From assembly GCA_009778135.1 (NCBI GenBank), contig WRKJ01000094.1:1-39424 (forward strand): a stretch of 39,424 bases of DNA. The letters run 5' to 3'. The notes under the pieces are model-generated. The model did no database searches. It worked only from the letters and a program-made list of their open reading frames with translations, and was not told the origin of the DNA. Shown here piece by piece: positions 1-39,424 of the stretch. Positions within the stretch are counted from its first letter, which is position 1; each line of letters begins with the position of its first letter. The stretch comes from Defluviitaleaceae bacterium (GTDB lineage: Bacteria; Bacillota_I; Bacilli_A; MOL361; Turicibacteraceae). The position numbers and the translations under genes were made by a program.

Positions 1-1
1 A

Positions 2-490
2 GCGCTTTTGCCGCTTGATGAGCTGCCAGAGCTTTCAGACGAGATGTCATTTGTCTTTTTTGATCTAGAGATGTTTGGCGCAACTGATCCTGGAGAACTG
101 GCAACGATTCGATTTAGAATCAATGATACGCGTATCCCAGGAGAAATTCCAGTTACATTGATACCGGTTAGTGGGCATGTTACCAGTTGGAACGCTGCTT
201 CTACTGAGCGACCTGTTGAAGTGGGAACACAAGGATTAATTACGATAGAGCCAATAGAAGACGTGCCGACAGATCCAAATCCGGCCACATTAAGAGATAT
301 TTTAAGAGAATTGATTCAAGAAGCAACAGCAAGAACGCAAACGAATTATACACCGATGAGTTGGGCAAGGATGCAATCGATGCTGACTTCAGCTAGAGCT
401 GTTTACAACAATCAAACGTCCACTGACGCCCAAATTGAACAAGCGATTCATCTGCTCACCGGGGCTTTGGTTAGCCTCATTGAAAGGTAG
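2..490 (+). CDS. C-terminal part of a secreted surface protein (cohesin-like domain, then FIVAR domain); 5' end outside window
   Basis: The frame is open to the left edge, so this is the end of a longer gene. The first ~85 visible residues have the pattern of a cohesin-type beta-sandwich (ELATIRFRIND, GEIPVTLIP, GLITIEP). Residues ~92-160 match the FIVAR pattern found in Gram-positive wall proteins (YTPMSWARMQSMLTSARAVY, then a paired helix ending GALVSLIER). The protein ends right after FIVAR with no LPXTG, transmembrane anchor or charged tail, so it may be secreted or held by an upstream domain. The likely role is extracellular binding or adhesion. The family is inferred from pattern only, and the catalytic or binding module, if any, is upstream of the window. 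Confidence 0.6.
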   Translation, partial: ALLPLDELPELSDEMSFVFFDLEMFGATDPGELATIRFRINDTRIPGEIPVTLIPVSGHVTSWNAASTERPVEVGTQGLITIEPIEDVPTDPNPATLRDILRELIQEATARTQTNYTPMSWARMQSMLTSARAVYNNQTSTDAQIEQAIHLLTGALVSLIER

Positions 491-593
491 TAGGTCGACG
501 TAACAGTAACAGTGGGGGCAATCAAGCTAAGGAAATCCCCTTTGAGATCAGTTTTATTCAATTTCATTTGTGTGGGATGTTCTGAATACCTGC

Positions 594-883
594 AAAATCG
601 TCTGTAATCATCGATTTTGGAGTCGAAACAGACGAATTGAGTGCTGAACACTTGTAAAATCGTCTGTAACCATCGATTTTGAAGTCAAAACAGACGAATT
701 GGGTGCTGAACACTTGTAAAATCGTCTGTAACCATCGATTTTGAAGTCAAAACAGACGAATCGGGTGCTAAATACCTGCGAAATCGTCTGTAACCATCGA
801 TTTTGGAGCCAAAACAGACGAATTGAGTGCTAAATACCTGTAAAATCGTCTGTAATCATCAATTTTAGAACAAAAACAGACGA
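594..883. repeat. Five tandem 62-bp repeats, each with nested inverted repeats
   Basis: The string AAAATCGTCTG (GAAATCGTCTG in unit 4) recurs at 594, 656, 718, 780 and 842, a strict 62-bp period. The fifth unit is cut short at 883. Each unit holds TCGTCTGT...ACAGACGA around a central ATCGATTTT, so two hairpins are possible: AAAATCG with CGATTTT, or TCGTCTGT with ACAGACGA. Differences between units are mostly single bases, some of which preserve pairing. The array fills the otherwise gene-free stretch 491-1002 between the surface-protein end and the TasA-like gene. Confidence 0.9.
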
Positions 884-1002
884 ATGGGATGCAAATCATC
901 AGTGAATCAAGGATTTTATCATTTCTTATCCTGAGGACACCAATGTACCGTTACAGATAGACGACTTAAAAAGCAAATAAAAATCAAAGGAGATTGACAA
1001 TT

Positions 1003-1566
1003 ATGAGAAATAGAAACAAAGTGATTAACACATTAGTTATGGCATTTTCATTGGTATTTTTAGTTGGTGCTGCTTTTGCATTTGCACCCGGTATTTTAGA
1101 TATAGCGGGGACAGTCAACGTGGCGGCACCAGAGTATGTGGTGTGGTCAAATGTAGTGGCTGGCCCAGGGTTTGAACTGTTGCGCCCTGAAGGGTGGGAA
1201 AACAATGCGACACACACCGCACAAATTGTGGATGCCCGTGGGAGAACAAATCAACGCATTGAATGGGCGATTAGTTTCACGGATGCTGGCTTTGCAGACA
1301 TTACCGCAGCTGCTACGAATGAGTCATCCTTGCATGCGATTACCATCACTGAGTTAACGCATGCGTGGAGCGACGACGAGCTGGCTGCCGCTTATGGGTT
1401 GACTGTTGATTTGATTACCACCGCGTTTGTTGGCACAACCCTCGCACCAGGTGCATCAGCGATCGCAACCGTCTCTGTTGAATGGGATGGCTCTATTCCA
1501 ACAAGTGATGATGAGCCAGCGGTTAATACATTCATCATGGAATTTGATTACGAACTAGCACCTTGA
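1003..1566 (+). CDS. TasA/CalY-like secreted protein with SipW-type leader (candidate matrix fibre subunit)
   Basis: The 187-aa product has a short basic N-terminus (MRNRNK), a hydrophobic stretch at residues ~8-26 and then AFAFAPGILDIAGTVNVAAP, which resembles leaders cut by SipW-type signal peptidases. The rest (~160 aa) is beta-rich with no Cys and ends without an anchor. TasA/CalY-family proteins are exported with the help of SipW and polymerise into biofilm matrix fibres. A SipW-like peptidase lies 740 bp downstream on the same strand. The start ATG at 1003 is chosen because AAAGGAG sits about 10 nt upstream, whereas a TTG at 994 would abut it. The gene is followed by its own terminator. 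The TasA assignment rests on leader, size and neighbourhood rather than clear sequence identity; a different SipW substrate is possible. Confidence 0.6.
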   Translation: MRNRNKVINTLVMAFSLVFLVGAAFAFAPGILDIAGTVNVAAPEYVVWSNVVAGPGFELLRPEGWENNATHTAQIVDARGRTNQRIEWAISFTDAGFADITAAATNESSLHAITITELTHAWSDDELAAAYGLTVDLITTAFVGTTLAPGASAIATVSVEWDGSIPTSDDEPAVNTFIMEFDYELAP

Positions 1567-1579
1567 GAACAAGCCATGA

Positions 1580-1616
1580 ATAGCCAGATACAGACTGTTG
1601 TATCTGGTTATCTTTC
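1580..1616 (+). terminator. Intrinsic terminator after the TasA-like gene
   Basis: A 13-bp stem ATAGCCAGATACA / TGTATCTGGTTAT (one G-T pair) with a 6-nt loop is followed by CTTTCATTT. It begins 13 nt after the stop codon, so the TasA-like gene is probably monocistronic and separate from the sipW-like gene. Confidence 0.8.
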
Positions 1617-1834
1617 ATTTATTAATCGAATGAATGCCGAAGTGGCTTCTAGAAACTTTGAAAAAATGGGCAAATGATCAAGGCTATTGTAGCACAACAT
1701 AAGTAACCACCCTTATTCATGCGTCTCATTTCTAACTACTGCGTCAATATGGGCGATTACTTACGTTTTGCTGCATGAGCATAGAAAAAATCCCAATGCC
1801 CTTTATAAACAAGGCGTTGAGATTTCATCTTATT

Positions 1835-2293
1835 TTATAGCTGCACTTGCAAGCTTTTAATGATATCTGGGCTTAGTTTTGTTACTTTAGCAATTAACTC
1901 AATCGCTACATTGTTTTCGAGCATCCTTTTCGCTGTTTCAGATTTTTCTTTGGTGACTTCTTTGGCGACTGCTTTAGCAACTTGTTCGGCAACTTGTTCA
2001 GCAACTTCTTCAGCTAATAACTTATCGAATAAAGCTGTTAATAGATCCATTTTCTTAAACACCTCACTTAATTTCAACATTTGTTCGGGAGATAAAAATT
2101 TACTAATGATGCCAAAAGTTGTTGCCTTTGCCATTTCACGGGTCTTAGGCTCTTGAATGGTATCGGCTACTTTGATGAGCCGAATTGCACGTGCTTCTGG
2201 TTCTAGTATACCACTTTTCATAAAACAATTAAAGAGTAAATTCAAAAGATCTTCCTCAGTGAAGGAAATTTTATTTAGAATTTTTTCTTCTAA
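1835..2293 (-). pseudogene. C-terminal remnant of an Rpn-family PD-(D/E)XK nuclease/transposase-like gene
   Basis: On the minus strand the frame from LEEKILNKISFTEEDLLNLL onward aligns with the second half of the complete Rpn-type protein at 14501-15379 (shared LEEK/LEQK, EDLLNLLFN-FM, RLI-VA, ISKFL). It ends in a normal tail with Ala/Glu/Val repeats and a closing helix (IAKVTKLSPDIIKSL). The N-terminal nuclease core with its D...ExQ motif is missing: homology stops near 2293, exactly where the sipW-like gene begins on the other strand. The reading frame continues to 2419, but only as the antisense of that gene. It is a decayed copy with no function to be expected. Confidence 0.75.
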
Positions 2294-2306
2294 AGAAGGT
2301 GATATG

Positions 2307-3482
2307 ATGAAAACGATTAACTTAAAGCTGGCACTCGTTGTGTGTGTTGTTTTAGTGGTGATGCAAACGGCATTTGTTTTCATGCCATCGCATCTGCTTC
2401 GTTTGTATAACATGGGCATGAGGCCGTTAATTTATGTTGTTTTGGTCATGGCACTCGTGGTTTTTATGGGAAATAATGCGCGACGGGTTGGTCATGGTGA
2501 TTTGATCAAGAAGCTCACCCTGTTATTTGTTTTGATGTATGGTTTTACATTGCTTTTCTTAGCATTTTTCGTTGGTGCTTCACACAATAGTATGGTAACA
2601 AGTTTTCCGGTTGTGATGCGTCATCTTTGGGAGCGTGGGTTTGTTATTTTTCTCGGTGATGTGATCAGATACAAGCTGATTAAAAGTACCGGTACGAAAG
2701 AACGTCGTTTCATGCTGGTCATGGTGACTGTTGTTCTCGTTTACAGCCAACTTAATCACATCCATCGCATCACACAAGGACATTTACCAGTTGCAGATGC
2801 TTTCTTTGAACTCATTTTCAGTCCGCTTGTCATCGGTAGTGTCGTCAGCTATTTTGCCATTAAAGGAAGCTTTTTACTGGTTGCATCAGTGAGTTTCACG
2901 TATATCATGGCACCTTATTTGCTCCCGCTTTTACCGACCGTGTCACTGATGGCATTTTCACTGATTAGCAGTGGCGTTGCTTTTATCGCAGCCATGATTT
3001 ATTATGTGTCAATTGACAGTAACAAACTGCAAATGATGCGTATCCAAGAAAAAAGGGCTGCAACGTATCGCAAAAAAACACGCATCAATCAAAGCCTCAC
3101 GGCATCAGTCATTGGCTTGATCTTGTTATTTGCCAGCGGTTTATTACCCATTTATCCTGTGGTTATTTTAACAGAATCAATGACAGGTACCTTTAATCGA
3201 GGAAGTCTTGTTTTTGTGGAAAGAATAGCGACTGATGACGTGTTTAACCGAATTGAAGCAGGCATGGTGATCCATTTTATCAGTCATCAAAATGTCGAAT
3301 ATATTCATAGAGTGGTCGAGTTGGTCTATGATGCTGAGGGTGAACGTCACTACATGACGCAAGGAGACGCTGTTTATCTCGTCGACCCAGTTCCCGTGCC
3401 TCAAAGCCACGTACGTGGGATCGCCCATGCCTTTATCCCTTATTTAGGCTATCCCGTCGTTCTTTTAAATGAAAGAAGGTAA
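2307..3482 (+). CDS. SipW-type signal peptidase I with a long N-terminal membrane domain
   Basis: 391 aa. Residues ~1-260 form a multi-pass membrane region (about seven hydrophobic segments). The last ~120 residues are a type I signal peptidase of the ER/archaeal/SipW kind: a TM segment (SVIGLILLFASGLLPIY), then TESMTGTFNRGSLVFVER with catalytic Ser291, then EYIHRVVEL with His334 where bacterial-type enzymes have Lys, then the GDAVYLVDPVPV and G-IPYLGYPV boxes. SipW enzymes process TasA-like precursors, which fits the neighbour at 1003. Classical SipW is ~190 aa, so the extra membrane domain is unusual. The start is ATG 2307 (or ATG 2304) behind AGAAGGTGAT. The gene is 6 nt from the next one and probably co-transcribed with it. 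Its ribosome binding site lies in former Rpn coding DNA. Confidence 0.8.
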   Translation: MKTINLKLALVVCVVLVVMQTAFVFMPSHLLRLYNMGMRPLIYVVLVMALVVFMGNNARRVGHGDLIKKLTLLFVLMYGFTLLFLAFFVGASHNSMVTSFPVVMRHLWERGFVIFLGDVIRYKLIKSTGTKERRFMLVMVTVVLVYSQLNHIHRITQGHLPVADAFFELIFSPLVIGSVVSYFAIKGSFLLVASVSFTYIMAPYLLPLLPTVSLMAFSLISSGVAFIAAMIYYVSIDSNKLQMMRIQEKRAATYRKKTRINQSLTASVIGLILLFASGLLPIYPVVILTESMTGTFNRGSLVFVERIATDDVFNRIEAGMVIHFISHQNVEYIHRVVELVYDAEGERHYMTQGDAVYLVDPVPVPQSHVRGIAHAFIPYLGYPVVLLNERR

Positions 3483-3488
3483 GTCAGG

Positions 3489-6188
3489 ATGTTAGCAAAA
3501 CTGAAACAGATTGCATTAAAAAGGCGTCAACTGTGGCGAATCATGTTGCCACTGTTGGGTCTTTTAACATTGATTTTTATCGCGCTTATCCATTTGATCA
3601 CCATCTCTATTTATCACAACCAAAGCAACCTTAATCGTTTGGCAACCGGTCGATTAGAGGTGAATTTCGACGTTTTTTACCTCGAAAACGATGCTTTCTT
3701 CGAAAATCCGATTTCACAAAACTTAAATTTTCTCATGTCGTTAACAGATTTCATTGAAGTTGAACCACGTTTTTTGGCACATTTTAGTGAAGCAGTCGAC
3801 GCTTATTACAGCTATACCTCAGAAAAATGTCTCGTCATTCGTTACCGTGGCTTTTCAGGTGGTGAATCAAACCCTGTTGTCTTTGAATCATGTGACCCAT
3901 TGTCAGAAGGAAGGGGTCGTTCAACCGGTCGAGACATGCATCTTCCTCATTTAACTCACAACGAAGCAGTGCCGACTTACCGGATTGTTCCTGATCATCA
4001 TGTTGACATGTATTTAGATTTTGTGACAGCCTATGAACTGAGAACAGGTGGCAGTCGAAACCTCGCACATTTTGTCGCAGAAGTTTCCATCAACTTTCGT
4101 TATACGGTTACCATTCCTGAATGGGATGTGACTGAATCCATCAGCAGACAGTATCATTTTCCGCTTTTAACAGATGTTTATTCATTTATACCGTCAGGCG
4201 ATGCCACATTTGAGCAAACGGTTGAGCTACAAGGCTCACCACCACAACCTGCTTTAGCAAGTGTGATCTTGTTTGTCATGGCTTTTGCTGTCAGTAGCTT
4301 TTTCCTATTCGTGGGGATGAAACAGTTGAATCAAGAGCCCAATGCGTGTCGCAGAACGTTTATCAACCTTTCGAAGAAATATGCCAATGAAATTGTCGCG
4401 TCTAAAGTGTCATTACGAACCCTTGTTACCACCGAATCGTTGCCGTATACATGTATCAAGCTTGATGACTTTAAAACATTACTCAACTTGGCGATCAATA
4501 CCAATCGACAAATTAACAGTTATCACGATGAAACGCACGGCGAATTTGTCGTGGTTTTGCAGCCTTTCATTTATTATTATGAACTTTTATTTACCGAAGA
4601 AGCCACTGAAAGAGAAGAAGAAATGATAGAAGACGTGATGAATGAAAATGTGTTGACAAAGCTGGCTTGGGAACTTGGTGAAGATGGGCGCTTATCGTTG
4701 AGCAAAGGGGTCATACCGTGGGAAGATGATCCAAACCGTTGGGAGAACTGTCGTCACCAAATCACTGACATTGTCTTTACAGAACAGCTGACAATGGGGA
4801 CATCTTTGGCGTCTTTATTCAGCGATTTACCCCAGCTGATGACCATAGAAGGGTTAGCCCATGTTGATACAAGTGCTGTGACGAATATGAGTCATCTATT
4901 TAATGGTGCAACAGGCTTAACCGCTCTAGATTTGTCAAAGTGGCAGACCCAAAATGTCACCGATATGAGCTTGATGTTTGCAAATGCCAAGCAGTTAACC
5001 CATTTAGACCTATCAGGATGGGACACGAGACAAGTGATGGACATGAGTTTTATGTTTTACGCCTCAGATAGGCTTCGGGTATTAACACTAGGCAAATATT
5101 TCAAATTTATCGATTCCTATGCCTGGGAATGTGGCGGTTGGCACCATGCTAGCCTACCAGAAATTAGCAAAACCGACGAATTTACAGGGTATTGGCAAAA
5201 TGTCGGAGAAGGCAGTATTGAAAACCCCATGGGTGAGCATGTCTTCACGAGTTCACAATTCATGGACTGTTTCGATGGTCAAGTGATGGCAGATACCTTT
5301 GTGTGGCAACCAGTTAAAGCAAACAGCCGTTTCTTAAGCTCAAATCACCGTGTTGCAGCCCAGGGTCAATTTGAAAATGGAGCAGACCTTGCCGGTGCTC
5401 AGTGGGAACTTGATGAAGCGGGCACTTTACGAATCGGTGACGGATGGATGAACTGGACTGGCAATGAAAGTCCATGGCATGCTGTTTGTGAACATGTTCA
5501 AACAATCATTTTTACAGGTGCCGTCACGGCAGGCCCATCACTGACTCATTTGTTTAGCGCGTTAAAACATGTCACCCATATAACAGGCTTAACGTATGTT
5601 GATACCCGTCAAGTGCAAGACATGCGTGGCTTGTTTAGGGGAACGAGCAGCTTAGAATCATTGGACTTATTAAGCTGGGATACAAGTCATGTCACCGACA
5701 TGTCACAACTGTTTATGGAAAGTGGACCCTTGTTACTAGATTTATCCAGTTGGGACACCAGCCAAGTGACAACGATGCAAGCCATGTTCTGGGGGGCTGA
5801 CCGTTTAGCCTTACTGGACGTCTCAACCTGGGATACGAGCCAAGTGACAGATATGGAAGTCATGTTCTGGGGTGTTAGTCGTTTAGAATCATTAGACGTA
5901 TCGACGTGGCATACTCACAATGTGAAGCAAGATAGTGGTATGAACATGATGTTCACCCATACAACAGCTTTAACCGAACTGACCCTCGGTGTTTCTTTTG
6001 ACTTTCAAACACAAGCAGAACTGCCTCATATTAACCCGACAGACGTCGTCACAGGCTATTGGCAAAATGTCGGCTCAGGAACGATTGAACATCCACAAGG
6101 GAAATTTATCTTCACAAGCGCCCAACTGATGGAAAAATTCGACGGTAAAACGATGGCAGATACATGGGTGTGGCAACCGATGCGTTGA
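3489..6188 (+). CDS. Membrane protein: DUF5305-like domain fused to two BspA-type (DUF285) repeat blocks
   Basis: 899 aa. A membrane anchor lies at residues ~18-38, an extracytoplasmic domain at ~40-250, and a second TM (ASVILFVMAFAVSSFFLF) at ~256-274. The N-terminal part and the segment after TM2 (VSLRTLVTTESLPYTCIKLDDF, LAINTNRQI, FIYYYEL) resemble DUF5305 proteins, which often sit beside SipW-type peptidases. Two BspA/DUF285 blocks follow, at ~385-600 and ~636-899, with repeated units such as LDLSGWDTRQVMDMSFMF and LDVSTWDTSQVTDMEVMF, a surface-protein repeat family linked to binding. Each block closes with MADT-VWQP. Two membrane crossings would place the BspA blocks on the same side as the N-terminus, which is odd for a surface repeat and may mean one segment is cleaved. 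It probably works with the peptidase in export or assembly of the TasA-like protein; that is inference. Confidence 0.7.
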   Translation: MLAKLKQIALKRRQLWRIMLPLLGLLTLIFIALIHLITISIYHNQSNLNRLATGRLEVNFDVFYLENDAFFENPISQNLNFLMSLTDFIEVEPRFLAHFSEAVDAYYSYTSEKCLVIRYRGFSGGESNPVVFESCDPLSEGRGRSTGRDMHLPHLTHNEAVPTYRIVPDHHVDMYLDFVTAYELRTGGSRNLAHFVAEVSINFRYTVTIPEWDVTESISRQYHFPLLTDVYSFIPSGDATFEQTVELQGSPPQPALASVILFVMAFAVSSFFLFVGMKQLNQEPNACRRTFINLSKKYANEIVASKVSLRTLVTTESLPYTCIKLDDFKTLLNLAINTNRQINSYHDETHGEFVVVLQPFIYYYELLFTEEATEREEEMIEDVMNENVLTKLAWELGEDGRLSLSKGVIPWEDDPNRWENCRHQITDIVFTEQLTMGTSLASLFSDLPQLMTIEGLAHVDTSAVTNMSHLFNGATGLTALDLSKWQTQNVTDMSLMFANAKQLTHLDLSGWDTRQVMDMSFMFYASDRLRVLTLGKYFKFIDSYAWECGGWHHASLPEISKTDEFTGYWQNVGEGSIENPMGEHVFTSSQFMDCFDGQVMADTFVWQPVKANSRFLSSNHRVAAQGQFENGADLAGAQWELDEAGTLRIGDGWMNWTGNESPWHAVCEHVQTIIFTGAVTAGPSLTHLFSALKHVTHITGLTYVDTRQVQDMRGLFRGTSSLESLDLLSWDTSHVTDMSQLFMESGPLLLDLSSWDTSQVTTMQAMFWGADRLALLDVSTWDTSQVTDMEVMFWGVSRLESLDVSTWHTHNVKQDSGMNMMFTHTTALTELTLGVSFDFQTQAELPHINPTDVVTGYWQNVGSGTIEHPQGKFIFTSAQLMEKFDGKTMADTWVWQPMR

Positions 6189-6198
6189 TCAACTTTTT
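6185..6198. repeat. Left copy of a 14-bp direct repeat
   Basis: TTGATCAACTTTTT overlaps the stop codon of the BspA-type gene. The identical 14 bases in the same orientation occur at 8731-8744, exactly where the FtsX gene meets a hydrolase remnant. The two copies bracket an A+T-rich patch of about 2.5 kb. Confidence 0.6.
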
Positions 6199-6322
6199 GA
6201 ATCACCATCCCATCCAGAAGCAAAAAGACGCTTCTTCCGTCCCTTGACGTGCTGCACTAGCCACTTACACTAATCTGAAAATCACAATATCAGCTTATTT
6301 TTTCAAAATGTATGTGTGATAC

Positions 6323-6351
6323 TGTTTTAATTCTTTTAGTTATGTTATAAT
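6323..6351 (+). promoter_or_regulatory. Extended -10 promoter of the lipoprotein gene
   Basis: TATAAT at 6346-6351 is preceded by TGT (extended -10). The -35 region is poor (TGTTTT at 6323 with 17-bp spacing). It lies about 47 bp before the lipoprotein start. Confidence 0.55.
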
Positions 6352-6397
6352 AAAATTGTTCTAAAACTATTACCAAAACAAAAAGAGGAGTGGTTTG

Positions 6398-6883
6398 ATG
6401 AAAAAAATATTGAAGCTTGTTTGTGCTAGTCTTTTGGGATTTTTATTGATAGCCTGTCAGGTGACAGAACCAGAAGAACTTTTGGAATTTAATTTAGACG
6501 ACATTACTTTTAATGTTGTTGATGAATCTTTGGGAATTGGCTCAAGATTTATTACACTTAATTTAACTAATAATTCCAACCGTAGTATTGATCCAAGAGA
6601 AATAATAAGATTAGAATATTGGTCTGATTCTGATAATGATTGGATAACTTTGTTTGATATTAACGAAAGGGAATATATTTTAGAAGGTCTTAGAGAAATC
6701 ATAGAGCCTTTGGAAAGCAGTGAGTTTCAAGAACTCATTCCCTATCAAATTGAGGATTACGGTCGTTATCGAATAGTCTTTGAAATCTCAGTTATTGATG
6801 GGAATGCTGAACCAACATCTGGAGAAGCTGTTGAATTTTCTGAAGAAATTATTGAACTTTTGGGAGAATTTAACGTTGAATAA
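6398..6883 (+). CDS. Small lipoprotein of unknown function
   Basis: 161 aa. MKKILKLVCASLLGFLLIAC is a classical lipoprotein signal with lipobox LIAC, so Cys20 would be lipidated after cleavage. The mature part is acidic and mostly beta, in the style of immunoglobulin-like lipoproteins (ITFNVVDESLGIGSRFITLN, then SGEAVEFSEEI). No family is recognised. ATG 6398 is chosen over TTG 6395 because AGAGGAG ends 7 nt upstream. The gene has its own promoter and a terminator some 70 bp downstream, so it stands alone. It is clearly more A+T-rich than the genes to its left, like the rest of the patch 6199-8744. Confidence 0.75.
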   Translation: MKKILKLVCASLLGFLLIACQVTEPEELLEFNLDDITFNVVDESLGIGSRFITLNLTNNSNRSIDPREIIRLEYWSDSDNDWITLFDINEREYILEGLREIIEPLESSEFQELIPYQIEDYGRYRIVFEISVIDGNAEPTSGEAVEFSEEIIELLGEFNVE

Positions 6884-6955
6884 TTAACTTTGCCATCTCC
6901 GAATAAGGATGAATTTTATATTAATTAAGCAAAAACTTTTTTCACAACTTATTAT

Positions 6956-7004
6956 AAAAAGAAAAGAGCTATTTCTCCTTAAACTTGATAGCTCTTCTCT
7001 TTTT
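6956..7004. terminator. Bidirectional intrinsic terminator
   Basis: AAAAAGAAAAGAGCTAT (6956-6972) pairs with ATAGCTCTTCTCTTTTT (6988-7004) with one mismatch. A-tract and T-tract are on opposite sides, so it can stop the lipoprotein transcript (+) and anything arriving from the protease remnant (-). Confidence 0.8.
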
Positions 7005-7033
7005 AGATCCTATTGTTTAACTGGATGGATTGG

Positions 7034-7192
7034 TTAAAAGATACTAACACCTAATGCGTTTGCCACATTACTTGCTCGACAAAAATGTCCATTAGAGGCT
7101 GCATGGACTCCAATAATGAAACGTCGATTGCCAGTTCCAGTTCTTTCAAAAACTGGACCACCGCTATCGCCACCTTGCGAGTTATAACTTGC
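7034..7192 (-). pseudogene. C-terminal fragment of a chymotrypsin-fold (S1) serine protease
   Basis: The minus-strand frame reads ASYNSQGGDSGGPVFER (the GDSGGP box with the catalytic Ser), then RRFIIGVHAAS, and ends ALGVSIF followed by a stop, which is the normal C-terminal end of such enzymes. There is a stop codon (7193-7195) directly upstream, and the catalytic His and Asp domains are absent, so only ~52 residues survive. The break lies 14 bp from the end of the EamA gene, suggesting that a rearrangement placed the EamA/RidA pair here. Confidence 0.7.
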
Positions 7193-7205
7193 TCAAGCGA
7201 AGTTA

Positions 7206-8120
7206 TTATTCTTTTCCCCTAAGCTTATTAAATGCTATAACACTTAAAATAATAAATGTTCCGCCAATTATTTCTCTTATACCTATTACTTCCTGGTAAA
7301 AAACAATACCTATAAGCACTCCAAAGAGGGATTGTGTTGCTACAATATTGTTTGCTGTTAGTGGGTTCACTTTGCTATAACCATAATTAATAAAAAAGAT
7401 GATTAATGCATTAAATAGCCCAGCCAACATAATCATGAATATTAAGTTTAAACTCCAGTTTACACTAGAAATTCTCTCTCCGAGTAGGAAAGATATTAAG
7501 GTAGTTATGAACGCTGCAATAAAGAGCATTAATGCTGCAATTTCTTTATCATTTAATAGGTTTGTGTGTTTATTTCTAAGGATAGCATTCATTGCCATGG
7601 ATGTTGTCCCCACTAGTGCGAATAGACTTGAGATATCCCAGTTGGTAATGTTAGCAAAACTATCAACAGAGATAATGACGACACCAATAAATGATAGTAA
7701 AATTAATAAGGCTTTGATTAGAGTCATCTTTTCTTTTAAAATCAAGACACCTAATATAGCAACCATAGGGAGCGCTAAAATAAAAGAAATGTTTCCATAA
7801 TTACTACTACGTATAAATGCAATGGTTACGCTTGAAATACCAAATAAATACATAAATAAAGTTCTAGATGAGGTAACTGTCCAGTCCCTATTGGTCATTT
7901 TTTTTAACTTCTCATAGTCTATATCTTTATAAAATAATAGGATTGTAACTAAAAATGCAGCAGATAATCGGAAAGAGAGCTGTTGAAATAACTGTAACTC
8001 CTGACCTAATGTCCTCATAAATATTCCCATACTTGCACTTATTAAACTTAATGCAAACAATGATAAGATGCCACAATTAAACTGTTTATCAGACTTAAAG
8101 ATGTTGTTTGTGCTTTTCAA
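7206..8120 (-). CDS. EamA-family (DMT superfamily) membrane transporter
   Basis: 304 aa with ten hydrophobic segments in two related halves, the EamA layout. Typical cues are the loops after TM4 (NYGNISFILALPMVAILGVL, then LKEKMT) and the matching place in the second half (NPLTANNIVATQSLFGVLIG, then FYQEV). The family exports small metabolites such as amino acids. The start is TTG at 8118-8120, supported by AGGAGG 8 nt upstream. It is 41 bp downstream of ridA on the same strand and almost certainly shares its transcript, which suggests export or relief of an amino-acid-derived compound; the substrate cannot be told from sequence. Confidence 0.85.
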   Translation of the reverse strand: MKSTNNIFKSDKQFNCGILSLFALSLISASMGIFMRTLGQELQLFQQLSFRLSAAFLVTILLFYKDIDYEKLKKMTNRDWTVTSSRTLFMYLFGISSVTIAFIRSSNYGNISFILALPMVAILGVLILKEKMTLIKALLILLSFIGVVIISVDSFANITNWDISSLFALVGTTSMAMNAILRNKHTNLLNDKEIAALMLFIAAFITTLISFLLGERISSVNWSLNLIFMIMLAGLFNALIIFFINYGYSKVNPLTANNIVATQSLFGVLIGIVFYQEVIGIREIIGGTFIILSVIAFNKLRGKE

Positions 8121-8161
8121 AAGGGATTCCTCCTATCTTAAAACAAACTTCTTTTCAAAAG

Positions 8162-8557
8162 TTATCTAACTGCGATTGCTTCAATCTCAATTAAAAGATC
8201 TTCATGTATCAGACGTGAAACCTCAACGGCTGAACTGGTTGGGGGATTGTTAATATTTATATACTGATCTCTTACTTCCCTCACATATTTCATTTGAGAA
8301 ATATCAGTAAGGTAAAATGTTAATTTTACAATGTCATCAAATCCTAATTCTAGTGCAGATAAGGCTTTATCAATATTTTTGAAAACTTGTTCTGCTTGAG
8401 TCAATACATCTCCTTTACCAATTATGTTCCCTGTTTGATCAAAGGCTACCTGTCCAGAAATATAAATTGTTTCATTAGCTCTAACAACAGCAATGTGAGA
8501 ATAACCAAAAGTTGGAGACATTTCAGTCGGATTAGAAAATTTAATCAGTTTACTCAT
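8162..8557 (-). CDS. RidA/YjgF-family protein (reactive imine/enamine deaminase)
   Basis: 131 aa, the usual RidA length. The family pattern is visible: IYISGQVAFDQTGNIIGKGD near residues 31-50, AEQVFKNIDKALSALELGFDDIVKLTFYLTD, and the end PPTSSAVEVSRL-HEDLLIEIEAIAV. Family members hydrolyse 2-aminoacrylate and similar imines made by PLP enzymes, but many relatives act on other substrates. The Arg that binds the substrate carboxylate in RidA proper (usually in RxA/RVEV context) is not obvious here: the motif reads SSAVEVSRL. It is followed by the EamA transporter as a two-gene unit. The start ATG lies 8 nt after GAGG. Confidence 0.85.
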   Translation of the reverse strand: MSKLIKFSNPTEMSPTFGYSHIAVVRANETIYISGQVAFDQTGNIIGKGDVLTQAEQVFKNIDKALSALELGFDDIVKLTFYLTDISQMKYVREVRDQYININNPPTSSAVEVSRLIHEDLLIEIEAIAVR

Positions 8558-8628
8558 AATAAAAACCTCGCTTTCATACTCATGTTTTCGTAGTTTAAGT
8601 TTCGTTTCATAGAATTAAGCATTATGAT

Positions 8629-8742
8629 TTATTCTAATCTAGAATGTTCATTAATAAATTTGATGATAATCTCCGAAAGTTTTTCTGGTTGATCAAATTG
8701 AACAGCATGATGTGCATCTAAAGTTTCGAGTTGATCAACTTT
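8629..8742 (-). pseudogene. C-terminal fragment of an alpha/beta hydrolase
   Basis: The minus-strand frame gives KVDQLETLDAHHAVQFDQPE then KLSEIIIKFINEHSRLE and stop, the normal C-terminal helix region of alpha/beta hydrolases, where the catalytic His usually falls in an xGHxxxxEQP context (here AHHAVQFDQP). Only ~37 residues remain. It begins directly behind two stop codons that end the FtsX frame, and it shares that reading phase. The junction coincides with the 14-bp repeat TTGATCAACTTTTT. Confidence 0.6.
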
Positions 8743-8744
8743 TT
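8731..8744. repeat. Right copy of the 14-bp direct repeat
   Basis: TTGATCAACTTTTT, identical in sequence and orientation to 6185-6198. It sits at the point where the hydrolase fragment meets the end of the FtsX-like gene. Confidence 0.6.
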
Positions 8745-8745
8745 A

Positions 8746-10296
8746 TTATTCAATTTTACCAGACATCAAGATTTCCTTTGGACTTAATTCTAATACGAAG
8801 AGCACTGGGACAATAGTGGATAACCCAACGGTAATAAAGCCACCTAATAAATAAAGCATGATAACGCTCGGATTAAGAGAAACGTCAAAAGCTTTCATCG
8901 CTTCATCAATCGTCAGCTCACGCCCAAAGCCTCTCGTTTCTAACACGTTCACTGGTTCCCAGTAAGCTTGGCTTCTCCTTTCTTGTATCAATTCATTTCT
9001 CAACATATGTTGAGAAATTTCGGGTGCGACTACACTGGTAATTAAGACTGCGATTATAAACCCAATAGTAGCTACCATGAAGACTTCGATTAGGACTTGC
9101 ATGACAATTCTTAATTTTCGCTCGCCAAGTGCCAAGTAAATGCCCAATTCTTGGCGACGATCTTTTAAATAAAGTGTAATAAGTAAACTTAGTATGACGG
9201 TGCTTGCACCTGCAGAAAACCATACTGCACGATGAGCCAAATGACGAATCACACTTGTTGATTCATGGACATGGTTAAAGGTACTGGCAAGATTTTCAAA
9301 TGCCCAGAATTCAGGTAAAAATGGTGACGCAGCTGCTTGAAAAGCTTCAAAATATAAAATGTCATAGAGGATCCAAAAGGGCTCATTCATCGTAAGGCGT
9401 TGATTTAGTCTGTCGATATCTATAAAGTCTGCATTAAAAATAGCTTGAAACTCAAAATCGGATGCTATTCCAAGCGTAAACATTTGATGTGTTCGCCAAT
9501 TGGGTGCATACAAAGTATTTAAAATATTCATTCGATTCCAAAAATCCATTTGTTCTGTTGCTTCATACGCAAGTTCAAAAATGCCAACTACTTCAAATTT
9601 AAAAGCCTTGTCTTCCCAGTTGTTATAAGGATGATCCCAGATTTCTTCATCTAATAAACCGATAAAACCACCTTCTGGTATGTTTGCTCCGACGGGTAAA
9701 ACGAAGTGTTCTATATACATTTCAAATATACTACCGATAACGAGTTGATTAAGTGTGGCGAGTTCATAAGAAATCAAAACAGGTGCAATTTCATTTAAGC
9801 TTTCATGAAGCATCTCTTCTGTTGTAAAAGTTCTTCCTTCTCGTAGCGTCATAAGTCCTTCTTCGATATAAATGACTTCTGGATTTGAAACACCATGAAA
9901 CATCACAAAGCTTGTTTCTAATTGCTCGTTGACACCGTATACGTTCCATCCAAAATGACGTGGCATGGCGGAAATGGAATAATCATAATAGCGAACATAA
10001 GGTAGTGACCCGATTTGATGAATTTGGTCTCTCGTCAAGAATTCAAATAAATGTGCTGCATATCCTTGTGATCTTTCTCTTAATGTGTAGAGCTCATTAA
10101 GTGATTCTTCATCGCTGCCTAATGCGATAATAGGTGGCAAGCTCCTTCTCAGATGATCTACCGTATTCGTAAGGGCATTTTCTGCCAAAATAGCACCCAT
10201 CGCTAGGGTACCCAATATGATGATGAGAAACAACAAGGTAATCGTCTTCCCTAGATTTTTAAATAAGCTAATGTTGGCTCTATTCATTATTTTCAT
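8746..10296 (-). CDS. FtsX/MacB-type ABC permease without a neighbouring ATPase
   Basis: 516 aa. TM1 is at ~15-38, followed by a long extracytoplasmic domain of ~300 residues and three C-terminal TMs. Between TM2 and TM3 is the FtsX-family signature (RRQELGIYLALGERKLRIVM), and the protein ends ELSPKEILMSGKIE. Such permeases work with an ATPase of the LolD/MacB type in peptide export, peptide resistance or envelope signalling. No ATPase gene is next to it. The downstream side is a recombination-like junction, so the partner may have been lost or may lie elsewhere. The start ATG 10296 has AAGGA 7 nt upstream (a TTG at 10299 is less well placed). A terminator-like hairpin sits in the leader, 30 bp before the start. 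Confidence 0.75.
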   Translation of the reverse strand: MKIMNRANISLFKNLGKTITLLFLIIILGTLAMGAILAENALTNTVDHLRRSLPPIIALGSDEESLNELYTLRERSQGYAAHLFEFLTRDQIHQIGSLPYVRYYDYSISAMPRHFGWNVYGVNEQLETSFVMFHGVSNPEVIYIEEGLMTLREGRTFTTEEMLHESLNEIAPVLISYELATLNQLVIGSIFEMYIEHFVLPVGANIPEGGFIGLLDEEIWDHPYNNWEDKAFKFEVVGIFELAYEATEQMDFWNRMNILNTLYAPNWRTHQMFTLGIASDFEFQAIFNADFIDIDRLNQRLTMNEPFWILYDILYFEAFQAAASPFLPEFWAFENLASTFNHVHESTSVIRHLAHRAVWFSAGASTVILSLLITLYLKDRRQELGIYLALGERKLRIVMQVLIEVFMVATIGFIIAVLITSVVAPEISQHMLRNELIQERRSQAYWEPVNVLETRGFGRELTIDEAMKAFDVSLNPSVIMLYLLGGFITVGLSTIVPVLFVLELSPKEILMSGKIE

Positions 10297-10327
10297 CAAA
10301 TAGTCCTTCTTTCAAATCAATTAAAAG

Positions 10328-10359
10328 AAAACTTGCTTTGAAAAATAAAAGCAAGTTTT
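10328..10359 (-). terminator. Terminator-like hairpin between the Rgg downstream unit and the FtsX gene
   Basis: AAAACTTGCTTT (10328-10339) pairs perfectly with AAAGCAAGTTTT (10348-10359) around an 8-nt loop. Read on the minus strand it is followed by CTTTTAATTG, a fair U-tract. It would end the short transcript starting near 10510, or act as an attenuator in the leader of the FtsX gene. Confidence 0.65.
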
Positions 10360-10377
10360 TAATAAATCTTCTTTACT

Positions 10378-10488
10378 TCAAACTGAGTTGAGCTGTTTTC
10401 TAGATGCTCCTAACAACATCATAATGAATGGTATAAAACTATTTTCTGTGTCTTTTGTCATAAAAAAATAGGAGAATCTAACATGCAT
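10378..10488 (-). CDS. Possible 36-aa peptide ORF enclosed by an inverted repeat, downstream of an Rgg-site
   Basis: The frame begins MHVRFSYFF, continues MTKDTENSFIPFIMMLLGAS and ends RKQLNSV; an internal ATG at 10461 gives a 27-aa version. The ORF is enclosed by arms CTTCACTGAGTTGA (10501-10488) and TCAACTCAGTTTGAAG (10391-10376), the first ending on the start codon and the second holding the stop. No good ribosome binding site precedes either ATG, so translation is doubtful and the region may be a structured RNA instead. It is listed because it sits in a short transcription unit with an extended -10 (TGGTAAAAT, about 10510-10518), the 23-bp Rgg-associated element upstream and a terminator downstream. 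Confidence 0.25.
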   Translation of the reverse strand: MHVRFSYFFMTKDTENSFIPFIMMLLGASRKQLNSV

Positions 10489-10537
10489 CAACTCAGTGAA
10501 GCCCCTTCATTTTACCATACAATTCGCTAAAAGCTTA

Positions 10538-10560
10538 AAAGTGTTCTATATATCGAATTT
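10538..10560 (-). promoter_or_regulatory. Rgg-associated 23-bp element, downstream copy
   Basis: Read on the minus strand: AAATTC-GATATATA-GAACACTTT. It matches the element at 11439-11461 in 20 of 23 positions and starts immediately after the rgg stop codon. It lies 23 bp upstream of an extended -10 (TGGTAAAAT) whose -35 is poor, the arrangement expected of an activator-dependent promoter. Confidence 0.6.
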
Positions 10561-11427
10561 TCAAGTCTCTTTTGCACTGTTGATTATTTCGTCATACCCC
10601 TGTTGATAATCTCTAGCTAAATTAACACTTCCAACTTTTTCAAAAATATCAATCACATCTTCCATTTTTTTCTTACCTTCATCAATTTTTCCTCGGTAAA
10701 AATCAATTGCACCTGATATATAAAGAAACATGGCTCTTTCGAAGATATCTGTTTCCGCCATCAAATGCTCAGTAGCTTGTCTAAATTTAATCGCATCATC
10801 CACCTCTTTTCGATCAACAAAAATAATCATGGTATTGAGCATAATGGTAATCATTAAGTTTTTGTTTCTTGGAATCTCCTTGTAAAATTTCGTAAATGAC
10901 AACATTGCTTCTGAGAGCTGCCTAATAACAGGACTGCCAAGGACTCTCATGGTGTTGTTATAAAGAAGGAGTTCATAATATGCCCAATCGTAAATGGAGA
11001 CAAGATAATCGGTGATTTTATCCTTTTCTTTTTGAGATAGTGTAAAACCTTTATCAATTTCGCTAATTAAAACTTTGATCATCAGACAATTTAATTCATG
11101 ATAAATATCTTCATTTTTGTTTTTAGCTGTTTCCTCTAAAAGCAGTTTCTTTAAAGCAATTTCGTTTCCAGATTGATAAAGATCAGAAACCTTATGTAGA
11201 ATGCGTTGAAAGCCACTGAATTCGTAATCATTGGCAATATGGATGAATTCTTCGAAAGTTACGCCTATTTTTTCAAGGATATGATAGAATCTCACGAGTT
11301 TTATATCTCTTTCCCCGTTTTCAAAGTCACTGAGTAGAGAAGGGCTTAGGATACCATTAGCCACCTTCCTTTGCGAGAAATTTCTATTTTCTCGAACCTT
11401 TTTAAAAATTTTTCCAAAATCATTCAT
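10561..11427 (-). CDS. Rgg/GadR/MutR-family transcriptional regulator
   Basis: 288 aa. Residues ~4-60 form a Cro-type helix-turn-helix of the Rgg kind (GKIFKKVRENRNFSQRKVAN, SPSLLSDFENGERDI, FYHILEKIGVTFEEF). The remainder is an all-helical TPR-like C-terminal domain that in this family binds short peptides or acts as a sensor. Rgg proteins commonly respond to small hydrophobic peptides encoded next door and re-imported by Opp. The start is the ATG at 11427 (GGTGGTG upstream); the frame extends further but without a better start. Copies of the same 23-bp element flank the gene on both sides and face outward, which points to local targets: the 18-aa ORF on one side and the 10378 unit/FtsX gene on the other. 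Confidence 0.85.
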   Translation of the reverse strand: MNDFGKIFKKVRENRNFSQRKVANGILSPSLLSDFENGERDIKLVRFYHILEKIGVTFEEFIHIANDYEFSGFQRILHKVSDLYQSGNEIALKKLLLEETAKNKNEDIYHELNCLMIKVLISEIDKGFTLSQKEKDKITDYLVSIYDWAYYELLLYNNTMRVLGSPVIRQLSEAMLSFTKFYKEIPRNKNLMITIMLNTMIIFVDRKEVDDAIKFRQATEHLMAETDIFERAMFLYISGAIDFYRGKIDEGKKKMEDVIDIFEKVGSVNLARDYQQGYDEIINSAKET

Positions 11428-11438
11428 AGCACACCACC

Positions 11439-11461
11439 AAATTCTAGATATCGAACACTTT
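11439..11461 (+). promoter_or_regulatory. Rgg-associated 23-bp element, upstream copy
   Basis: AAATTC-TAGATATC-GAACACTTT, ending 6 bp before the -35 of the divergent promoter. It lies 11 bp upstream of the rgg start, so one site could both activate the rightward transcript and feed back on rgg. Same sequence (20/23) and outward orientation as the copy at 10538-10560. Confidence 0.6.
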
Positions 11462-11467
11462 CGGTTT

Positions 11468-11497
11468 TTGCTATGCAATCTGTTACACTTGTATAAG
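11468..11497 (+). promoter_or_regulatory. Promoter divergent from rgg
   Basis: TTGCTA (11468-11473), an 18-bp spacer and TATAAG (11492-11497). Transcription would start near 11504 and end at the terminator 11701-11747, giving an RNA of about 240 nt. Confidence 0.6.
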
Positions 11498-11525
11498 GAT
11501 TAAAACATGAATGGAGGAGAGATTG

Positions 11526-11582
11526 ATGTCTTATTTTGATGCACTTATTCAAAGCCATATTAAGTTTATTTTCAAAATGTGA
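11526..11582 (+). CDS. 18-aa peptide ORF divergent from rgg; candidate Rgg pheromone
   Basis: The peptide is MSYFDALIQSHIKFIFKM: mixed N-terminal half, hydrophobic/basic C-terminal half (IKFIFKM). The ribosome binding site GGAGGAG at 11513-11519 is excellent, with a 6-nt gap to ATG. Promoter, the 23-bp element and a strong terminator complete a dedicated short gene of about 240 nt. Small peptide genes divergent from an rgg are the classical SHP and SIP arrangement in streptococci, and the C-terminal hydrophobic residues are usually the signal. This one lacks the typical SHP Gly-Gly or DIIIIVGG end, so it may be a new class, or the RNA rather than the peptide may matter. Downstream the RNA can also form a perfect 7-bp hairpin at 11656-11675. 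Confidence 0.5.
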   Translation: MSYFDALIQSHIKFIFKM

Positions 11583-11700
11583 TGATCTAAAAATTTTATC
11601 ACACCCCTTGGAATAAAGCAAGTGAACAGGAGATAAAAGTGTCATTTTTTACATGAGATGGTCGAAATACCATCTGAATTCAATGTACATCGTCATTATT

Positions 11701-11747
11701 AAGCCAAGCTTTCAGAGAATTTGATGAAAGCTTGGCTTCATTTTTTT
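11701..11747 (+). terminator. Strong intrinsic terminator of the short transcript divergent from rgg
   Basis: AAGCCAAGCTTTCA (11701-11714) pairs perfectly over 14 bp with TGAAAGCTTGGCTT (11725-11738), loop 10 nt, followed by CA and seven T. No conventional gene precedes it, so it marks the end of a real short transcript. Confidence 0.9.
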
Positions 11748-11876
11748 GGATACCATTCATTTGTTTAAAGACGCGTTTCTTTTTTGATTTGCTTCATGCA
11801 TAAGTCTATAGGTATAAGTTATCTTTTAACCTTTTGTGAGAACCCGACAACTTCTAAAAATATGGTAAACTAGTAT

Positions 11877-12077
11877 TTATTTTAAGTTATCAAAGAAACA
11901 TAAGCCGAGCTTGAAGTAGGTGATGCTTACTTCATCATAAAGTTTACAAGCAAAGGTATATAATTCTTCATTCTCAATCTCACCAAGGATACGGTTCCGA
12001 ATGTCTTTGTCAATGCCATAGTAAGCGATTCTCTCAATGAGTAGATCAGCCATCTGTTCTTTTGTTAAATCAATCAT
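11877..12077 (-). CDS. Small hypothetical protein (66 aa)
   Basis: The product begins MIDLTKEQMADLLIERIAYY and is mainly helical and charged with a more hydrophobic end (TYFKLGLCFFDNLK). No family is recognised. AGGGAGAA ends about 7 nt before the ATG, a good ribosome binding site. Two shorter frames precede it on the same strand: a 35-aa single-TM ORF (12124-12231) and a 15-aa ORF (12080-12127) whose ATG overlaps the stop of the first (ATGA) and whose stop is 2 nt before this gene. This suggests either a chain of coupled small genes or one older gene broken by frameshifts. Its place between the rgg cluster and the AgrD-like gene makes a signalling or immunity role possible, but that is a guess. 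Confidence 0.5.
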   Translation of the reverse strand: MIDLTKEQMADLLIERIAYYGIDKDIRNRILGEIENEELYTFACKLYDEVSITYFKLGLCFFDNLK

Positions 12078-12123
12078 TTTTAATTCTCCCTTTCTAACCT
12101 TTTCTTTGCTTCAGACAGTTGGA

Positions 12124-12231
12124 TCATTTAAAAGTCATGCATGGTTTTTCGTACCTCCTTTCTTTTGAATACTTAAAATGATACACCAAAAACGCTGAAA
12201 AGACCACGGCAAACCCGGAGATAGAAGCCAT
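12124..12231 (-). CDS. Possible 35-aa single-TM protein
   Basis: Begins MASISGFAVVFSAFLVY, a clear membrane helix, then a basic tail HFKYSKERRYEKPCMTFK. The stop TGA overlaps an ATG (ATGA) of the following 15-aa frame. No ribosome binding site is visible before this ATG, and the frame is open without another start for 23 more codons upstream (AFLINFFAFFSD..), also hydrophobic. It may therefore be the C-terminal piece of a decayed two-TM membrane protein rather than a complete gene. Confidence 0.3.
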   Translation of the reverse strand: MASISGFAVVFSAFLVYHFKYSKERRYEKPCMTFK

Positions 12232-12340
12232 AGAAATTTGTTTTATTTTGTCGTAATTTGTCGAATCAGAAAAAAAGGCAAAAAAGTTAATAAGAAAGGC
12301 AAAGAATCAAGTGAAACTCAAGATCAAAGATAAGCGTCTT

Positions 12341-12370
12341 TTGCATAAGAGATGAGATGCAGCGTATACT
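12341..12370 (+). promoter_or_regulatory. Promoter of the AgrD-like gene
   Basis: TTGCAT (12341-12346), 18-bp spacer, TATACT (12365-12370), about 22 bp before the GGGGG ribosome binding site. About 90 bp upstream TTTGTCG occurs twice at a 10-bp interval (near 12247-12263), which could be a regulator site on one face of the helix. Confidence 0.6.
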
Positions 12371-12398
12371 GAATAACGTTTTATATGGGGGTATAAAT

Positions 12399-12527
12399 AT
12401 GGTTAAAAAGAAAAGACTTATTTTGAAGATGGCATCAGTGCTCATCACATTTGCAATGACGGTTCCAACGAATGGTAGTCTTGCGGTCGTGGGCGAGCCT
12501 CAATTGCCGAGAAAGCTAAACAAATAA
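12399..12527 (+). CDS. AgrD-like cyclic autoinducer precursor peptide with Ser in the ring position
   Basis: 42 aa. A basic, amphipathic N-terminus (MVKKKRLILKMASVLITFAM) is followed by TNGSLAVVGEPQLPRKLNK. AgrD precursors have the same three parts: a membrane-binding helix, a short core whose Cys or Ser closes a ring on the last residue, and an acidic/Pro tail of the form (D/E)xPxxPxxL. By comparison with S. aureus AgrD-I (CDFIM before DEVEVPKEL), the core here would be SLAVV before GEPQLPRKL, so the ring would be a Ser lactone. TGGGGG lies 7 nt before ATG and a sigma-A promoter is upstream. It converges on the LytTR/7-TM operon, with a shared terminator. No AgrB processing protease is seen in the window. 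Confidence 0.65.
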   Translation: MVKKKRLILKMASVLITFAMTVPTNGSLAVVGEPQLPRKLNK

Positions 12528-12578
12528 AAAAGAAGACAGATGGAAATCATTGATTTATTCCAACATGTCTTCTTTTTT
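12526..12578. terminator. Bidirectional terminator between the AgrD-like gene and the 7-TM gene
   Basis: AAAAAAGAAGACA (12526-12538) pairs perfectly with TGTCTTCTTTTTT (12566-12578). The loop is 27 nt. The hairpin overlaps the last codons of the minus-strand membrane protein and starts at the AgrD-like stop codon. Confidence 0.7.
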
Positions 12579-13370
12579 GGTGGTATGCTTGTTCTGTTCA
12601 TCATTAAATAGAGGCAATTCTACATCAAACTCACGCATCGTTGTCTTAAAATGTGCTTTAAACACGTCAATATCTTCTTCATTTTCCATGTCAAGCCATA
12701 AACCAAGGAGGCGACTCTGTAACTTTTTGATGGAAATGATTGTAGTAACGCTTTTGTATAATTTAATAAAAGCCGGAATAAGGATAAAACTTGCTAATAC
12801 GAGACCAAGGGTTAGAAGTAGAAAATAAGAAAGACTGTATTCAAAGTTTAGGATTGCTGTTGGGATAAAAAATGCTAATGTTGTGAAACAGACAAGGAGT
12901 TTGAGTACAACATGGGTTTGAACGGCGTTAAACCATTTATACCAATGGAGCTTTTGACATAAAATGATAATCATAACTGTTGAAGTAAATTGTACGAGTA
13001 AAAAAAGAAGAGGTGTATAAATGTTAAATATTTGATCAGCTAACCAAATGCCACCAGCCAAGGGGAATTGGATGAAAAGCAGGATCAATAAGGATAGGAT
13101 ATAAATCATGATTAAGTCGCTTAAATGAGCACGTTTAATGATCGTTTTGGTCATGATTGATAAGAGTAGAAAACTTATAATCCTAAAAAGATGACCATCA
13201 AAATAGATGACAGGTGCTAATGCAATGACATAGATCAAACAAAGTAGCGTGTGAAACCATTCGACACGTATATATCGTTTCATCATAGCGTGAGAAATAA
13301 AATACATCATAACAAAGTCCATGAAGTTTAGAGCAAATTGTACGATCCACCAGGTTAAGCTTTCTGTCAT
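12555..13370 (-). CDS. 7-TM membrane protein resembling an AgrC/ComD sensor without the kinase domain
   Basis: 271 aa with about seven membrane segments over residues ~5-210 (first FALNFMDFVMMYFISHAMM, last LLTLGLVLASFILIPAF), then a ~60-residue cytoplasmic tail. Sensor kinases of the HPK10 group have the same kind of membrane half, but here the HisKA-like RHDYxN motif and the HATPase N, G1 and G2 boxes are absent and the protein ends cleanly at a terminator. It follows the LytTR gene by 16 nt, with AGGAG 10 nt before ATG 13370. Two readings: a kinase-less peptide sensor, or a membrane inhibitor of the LytTR partner as in HdrRM/BrsRM of S. mutans. A hidden frameshift is unlikely because the terminator lies immediately behind it. 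Confidence 0.6.
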   Translation of the reverse strand: MTESLTWWIVQFALNFMDFVMMYFISHAMMKRYIRVEWFHTLLCLIYVIALAPVIYFDGHLFRIISFLLLSIMTKTIIKRAHLSDLIMIYILSLLILLFIQFPLAGGIWLADQIFNIYTPLLFLLVQFTSTVMIIILCQKLHWYKWFNAVQTHVVLKLLVCFTTLAFFIPTAILNFEYSLSYFLLLTLGLVLASFILIPAFIKLYKSVTTIISIKKLQSRLLGLWLDMENEEDIDVFKAHFKTTMREFDVELPLFNDEQNKHTTKKEDMLE

Positions 13371-13386
13371 GTTAAGTCGTCTCCTC

Positions 13387-14163
13387 TTACATATTTTTCC
13401 GTAGTTCATGAAGCACTGCTTTTTTGTAACTTTCACTCATGGAAATTTCCATTGGATAGCCATTTGGCTCGGTATAAATCAATTCAATGCATTGAGCTTC
13501 ACGTGATTTATGAACATGTCTAATCATCATTTTGTTCACAGCATAATCCCGATGGCATCTCAGAAGGGTATTTGATTGGTTATGCTTCGTTAAAAAATGA
13601 GTGATGGACAGTGGAATTTCTATTTCTTTAGACAAGTTTCTGACAAAGTCATAAAGATGCAATGTGGTTTTACCTGCATGTCCGTGAACATAAGCGACTT
13701 CTTCCAAATAAAACCTAACCGTTTTTATATTCGTGTCGATATCAATGATTTGAAAACAAGGTCTTAAATTTAACGCAGCTTTACTAAAAAAACCTTTGAT
13801 ATTGGAGAAGAGTGTTTTCTTTGTTAGACATAAAATGGGATAGTATTTTTGGAAAAGGATGGCTTGATATTTGTGATCTTCGTGGTCCATCACGGTTATC
13901 ATGGTTTGATGTGGCGCTATTTTTTTTATGAGCTCGATTAAGTCTTCCCCATGTCCAGCTTCGTCTTCCCAGTCGAAATAAAAGCAAGAAATATCGATGT
14001 CTTCTCTTTCAATGGTTTTTCGTGTCTCTTTAAAGGTCGTTGTTGTGATGATGTGCGCATAAAGACCAAGTGACGCAAAAATAGTCGGGGCTTTGTCAGA
14101 AAGGTAGCGCAAAACATTTGGATCGCTATGTGCAATAAGGACGCGTATGATCACCTTTTTCAT
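13387..14163 (-). CDS. LytTR-family response-regulator-like protein with degenerate receiver
   Basis: 258 aa. The C-terminal ~110 residues are a LytTR DNA-binding domain (VRFYLEEVAYVHGHAGKTTL, HDLL-type core, LLRCHRDYAVNKMMIRHVHKS, ISMSESYKKAVLHEL), as in AgrA and ComE. The N-terminal ~120 residues have the receiver fold order, but the acidic pair is reduced to IAHSD; the phosphoacceptor Asp may persist in CFYFDWEDE and the Lys in LTKK. Phosphorylation is therefore uncertain. ATG 14163 is preferred over TTG 14169, given AGGA about 10 nt upstream. It is the first gene of a two-gene unit with the kinase-less 7-TM protein, so it may be controlled by protein contact rather than phosphotransfer. 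The AgrD-like gene is a plausible target. Confidence 0.75.
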   Translation of the reverse strand: MKKVIIRVLIAHSDPNVLRYLSDKAPTIFASLGLYAHIITTTTFKETRKTIEREDIDISCFYFDWEDEAGHGEDLIELIKKIAPHQTMITVMDHEDHKYQAILFQKYYPILCLTKKTLFSNIKGFFSKAALNLRPCFQIIDIDTNIKTVRFYLEEVAYVHGHAGKTTLHLYDFVRNLSKEIEIPLSITHFLTKHNQSNTLLRCHRDYAVNKMMIRHVHKSREAQCIELIYTEPNGYPMEISMSESYKKAVLHELRKNM

Positions 14164-14332
14164 TGTCAATCTTCCTAATTCTCTGTCTTCTGCCCCAAAG
14201 TCAGTATAAAAATCCTTTCAAATCAAATTATACCAGACTTTCCTTCATTCGACAATAACGTTTTGATGATTCACAATAAAAATTCGAGTAGGTAAGTCAT
14301 AAATTTAAAAATAAAGAAATTTTTCGAAAAAC

Positions 14333-14361
14333 TTGAAAATTGTAGAAAAAAAGGATATAAT
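14333..14361 (+). promoter_or_regulatory. Strong sigma-A promoter of the Rpn-family gene
   Basis: TTGAAA (14333-14338), 17-bp spacer, TATAAT (14356-14361). It leaves a leader of about 130 nt before the start codon, in which I see no known riboswitch. The region 14164-14332 also carries the leftward promoter of the LytTR gene, not resolved here. Confidence 0.75.
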
Positions 14362-14500
14362 AGAGATGTCTCAATAAAGAAATACAAGTAAATAACGTTT
14401 TCTTTGAAAAGTACCGCTTTCAAAAGAAGAGTTTGACCTGATTTTTGCGTAATTAATAAGTAGGGGGTATTTTAAAATTTGACGCAAAGAGGTGAATCTT

Positions 14501-15379
14501 TTGGAAGCAACGACAAAAATCTCACATCCTGTTTATGACCTTTCACAAAAAAGCATTGTGAATTTCTTTCAAGATAAAGCCCTATCTTTCTTTGGTTTTC
14601 AAAGTTCTAAAATTGAAGAATCATTGAATGTGGAACTTGTAGACATCAAGATGCAAGGGAAAAGAACAGATCTTGTTTTCTTGTTGGAAGACGGATCAAT
14701 TCTTCATCTTGAATTTCAAACGCACTATCAACACGATGACTTACTTCGCTTTATTAACTATGATATATTGGTGCATCAGCAACATAAGCGTCGTCAAGTA
14801 AAGACGTTGATTATTTACTCAGCAGGTGTAAAGCGAAGAGAGGTCAAGTTGGATTTTCACACGCTGGTTTATAAACCTTACGTTATTTTTCTTGAAGAAA
14901 AGGATGGTGATCATATCTTGTCGACACTTGAGCAAAAACTTCAGAGAAAGGAGCGATTCAATGATGAAGACCTGTTAAATTTGCTTTTTAATTATTTCAT
15001 GGGAAGTCGTGAAAGGAAAGCGGATAAAGCTAAGCGGCTGATAGAGGTTGCTAACGCAATTGAAGAAGATGAGGTGCGACAGTTGGCAACAGTCTCCATG
15101 TACAGTATTGCATCAAAGTTTTTAGATCGTGTACAGTTACAGAAATTAGATGAGGTGATCAAAATGACAGATCCATTGGTAGAATTGGTACAATCAGAAG
15201 CTGCAAAGGTAGCGCCAAAGATGGCAGAAGAATTAGCACTAAAACTAGCGCCAAAACTAGCTGAAGGAATGGCTGAAGAAATGGCTGAAGAAATGGTTGA
15301 AGCAAAAGTTGCAAAAGTGTTTAAAGCCATTGAAGCGAGAGACAAGAATTGGGCGAATGAGTTACGGTTATTGGTTTAA
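14501..15379 (+). CDS. Rpn-family PD-(D/E)XK recombination nuclease / putative transposase-like protein
   Basis: 292 aa. The N-terminal half carries the PD-(D/E)XK core: ..KRTDLVFLLEDGSILHLEFQTH.., i.e. Asp followed by the ExQ form typical of Rpn (YhgA/DUF4351-like) proteins. The C-terminal ~130 residues are helical, with low-complexity Ala/Glu/Lys/Leu repeats (KLAPKLAEGMAEEMAEEMVE) that probably form a coiled coil. Family members are nucleases linked to horizontal transfer and recombination. TTG 14501 is chosen because AAAGAGGTGA lies 5 nt upstream; a GTG at 14492 would overlap that site. It has its own promoter, no terminal inverted repeats are visible, and a truncated relative lies at 1835-2293. 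Confidence 0.75.
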   Translation: MEATTKISHPVYDLSQKSIVNFFQDKALSFFGFQSSKIEESLNVELVDIKMQGKRTDLVFLLEDGSILHLEFQTHYQHDDLLRFINYDILVHQQHKRRQVKTLIIYSAGVKRREVKLDFHTLVYKPYVIFLEEKDGDHILSTLEQKLQRKERFNDEDLLNLLFNYFMGSRERKADKAKRLIEVANAIEEDEVRQLATVSMYSIASKFLDRVQLQKLDEVIKMTDPLVELVQSEAAKVAPKMAEELALKLAPKLAEGMAEEMAEEMVEAKVAKVFKAIEARDKNWANELRLLV

Positions 15380-15410
15380 ATGCAAAGCCATTTTTGAATG
15401 AAGTGACAAA

Positions 15411-15440
15411 AAGAGAAGCAGTGTTTATTCTGCTTCTCTT
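15411..15440 (-). terminator. Terminator of the small gene 15425-15718
   Basis: AAGAGAAGCAG (15411-15421) pairs perfectly with CTGCTTCTCTT (15430-15440), loop 8 nt. On the minus strand the stem is followed by TTTGTC, extending the T-run. It overlaps the stop codon of the minus-strand gene, and it also separates this gene from the convergent Rpn gene. Confidence 0.7.
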
Positions 15441-15718
15441 AGTAGTGGTTTCAAAACCTCAGCATACTCGCTGTACTTTGTGTGTAAGTCATCGAAGTCA
15501 AGGAAAAGTCGATCGTTTAAGGCTGCATCTGAATTAAACTCAGAGACAGCCTTTTTTAATGTACGATAAAATGCTGCTTCATCAAGTGCTTTTGAAAGCG
15601 GGATCGTTACAGCAAGCTCTGGAAGCAATAATAGGTCAGATGGTCGGATAGCCAGCTCAGATGATGCATCGTTTTTAAGTCGCATTAAAAAATCTCTTGG
15701 TTGAATAATGGTTACCAT
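15425..15718 (-). CDS. Hypothetical protein (97 aa)
   Basis: Begins MVTIIQPRDFLMRLKNDASS and continues with ELAIRPSDLLLLPELAVTIP; mostly helical and acidic, no Cys, no signal or TM. No family is recognised. The start at 15718 is chosen because AGGAG lies 8 nt upstream, while the in-frame ATG at 15724 is only 2 nt from it. It is a single gene with its own terminator, convergent with the Rpn gene and divergent from the tRNA-Arg region. Its codon use looks like that of the surrounding genes and it is probably expressed. Confidence 0.55.
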   Translation of the reverse strand: MVTIIQPRDFLMRLKNDASSELAIRPSDLLLLPELAVTIPLSKALDEAAFYRTLKKAVSEFNSDAALNDRLFLDFDDLHTKYSEYAEVLKPLLREAE

Positions 15719-15803
15719 TAGCATGACTCCTATTCACTTTAGACTTATTTTGAGTATCATAACAAAAAAAAGCATAAAATTCAAGTTGAAAATCATTAAA
15801 ATC

Positions 15804-15832
15804 TTGAATTTTGCTTTCAGATGTGATACAAT
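15804..15832 (+). promoter_or_regulatory. tRNA-Arg promoter
   Basis: TTGAAT (15804-15809), 17-bp spacer ending TGA (extended -10), TACAAT (15827-15832). Transcription would start near 15839, about 15 nt before the partial tRNA copy and 145 nt before the complete tRNA. Confidence 0.65.
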
Positions 15833-15844
15833 TACTCTCGTGTA

Positions 15845-15880
15845 ATATATAATGCGCCCGTGGCTCAATTGGATAGAGCA
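15845..15880 (+). repeat. Duplicated 5' part of tRNA-Arg with upstream bases
   Basis: 36 bases identical to 15975-16010, i.e. ATATATAAT plus the first 27 nt of the tRNA (GCGCCCGTGGCTCAATTGG.. to AGAGCA, acceptor 5' strand and D arm). The copy stops before the anticodon stem and runs into unrelated sequence. It cannot make a tRNA by itself. Confidence 0.9.
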
Positions 15881-15882
15881 AC

Positions 15883-15943
15883 GAAACGTAGTGGAGTTGT
15901 CGGGAAGCGCAGAGTGAAGCGAGCACTGGACCGACATCGTTTC
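15883..15943 (+). other. Structured insert between the two tRNA-Arg 5' copies
   Basis: Nested complementary arms: GAAACG (15883-15888) with CGTTTC (15938-15943), GTCGG (15899-15903) with CCGAC (15931-15935), and AGTG (15913-15916) with CACT (15924-15927). The stretch is G-rich compared with its surroundings and resembles small palindromic intergenic elements of Firmicutes. Function unknown. Confidence 0.5.
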
Positions 15944-15983
15944 TTATTCTTACAGGAAACAAAAGTAACAACTTATATATAAT

Positions 15984-16060
15984 GCGCCCGTGGCTCAATT
16001 GGATAGAGCATCTGACTTCGGATCAGAGGGTTATGGGTTCGAATCCTATCGGGCGCGCCA
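15984..16060 (+). tRNA. tRNA-Arg (anticodon TCG)
   Basis: A full cloverleaf is visible: acceptor GCGCCCG / CGGGCGC, D loop with GGCTCAATTGGATAGAGC, anticodon stem TCTGA / TCAGA around CTTCGGA (anticodon TCG, reading CGA), T arm with GGTTCGAATCC, discriminator G and encoded CCA. It follows 94 bp of unrelated DNA and a duplicate of its own 5' part. A weak hairpin (near 16119-16145) before TCTTTTATT may end the transcript. Confidence 0.95.
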
Positions 16061-16109
16061 ATTAGTTTAAAAATATGATGAACGTAACAGTTTAAACCCT
16101 AAATATTGA

Positions 16110-17024
<915 letters not shown>

Positions 17025-17038
17025 TGTGTCAAATAAAG

Positions 17039-17083
17039 AAAGACATCTAGGTTTCAAATGCAAACCTCGGATGTCTTTTTTTT
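17039..17083. terminator. Terminator between nagB and the ABC exporter genes
   Basis: AAAGACATC-T-AGGTTT (17039-17054) pairs with AAACCT-CG-GATGTCTTT (17062-17078), loop 7 nt, followed by five more T. A/T tracts on both sides allow use from either strand. Confidence 0.9.
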
Positions 17084-17084
17084 G

Positions 17085-18893
17085 TCAAGCTCTGGCAAAT
17101 TGACTTTCATACAGTTTGCGATAATGGCCGTCTGGAATTTCCATGAGTTTATGGTGTGAGCCCGCTTCTTGTAAGATGCCATTGCTGATATAGAAGATTC
17201 TAGAAGCATTTTTAATGGTTGACAGGCGATGTGCAATAATGAAAGAAGTTCGACCTTCAAGCAGTCGGTCTAAGGCTGTTTGAAGTAAAGCTTCAGTTTT
17301 GGTGTCAATACTAGCTGTTGCTTCATCTAAGATCAGGATTTTTGGATCAGCAAGGAGGGTTCTAGCAAAGCTAAGTAACTGTCTTTGTCCAGCTGACAAA
17401 TTGCTCCCGCGTTCATTAATTTCTGTTTCATAGCCATCTTTCATGTTCATAATGAAGTCATGGGCTTGAACTGCTTTTGCCGCAGCGATGATTTCTGCTT
17501 CTGTTGCATCTAATTTCCCGTACCGAATGTTGTCCATAATGGTTCCTGAGAAAATGAAGGTATCTTGAAGCATGACACCCATTTGCGATCTAAGAGAATG
17601 AAGTTTCACTTGGCTAATGTTTTGACCATCAATGGAGATGGTCCCTGCGTCAATGTTGTAAAAGCGGGAGACGAGGTTAATGATGGTTGATTTACCAGCA
17701 CCTGTTGGTCCTACTAAAGCGATGGATTCACCTGCTTTAACGTTGAAGCTCAGTCCTTTTAGAATTTCAATGTCTTCGTAGCCGAATCTAACGTTATCAA
17801 AGACGATGTCTCCTACGATAGACGGCATGTCGAAGGCGTCAGGTACATCCATGACTGCTGGTGTTTCGTCGATGGTTTCAAAGATACGTTCAAGATAAGC
17901 CGACCCTGTAACCAAGGCGTTGTAAAAGTTACCAATGTTGACAATGGGGTTCCAAAAGTTGCCTAGGTAACCGATGAAGGCAATGACGACACCGATGGTG
18001 ACTGTTTGGTCGCCAATGGCATGGGCACCTAAGAAGTAAATGAGTGCTGTTGCTAGGACTTGAACGTTATGAACAGCAGGTTGCATTAAAAACATGGTGC
18101 CAATGGCGCGCAGCCAAGCACTGCGATAGTCGGTTTGAACGTTGTCGAAAATGTCGGTGTTTTCTTTTTCACGAACGAAGGATTGGGATGTTTTAATACC
18201 TGCAATGCTTTCATGAATATAGGCATTCATGTTAGATTGTTTGTTGCTCAAGGTTTGGAAATTTTTTCGTTGCATTGTTTTAATGAAGAAGGCGAGTGCA
18301 AATAGAATCGGAACAAACATTAAACTGAATAATGTGAATCTAACATTAATGTGAAGCATAAATCCAAATGCGATGACGAGACTGAATAAGTCTGAGATGA
18401 GGTTGATTAATCCGTTAGAGAGCAAATCGCTTAATGTGTTAATGTAGTTAACGACGCGAATTAAAATTTTACCGTGTGGTCTTGAGTCAAAGAAGTCAAA
18501 AGAAAGTTGTTGTAAGTGGGTAAAGAGCTCTAGTCTCATGTCTCGTAAAGCATTTTGCCCAATTTTGGCAATGTTTTTAATGCGGTAGCTCACGCAAAGC
18601 CCACTGATAATGACGGAGATAAGGAAAATGATGGCGAGGGTCATAAGCTGAGGGATATCTCCGTTTGGAATGGCGTTGTCGATGGCTTGCATGACGAGGA
18701 AAGGACCGATTAAGGTTGCAAAGTTGGCAATTAAAATAATGATCAATGCGATGAACACTTGGCTTTTATACGGTTTGATGTAGTCAAGGACGCGCTTTAA
18801 GTCTTTGATACTTAATTGTTCTTCGAGTGCTTCGTCAACGTCGAAGGTGTTGCGTTTAATTTTCGTATTGCTATTTTTCACGTTGCTTGCCAT
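17085..18893 (-). CDS. ABC exporter half-transporter, canonical-site subunit (ABCB type)
   Basis: 602 aa. Residues ~45-330 are the six-TM exporter domain, ~360-600 the ATPase: Walker A GPTGAGKST near residue 394, Q-loop in MGVMLQDTFIFSGTI, signature LSAGQRQLLSFARTLL, Walker B ILILDEATASIDTKTE with the catalytic Glu, switch His in IAHRLSTI. It is the partner of the next gene in a heterodimeric exporter (YfiC/YfiB or TM288/TM287 type). This subunit supplies the intact Walker B while its own signature is the altered LSAGQ. Substrate unknown; multidrug or lipid-like compounds are usual. It lies 54 nt downstream of its partner, with AAAGGAGGT 9 nt before ATG. Confidence 0.9.
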   Translation of the reverse strand: MASNVKNSNTKIKRNTFDVDEALEEQLSIKDLKRVLDYIKPYKSQVFIALIIILIANFATLIGPFLVMQAIDNAIPNGDIPQLMTLAIIFLISVIISGLCVSYRIKNIAKIGQNALRDMRLELFTHLQQLSFDFFDSRPHGKILIRVVNYINTLSDLLSNGLINLISDLFSLVIAFGFMLHINVRFTLFSLMFVPILFALAFFIKTMQRKNFQTLSNKQSNMNAYIHESIAGIKTSQSFVREKENTDIFDNVQTDYRSAWLRAIGTMFLMQPAVHNVQVLATALIYFLGAHAIGDQTVTIGVVIAFIGYLGNFWNPIVNIGNFYNALVTGSAYLERIFETIDETPAVMDVPDAFDMPSIVGDIVFDNVRFGYEDIEILKGLSFNVKAGESIALVGPTGAGKSTIINLVSRFYNIDAGTISIDGQNISQVKLHSLRSQMGVMLQDTFIFSGTIMDNIRYGKLDATEAEIIAAAKAVQAHDFIMNMKDGYETEINERGSNLSAGQRQLLSFARTLLADPKILILDEATASIDTKTEALLQTALDRLLEGRTSFIIAHRLSTIKNASRIFYISNGILQEAGSHHKLMEIPDGHYRKLYESQFARA

Positions 18894-18947
18894 GAATGGA
18901 TAACCTCCTTTTGGGAACGCAAATGTTCCGGTGTTTCAACAGTGCGT

Positions 18948-20678
18948 TCACTGCGTTCCAATTTGTTCGTTATAAACGGTGGCGTAGTAGCCACTTTTAG
19001 CCATTAAAGTGTCATGTGTACCGCGCTCAATGATTTCTCCTTTGTTTAAAACGAGAATCAAATCAGCATCTTTAACAGATGATACCCGATGGGCAATAAT
19101 AAAGGTGGTTTTGTTAACGCCGACTTTTTGTAAATCTTGTTGAATTTTATATTCTGTTTCCATATCAACGGCACTGGTTGTGTCATCTAAAATTAAGATA
19201 GAAGGGTCTTTTAATAAAGCCCGTGCGAGTGATAAGCGTTGTTTTTGACCGCCTGATAATCCCGTGCCTCGTTCACCAATAATGGTGTCATAACCGTCGG
19301 ATAAAGCTTCAATAAAGTGATGGGCATCTGCTAGTTTGGCCACATGTTTCACTTGACTCATATCAGCACTGGTATTGGAAAACGCGATGTTTGCAGCGGT
19401 TGTGTCAGAAAATAAGAAGACATCTTGCATGACGGTTGAAATAGCGTCGCGCAGCTGGCGGGTATTCCACGTTTTTACATTTTTACCATCAACTAAAACT
19501 TCGCCATCGACGGCATCATAAAATCGTGAAATCAAACTCACGAGGGTCGACTTTCCTGAGCCTGTTTCACCTAGGATACCAACTGTTTCACCTGGCTTTG
19601 TTTTGAATGAGACGTTTTTAAGCACTGCGACACGATCATCATCTTCAAAATGAAAGCTGACATTTTTAAATTCAACAAATCCTTTAATCGCTTCAGTTGT
19701 TTGGATGGCTTCAAGTGGAATTTTAGGTTTGACGTCTAGCATCTCTTTGATTTTTTCTAACGAAGCACGTGAGCGCTGGAAATCATTGAGTAGCCAGCCA
19801 AACATGCGCATGGGAACAGCTAGCATCCATAAATAACCATTAAAGATGACCAAGTCACCAACTGTCATGTAGCCGTTAATGACAAAAAGACCGCCAACTA
19901 AAATAACAATACCACCGAGCATGCTTGAAAGTCCGTCTAAAACAGGTAAGTATTTTGCCCAAACGCCAGCTGAAATGAGATTTTTTTCTCTAAAATCCAG
20001 GTTTTGCTTTTGGAATTTTTCAACTTCGTAGTCTTCTCTGGCAAAAGCTTTAACGACACGATTACCACCGATGTTTTCAGCGACAACTGAGTTTAACGTG
20101 GAGAAACTTTCTCGAATATCAGCAAATGTTGGCCGCACTTCTTTGACGAGTCGAACAGCGTAAAATCCAAGAATAGGCGCCACAAGTGAAAGGGATAAGG
20201 TGAGCGGTACATTAATGCGGATGAGCATGATTAGAGACAAAGATAGCCACATGAAGTTTTCAAATAAGCTATACACAACCCATGCGATAAAATGACGGAC
20301 GGTTTCTACATCGCCTGTCATTTTCGCCATGATGTCGCCGACTTTATTAGCAGAAAAATAATCAAAATCCATCTCGTGCAACTTGACGTATAAATCACGT
20401 CGCATGGCACAGGTGGCGTCTTGACTAAATGTTTCAAAGATCATGCGAAAGCACCAAACGATGGTCATTCGGATAAACATGATGGCAACCATTGCGATTA
20501 AAAGTGGCATTAAAACATCTAAGTTCCCACCTTCGAGCACTTCATCAACAATATGGCCAACGATAAGCGGTCCTGTGACGGCTAAAGCAGATGTGACCAT
20601 GACTAAAAACATGGCTGCCACCATTTTCATGCGATGGGGGCGAACGTAATTTTTCCAAAGCCAATGCATAACATCCAT
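18948..20678 (-). CDS. ABC exporter half-transporter, degenerate-site subunit (ABCB type)
   Basis: 576 aa. Six-TM domain at ~15-310; ATPase with Walker A GETGSGKST near residue 368, Q-loop ISTVMQDVFLFSDTT, canonical signature LSGGQKQRLSLARALL, and Walker B LILDDTTSAVDMETE, where the catalytic Glu is replaced by Asp. The swap in this subunit and LSAGQ in the partner fall into the same composite site, so one ATP site is degenerate and the other canonical, as in heterodimeric exporters. The start ATG 20678 has AAGGAG 8 nt upstream; the frame runs 15 codons further without need. First gene of a two-gene operon. A GGAACGCA...TGCGTTCC hairpin (18914-18959) lies between the two genes. Confidence 0.9.
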   Translation of the reverse strand: MDVMHWLWKNYVRPHRMKMVAAMFLVMVTSALAVTGPLIVGHIVDEVLEGGNLDVLMPLLIAMVAIMFIRMTIVWCFRMIFETFSQDATCAMRRDLYVKLHEMDFDYFSANKVGDIMAKMTGDVETVRHFIAWVVYSLFENFMWLSLSLIMLIRINVPLTLSLSLVAPILGFYAVRLVKEVRPTFADIRESFSTLNSVVAENIGGNRVVKAFAREDYEVEKFQKQNLDFREKNLISAGVWAKYLPVLDGLSSMLGGIVILVGGLFVINGYMTVGDLVIFNGYLWMLAVPMRMFGWLLNDFQRSRASLEKIKEMLDVKPKIPLEAIQTTEAIKGFVEFKNVSFHFEDDDRVAVLKNVSFKTKPGETVGILGETGSGKSTLVSLISRFYDAVDGEVLVDGKNVKTWNTRQLRDAISTVMQDVFLFSDTTAANIAFSNTSADMSQVKHVAKLADAHHFIEALSDGYDTIIGERGTGLSGGQKQRLSLARALLKDPSILILDDTTSAVDMETEYKIQQDLQKVGVNKTTFIIAHRVSSVKDADLILVLNKGEIIERGTHDTLMAKSGYYATVYNEQIGTQ

Positions 20679-20714
20679 TGTATCAACTCCTTCTAAATAA
20701 TTTACCGAATGTTT

Positions 20715-20742
20715 ATTATACAACAGATTTCAATTAAAGCAA
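20715..20742 (-). promoter_or_regulatory. Promoter of the ABC exporter operon
   Basis: On the minus strand TTGCTT (20742-20737), 16-bp spacer, TATAAT (20720-20715), about 37 bp before the start codon. Confidence 0.65.
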
Positions 20743-20809
20743 GTATTTTGGTGAAAAATCACTGGATATTTTGCAACAAAGTTTGAAACATGTGACCCTT
20801 CCTTGTTTT

Positions 20810-21925
20810 TTAAGTCGCCATCATGGTTTTTAAAAGATGCGCCACTGTATCTAACTGTTGTTTCGTTGTTTGATTACCGAAGGAAAAGCGGACGAATTGC
20901 TTGATTTCATCAGGTGATCTTCCTAAAGCTTTTATGACATGAGAGCCTGTTTGTGAGCCGGAGCTGCAAGCACTACCTGTTGCGATCATGATGTTATGTT
21001 CATTGCAACGTTGAACAGTCAAATGTCCTTCAACGCCAGGGAGGATAATGCCTAGAATGTGAGGTAAGCCCGTTTCTAAGCTGCCAACAAGGTGGCTAAA
21101 AGGTGCGAGTTTTTTAAAGAAGTCTTGTTTAAGCTGTAGCAGTTGCGCATATTCATCAGTCATGACAGTGAGTTGATGGGTACTGGCTGTTGTAAAAGCA
21201 GCGATGGCAGGTAAATCGACTGTGCCTGGGCGAAAGCCAAATTCATGGGTGGTACCCGGAAGCGGTGAAATGCGATTCATTTGAGGTGTGACATAACAGA
21301 GTCCGACCCCTTTTGGACCATAAATTTTATGACTTGAAACAGAAAGGCTATCTAAATTTAAGGCGTCAATATCAATGGGGATTTTTCCGAATGCTTGCAC
21401 ACAATCACTGTGAAACAAAATGTGATGCGCTTTGAGTAAACTGCCAACTTCTTTTAAAGGTTGAACCGTTCCAATTTCTGAGTTCACATATTGAATGGTT
21501 GCCAAGACAGTATGTGTTGTGATGGCTTTTTTCAACTGAGACAAAGAGAGATGTCCTGTGTCATCGACAGGTAAAAAATCAACGGTATAGCCGCTTTCTC
21601 TTAACTGGAAGAGGTGATTCTTAATGGAAGCATGCTCAATTTCCGTGGAAATAATGTGTCGTTTGTGATGAGGTGCCGAAGCGAGTAAAATATCAATGGC
21701 TAACCGATTGGCTTCGGTGCCACCACTGGTGAAAATAATGCCTTCGTGTTGACCATTCACATAAGTGGCCATTTTTTTTCGGCAAAGTTCTAATAAATCA
21801 GCGGCCATGATACCGGCACTGTGAAGGCTTTTTGAATTGGCAAAAATATGGTGAGCGGTGTCGACATAGGTGTTTAAAGCTACTTCACTTATGGGCGTCG
21901 TGGCAGCGTAATCTAAGTAAATCAT
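20810..21925 (-). CDS. nifS: Cysteine desulfurase of the NAD-biosynthesis type (NifS/NadS)
   Basis: 371 aa. PLP-dependent class V fold: MIYLDYAATTPIS start, FTSGGTEANRLAI, HSDCVQAFGKI, SVSSHKIYGPKGVG with the PLP Lys, and the active-site loop ATGSACSSGSQTGSHV carrying the persulfide Cys. The enzyme takes sulfur from cysteine for iron-sulfur clusters. It is divergent from nadB-nadC-nadA, exactly as in B. subtilis, where this desulfurase serves the 4Fe-4S cluster of quinolinate synthase NadA. The start ATG 21925 is preferred because AAAGGAG lies 9 nt upstream; the frame is open for 89 more codons, but that stretch is antisense to nadB. Probably co-regulated with nadBCA from the shared intergenic region. 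Confidence 0.92.
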   Translation of the reverse strand: MIYLDYAATTPISEVALNTYVDTAHHIFANSKSLHSAGIMAADLLELCRKKMATYVNGQHEGIIFTSGGTEANRLAIDILLASAPHHKRHIISTEIEHASIKNHLFQLRESGYTVDFLPVDDTGHLSLSQLKKAITTHTVLATIQYVNSEIGTVQPLKEVGSLLKAHHILFHSDCVQAFGKIPIDIDALNLDSLSVSSHKIYGPKGVGLCYVTPQMNRISPLPGTTHEFGFRPGTVDLPAIAAFTTASTHQLTVMTDEYAQLLQLKQDFFKKLAPFSHLVGSLETGLPHILGIILPGVEGHLTVQRCNEHNIMIATGSACSSGSQTGSHVIKALGRSPDEIKQFVRFSFGNQTTKQQLDTVAHLLKTMMAT

Positions 21926-21950
21926 CTCGGATACTCCTTTAAAGTAATGC

Positions 21951-21979
21951 TTGCATTTATGTGGGTTTTGGTGTAAAAT
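21951..21979 (+). promoter_or_regulatory. nadBCA promoter
   Basis: TTGCAT (21951-21956), 17-bp spacer, TAAAAT (21974-21979). The start of transcription would fall near 21986, inside the dyad at 21985-22012. Confidence 0.65.
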
Positions 21980-21984
21980 GAAAT

Positions 21985-22012
21985 CTATATATGTGTCAAG
22001 ACATATGTATAT
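21985..22012 (+). promoter_or_regulatory. Candidate NiaR (YrxA) operator in the nifS-nadB divergent region
   Basis: The core TATGTGTCAAGACATATG is a partial dyad around GTC-AA-GAC. It overlaps the predicted transcription start of nadBCA, so a bound repressor would block it. NiaR is the niacin-responsive repressor of this gene set in Bacilli and its sites have a GTGTC/GACAC core. The match is by eye, and niaR itself is not in the window. Confidence 0.45.
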
Positions 22013-22034
22013 CATGTCGGGTTTTCGGAGGCAC

Positions 22035-23513
22035 ATGGTGGTTAAAAGTGACGTATTGATTATCGGAAGTGGGATCGCTGGCTTGGCGGTGGCGGAAAAA
22101 GCGAGGCACGCTAAAAAGGTTGTTATTTTGACGAAGAAAGGCAGTTTAGATGGCAATTCAGCTTTGGCACAAGGTGGTGTTGCGGTTGCCATGCAAGCAG
22201 GTGATCATTGGGAAGCCCATTTTCGCGATACCATGGCAGCAGGTTGTCAAATGAATGATTCAAAATCTGTGTCCCTATTGGTTCAAAAGGGTCCTGTTTA
22301 TGTGAAGGAGTGGATGGAAAAAGGCTTTTTATTCGACCATGATTCAGGGGGTCGCCTCTTGTTTGGAAAAGAGGCGGCGCATGAGCATCATCGCATTTTA
22401 CACGCAGGTGGTGATCGAACAGGTCTGTTGCTCATGTCTTTCATGTTACAAGAAATTAAAGAACATGTCAAGTTGATAGAAAACGAAACGGTCATTGATT
22501 TGTTGATTGAACAGCAGCGCTGCACGGGTGTTTGTACACGAAATGAAGCGGGAGAAATCACGTACTATCATGCGGACCATGTGGTCCTCGCAACAGGTGG
22601 AGTCGGTCGTTTATACGACTTGACGTCTAATCACAAATCTCTCTCAGGCGATGGCTTGGCGATGGCTTATCGCGCCGGTTGTGACTTTAAAGATTTAGAG
22701 TTTATTCAATTTCATCCGACATTGCTATGGATGAATGGAGAAAGTAAAGGCTTGATTTCTGAAGCTGTTCGTGGTGAAGGTGCTGTTTTGAAAACAGCAA
22801 AAGGGAAGCCCATTATGGCACATGAACATCCACTGAAAGACTTGGCACCGCGCGACGTGGTTGCCCGTGTGATGTTTGCCTACTTGCAAAAAGGAGAAGA
22901 CCTCTATTTAGACATTTCAATGATTCAACAATTTGAAGCCAGATTTCCGTTTATTACGCAGTTATGTGTTAAGCATGGTATTTCAATTTCAGAAGGGAAA
23001 ATTCCTGTGGCACCTGGCGCGCATTTTCATATGGGAGGTGTTAAAACCAGTCTCACCGGAAAAACAACGGTGGCAAATTTATATGCTGTTGGTGAAGTGG
23101 CGTGTTTGGGTGTGCATGGTGCCAATCGTTTAGCCAGCAATTCATTGCTCGAAGGTCTTGTATTTGGTAGTCGTTTAGGTGAGCACTTGGCCAAACAACA
23201 TTTGGTGGATTCCATTGCTGACGCAGCACAGCCGTTGTTACCTGTGCGAAAATTGAAATTGCCGACTGAAGCAGAGATTCAACAAGTGATGAGGACACAA
23301 GTTGGGATTGTTCGCAAGCAACAATCATTAGAAGCGGCTAAGTCTTGGTTTGAAAGTTATGGTGTGGGTGATTTACCAATGAAAGGCGTTCAACTTTCCG
23401 AAGAACAACTTAACATTTGGAACATGCTGACTGTTGGTTGGTTGATCACAAGTGCTGCTTTAAAGCGGACAGTAAGTATCGGTGCGCATTATTTACAAAA
23501 AGAAAGTGGATAA
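22035..23513 (+). CDS. nadB: L-aspartate oxidase
   Basis: 492 aa. N-terminal FAD motif DVLIIGSGIAGLAVAEKA, then SALAQGGVAVA and AAHEHHRILHAGGDRTG, the substrate and FAD regions of the fumarate reductase/aspartate oxidase family, and VAPGAHFHMGGVKT with LYAVGEVACLGVHGANRLASNSLLEGLVFG near residue 350. It oxidises L-aspartate to iminoaspartate, the first step of NAD synthesis. The ATG at 22035 follows GGAGG by only 3 nt; GTG 22038 in the same frame is equally possible. The C-terminal ~70 residues are shorter than in E. coli NadB. First gene of nadB-nadC-nadA, 43 nt before nadC. Confidence 0.95.
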   Translation: MVVKSDVLIIGSGIAGLAVAEKARHAKKVVILTKKGSLDGNSALAQGGVAVAMQAGDHWEAHFRDTMAAGCQMNDSKSVSLLVQKGPVYVKEWMEKGFLFDHDSGGRLLFGKEAAHEHHRILHAGGDRTGLLLMSFMLQEIKEHVKLIENETVIDLLIEQQRCTGVCTRNEAGEITYYHADHVVLATGGVGRLYDLTSNHKSLSGDGLAMAYRAGCDFKDLEFIQFHPTLLWMNGESKGLISEAVRGEGAVLKTAKGKPIMAHEHPLKDLAPRDVVARVMFAYLQKGEDLYLDISMIQQFEARFPFITQLCVKHGISISEGKIPVAPGAHFHMGGVKTSLTGKTTVANLYAVGEVACLGVHGANRLASNSLLEGLVFGSRLGEHLAKQHLVDSIADAAQPLLPVRKLKLPTEAEIQQVMRTQVGIVRKQQSLEAAKSWFESYGVGDLPMKGVQLSEEQLNIWNMLTVGWLITSAALKRTVSIGAHYLQKESG

Positions 23514-23556
23514 AGGATGGATAGAACATCAAACACGATTGAAAGGACAGAAATGA

Positions 23557-24405
23557 ATGAATCAATTGCAAGGAAAACGATTAATTGAGTCTTTTTTATT
23601 AGAAGACATCGGAAGCGGAGACTTGTCAAGTCGCATTTTTTCAAACTCAGAGACAGTCAAAGGAAGGTTTGTCGCAAAAGCAGCGGGTGTTCTTGCAGGT
23701 TGCGTTGTCATGAATTGGGTGTATGATTGCTTAGGCGAACGGGTACATGTTCATTTTCATAAGCGAGATGGTGAATGGATCAGAAAAGGAGATGTGATTG
23801 CAACAGTTGAAGGAGACGTGGCCACTTTATTGACAGGTGAACGGGTTATTTTAAACCTGATGCAACGCATGAGTGGGATTGCAACGATGACGCATCAAGC
23901 AGTGGATCAGTTGGGTGAATCCAAAACGCGCATTTGTGACACAAGAAAGACGGCACCTGGGTTACGGTTGTTTGATAAATATGCTGTCACATGTGGTGGT
24001 GGTTATAATCACCGTTTTGGCTTATATGATGGTGTGATGTTAAAAGATAATCACATCGCTTATGCAGGATCGATTTCGAAAGCAGTTGAACGCATCCGTG
24101 AAAAGGTCGGTCACATGGTTAAAATTGAAGTGGAAGTTGAGTCGAAAGCACAAGTGAAAGAAGCAGTGGCGGCCGAAGTCGATATCATCATGCTTGACAA
24201 TTTTGAACCAGAGGCATTAGAAATGCTCATTCTGCTGATTCCTGATCAAATCGTCGCAGAAGCTTCTGGTGGCATTACTTTGGAGAATCTGTCAACGTTT
24301 CGTGACTGTGGGTTGGATTATATCTCGCTTGGTTGTTTAACCCATTCTGTGAATGCGTTGGACATCAGTTTCAATATAAAAGGTGGAAACAAATGGATAT
24401 ATTAG
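23557..24405 (+). CDS. nadC: Quinolinate phosphoribosyltransferase (nicotinate-nucleotide pyrophosphorylase)
   Basis: 282 aa, normal family length. Typical stretches: FLLEDIGSGDLSS at the start, VEGDVATLLTGERVILNLMQRMSGIAT, CDTRKTAPGLRLFDKYAV (substrate-binding Arg/Lys), GGGYNHRFGLYDGVMLKDNH, IEVEVESKAQ, IMLDNFEPE and EASGGITLENL. It converts quinolinate and PRPP to nicotinate mononucleotide. Its end overlaps the start of nadA by 13 nt, so the two are translationally coupled. Confidence 0.96.
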   Translation: MNQLQGKRLIESFLLEDIGSGDLSSRIFSNSETVKGRFVAKAAGVLAGCVVMNWVYDCLGERVHVHFHKRDGEWIRKGDVIATVEGDVATLLTGERVILNLMQRMSGIATMTHQAVDQLGESKTRICDTRKTAPGLRLFDKYAVTCGGGYNHRFGLYDGVMLKDNHIAYAGSISKAVERIREKVGHMVKIEVEVESKAQVKEAVAAEVDIIMLDNFEPEALEMLILLIPDQIVAEASGGITLENLSTFRDCGLDYISLGCLTHSVNALDISFNIKGGNKWIY

Positions 24406-25493
24406 CATTTATGAAGCAAAACCAATTACCAGAAAAATACCAACAGATGACAAAAGAAGCATTGGAAGCCCGCGCTCAAGCAGTCAAAACGTATTTTGGA
24501 GAAAAATTGTTTATTTTGGGGCATCATTATCAACGAGACGAAGTGTTCCAATTTGCTGATGTGTCAGGAGATTCACTTCAATTATCACAAGTTGCAGCAC
24601 GACAAAAAGCAGCGGATTACATCGTTTTTTGTGGGGTTCATTTTATGGCTGAAACGGCAGATGTGTTATCAAGTGATCATCAACAAGTGATTTTGCCAGA
24701 TTTAAGAGCAGGTTGCCCGATGGCAGATATGGCCGATATTCATCAAGCAGAGCGGGCTTGGGTGCAGTTACAAGACACTTTTGGTGATACGATTACACCG
24801 CTCACCTATGTGAATTCAACAGCAGCAATTAAAGCGTTCTGTGGACGAAATGAAGGTGCAACAGTGACGTCTACCAATGCAAAAAAAGTACTCACGTGGG
24901 CATTCACGCGAAAAGAACGGATTTTATTTTTGCCTGATCAACATTTAGGACGTAATACAGCCTATGATTTAGGGATTCTTTTATCAGAAATGGCAGTTTG
25001 GGATCCTGAAAAAGAAGCACTCATTTACGAAGGTGATGTTGCAAAAATTAAAGTCATCCTCTGGAAAGGCCATTGCTCTGTACATCAAAATTTTACAACG
25101 GCTAATATTGAGCAAATTCGCAAAGCAGATCCAGAGATGCGTATCCTTGTGCATCCAGAATGCTGTCGTGAAGTCGTCGAGTTAGCTGATGATAACGGAT
25201 CAACCCATTATATCATTCAAACCATTGAACAAGCACCAGCAGGGAGCAAATGGGCCATTGGGACAGAAATGAACTTGGTCAAACGCCTCATTGCCAACCA
25301 TCCCAACAAAGAAATCATCTCGCTTAATCCTTATTTCTGTGCGTGCTTAACGATGAATCGCATTGATTTACCGCATTTGGTGTGGGCATTAGACGAACTA
25401 GCAAAAGGCAATGTCATCAATCGAATTACCGTTGCTAAAGCAGTTGCTGATGAAGCCAAGCTCGCATTGGATCGCATGTTGCGTCTAAGCTGA
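24393..25493 (+). CDS. nadA: Quinolinate synthase (4Fe-4S)
   Basis: 366 aa, close to B. subtilis NadA. HHYQRDEVFQFADVSGDSLQLS and CGVHFMAETADVL hold the first cluster Cys; further Cys lie in WKGHCSVHQNF / HPECCREVVELADDNGST and NPYFCACLTMNRI. FLPDQHLGRNTAYDLG and TEMNLVKRL are family motifs. It condenses iminoaspartate with dihydroxyacetone phosphate to quinolinate using a 4Fe-4S cluster, for which the divergent NifS is the likely sulfur donor. The ATG at 24393 lies behind AAAGGTGG inside the end of nadC. Last gene of the operon, followed by a terminator. Confidence 0.96.
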   Translation: MDILAFMKQNQLPEKYQQMTKEALEARAQAVKTYFGEKLFILGHHYQRDEVFQFADVSGDSLQLSQVAARQKAADYIVFCGVHFMAETADVLSSDHQQVILPDLRAGCPMADMADIHQAERAWVQLQDTFGDTITPLTYVNSTAAIKAFCGRNEGATVTSTNAKKVLTWAFTRKERILFLPDQHLGRNTAYDLGILLSEMAVWDPEKEALIYEGDVAKIKVILWKGHCSVHQNFTTANIEQIRKADPEMRILVHPECCREVVELADDNGSTHYIIQTIEQAPAGSKWAIGTEMNLVKRLIANHPNKEIISLNPYFCACLTMNRIDLPHLVWALDELAKGNVINRITVAKAVADEAKLALDRMLRLS

Positions 25494-25522
25494 TAAGTCT
25501 TGATGAATTTGCTTAGATGATT

Positions 25523-25554
25523 AAAAAAGCCTTCGTTCAAAACGAGGGCTTTTT
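25523..25554. terminator. Bidirectional terminator between nadA and ppc
   Basis: AAAAAGCC-T-TCGTT (25524-25537) pairs with AACGA-G-GGCTTTTT (25541-25554) around CAA. A-tract and T-tract flank it, and it serves both convergent genes. Its right end touches the stop codon of ppc. Confidence 0.9.
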
Positions 25555-28324
25555 AGCCTGTATTCCTCAAACCAGCTGCAATGCCGCTAATTGTCAGTAA
25601 GGTTTGGGTTAACAGTTCCTTTTGTAAGGTTTCGTCTAATTCATCGGCAACACGGAGTTTTTCTAGCAGATCAACTTGCAAGTAGTTCAGGGGGTCTACA
25701 TAGGGGTTACGGTAATGAATGGAATCTTTAATTCGTGGATAATGTTCAAGTAGTTCAGACGTTTGTGAAATGTTAAGCACCATCTCTTTTGTTTTCTCAA
25801 ATTCCGTTTTGATTAAATCGAAGATGCGTGATGCTGCAGGTTGATCTGTTGCAAGCGGCAAGTAAGCTTCAGCTGTTTTCATATCAGCTTTCATCAACGC
25901 CATATGCAAATTATCGATAATGGCAGTAAAAAAGGGCCATTCTTTATAAAGGACTTGCATCATGTTCAAGTTACGTGGATCTTTTTCAGCAAAAGTGTGC
26001 AAGCCAGTTCCAGCCGCATACCAGCCTGGTAAAAGTTGACGGTTTTGCATCCAACCGAATACCCATGGGATGGCACGTAATCCTTCAAAACTTGGCTTGT
26101 TTTGACGTCGCATCGGACGTGATCCGATATTAAGGGCGCCGATTTCATTTAGGGGTGAGACCTCGCTATAATAGTTGAAAATATCACCATCTTCAAAAAT
26201 AAGACTGCGGTATTTTTGAAAAGAGGCTTCTGCGATATCGTTTAAAGTGTCAAGCCAGTACTGTTCTTGATAAACAGGATGATCTGTACATGAGATTTTT
26301 AAAGATGATGTAACCGTTTGAAGCAAGGTTGAAGCGGCTTGCTCAAGACTTCTCATTGCAATGTCTGCCAACAAGTAACGAGAAGCTAATACTTCACCTT
26401 GTTCCGTGATTTTAATCCCACTGGTGACCGTTTGAGTAGGTTGAGATAAAATACTTTTATTTAAAGGACTACCACCGCGCCCAAGAGAACCACCACGACC
26501 GTGGAAAAATTTAATGTGAATCCCATACTGACTGGCAAGGGCATTAATTTCAATTTGAGCTTGGTATAATTTCCAGTTGGCAGCTAAAGTGCCACCATCT
26601 TTATTCCCATCTGAATAACCTAGCATGACTTCTTGCTTATTGCCAAGTAGGGATAAATGATGTCGATAGATGGGCATTTCAAACAGTTGACGCATAATGT
26701 CTTGTCCTGCTGTTAAGTCATCAATGGTTTCAAGTAAAGGTGAAATGTTTAACGTACTGGTGATTTGACCATTTGGATGTAAATAATACAAGCCGACTTC
26801 TTTGGCTAAGACGAGTACTTCTAATAAGTCACTCGGTGCTTGTGTCATACTGATGAGGTAAATAGGGGTGGCAACAGGTCCAAATTCGTCATGGGCGCGC
26901 TTAATGGTTTTGAAAGTAGCGATTACTTCACGGGTGGCTTCTGAATAACTTTCACCAAGCAGTAACATCGGCCGTGGATCTACCAAAGCGTGATTTAACA
27001 CATCGATTTTTTCTGATTCTGGCAAGTTGGCATAATCTTTGGTGATGTTGATTTTTCCGAGAATTTCTGCAATGGCTGTTTCATGCTCGCCACTGTGGTT
27101 GCGGATTTCTAAAGATGCCAAATGGAAACCAAACAATTCAATTTGACGAATGAAGCGACTGATGCGTCGGAATTCGTCTTGAGAAGGCAAGTGAAGTTTT
27201 AAACTTTCACGAATGATTTTAACCTCTTTTAAAAGCTCCGCTGTTGATTTATAGCCGTCTTCAGAGACGCCCACCTGGGTAAGTCGATAACGCATGAACG
27301 TCAACGCACGGCGATACATTTCTGTTTCGACTGGCCATCTGTCAGCTTCATTTAAGTATTTCGTTTCTTTGCGGGCAATCAGCTGCATTAAATCGGCACT
27401 GACTTTGATTCTTGTCGTACAGTAGCTGTAACGGTCAATGAGGTGGTCAAAAGCTTCTAAATATTTTTTCAAGACGAGCTCACGTTGCAACTCTAATGTT
27501 TTCCAAGTCACTTCATGCGTGACAAATGGATTACCGTCGCGATCACCACCTATCCATGAACCGAAGCGAATAAAGTTGGGAATTTTCCAAACTTCACCTG
27601 GGAAATGTTTACGCAAGCTAATAGCGAGTTCGCGATGAACATCTGGTAACACGTCAAAAAGGGTTTGGTCAAAATAATAAAGCCCACTTTTGACTTCATC
27701 TGGGACGGTTGGTTTCTTGTTATGGAGTTCATTTGTTTGCCAAAGAATGGCGACTTCGTTCAAAATATTTTGTTTAATGAACTCAATTTCTTTTTCAGTT
27801 AAAATCGGATTATCCAATGATTTTAAGCGTATCCCTAGGCGTTTTTGGATTTCTAACACTTGACGCTTGGTCGCTTCTGTCGGGTGAGCTGTCATAATGA
27901 GTTCTAATGAAAGATGTGGCAATGCTTGTCTAATGTCTTCAGCTTGATAGCCAGCTTCTTTTAAGTTCAAAACAGCATTTTCAATGGAAAAGGGTTGAGC
28001 TGTTTTTGTATCTTCTAGCTGGTATTGGCGGTTGCGCCTCATGCGGTGATTTTGTTCAGCCACATTGATCAAATGAAAATAGGTCGCAAAAGCACGAATC
28101 ACATCTTGACGTACGTGTCCGTTGAGTCCAGCAACTTCTTCTCGGAGCTGTGCATAGGCTTCAGCACTCATCTCAAGACGTGCTTTTTTTGACAAGTCTT
28201 TTATTTTTTCGACTGTCGTTACGAGGCTTTCACCGCCATGCGTCAATAAAATTTCGCTGAGCATGTCTCCTAATAACGCCATATCCTTGTGCAATAATTC
28301 AGTTGTTACATCTTGCTGTGCCAT
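25553..28324 (-). CDS. ppc: Phosphoenolpyruvate carboxylase
   Basis: 923 aa. Signature blocks: ELIMTAHPTEATKRQVLEIQ with the catalytic His near residue 144, FGSWIGGDRDGNPFVTHEVT, MLGYSDGNKDGGTLAANW, and FHGRGGSLGRGGSP near residue 605. The C-terminus GIAAGLRNTG matches the conserved QNTG end that contacts the active site. It forms oxaloacetate from PEP and bicarbonate, refilling the aspartate pool that feeds nadB next door. The ribosome binding site is distant (GAGG about 13 nt before ATG), but no better start exists. Monocistronic, with its own promoter and a shared terminator. Confidence 0.97.
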   Translation of the reverse strand: MAQQDVTTELLHKDMALLGDMLSEILLTHGGESLVTTVEKIKDLSKKARLEMSAEAYAQLREEVAGLNGHVRQDVIRAFATYFHLINVAEQNHRMRRNRQYQLEDTKTAQPFSIENAVLNLKEAGYQAEDIRQALPHLSLELIMTAHPTEATKRQVLEIQKRLGIRLKSLDNPILTEKEIEFIKQNILNEVAILWQTNELHNKKPTVPDEVKSGLYYFDQTLFDVLPDVHRELAISLRKHFPGEVWKIPNFIRFGSWIGGDRDGNPFVTHEVTWKTLELQRELVLKKYLEAFDHLIDRYSYCTTRIKVSADLMQLIARKETKYLNEADRWPVETEMYRRALTFMRYRLTQVGVSEDGYKSTAELLKEVKIIRESLKLHLPSQDEFRRISRFIRQIELFGFHLASLEIRNHSGEHETAIAEILGKINITKDYANLPESEKIDVLNHALVDPRPMLLLGESYSEATREVIATFKTIKRAHDEFGPVATPIYLISMTQAPSDLLEVLVLAKEVGLYYLHPNGQITSTLNISPLLETIDDLTAGQDIMRQLFEMPIYRHHLSLLGNKQEVMLGYSDGNKDGGTLAANWKLYQAQIEINALASQYGIHIKFFHGRGGSLGRGGSPLNKSILSQPTQTVTSGIKITEQGEVLASRYLLADIAMRSLEQAASTLLQTVTSSLKISCTDHPVYQEQYWLDTLNDIAEASFQKYRSLIFEDGDIFNYYSEVSPLNEIGALNIGSRPMRRQNKPSFEGLRAIPWVFGWMQNRQLLPGWYAAGTGLHTFAEKDPRNLNMMQVLYKEWPFFTAIIDNLHMALMKADMKTAEAYLPLATDQPAASRIFDLIKTEFEKTKEMVLNISQTSELLEHYPRIKDSIHYRNPYVDPLNYLQVDLLEKLRVADELDETLQKELLTQTLLTISGIAAGLRNTG

Positions 28325-28361
28325 AGATTTTACACATCCTCATAAAAGATAGATTTTAAAT

Positions 28362-28390
28362 AATATATCACAAATGTCGATGTATGCCAA
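28362..28390 (-). promoter_or_regulatory. ppc promoter
   Basis: On the minus strand TTGGCA (28390-28385), 17-bp spacer, TATATT (28367-28362), about 38 bp before the ppc start. Confidence 0.65.
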
Positions 28391-28422
28391 GATGAAAGTG
28401 TATAACAAGCTCTTTTTTTTCC

Positions 28423-28451
28423 TTGCTTACTGTGGCGGGATTTGATAGAAT
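28423..28451 (+). promoter_or_regulatory. Promoter of the aminotransferase-S1-pgi group
   Basis: TTGCTT (28423-28428), 17-bp spacer ending TGA (extended -10), TAGAAT (28446-28451), about 47 bp before the ATG. Confidence 0.6.
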
Positions 28452-28498
28452 AAGAAAATGAGATCATCATGTTGATATGAAAACTAGGAGATGCCCGT

Positions 28499-29662
28499 AT
28501 GAAAGAATTATTAAACAGTCGTTTGGGGGAAGCGGAAGAGAGCTTGATTAGAAAATTTAGTCAATTAGCTGTTAAGCTTGGTGCCAAGCATATTTTAACA
28601 CTCGGCGAGCCAGATTTTGATACGCCAAATGAAATGAAACAAAGCTTGGTTAAAGCCCTTGAAGCTGGAAAAACCAGTTATGGCATGAGCGCTGGCAATG
28701 AAGATTTTCGCCAAGCCATTAGCGCGTTTGAAAAACGCGTTAATCACGTTCAGTATGACCCATCTGAAATTGTCATAACGGCTGGTGCAACAGAGTCGTT
28801 AACAGTGGCATTATTAACCATGTTGAATCCAGGAGATGAAGTGATCAATTTAACACCTGCTTATCCATTGTATAAAAATGTCGTCACCTTTGCAGGTGCG
28901 AAAATGGTTAACATCGACATTTCAAAACATCACTTCCAATTGTCGACTGACGTACTTGAAGCGGCCATTACGAAGCAGACAAAAGTGATTGTTTTAACGT
29001 CACCTAACAATCCAACAGGCACCATGCTCTCTGATGAATCATTGGACGTGGTGTATGAAGCCGTTAAAAAACATCAATTCTTTGTGATCAGTGATGAAGT
29101 TTATAATCAAATTGTCTACGATAAACGTCGCTTAGGTTTCTCTAAATATCAAGATATTCGGGACTATATCATCGTGTGTCAAAGCTTGTCTAAGCCTTAT
29201 GCCATGACAGGTTGGCGCTTAGGTTATTTAATGGCACCGAAGTGGTTTATTGAAGAAGCAACGAAAGCGCATCAGTATATGGTGCTGACGGTGAATACAT
29301 TTGTTCAAGATGGGGGCATCACAGCCCTTGATTACGATGTGACGGAGATGGTGACTTCTTATCGGGTACGGCGAGATTATGTGATGGGTCGTTTAACGGC
29401 AATGGGGCTTGATTTCCCAAATCCAGATGGTGCCTTCTACATTTTTCCGTCGATTAAAAAATTTGGCTTGGGTTCATGGGCGTTTTGCGAACAGCTGGTT
29501 CATGCTGAAGGCGTTGCGTTGGTGCCAGGTCTTTGCTTTGATGCAGATGATCATATCCGCGTGAGTTATTGTGTCGATATGAAAACGTTAGAAGCAGGGC
29601 TGGATGGCTTAGAACGATTTGTGGCAACACTGTTAGGTGAATCTGATGAAAAGCCGTTATGA
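28499..29662 (+). CDS. Class I PLP-dependent aminotransferase (AlaT/PatA/AraT-like)
   Basis: 387 aa. Fold type I landmarks: LGEPDFDTP, SYGMSAGNEDFRQAI, ITAGATESL, PAYPLYKN, SPNNPTGTML, ISDEVYNQIVYD, SLSKPYAMTGWRLGY with PLP Lys232, and the C-terminal HIRVSYC Arg that binds the substrate carboxylate. The specificity (alanine, aspartate or aromatic) cannot be fixed. In B. subtilis yugH (alaT) sits beside yugI and pgi as here, so an AlaT-like role is likely. AGGAG lies 8 nt before ATG. Its 3' end overlaps the S1-domain gene by 17 nt. Confidence 0.88.
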   Translation: MKELLNSRLGEAEESLIRKFSQLAVKLGAKHILTLGEPDFDTPNEMKQSLVKALEAGKTSYGMSAGNEDFRQAISAFEKRVNHVQYDPSEIVITAGATESLTVALLTMLNPGDEVINLTPAYPLYKNVVTFAGAKMVNIDISKHHFQLSTDVLEAAITKQTKVIVLTSPNNPTGTMLSDESLDVVYEAVKKHQFFVISDEVYNQIVYDKRRLGFSKYQDIRDYIIVCQSLSKPYAMTGWRLGYLMAPKWFIEEATKAHQYMVLTVNTFVQDGGITALDYDVTEMVTSYRVRRDYVMGRLTAMGLDFPNPDGAFYIFPSIKKFGLGSWAFCEQLVHAEGVALVPGLCFDADDHIRVSYCVDMKTLEAGLDGLERFVATLLGESDEKPL

Positions 29663-30005
29663 ATTTAAAGAAGGTGATGTGATCGAAGGTCGTATTACCG
29701 GCATTCAACCTTACGGCATCTTTATTAAACTCAATGATGAATGTAGTGGACTGGTTCATGCAACGGAACTCGAAAAGCTAGAAAACGAAAATCCCAGTCG
29801 CTTTTTTAAAATTGGTCAATCGCTTAAAGTAAAGGTTTTGAGGGTTAAACCAGGAGGCAGACAAGCCGTCTTGAAACTTCAAAGAGCAACCCATTTAAAG
29901 CGAAGAATGGGTGCGAGGGGTTTTGAGACGGAAAATGGCTTTTTACAGTTGAAACGTCAACTACCTATTTGGGTGCGGGAAGCAAAAAATAATCACAATA
30001 GATAA
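29646..30005 (+). CDS. S1 RNA-binding domain protein (YugI/CvfD-like)
   Basis: 119 aa. One S1 domain fills residues ~6-75: [20 protein letters not shown], then [16 protein letters not shown], then [26 protein letters not shown] short basic tail follows ([12 protein letters not shown]). YugI (GSP13) in Bacillus and CvfD in streptococci are ribosome-associated or post-transcriptional regulators with this layout. The start ATG 29646 lies within the end of the aminotransferase gene, 5 nt after AGGTGA, so translation is coupled. It is followed at 25 bp by pgi, repeating the B. subtilis order. Confidence 0.85.
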
Positions 30006-30030
30006 GGTGAAAGAAATGAGGGGTAAAGAA

Positions 30031-31383
30031 ATGGCAAAGTTTTTAACGCTAGACGACAGTAACACCAAACATTTTATCGATGCCCATGAAATAGCTGCGT
30101 ACACACCCATTGTAAACGTGTTGCATGAGGCGATCCATCATCAAACAGGTGCAGGAAACGACTTCTTAGGTTGGGTGACATTACCAACGACTTACGACAA
30201 GGCTGAGTTTACACGCATCCAAAGCGCTGCTGCAAAGATTCAAGCTGATTCTGATGTCTTATTGGTGATTGGCATTGGTGGTTCGTATTTAGGTGCGCGT
30301 GCAGCGATTGAAGCATTAACGCATCATTTTTACAACCTATTAGACAAAACAAGTCGTCAAACACCAGAAGTCATTTTCGTCGGACATCACATTTCGGCGA
30401 CATATATGAAAGAACTGATGGATTATCTTGCAAATAAATCATTTTCAATTAATGTGATTTCTAAATCAGGGACAACGACTGAACCGGCGATTGCTTTTCG
30501 CATGTTCAAAAAATTACTCGTTCAAAAAGTCGGTCAAGCTGAAGCTGTTAACCGAATCTATGCCACAACAGATGAAAAAGTGGGTGCTTTAAAAACATTA
30601 GCAGATACAGAAGGCTTTGAAACATTTGTTGTACCAGACGATGTAGGCGGACGTTTTTCCGTATTGACAGCAGTGGGGTTGTTACCGATTGCAGCAACTG
30701 GCGTGAATATTCAAGAACTGATGGATGGCGCTGCTGCTGCGAAAGAAAGGTATGACCATCCGGCGTTGAGCGAAAATGAAGCTTATCAGTATGCGGTGTT
30801 AAGAAATATTTTGTATGCAAAAGGTTATACCATTGAAATGCTCATTAATTATGAGCCATCATTAACTTTATTTAGTGAATGGTGGAAACAGCTATTTGGA
30901 GAATCTGAAGGAAAAGATCATAAAGGAATCTTTCCAGCTTCGGCATCTTTTTCAACTGATTTGCATTCCATGGGTCAGTATGTGCAAGCGGGTCGACGTA
31001 CTTTATTTGAAACGGTCCTTCAGGTGACTCAGCCACGCTTTGATTTAACGATTGAAGCTGAAGCCATCGATTTAGATGGGCTGAATTACCTAGCAGGTCA
31101 AACGGTGGATTTTGTTAACAAGAAAGCGTTCCAAGGAACCGTTTTGGCTCATGTGGATGGCGGTGTCCCTAACTTGATTGTTGAAGTACCAAAGATGACA
31201 CCTTATGCTTTTGGTTACTTGGTTTACTTCTTTGAAAAGGCTTGCGCCATGAGCGGATACCTCCTTGGTGTCAACCCCTTTGATCAACCTGGTGTGGAAG
31301 CTTACAAAAAAAACATGTTTGCATTGCTTGGAAAGCCTGGAAATGAAAAGTTGAAGGCTGAACTTGAAGCGAGATTGACCTAA
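30031..31383 (+). CDS. pgi: Glucose-6-phosphate isomerase
   Basis: 450 aa from the ATG at 30031 (GAGGGG 7 nt upstream), the usual length in Bacilli; ATG 30016 or GTG 30007 would add 5-8 residues. Family motifs: [31 protein letters not shown] (sugar phosphate binding), [37 protein letters not shown] and the C-terminal [13 protein letters not shown] with the catalytic Lys. It interconverts glucose-6-phosphate and fructose-6-phosphate; the latter is also the product of NagB in this window. Confidence 0.97.
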
Positions 31384-31426
31384 CTTAACCAGACTGAAAA
31401 CGCATTAAAAAAAAGGAGAGGAACAC

Positions 31427-33118
31427 ATGACATTTCATGATTTTAAATACGAGCGTCCCGATTTTGAGGGTCAAAAAGAAAAATTAGCCCTTTTGATTGA
31501 AACATTTAAAGCTGCCATAGACGCGGATCATCAGCTTGACACCTTCAAAAAAATCAATAAAGAACGCGCTTATGTATCGACCATGCAAACTCTTGCCAGC
31601 ATTCGTCATTCAATTGACACCCGTGATCCGTTTTATGATGAGGAAAATACGTATTGGGATGAAGCAGGTCCCCTTTATGAAGAATTAGACAATTGGTTTT
31701 ACGACGCTTTGTTAAGTAGTCCATTTCGCGACGTGTTAGAAAGCCAAGTGGGTACCCAATTTTTTAAATTAATCGAATGTGAAAAAAGAGCCTTCTCTTC
31801 TGACATCATTGCGGATTTACAAGAAGAAAATCGTCTTGCGAGCGCGTATAGTAAATTACTGGCATCTGCGGAAATTGAATTCCAAGGTGACATTTACACA
31901 CTACCTGGATTGGCTAAATTTGCACAAGATAAAGATCGTTCTGTGAGAGAAGCAGCTTTAACTGCACGCTATGCATTTTTTACTGAGCATGAAGCAACCC
32001 TTGATGATATTTACGATCAGCTCATTCAAGTTCGATCTGACATTGCGAAGAAGCTTGGCTTCAACAATTTTACAGAGCTGGGGTATGTTCGGATGAAGCG
32101 GACAGATTATAATGCGATTGATGTGGCAAACTTCCGCAAGCAAGTGCGTGACGTGATTGTTCCTGTTGCGAGTGACATTTATGAAAAGCAGCGTGCGCGT
32201 TTAGGATTAGACAAACTTCGTTATTTTGACTTGCTTTTTGAATTTGAATCAGGCAATGCAATGCCAAAAGGCGATCCTGACTGGATTTTAGCGCAAGGGA
32301 CGAAAATGTACAGTGAGCTTTCGCCTGAAACAAAAGCGTTCTTTGACGTTATGGTTGATCAAAAGCTACTCGACCTTGTGAACAAAGATGGTAAACAAGG
32401 TGGTGGCTATTGCACGTATATTAATGATTACAAAGTGCCCTTTATTTTTTCGAATTTTAATGGGACATCTGGAGATATTGATGTGTTAACCCATGAAGCG
32501 GGACATGCTTTTCAAGTTTATCGCTCTCGTCACATTGAAATTCCTGAACTCGCTTTTCCAACTTTTGAAAGTTGTGAAATACATTCGATGAGCATGGAGT
32601 TTTTTACTTGGCCATGGATGGAACTGTTTTTTGAAACCGATGTGGAAAAGTACAAATATTCTCATCTAGCAAGTGCGCTCACGTTTATTCCTTATGGTGT
32701 GTTGGTAGATGAGTATCAACATTTTATTTATGACAATCCGACTGCGACGAAAGAAGCACGTAAAGCCGAGTGGCGTCGTCTTGAAAAGCAGTATTTACCG
32801 CATAAAGATTATGAAGGCTGTGACTACTTAGCGCGTGGTGGTTGGTGGCATGGTCAATCACATATTTTCTTATCTCCCTTCTACTACATTGATTATACGT
32901 TGGCACAAATTTGTGCGTTACAGTTCTGGAAACGAATGATGAATGAAGATCCGACTGCTTGGTCAGATTATTTAACACTTTGTGATGTAGGAGGGAGCAA
33001 ATCGTTTTTAGAGTTGATCCAGCTAGGTAACTTGAAATCGCCATTTGAAGATGGTTGTGTCTCATCCGTCATTACTGATATTAAAACTTGGTTAGACATG
33101 CCAAGAACATTGAATTAA
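31427..33118 (+). CDS. M3-family oligoendopeptidase (PepF-like zinc peptidase)
   Basis: 563 aa. The zinc motif HEAGHAFQVY starts at His356 (HExxH), with the third ligand expected in ESCEIHSMSMEFF some 25 residues on. The N-terminal helical domain and MTFHDFKYERPDFE start are typical of the M03 oligoendopeptidase group of Firmicutes. It is cytoplasmic (no signal) and cuts medium-sized peptides. It lies directly before oppDFBCA; in lactococci an M13 endopeptidase (pepO) accompanies the same opp order, so digestion of imported peptides is the likely job. GGAGAGG precedes ATG. The 219 bp after it hold only the opp promoter. Confidence 0.9.
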   Translation: MTFHDFKYERPDFEGQKEKLALLIETFKAAIDADHQLDTFKKINKERAYVSTMQTLASIRHSIDTRDPFYDEENTYWDEAGPLYEELDNWFYDALLSSPFRDVLESQVGTQFFKLIECEKRAFSSDIIADLQEENRLASAYSKLLASAEIEFQGDIYTLPGLAKFAQDKDRSVREAALTARYAFFTEHEATLDDIYDQLIQVRSDIAKKLGFNNFTELGYVRMKRTDYNAIDVANFRKQVRDVIVPVASDIYEKQRARLGLDKLRYFDLLFEFESGNAMPKGDPDWILAQGTKMYSELSPETKAFFDVMVDQKLLDLVNKDGKQGGGYCTYINDYKVPFIFSNFNGTSGDIDVLTHEAGHAFQVYRSRHIEIPELAFPTFESCEIHSMSMEFFTWPWMELFFETDVEKYKYSHLASALTFIPYGVLVDEYQHFIYDNPTATKEARKAEWRRLEKQYLPHKDYEGCDYLARGGWWHGQSHIFLSPFYYIDYTLAQICALQFWKRMMNEDPTAWSDYLTLCDVGGSKSFLELIQLGNLKSPFEDGCVSSVITDIKTWLDMPRTLN

Positions 33119-33216
33119 AGTTAGCTTATTGGAATGTGAAAAATACGTTCTGACGCTTTTGGTGTATATGGGAACAATTACATCATGAGAATTTGAAGAA
33201 AATATAGAGATACTAC

Positions 33217-33245
33217 TTGCCACCGCCGATTTTTTATGGTATCTT
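33217..33245 (+). promoter_or_regulatory. Candidate opp operon promoter
   Basis: TTGCCA (33217-33222), 17-bp spacer ending TGG (extended -10), TATCTT (33240-33245). It leaves a leader of about 85 nt. I see no other gene or terminator in 33119-33337. Confidence 0.5.
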
Positions 33246-33337
33246 ATTGGAAATCTTTTAAAAACCGCTCAAGCATAGATTTAAAACTTTTCGCTTCATG
33301 TTTTTAAAATCTGATTATATTTTAGAAAGTAGGTTGG

Positions 33338-34342
33338 ATGATGGCAGATGTTTTATTAGAACTTAAAAATCTGAAGACATCGTTTAGGGTTAAAGATGAT
33401 TACTTTGCTGCGGTGGATGATGTGACTTTAACAGTGAACAAGCGTGAAGTACTAGCAGTTGTTGGAGAATCAGGGTGTGGAAAAAGTGCCCTTGCTTATT
33501 CTATCATGAAGCTTCATACCCGTGCGCAGGTTGAAGGGAAGATTGAATTTAAAGGAGAAGACATCGTTACGGCGACGCCTGGGCGATTGACGCAACTTAG
33601 AGGAAAAGAAATGGGGATGATTTTCCAAGATTCTTTATCAGCATTAAATCCATTGATTAAAATTGGGGATCAGATCGCAGAAGCGATTTATTTACATGAT
33701 CAAAAAATTTCCAAATCAGCGTTAAAAGCGCGCGTCATGGAATTACTAACGCAAGTGGGGATTCATCGTGCAGAAAGCGTTTATATTCAATATCCGCATC
33801 AATTATCAGGCGGGATGCGACAACGCGTTGTCATTGCCATGGCCATTGCGAATAGTCCAGATTTACTCATTGCAGACGAACCAACCACTGCCCTTGATGT
33901 GACCATTCAAGCGCAGATTTTAGATTTAATTAGAAAGTTAAGAGATGATCTTGATGCGGGTGTCATTTTAATTACCCATGACCTTGGTGTTGTCGCTGAA
34001 ATGGCCGACCGTGTCGCTGTGATGTACGCAGGACAAATTGTCGAAATTGGGACTGTGTATGATGTGATGGAAAATCCACGTCATCCTTATACCCGTTCGC
34101 TGCTTCATTCTATGCCATCTGCCATTGCAAGCAAAGATGAGAAACTTCATGTCATTGAAGGCGTCGTTCCCTCTTTACCACTTATTCCAAGAGTCGGATG
34201 TCGTTTCAAAGATAGAATGGATTGGATTCCAGAATCAGCACATGAAGCCCATCCAACATTAAAAGAAATAACACCTGGACATTTCGTTCGCTGTTCATGT
34301 TATCAACATTTTCATTTTCCTGAGGAGGGTGTGAACGCATGA
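33338..34342 (+). CDS. oppD: Oligopeptide ABC transporter ATPase OppD
   Basis: 334 aa. Walker [10 protein letters not shown] near residue 47, Q-loop [15 protein letters not shown], signature [16 protein letters not shown], Walker [15 protein letters not shown], switch His [11 protein letters not shown], then the OppD/F C-terminal extension ([29 protein letters not shown]). It energises peptide import together with OppF. Two ATGs are adjacent (33338, 33341), both behind AAGTAGG. The stop overlaps the start of oppF (ATGA), so the two ATPases are coupled. Confidence 0.95.
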
Positions 34343-35256
34343 TTGAAGTTAAAGATTTAAAAGTACACTTTCCCATTCGAAAAGGATTTTTTAGAAGAGT
34401 CGTTGGTCATGTTAAAGCGGTTGATGGGATCAATTTAAACATAGAAGCTGGAAAAACATATGGTTTAGTTGGAGAATCAGGATCTGGAAAAACGACAACA
34501 GGACGTTCTATTATCGGTCTTGACCATGTAACAAGTGGTGAAATTTTGTTTGAAGGTCAAAAACTTGATTTAAGAAAGAAAGCTTCTCGAGATGTACAAA
34601 TGATTTTTCAAAATCCATTTTCATCTTTGAATCCGAAAAGACAGGTTTTAGATATTGTCGCTGAGCCACTCCGTAATTTTGAGCAGTTAACCCCAGCGCA
34701 AGAACTCGAACGGGTTCAAGAATTAATGTCCATCGTTGGTTTGAGCCCGGAATCTATTTATAAATATCCCCATGAATTTTCAGGTGGTCAACGGCAGAGA
34801 ATCGGGATTGCGCGTGCCATTGCGTTAAAGCCAAAGTTGATCATTGCAGATGAGCCTGTATCGGCATTAGATGTCTCAGTGCAAGCACAAGTTTTAAATT
34901 TCATGAAAGAAATTCAAAAAGAATTAGGACTTACTTATTTGTTTATTAGTCACGATTTGAGTGTTGTTCGGTACATGTGCGACCATATTGGGATCATGTA
35001 TAAAGGCCGCTTCGTTGAATCTGGGACTGCTGATGACATCTTTGAAAACCCGCAGCACATTTATACGAAACGTCTGCTAGGGGCAATTCCAAGTACAGAT
35101 CCACGAAAACGTGATGAGTTGATGGCGAATCGTCGTAAAGTGAATGCAGAGTTTGAGGCTTTGTCAAAACAGTATTTTGATGAAACAGGTTTGGCATACC
35201 CATTGAAGAAAATTTCAAGTACGCATGCAGTTGCGATGCTAGGAGAGGTGAAGTAA
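34339..35256 (+). CDS. oppF: Oligopeptide ABC transporter ATPase OppF
   Basis: 305 aa. Begins [20 protein letters not shown], typical of OppF. Walker A GESGSGKTT, Q-loop VQMIFQNPFSSLNPKR, signature FSGGQRQRIGIARAIA, Walker B LIIADEPVSALDVS, switch His ISHDLSVVRYM and the OppD/F end (HIYTKRLLGAIPSTDPRKR). It forms the ATPase pair with OppD. It starts 4 nt inside oppD and ends 1 nt before oppB. Confidence 0.95.
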   Translation: MIEVKDLKVHFPIRKGFFRRVVGHVKAVDGINLNIEAGKTYGLVGESGSGKTTTGRSIIGLDHVTSGEILFEGQKLDLRKKASRDVQMIFQNPFSSLNPKRQVLDIVAEPLRNFEQLTPAQELERVQELMSIVGLSPESIYKYPHEFSGGQRQRIGIARAIALKPKLIIADEPVSALDVSVQAQVLNFMKEIQKELGLTYLFISHDLSVVRYMCDHIGIMYKGRFVESGTADDIFENPQHIYTKRLLGAIPSTDPRKRDELMANRRKVNAEFEALSKQYFDETGLAYPLKKISSTHAVAMLGEVK

Positions 35257-35257
35257 A

Positions 35258-36226
35258 ATGTTGCAATTTACACTCAGACGTTTTCTTATTATGATTCCGC
35301 AGCTGATTGTGTTAAGCTTTGTCGTCTTTCTTATTGCACTCGCGATGCCGGGGGATGCTTTGACGGGTACACTAGATCCGAACCTCACAGTTGAAATGCT
35401 TGAAATACAAAGAGAATTGCTGGGATTAAATAACCCCTGGTATGTGAGGTATTGGGATTGGATTGTTGGTATTGTGACGCGATTTGACTTTGGACGTTCA
35501 TTTACTTGGCAAATGCCTGTTACAGCAATTATTGGTGAACGGCTCGGAAACACACTTCGCTTATCTACATTAACACTTGTTATCATGTATGCCATTGCGA
35601 TTCCACTGGGTATCATTAGCGGTCGCCATCATGATACATGGAAAGATAAAATCATTACTGCTTATACGTATCTTGGATTCGGAATGCCAACCATGGTTGC
35701 GGGTCTTTTACTGCTTTTCTCATTTGGATTTAATCTCGGCTGGTTCCCAACTGGCTTGAGTGTCGCCCCAGGGATGTCTCCTGATATGGGTTTACCTTAT
35801 CATCTGAGTCGGTTGCATCATTTAATTTTACCAGCTTTATCTGTGGCGCTTATTACAACAGTGGGCACCGTGCAATATCTGCGTGGTGAAATTATTGATT
35901 TAGAGCAAAGAGAATTTATTTTAACAGTGAGAGCCAAAGGTGCTGATGAAAATAGAGTCTATAATAAGCACATCTTTAGAAATGCGCTACTTCCAATTGC
36001 GGCCTTTCTGGGCTTTCAAATTGCTTTTTTGATTGGTGGGTCTGTTTTAGTCGAAACAGTTTTCAGTTTTCCGGGAATAGGTGGTCTTTTTATTGGTTCC
36101 ATAACGGGACGTGATTTTTCGGTGATGATGTCTCTTGTGTTACTGTTTGGAGCTGCAACAATTGTTGGATCATTTCTGTCAGATGTGATCATGATGATGG
36201 TTGATCCGAGAATTGAGATTGAATAG
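35258..36226 (+). CDS. oppB: Oligopeptide ABC transporter permease OppB
   Basis: 322 aa, six TM segments. The start MLQFTLRRFLIMIPQLIVLS is typical of OppB, as are DFGRSF, GERLGNTLRLSTLTLV and the EAA loop (EFILTVRAKGADENRVYNKH) that docks on the ATPases. It forms the translocation pore with OppC. AGGAGAGGTGA precedes ATG. It lies 1 nt after oppF and 11 nt before oppC. Confidence 0.94.
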   Translation: MLQFTLRRFLIMIPQLIVLSFVVFLIALAMPGDALTGTLDPNLTVEMLEIQRELLGLNNPWYVRYWDWIVGIVTRFDFGRSFTWQMPVTAIIGERLGNTLRLSTLTLVIMYAIAIPLGIISGRHHDTWKDKIITAYTYLGFGMPTMVAGLLLLFSFGFNLGWFPTGLSVAPGMSPDMGLPYHLSRLHHLILPALSVALITTVGTVQYLRGEIIDLEQREFILTVRAKGADENRVYNKHIFRNALLPIAAFLGFQIAFLIGGSVLVETVFSFPGIGGLFIGSITGRDFSVMMSLVLLFGAATIVGSFLSDVIMMMVDPRIEIE

Positions 36227-36237
36227 GAGGACATGAT

Positions 36238-37122
36238 ATGGCTAAAAAAACAACAGAGAAAAAGAAGATGTCGACACTAGAAATCTTAAAGCGTGAATTT
36301 TCTCAAGACATAGGTGCTTTAATTGCTTTAGGTGTGATTGTTATCGCAGCCTTGTTTGTCATCATTGTGCCGCTTTTTATTGACCAAGAATATATGCTTG
36401 CTGTTAATCCAAGAAGACTCAATCAACCACCGTCAGCAACACACTGGTTAGGAACAGAAATAGGTGGTCGTGATGTCTTTGCATTATTGGCTATTGGAGC
36501 GAGAAGCTCGCTTTCTATTGCTTTAGCTGTTACATTAATTTCGGGATTTGTTGGCATTTCCCTTGGGGTTACTGCTGGATACTTTGGGGGTAAATTCGAT
36601 AACATGATCATGCGAATTGTTGATTTTATTTCAACATTGCCAGCTTTGGTGATGATCATTGCGTTCTTGTCTTTGGTCTCTGGCTTTAATGTTGTTAGCT
36701 TTACCCTCATTATGTCGTTTTTCAGTTGGGCTGGGATCATGCGTCTCGTGAGAGCAAGAGCGATTCAAGAAAAAGAATTGGAATATATTCAAGCATCAAA
36801 AACATTGGGAACACCTCATTTGAAAACCATTTTCAAAGAATTATTTCCTAATATCAGTTCTGTGATGATTGTTAATATGACGCTAGCAACAGCAAGTAAT
36901 GTGGGACTTGAAACTGGCTTATCATTTTTAGGTTTTGGATTTCCTTTTGATGAGCCAAGTTTAGGCTCTTTGATTTCAGCAGCAAGTAATGCTGTTGTTT
37001 TGCAGCATCGATGGTGGATTTGGTTACCGGCTGCTTTATTCGTGTTGATTCTAATGTTGTCAATTAACACCCTTGGTCGCACGCTAAATCGAGCAACAGA
37101 TGCGAGATTGCGTCGAGGTTAA
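36238..37122 (+). CDS. oppC: Oligopeptide ABC transporter permease OppC
   Basis: 294 aa, six TM segments. OppC landmarks: HWLGTEIGGRDVFALLAIGARSSLSIA, LVRARAIQEKELEYIQASKTLG (EAA loop) and the end SINTLGRTLNRATDARLRRG. N-terminal tail of basic residues before TM1. GGAGG lies 7 nt before ATG. A strong hairpin separates it from oppA. Confidence 0.94.
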   Translation: MAKKTTEKKKMSTLEILKREFSQDIGALIALGVIVIAALFVIIVPLFIDQEYMLAVNPRRLNQPPSATHWLGTEIGGRDVFALLAIGARSSLSIALAVTLISGFVGISLGVTAGYFGGKFDNMIMRIVDFISTLPALVMIIAFLSLVSGFNVVSFTLIMSFFSWAGIMRLVRARAIQEKELEYIQASKTLGTPHLKTIFKELFPNISSVMIVNMTLATASNVGLETGLSFLGFGFPFDEPSLGSLISAASNAVVLQHRWWIWLPAALFVLILMLSINTLGRTLNRATDARLRRG

Positions 37123-37160
37123 CATTTAAATGAATGAATCCAAATGGTCAAATACGGCTT

Positions 37161-37210
37161 TTGAGAGATAGCTTTGTGGCATAAAAGTTATGTGCAAAGC
37201 TATCTCTCAA
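37161..37210 (+). promoter_or_regulatory. Large intercistronic hairpin between oppC and oppA
   Basis: TTGAGAGATAGCTTTG (37161-37176) pairs perfectly over 16 bp with CAAAGCTATCTCTCAA (37195-37210); the loop can add CATAA/TTATG. It is followed by AAACAAAACC, not a T-run, so it is not an ordinary terminator. It may protect the 5' end of oppA mRNA after processing, or partly block transcription, letting the binding protein be made in excess over the membrane parts. Confidence 0.7.
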
Positions 37211-37260
37211 AACAAAACCTATTGATCATTTGAGAAGATGATATTCGAGGAGGAATACAT

Positions 37261-39171
37261 ATGAAAAAAAGAAGTAAAATATTAGCTTTGTTTAGTTTGG
37301 TATTCTTATTATCACTATTTTTGGTCGCATGTGGTAACGGTGAAGAGGACGGTAATGAACCAACTACTGATGAACCAGCTACTGAAGAAACGACTGGAGA
37401 CAATGGAACAGGTGAGGACAATGGTGATGTTACTGGTGCTATTCTTCCACCACATATTGAAGATTTGCTTAATACGAGTATGCCTGCTACTGATGAGATG
37501 GTTGAAGGTGGGATTTTAAGATTTGCGCGTGTTATGCCGACGCCATTTGAAGGTATTTTACATTCTTTATGGGCTAATTCAGCCAATGATTCAAATATCC
37601 ACGAGTTCTTTGCTGGTGCTATTATAAGTACTGATCAAGATTTTTTATTAGAACTTGGAGATGATGCGCGTGGCGCTGCCATTCCTGAAATTTCAGAAGA
37701 TGGCTTAACGATTACGTTTACGATTCGTGATGGGGTTTATTGGCACGATGGAGAGCCTGTAACGGCACGTGACTGGCTGTTTACTTATGAAATCATGGGA
37801 AGTCCAGAATACTTGGCAGCTGGTGGGCAACGCTTTGGGCAACAAGGTGAGCGCTCAATTGTTGGGATGATGGATTTCCATGAAGGGAATGCGGATTATA
37901 TCGCAGGGATTGAAGTTATTTCAGAACGTGTGCTTTCAATTACTTATGAAGAAGTAATGCCACTTCGTACGACTTACTTCCCAAGACCGACACCTTATCA
38001 TCTTTTTGCTGACATCCCAATTGATGAAATGGAAACTCATCCACTTGTTCGTACAGATGCTGCAGTTGGATTTGGTCCATTTATCCTTGATACCATCGTC
38101 CCAGGAGAGTCAGTGACATTTACACGTAATGACAACTATTGGAGAGGAGCGCCAGTTTTAGATGGTGTTGAATTCCGAGTTGTTCATCCAAATGTCATTG
38201 GTGAAGAAATGGCAGCTGGGACTGTAGACATTGCGCACACATTCGAAGAAGGTGCTTTTCCTTATTTCAGTGACTTGTCAAATGTAACCTTCCTTAAAGA
38301 TGTTGCTTTCGTTTATAACTACGTTGGGTTTAGACTCGGCTACTGGCGTGCGGTTTATGATGAAGATGGTGAAGTCATCGGTGGAGAATCTGTATTAGAC
38401 CCAGATGCAACGATGGCAGATGTTAACTTACGTCAAGCAATGTGGATGGCAGTTGATGGTGATTTGATTGCAGAAGCGTGGTTTAATGGCTTGAGATGGG
38501 ATGCTGAGTCTTTAGTGCCACCTGCATTCAATTTGTTCCATGATCCGACAGTTAGTCGTCCACCTTATGGTTTAGATGGCGCTAATGATCTATTGGATGA
38601 CGCTGGCTTTGCTATTGTTGAAGGCTATCGTGCAAATCCTGATGGAACGCCACTTGAAATTAACTTCTTTGGTGGGGTTGCTGGAGACAGCGTTGCACAA
38701 GCATTCCACCATTATCTATTAGAGCAATGGCGTTCACTTGGTTTAAATGTGATTCCCCATTTTGATTTAGAATTCAATGCTTATAACGATTTATTTAATG
38801 TTAATGTTGATTATGATGGCATTGATGTGTTTACGGGTGCTTGGTCAACAGGAACAAACCCAAGTCCATATGGCTTATACGGACGTACAGCTGCTTTCAA
38901 CCGTTCACGTTATGTGAGTGAACGTAACGATGCGTTACTTGCTCGAATTGATTCTGCACAAGCGGCGTTAGATCCTGAATATAGAGCAGCAGCGTTTTCT
39001 GAATGGCAAGCTTATATGGCTGAAAATGCTTCATTATTCCCATTCTTATATCGATTTGCCTTTATTCCGGTTAACAACCGTGTTGTTAATTACAGAATTA
39101 ATGGAACACATACAGCCGCAGATGGTTGGCATTTGGTTGGATTTACAAGTGAAACACCATATGTAGATTAA
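37261..39171 (+). CDS. oppA: Oligopeptide-binding lipoprotein OppA
   Basis: 636 aa. The signal MKKRSKILALFSLVFLLSLF is followed by LVACGNG, so Cys24 is the lipid attachment site. An acidic Thr/Glu/Asp/Gly linker (~residues 26-60) is followed by a family-5 extracellular solute-binding domain (ITFTIRDGVYWHDGEPVTARDWLFTYE, GFGPFILDTIVPGESVTFTRNDNYWRGAPVLDGVEF, NLRQAMWMAVDGDLIAE). It captures peptides outside the cell for OppBCDF. GGAGGAAT lies 8 nt before ATG. Last gene of oppDFBCA, followed by a terminator. Confidence 0.94.
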   Translation: MKKRSKILALFSLVFLLSLFLVACGNGEEDGNEPTTDEPATEETTGDNGTGEDNGDVTGAILPPHIEDLLNTSMPATDEMVEGGILRFARVMPTPFEGILHSLWANSANDSNIHEFFAGAIISTDQDFLLELGDDARGAAIPEISEDGLTITFTIRDGVYWHDGEPVTARDWLFTYEIMGSPEYLAAGGQRFGQQGERSIVGMMDFHEGNADYIAGIEVISERVLSITYEEVMPLRTTYFPRPTPYHLFADIPIDEMETHPLVRTDAAVGFGPFILDTIVPGESVTFTRNDNYWRGAPVLDGVEFRVVHPNVIGEEMAAGTVDIAHTFEEGAFPYFSDLSNVTFLKDVAFVYNYVGFRLGYWRAVYDEDGEVIGGESVLDPDATMADVNLRQAMWMAVDGDLIAEAWFNGLRWDAESLVPPAFNLFHDPTVSRPPYGLDGANDLLDDAGFAIVEGYRANPDGTPLEINFFGGVAGDSVAQAFHHYLLEQWRSLGLNVIPHFDLEFNAYNDLFNVNVDYDGIDVFTGAWSTGTNPSPYGLYGRTAAFNRSRYVSERNDALLARIDSAQAALDPEYRAAAFSEWQAYMAENASLFPFLYRFAFIPVNNRVVNYRINGTHTAADGWHLVGFTSETPYVD

Positions 39172-39172
39172 T

Positions 39173-39226
39173 TTAATCAAAAGGAGTTAGATGAGTCAAT
39201 GCTCATACTGGCTTCTTTTTTGATTA
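39173..39226 (+). terminator. Terminator of the opp operon
   Basis: TAATCAAAAGGAG pairs with CTTCTTTTTTGATTA with small irregularities, and inside it ATGAG pairs with CTCAT. The T-run lies in the 3' arm. It starts just after the oppA stop. Confidence 0.7.
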
Positions 39227-39305
39227 GGTGGTATTTTGATAGATTTCATAAAAAATGTTGTTCTCTTTAAATGCTAAAAAAGTTTACAAGTTCGGCATTT
39301 GAATA

Positions 39306-39334
39306 TTTACAAACGCGTATGATCATGATATAAT
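39306..39334 (+). promoter_or_regulatory. Strong promoter and structured leader for a gene beyond the window
   Basis: TTTACA (39306-39311), 17-bp spacer ending TGA (extended -10), TATAAT (39329-39334). The following 80 nt have no start codon with a ribosome binding site and contain the hairpin AAACGTTGT-gggA-ACAACGTTT (about 39373-39394). I cannot match it to a known riboswitch, and it is cut by the window end. Confidence 0.7.
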
Positions 39335-39424
39335 CCCGAGTTTGACAGTTTGAGGGAAGAAAAAGGCGCCTAAACGTTGTGGGAACAACGTTTTTGAGGT
39401 TTCACAATGTCTTAAAAAGTGCGT

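Follow-up and report, generated by a model that had tools for sequence, protein, structure and literature searches.

Paired outward-facing elements at the two ends of an rgg gene are candidate Rgg operators

Two copies of a 23-bp element lie at the exact ends of an rgg gene in the 39,424-nucleotide stretch of DNA that was analysed (hereafter the window), and both point away from the gene. We consider it probable that the encoded Rgg binds both copies and activates both outward promoters, coupling a transcript for an 18-aa peptide with a unit comprising a structured RNA and a permease gene, probably under peptide control in a circuit that resembles Rgg/peptide quorum sensing. The reading of the elements as Rgg sites is partly supported by the anatomy of the locus, which comprises a genuine Rgg protein, matched spacing to extended −10 boxes, and a comparable outward pair at one distant rgg locus. 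Against this reading count the lack of an ortholog or of a second genome with the element, the weak palindrome, the ordinary promoter available on the right, and a peptide that is neither an SHP nor an LCP.

The rgg gene and its flanking elements

The rgg gene (10561-11427, −) encodes a 288-aa regulator of the Rgg/GadR/MutR family, with an XRE-type HTH and an Rgg C-terminal repeat domain, as seen with Pfam, TIGR01716 and phmmer. The C-terminal domain matches Pfam Rgg_C (PF21259) at 2.9e-44 and 151 bits (cut-off 27), TIGR01716 is matched at 5.9e-47 and 160 bits (cut-off 36.9), and HTH_19 and HTH_3 both score above cut-off in the N-terminal part. With these Rgg/GadR/MutR domains in place, the product is a genuine Rgg, and it is the only one in its own genome. 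The closest relatives of solved structure are SHP receptors, namely Rgg2 of S. dysgalactiae (4yv6, phmmer 4.1e-30), Rgg144 (7zcv) and Rgg3. The match to RopB is weaker, and the matched RopB chains cover the C-terminal part only, while ComR is absent among the PDB sequence matches down to E 0.001. An AlphaFold model computed from the single sequence is poor in the HTH (mean pLDDT 65.9), so the structural match only backs up the sequence result.

A first-pass annotation of this DNA had reported the pattern AAATTC-N8-GAACACTTT at 11439-11461 on the plus strand (right copy, AAATTCTAGATATCGAACACTTT) and at 10538-10560 on the minus strand (left copy, AAATTCGATATATAGAACACTTT), and we find exact matches to AAATTCNNNNNNNNGAACACTTT at both positions. 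The reported agreement of the two copies in 20 of 23 positions is borne out, and all three mismatches fall inside the N8 spacer. The placement is also as described: the right copy lies 11 bp 5′ of the rgg ATG, the left copy abuts the rgg stop codon with no gap, and each points outward. The palindromic character of the element is weak, with five of seven possible pairs formed in one copy and six of seven in the other, and a score of 5/7 is also reached by 19% of random local 23-mers.

Several controls were used to assess how unusual this arrangement is. When the rgg flanks of approximately 265 bp were shuffled, a pair agreeing in at least 20 of 23 positions in either orientation appeared in 2 of 3,000 shuffles, and an outward pair appeared in none of 10,000 shuffles of the 120-nt outward flanks. 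Nowhere else in the window do two inverted 23-mers that agree in 20 positions or more lie within 3 kb of each other. The bare pattern at three mismatches is no rarer than chance (3 matches, with 4 expected), and so the evidence rests on the pair and its placement. Elsewhere in the 2.3-Mb genome there is no further copy with zero mismatches, and sites with up to two mismatches show no excess over a reversed-pattern control (15 vs 27). If the spacer letters shared by the two copies are included in the pattern, the only genomic sites with up to three mismatches are the two that flank rgg, and the pattern scan of the genome thus gave no comparable site that would point to a regulon elsewhere. Taken together, the shuffles, the uniqueness within the window and the lack of a third genomic copy indicate a real pair that is local and linked to rgg.

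A motif scan of 85k genomes returned four isolated matches only (in Campylobacterales, Bacteroidales, Ruminococcus and one further bacterium), which we provisionally take as chance; the same scan of viral contigs returned no match. Three-mismatch matches in family relatives are scattered: two share one position within a conserved 437-aa gene, and the remainder lie inside other genes or in single gaps; these too are taken as chance.

Outward promoters and the two transcription units

The elements were further described in the first-pass annotation as pointing toward promoters of short, terminator-ended units, and this holds. Aligning both outward flanks on the element brought out an extended −10 box on each side. 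On the right this is TGTTACACT (11481-11489, +), with its hexamer 22 bp past the element and no aligned −35; on the left it is TGGTAAAAT (10509-10517, −), with its hexamer 23 bp past the element and no −35. Terminators follow on both sides: at 11698-11741 (+), 17-nt arms with 94% complementarity precede a T run, and at 10359-10328 (−) an intrinsic terminator separates the left unit from the permease gene. When the elements were held fixed and the rest was shuffled, extended −10 offsets agreed within 1 in 11 of 20,000 trials, an optimistic figure, since the choice of pattern followed inspection of the sequence. Measured between centres, the element is about 37 bp upstream of the −10, a position from which a class II activator would contact polymerase.

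A site followed on both sides by an extended −10 without an aligned −35 looks like an activator-dependent promoter, and this layout suits activation. It has been described for promoters activated by Rgg, RopB and ComR (PMC4162386, PMC10518010). The speB P1, Pshp2/3 and sigX promoters have no canonical −35 and carry the regulator site in its place (PMC4162386), and in S. salivarius a 43-bp fragment bound by RopB lies directly 5′ of the −35 of the divergent peptide promoter (PMC10518010). In this literature, operators of the Rgg type adjoin, on its upstream side, a −35 that is missing or weak at divergent peptide promoters (PMC10518010, PMC4162386). The right unit also contains an alternative promoter, TTGCTA-18-TATAAG (11468-11497, +), with 4/6 and 5/6 matches; it resembles a sigma-70 promoter fairly well and might be used with no activator present.

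The first-pass annotation had proposed a peptide gene on one side and, on the other, a transcript next to the permease. The right unit stands as a good peptide gene, but the description of the left one needs correction, as that unit is likelier to be a structured RNA or leader. The right transcript carries an 18-aa ORF, MSYFDALIQSHIKFIFKM (11526-11582, +), divergent from rgg and preceded by the strong Shine-Dalgarno sequence GGAGGAG (11513-11519, +; AGGAG with a spacing of 6). As a helix the peptide would be mildly amphipathic, with a moment of 0.42 that is matched by 3.8% of shuffles. MSYFDALIQSHIKFIFKM may be the signal of the Rgg, or it may be an effector peptide under Rgg control. Another candidate ORF, MNGGEIDVLF (11507), was rejected because its Shine-Dalgarno sequence overlaps the −10. 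The right transcript also contains a five-codon GTG ORF, MSFFT (GTG-TCA-TTT-TTT-ACA; 11639-11656, +), with a good AGGAG at a spacing of 6, which is too short to judge as an LCP.

The predicted left transcript (10326-10502, −) is about 177 nt long, with a long hairpin from its predicted 5′ end (10502-10376) followed by the terminator. The RNA folds far better than its shuffles (z = −4.82, 0/200). The sole Shine-Dalgarno-like stretch of the unit, AAGGGG (10507-10502), lies upstream of or at the predicted start at about 10502, and so a 37-codon ORF in this unit would be poorly translated if the extended −10 is used. The simplest reading, which we favour over a peptide gene, is of a putative stable small RNA or structured leader, from which transcription would continue past the terminator into the permease gene. 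A search of the left unit against Rfam gave one match only, far below threshold, and the full stretch has no second occurrence across the order. We rejected the idea that the unit is a repeated element: it is present as a single copy, and the lone partial match elsewhere is limited to its terminator end. Predicted pairing among the left RNA, the right RNA and the rgg, permease and AgrD-like mRNAs was no better than for shuffles.

Beyond the left terminator, after a gap of about 30 bp, lies the gene for an FtsX-like ABC permease (8746-10296, −; Pfam FtsX, 2.9e-09). The only promoter-like match in this gap runs into the start codon, and the permease gene is probably transcribed by read-through from the left unit. 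The gene is one member of an expansion that is large and specific to the lineage, with about 27 related places in its own genome; tblastn gives 27, 26 and 35 places in three related genomes (G000, G001 and G002, respectively), and few or none in most others. Several of the paralogs follow either a gene for a small exported protein of 110-135 aa without a Pfam match or a lipoprotein-like gene.

Some further features of the window were observed. An ORF at 12402-12527 (+), MVKKKRLILKMASVLITFAMTVPTNGSLAVVGEPQLPRKLNK, resembles an AgrD precursor, with a leader and then an EPQLPRKL tail in which Ser replaces the usual Cys. It adjoins genes for a LytTR regulator and a membrane protein, and no AgrB was seen. 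The membrane protein (12555-13436, −) is like the sensor part of an AgrC-type kinase without the kinase domain, and it may be a truncated copy, since open frames of about 410 aa contain its relatives in G000 and G001. At approximately 579-870 there are several copies of a tandem repeat whose period is 62 bp.

Proposed mechanism and competing explanations

Binding, activation, peptide sensing, read-through and autoregulation are steps that we infer from what is directly seen, namely the sequences, their placement, the promoter spacing, the terminators, the protein family, and a layout common to one relative. In the mechanism we propose, both 23-bp elements would be operators of the Rgg encoded between them. 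The protein, probably dimeric and probably with a small peptide bound, would sit just upstream of the would-be −35 positions and recruit RNA polymerase at each outward promoter. Rightward, this would give a transcript of about 250 nt encoding MSYFDALIQSHIKFIFKM, which could serve as a signal in positive feedback, as in Rgg/SHP, or as an effector. Leftward, it would give a structured RNA of about 175 nt that runs to the terminator, with read-through into the FtsX-like permease gene. The right operator falls in the roughly 35 bp next to the rgg start codon, so its occupancy may also limit transcription of rgg itself. A more specific version, in which an Rgg from outside the streptococci and lactobacilli jointly switches on an 18-aa amphipathic signal of neither SHP nor LCP type and a 5′-paired RNA gating a permease, is offered tentatively and seems to us rather unlikely; if true, it would join peptide quorum sensing to an RNA-level switch.

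A different role for Rgg would be mainly that of a repressor or autoregulator, acting without peptide signalling in the manner of MutR, GadR or an orphan Rgg. The right copy would then block the promoter of rgg, and the left copy would block transcription leaving rgg. It fits with this that the right element contains TAGAAT, a possible rgg −10, only 11 bp from the start codon, that the right unit has a usable ordinary promoter, and that the peptide lacks SHP and LCP features; MutR and GadR are indeed Rgg-like proteins without a known pheromone (PMC9765709). A TAGAAT promoter would, however, have no −35 and would leave rgg with a very short 5′ leader. Repression also leaves the outward orientation at both ends unexplained, and the 22/23-bp spacing to an extended −10 without an aligned −35 on both outward strands suits activation instead, so that we judge a mainly repressive Rgg to be unlikely. 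Binding by another regulator altogether, for example the LytTR-domain protein encoded at 13387-14169, is less probable again. That protein and the AgrD-like peptide ORF are encoded 1-3 kb away, but no copy of the element is found near either, and the genome has the two sites precisely at the rgg ends and at no other place.

The remaining explanations need no regulator. Read on the top strand, the two copies are inverted repeats with one gene between them, and the other genomes of the genus and family lack an rgg except for a remote one in G002, as could be imagined for a small mobile cassette with terminal inverted repeats. We reject this very improbable origin, as the repeats enclose no transposase, are not bordered by a target duplication (AAGCTTA on the left, CGGTTTT on the right) and have no second copy in the genome. 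The arms could instead pair at the RNA level, closing the rgg mRNA into a long-range stem, and as RNA these 23-nt arms are 87% complementary; such a stem requires that rgg transcription start upstream of the right element, and we give it scarcely any credence. The confinement of the mismatches to the spacer argues against both the mobile element and the RNA stem, being what is expected of a protein site and not of a helix, and neither idea accounts for promoters at a fixed distance from the elements. Mere chance similarity has the common occurrence of the bare three-mismatch pattern in its favour, yet an outward pair that is absent from all 10,000 flank shuffles, has no equal in the window and stands at matched promoter spacing makes coincidence just as hard to credit as the stem. 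Activation by the Rgg from both elements thus remains our preferred reading.

Relatives and comparison with known systems

Protein searches found no ortholog of this Rgg in samples of the genus, family, order, class and phylum, in 85k genomes, or in viral contigs. Across the genomes of the genus, family and order, the only relative is the remote one in G002, and Rgg proteins are rare in the lineage, occurring in 3 of 392 sampled genomes with the own genome included. The best relatives by identity are streptococcal (32%, S. salivarius), together with a protein from a faecal contig filed as phage (MT836412.1; 29%, 2e-30). In that contig, a 14-bp perfect palindrome, TTGCATATATGCAA, lies just past the rgg stop (in 3852-3934) and is followed by an MFS transporter gene, with no upstream partner of the palindrome at the locus. 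The phage label looks doubtful because the neighbouring genes resemble sugar ABC transporter permeases.

We looked for paired elements at 18 distant Rgg or Rgg-like loci, in one of which (L004) the frame was unusable. A comparable, though weaker, outward pair was found at only one, a plasmid locus of S. equinus (CP020439.2) whose Rgg is 28% identical, and so the pair is not a universal feature of Rgg genes. In gene order, a divergent ORF of SHP-like type (MNISIKRFLMILLEIIIIIAL, preceded by a strong Shine-Dalgarno sequence) comes first and rgg second; next are a short ORF similar to RiPP precursors and a hairpin like that of a terminator, with radical-SAM genes beyond. The outward pair is 16 bp long; GAGCAAATATGGGACA precedes the rgg start codon by 13 bp and GAGCAGATTCGGGACA follows the stop codon at 2 bp, so that the offsets from the rgg ends are +13/+2 vs +11/+0 in the window. 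The extended −10 boxes (TGNTANNNT; TGATAAAAT, TGATATACT) begin 40 and 38 nt past the element start, compared to 42 and 43 nt in the window. The 13/16 match of this pair is by itself within chance (12.8% of shuffles), and the locus is suggestive because the offsets and the layout agree. The likeness thus extends to the divergent ORF, rgg, the terminated downstream unit with a peptide ORF in the plasmid, the outward pair and the extended −10 distance, while the plasmid differs in its RiPP-like precursor with radical-SAM genes beyond, in the sequence of its element, and in the low identity of its Rgg.

The streptococcal Rgg/SHP systems (Rgg2/Rgg3 and Rgg144; Group I/II, with divergent shp and rgg) share with our locus the protein family and the best structural matches. 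Here too a short ORF with a ribosome site, that at 11526-11582 (+), adjoins and diverges from rgg. An oligopeptide importer of the Opp/Ami kind is present in the same window, in the form of a complete Opp4-like set (33338-39171, +) whose best models are OppD, OppF-type, Opp4B, Opp4C and Opp4A, all below strict cut-offs. The site also lies just upstream of a missing −35 (PMC4162386, PMC13361665), clearly so on the left and, on the right, for TGTTACACT, given the presence there of the alternative promoter. The differences are in the peptide, the second operator and the lineage, which is distant. An SHP has a basic leader, a hydrophobic C-terminus and a conserved D or E, whereas MSYFDALIQSHIKFIFKM lacks both a KK leader and a long hydrophobic C-terminus, carries K and H in its C-terminal half, and has D only at position 5. 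The second operator abuts the rgg stop and faces a structured RNA and a permease gene.

RopB with its LCP (PMC10518010) resembles our locus in having a divergent short ORF with a strong Shine-Dalgarno sequence and no obvious leader, and an operator of similar length (25-26 bp in RopB) just upstream of the −35. LCPs, however, are leaderless, hydrophobic and mostly 8-10 aa long, whereas MSYFDALIQSHIKFIFKM is an 18-aa charged peptide with D, H and two K, and the RopB half-sites GTTACGTNT and ATGTAACATATT (PMC10518010) have no match in our element. As the peptide lacks the defining features of both SHPs and LCPs, we do not claim membership of either class. In the RtgR/RtgS system of pneumococcus, the probable site is likewise an inverted repeat in two promoters, and an ABC transporter is controlled; there, both promoters drive rtgS1 and the pheromone has a WxW motif (PMC7018657). 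ComR differs in that our protein has no ComR among its PDB sequence matches and the GACA...TGTC box was not found in the element.

The cited Rgg literature gave no description of this operator sequence, of a copy placed after the stop and facing a structured RNA and permease, or of an Rgg system in this lineage. Rgg operators are known for few systems, nearly all of them streptococcal. Our locus, from a lineage with few Rgg proteins, offers a precise candidate operator in two copies that are matched in their promoter spacing, and points to a candidate signal peptide beyond the SHP and LCP classes. The parts are of a known kind, an Rgg regulator with a divergent short ORF, and their arrangement suggests a rule for finding Rgg targets, which is to seek outward repeats at both ends of rgg.

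Follow-up and report, generated by a model that had tools for sequence, protein, structure and literature searches.

An orphan AgrD-type precursor gene facing a kinase-less AgrC-like receptor in a gut bacterium related to Turicibacter

A 42-codon open reading frame (ORF) from a gut bacterium related to Turicibacter is, judged by its sequence and its relatives, a genuine gene encoding an AgrD-type pheromone precursor. It belongs to a dispersed gene family that is found in two species and faces AgrC-like receptor genes. At the locus described here, located in a window of 39,424 nucleotides (the whole stretch of DNA analyzed), the receptor gene has no kinase part and the adjoining LytTR regulator carries a degenerate receiver domain. 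The explanation we consider probable as a whole is an orphan AgrD, matured to a serine lactone by a distantly encoded AgrB and sensed by a kinase-free receptor-regulator pair. The interpretation given in the original prediction, an AgrD-like precursor with a serine-lactone ring, was supported overall. Neither the missing kinase of the receptor nor the multi-copy nature of the family had figured in that prediction. The features of the locus are as follows.

12270 to 12306, no strand assigned: candidate LytTR/AgrA operator, AAAAAAAGGCAAAAAA and TAAGAAAGGCAAAGAA, repeats 21 bp apart
12341 to 12370, forward strand: sigma-A type agrD promoter, TTGCAT-18-TATACT, weak -35 element, read by eye
12399 to 12527, forward strand: agrD-like pheromone precursor, 42 aa (ORF, eight relatives, leave-one-out profile)
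12525 to 12579, forward strand: hairpin terminator between the convergent genes (-19.7 kcal/mol, z -5.04)
12555 to 13370, reverse strand: AgrC-like receptor without kinase, seven transmembrane (TM) helices plus a cytoplasmic helix, 271 aa (homology, AlphaFold)
13387 to 14163, reverse strand: LytTR regulator with a degenerate receiver domain (LytTR Pfam match, alignment, structural model)
14227 to 14255, reverse strand: promoter of the regulator-receptor operon, TTGTCG-17-TATAAT with TG extension (promoter scan)

The precursor gene and its family

The ORF (MVKKKRLILKMASVLITFAMTVPTNGSLAVVGEPQLPRKLNK) extends from an ATG at 12399 to a TAA at 12525-12527 and is preceded by the ribosome-binding site (RBS) GGGGG at 12387-12391, 7 nt upstream of the start codon. 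Its product divides into a leader (residues 1-26), a predicted ring (S27-L-A-V-V31), and a tail (G32-EPQLP-RKLNK). A profile built from the eight relatives, the window copy being left out, recovered the ORF at E = 1.8e-12 from 1,128 six-frame fragments of the window, with the second-best fragment at E 1.9; a profile of the four copies of the second species alone recovered it from the same fragments at E 3.9e-6. The leave-one-out profile and the alignment of all nine copies thereby uphold the claim of a 42-aa AgrD-like precursor. Pfam and NCBIfam, including TIGR04223, gave no match to the window ORF, and a search of Rfam was likewise negative. Across the family, TIGR04223 matched two of the nine copies at E ≤ 10 (best E 2.4e-4), the copy on contig C93 exceeding the curated cut-off (19.7 vs 19 bits). 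The profile check proposed beforehand thus gave no match to the window copy but did match paralogues. We discarded an alternative start at 12357 (56 aa): this codon precedes the -10 element, and the relatives do not share the additional residues.

The family was found via a paralogue of the regulator, whose surroundings revealed the same arrangement both on contig C63 and in another genome of the genus; a profile of the three peptides then retrieved the remaining copies. At least five dispersed orphan agrD copies are present in the window genome (G000; contigs C94, which is the window, C63, C93, C13, and C102) and four in the second genome (G001; C8, C18, C25, and C16). The latter corresponds to the MAG deposited in GenBank as “Turicibacter sp. 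isolate Lab288P1bin27”, and the name Lab288 occurs in publications about MAGs from termite guts. Six other genomes of the taxonomic family contained no credible agrD copy, nor did the rest of 395 genomes sampled from the class, with one weak, chance-like match order- and class-wide.

In the nine-copy alignment, which contains the short leader, Cys/Ser ring residue and x-E-P-x-x-P tail of an AgrD, the motif G-E-P-x-x-P is invariant, Ser is aligned in eight copies, and no copy contains a Cys. The original prediction had staked itself on conservation of the serine and an EPxxPxxL tail in related strains, and this conservation of Ser and GEPxxP was found in both species. The exception is the C102 copy, having Thr in the ring-Ser column with Ser residues adjacent. 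Most other copies have one residue more than the window copy between Ser and GEP; in the C102 copy (NSHTASFAFGEPELP; L038 3292-3426, G000) this spacing is irregular, with four residues, or six if counted from Thr.

All nine agrD genes converge with an AgrC-like receptor gene, the stop codon of which lies within about 50 bp in eight copies and at 426 bp in C63. On C13 the contig end truncates the receptor gene, leaving its C-terminus readable. For the window, the predicted convergence of agrD on a LytTR/7-TM pair was confirmed, both genes being present on the reverse strand as listed above. An agrB adjoins none of the nine copies. The lack of a neighboring agrB, regarded as unusual in the original prediction, is instead the rule for orphan copies in this genus. 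It is also not a strict criterion for an AgrD, as Clo1313_2818 of Clostridium thermocellum likewise has no agrB at its locus (PMC5322536). Regarding other surroundings, the C13 copy (L037 754-4147, G000) directly follows a gene pair for an AAA ATPase and a subtilisin-like protease (named by eye), and the C102 copy comes after HNH-like and ATPase-like genes in G000; these could be defence or mobile neighborhoods.

Candidate processing enzyme and predicted product

The search for AgrB homologs that had been suggested revealed two AgrB genes over the Pfam cut-off, on contigs C99 and C77 and none on the window contig, so the genome does contain the AgrB-like proteases on which the prediction depended. 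Both proteins have an intact His/Cys pair. The C99 AgrB (98.8 bits; pair in the form G-x-H-x6-C) has no agrD nearby, its gene standing alone between ispE-like and veg-like genes (named by eye). Its ortholog in G001 (62% identity) has other neighbors, among them a UvrC-like gene, and again no agrD. Downstream of the C77 agrB lies a gene for a classical Cys-AgrD (ring CIGLL), next to an NRPS-type cluster (named by eye); in G001, the corresponding AgrB likewise comes with a Cys-AgrD of its own, plus AgrC-AgrA. A PDB sequence search with AgrB returned no match.

By elimination, the orphan C99 AgrB is the likely shared processor of the orphan AgrDs. In each genome, one AgrB lacks an AgrD and several AgrDs lack an AgrB, hence pairing them is the simplest reading. 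Two alternatives had originally been put forward, a distant AgrB and a different protease; the former is favored because the agrD-less AgrB is conserved in both species. As both assemblies are fragmented (97% and 75% complete), a further AgrB could be missing from them.

The motif types at the active site of the AgrB proteins were also considered. Those of the GGxH type mostly have Ser-AgrDs as partners (L042, L067, L084, L086), and those of the xFGxH type mostly adjoin Cys-AgrDs. The rule that a GGxH AgrB goes with a Ser-AgrD, which would have linked the orphan AgrB to the orphan precursors, was dropped as proof of pairing, however, as L091 and L109 have Cys partners. The classical Cys-AgrD/AgrB pairs (L057 254-987; L055 4839-7651) adjoin the NRPS-type cluster in G000 and peptide-export ABC genes in G001 (by eye), suggesting a control of secondary metabolites.

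Regarding the product of the window AgrD, the pentapeptide lactone S-L-A-V-V is the best prediction by analogy, because the Ser-to-Pro spacing is the same as in Clo1313_2818. This C. thermocellum precursor gives rise to a Ser25-Phe29 lactone ring, the cyclic form of which was confirmed by LC-MS/MS; leader cleavage is predicted before Ser25, Tyr30 begins the tail, and Pro35 is conserved (PMC5322536). With Ser27-Val31, Gly32, and Pro37, the window precursor has an identical spacing, the last tail Pro lying ten residues from the ring Ser in both, and the leader cut would likewise fall just upstream of Ser. Both are AgrD-type precursors outside an apparent agr operon with a Ser-lactone pentapeptide as product, predicted in case of the window. 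They differ in that no AgrB, AgrC or AgrA candidates were identified for Clo1313_2818 (PMC5322536), whereas in the window family the gene is multi-copy, a receptor gene faces each copy, and the genome encodes an orphan AgrB. Serine lactones as predicted for the window are also represented by the autoinducing peptide (AIP) of Staphylococcus intermedius/pseudintermedius and by GBAP of Enterococcus faecalis (PMC3673130). Unlike in the window, fsrD lies within fsrB in E. faecalis (PMC3673130), agrD lies inside the agr operon in staphylococci, and the receptors of staphylococcal AIP and E. faecalis GBAP are kinases.

Two other fates of the precursor were weighed against maturation by the C99 enzyme. 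The C77 AgrB, scoring above the Pfam cut-off with its His/Cys pair intact, might process the window precursor instead of, or together with, the C99 AgrB. We regard this as rather unlikely, given that its operon already supplies a Cys-AgrD, as is also the case in G001, and that processing by C77 would leave the orphan AgrB without a substrate. The peptide might also stay linear, being released by signal peptidase and a general protease, which would suit its Sec-signal-like N-terminus and the absence of an adjoining agrB from all nine copies. A linear peptide provides no evident reason for keeping the conserved GEPxxP tail and the ring Ser, though, and the orphan AgrB is conserved in two species. 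In addition, the analogous peptide of C. thermocellum is cyclic, with an inactive linear form (PMC5322536), making this fate highly improbable.

Receptor and regulator

The window receptor shares 32% identity with the sensor half of the C63 kinase (E 5.2e-36). It is shorter than its relatives (271 aa compared with about 385-420 aa), breaking off behind the first helices of the cytoplasmic part, and carries a Lys in place of their phosphoacceptor His. Pfam and NCBIfam showed neither a kinase nor a HATPase match. The AlphaFold model is all-helical with seven TM-length helices and without the ATPase domain; a PDB fold search with this model yielded chance matches only. Thus, the polytopic sensor of an AgrC kinase is present while the phosphoacceptor His and the GHKL ATPase domain are missing and, as far as alignment and model can tell, the protein is an AgrC sensor minus the kinase domain and phosphorylatable His. 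In the sensor tree it groups weakly with C63 on a branch of 1.39 vs 0.6 for C63. A further receptor, that of C25 in G001 (L040 2509-3669), has no His-bearing helix, has lost the GxGxG box and is without an adjoining regulator gene. It looks kinase-dead too, and degenerate receptors may recur in the orphan-agrD family.

The LytTR domain of the regulator was recognized by Pfam (PF04397, E 5.4e-7), whereas Response_reg gave no match to it, compared with 8.2e-14 for the C63 paralogue. In the alignment, H12-S13 stand in place of the metal-binding acid pair and strand 4 no longer ends in Thr/Ser, with D64 and K115 being retained. Compared with AgrA, the protein thus keeps the LytTR domain and not the full set of a phosphorylatable receiver (acid pair, Asp, Thr/Ser, Lys). 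Its structural model has a receiver-like fold with ComE as the closest solved structure (4cbv, E 3.8e-12) and also matches the LytTR domain of AgrA (4g4k/3bs1); a PDB search by sequence was without a match. Along about 530 codons the receptor and regulator frames are uninterrupted; they share 26-32% identity with the paralogue, and the coding frame is the best of six.

Promoters and candidate operator

The agrD promoter consists of a -35 element at 12341-12346 and a -10 element at 12365-12370, spaced by 18 bp; it does not appear in the list of a stricter consensus promoter scan of the window. Promoters with spacers of 17-18 bp are legible by eye upstream of all nine agrD copies. Originally, agrD was said to have its own promoter and terminator. 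The promoter, read by eye and with its weak -35 element, stands, whereas the terminator is not agrD's own: the right arm of the hairpin falls within the 3' end of the convergent receptor gene and the hairpin is therefore a structure of both genes.

The repeats upstream of this promoter match at 13 of 16 positions (p = 0.005 by shuffling), and 21 bp is the period of AgrA-type LytTR sites. Direct repeats at this distance also precede the promoter in G1C8 (0 of 200 shuffles) and, weaker, in G1C18 (p = 0.1). When the nine agrD promoters are pooled, an offset of 21 bp scores highest among 26 (68; shuffles: 95% 64, maximum 68). As repeats occur at the operator position in only three of nine promoters and the surrounding DNA is A-rich, they are suggestive of a putative operator of the regulator, not proof of one.

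Two further small ORFs were observed upstream of agrD. The first (11877-12077, reverse strand; 66 aa) has a good RBS and coding-like codon use, without matching any family; it is divergent from agrD, the candidate operator lying between the two, and is a possible target gene. The second (11526-11582, forward strand; 18 aa, MSYFDALIQSHIKFIFKM) is preceded by GGAGGAG, followed by an inverted repeat plus T run near 11700-11746, and divergent from a gene for an Rgg/GadR/MutR-type regulator (10561-11478, reverse strand; TIGR01716, 7e-47). Together they might form a second peptide-pheromone pair, 1 kb from agrD.

Proposed signaling by the receptor-regulator pair

With the kinase of the receptor and the acid pair of the regulator both gone, we infer a direct control of the regulator by the receptor without phosphorylation, making the pair a phosphorylation-independent peptide receptor akin to the LytTR regulatory systems. 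According to the favored model, the AgrD leader would place the precursor in the membrane, where an AgrB encoded elsewhere, most likely that of C99, would remove the GEPQLPRKLNK tail and close the Ser27-Val31 lactone. Cleavage of the leader would release the cyclic pentapeptide, either bare or still carrying a few leader residues. This lactone would be sensed by the convergently encoded 7-TM protein, which would control the regulator through direct binding and release, and the regulator might bind the 21-bp-spaced repeats upstream of agrD, resulting in agrD autoregulation.

The absent kinase and the lost His and acid pair could also be explained by decay, leaving a remnant of an AgrC-AgrA pair and a peptide that is perhaps made and acts only on other receptors. 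This is to be considered because no ortholog of the kinase-less pair showing conservation was found, the second species included, and the receptor branch is longer than that of its nearest paralogue. We give decay a modest chance at most: neither ORF is interrupted and their codon use is coding-like, the LytTR and TM parts can still be recognized, promoter, RBS, and terminator are in place, and the losses are confined to phosphotransfer while the sensor and DNA-binding parts remain. A pair still signaling by phosphorylation would depend on another kinase acting on Asp64; the retention of this residue and of Lys115 would permit this, and further GHKL kinases are encoded in the genome. Replacement of the acid pair by His-Ser and loss of the strand-4 Thr/Ser, on the other hand, normally abolish Mg2+-dependent phosphorylation, and we therefore hold this route to be quite improbable.

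The favored phosphorylation-free pair resembles the LytTR regulatory systems HdrRM and BrsRM, which combine a LytTR regulator with a kinase-less membrane partner in one operon (PMC6193735). Gene order and kinase absence in the window operon fit this class, in which the regulators are without a receiver domain (PMC6193735), unlike the window regulator with its modeled receiver-like domain. Moreover, these systems have no known AgrD-like peptide, and none of their membrane proteins is an AgrC sensor. With staphylococcal agr (agrBDCA), the window shares the AgrD layout, the AgrC-like polytopic sensor, the AgrA-like LytTR regulator and, as a candidate operator, the 21-bp-spaced repeats upstream of the precursor promoter. 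It differs in the missing agrB, in agrD being convergent to the regulator-receptor operon instead of part of one operon, in Ser replacing Cys, and in the lack of a kinase.

Novelty and significance

AgrD peptides are a known type; what appears new, on the level of sequence, is the orphan-AgrD network and the kinase-less receptor combined with a degenerate receiver. The literature searched, with most subscription journals lying outside of it, contained no paper describing either the network or the pair. A tentative extension, which we find conceivable without counting on it, is a hub-and-spoke arrangement: one orphan AgrB would mature at least five different Ser-lactone peptides encoded by scattered agrD genes, each having its own receptor, and at least one spoke would be a phosphorylation-free, peptide-gated pair of receptor and transcription factor.

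For orphan AgrDs such as that of C. thermocellum, receptor and maturase were previously unidentified. This genus offers nine of them, each with an adjoining candidate receptor, and one candidate maturase per genome, rendering their pairing directly testable. If the kinase-less pair works, it would represent the conversion of a two-component quorum sensor into a kinase-independent LytTR system, and thereby a possible origin of such systems.
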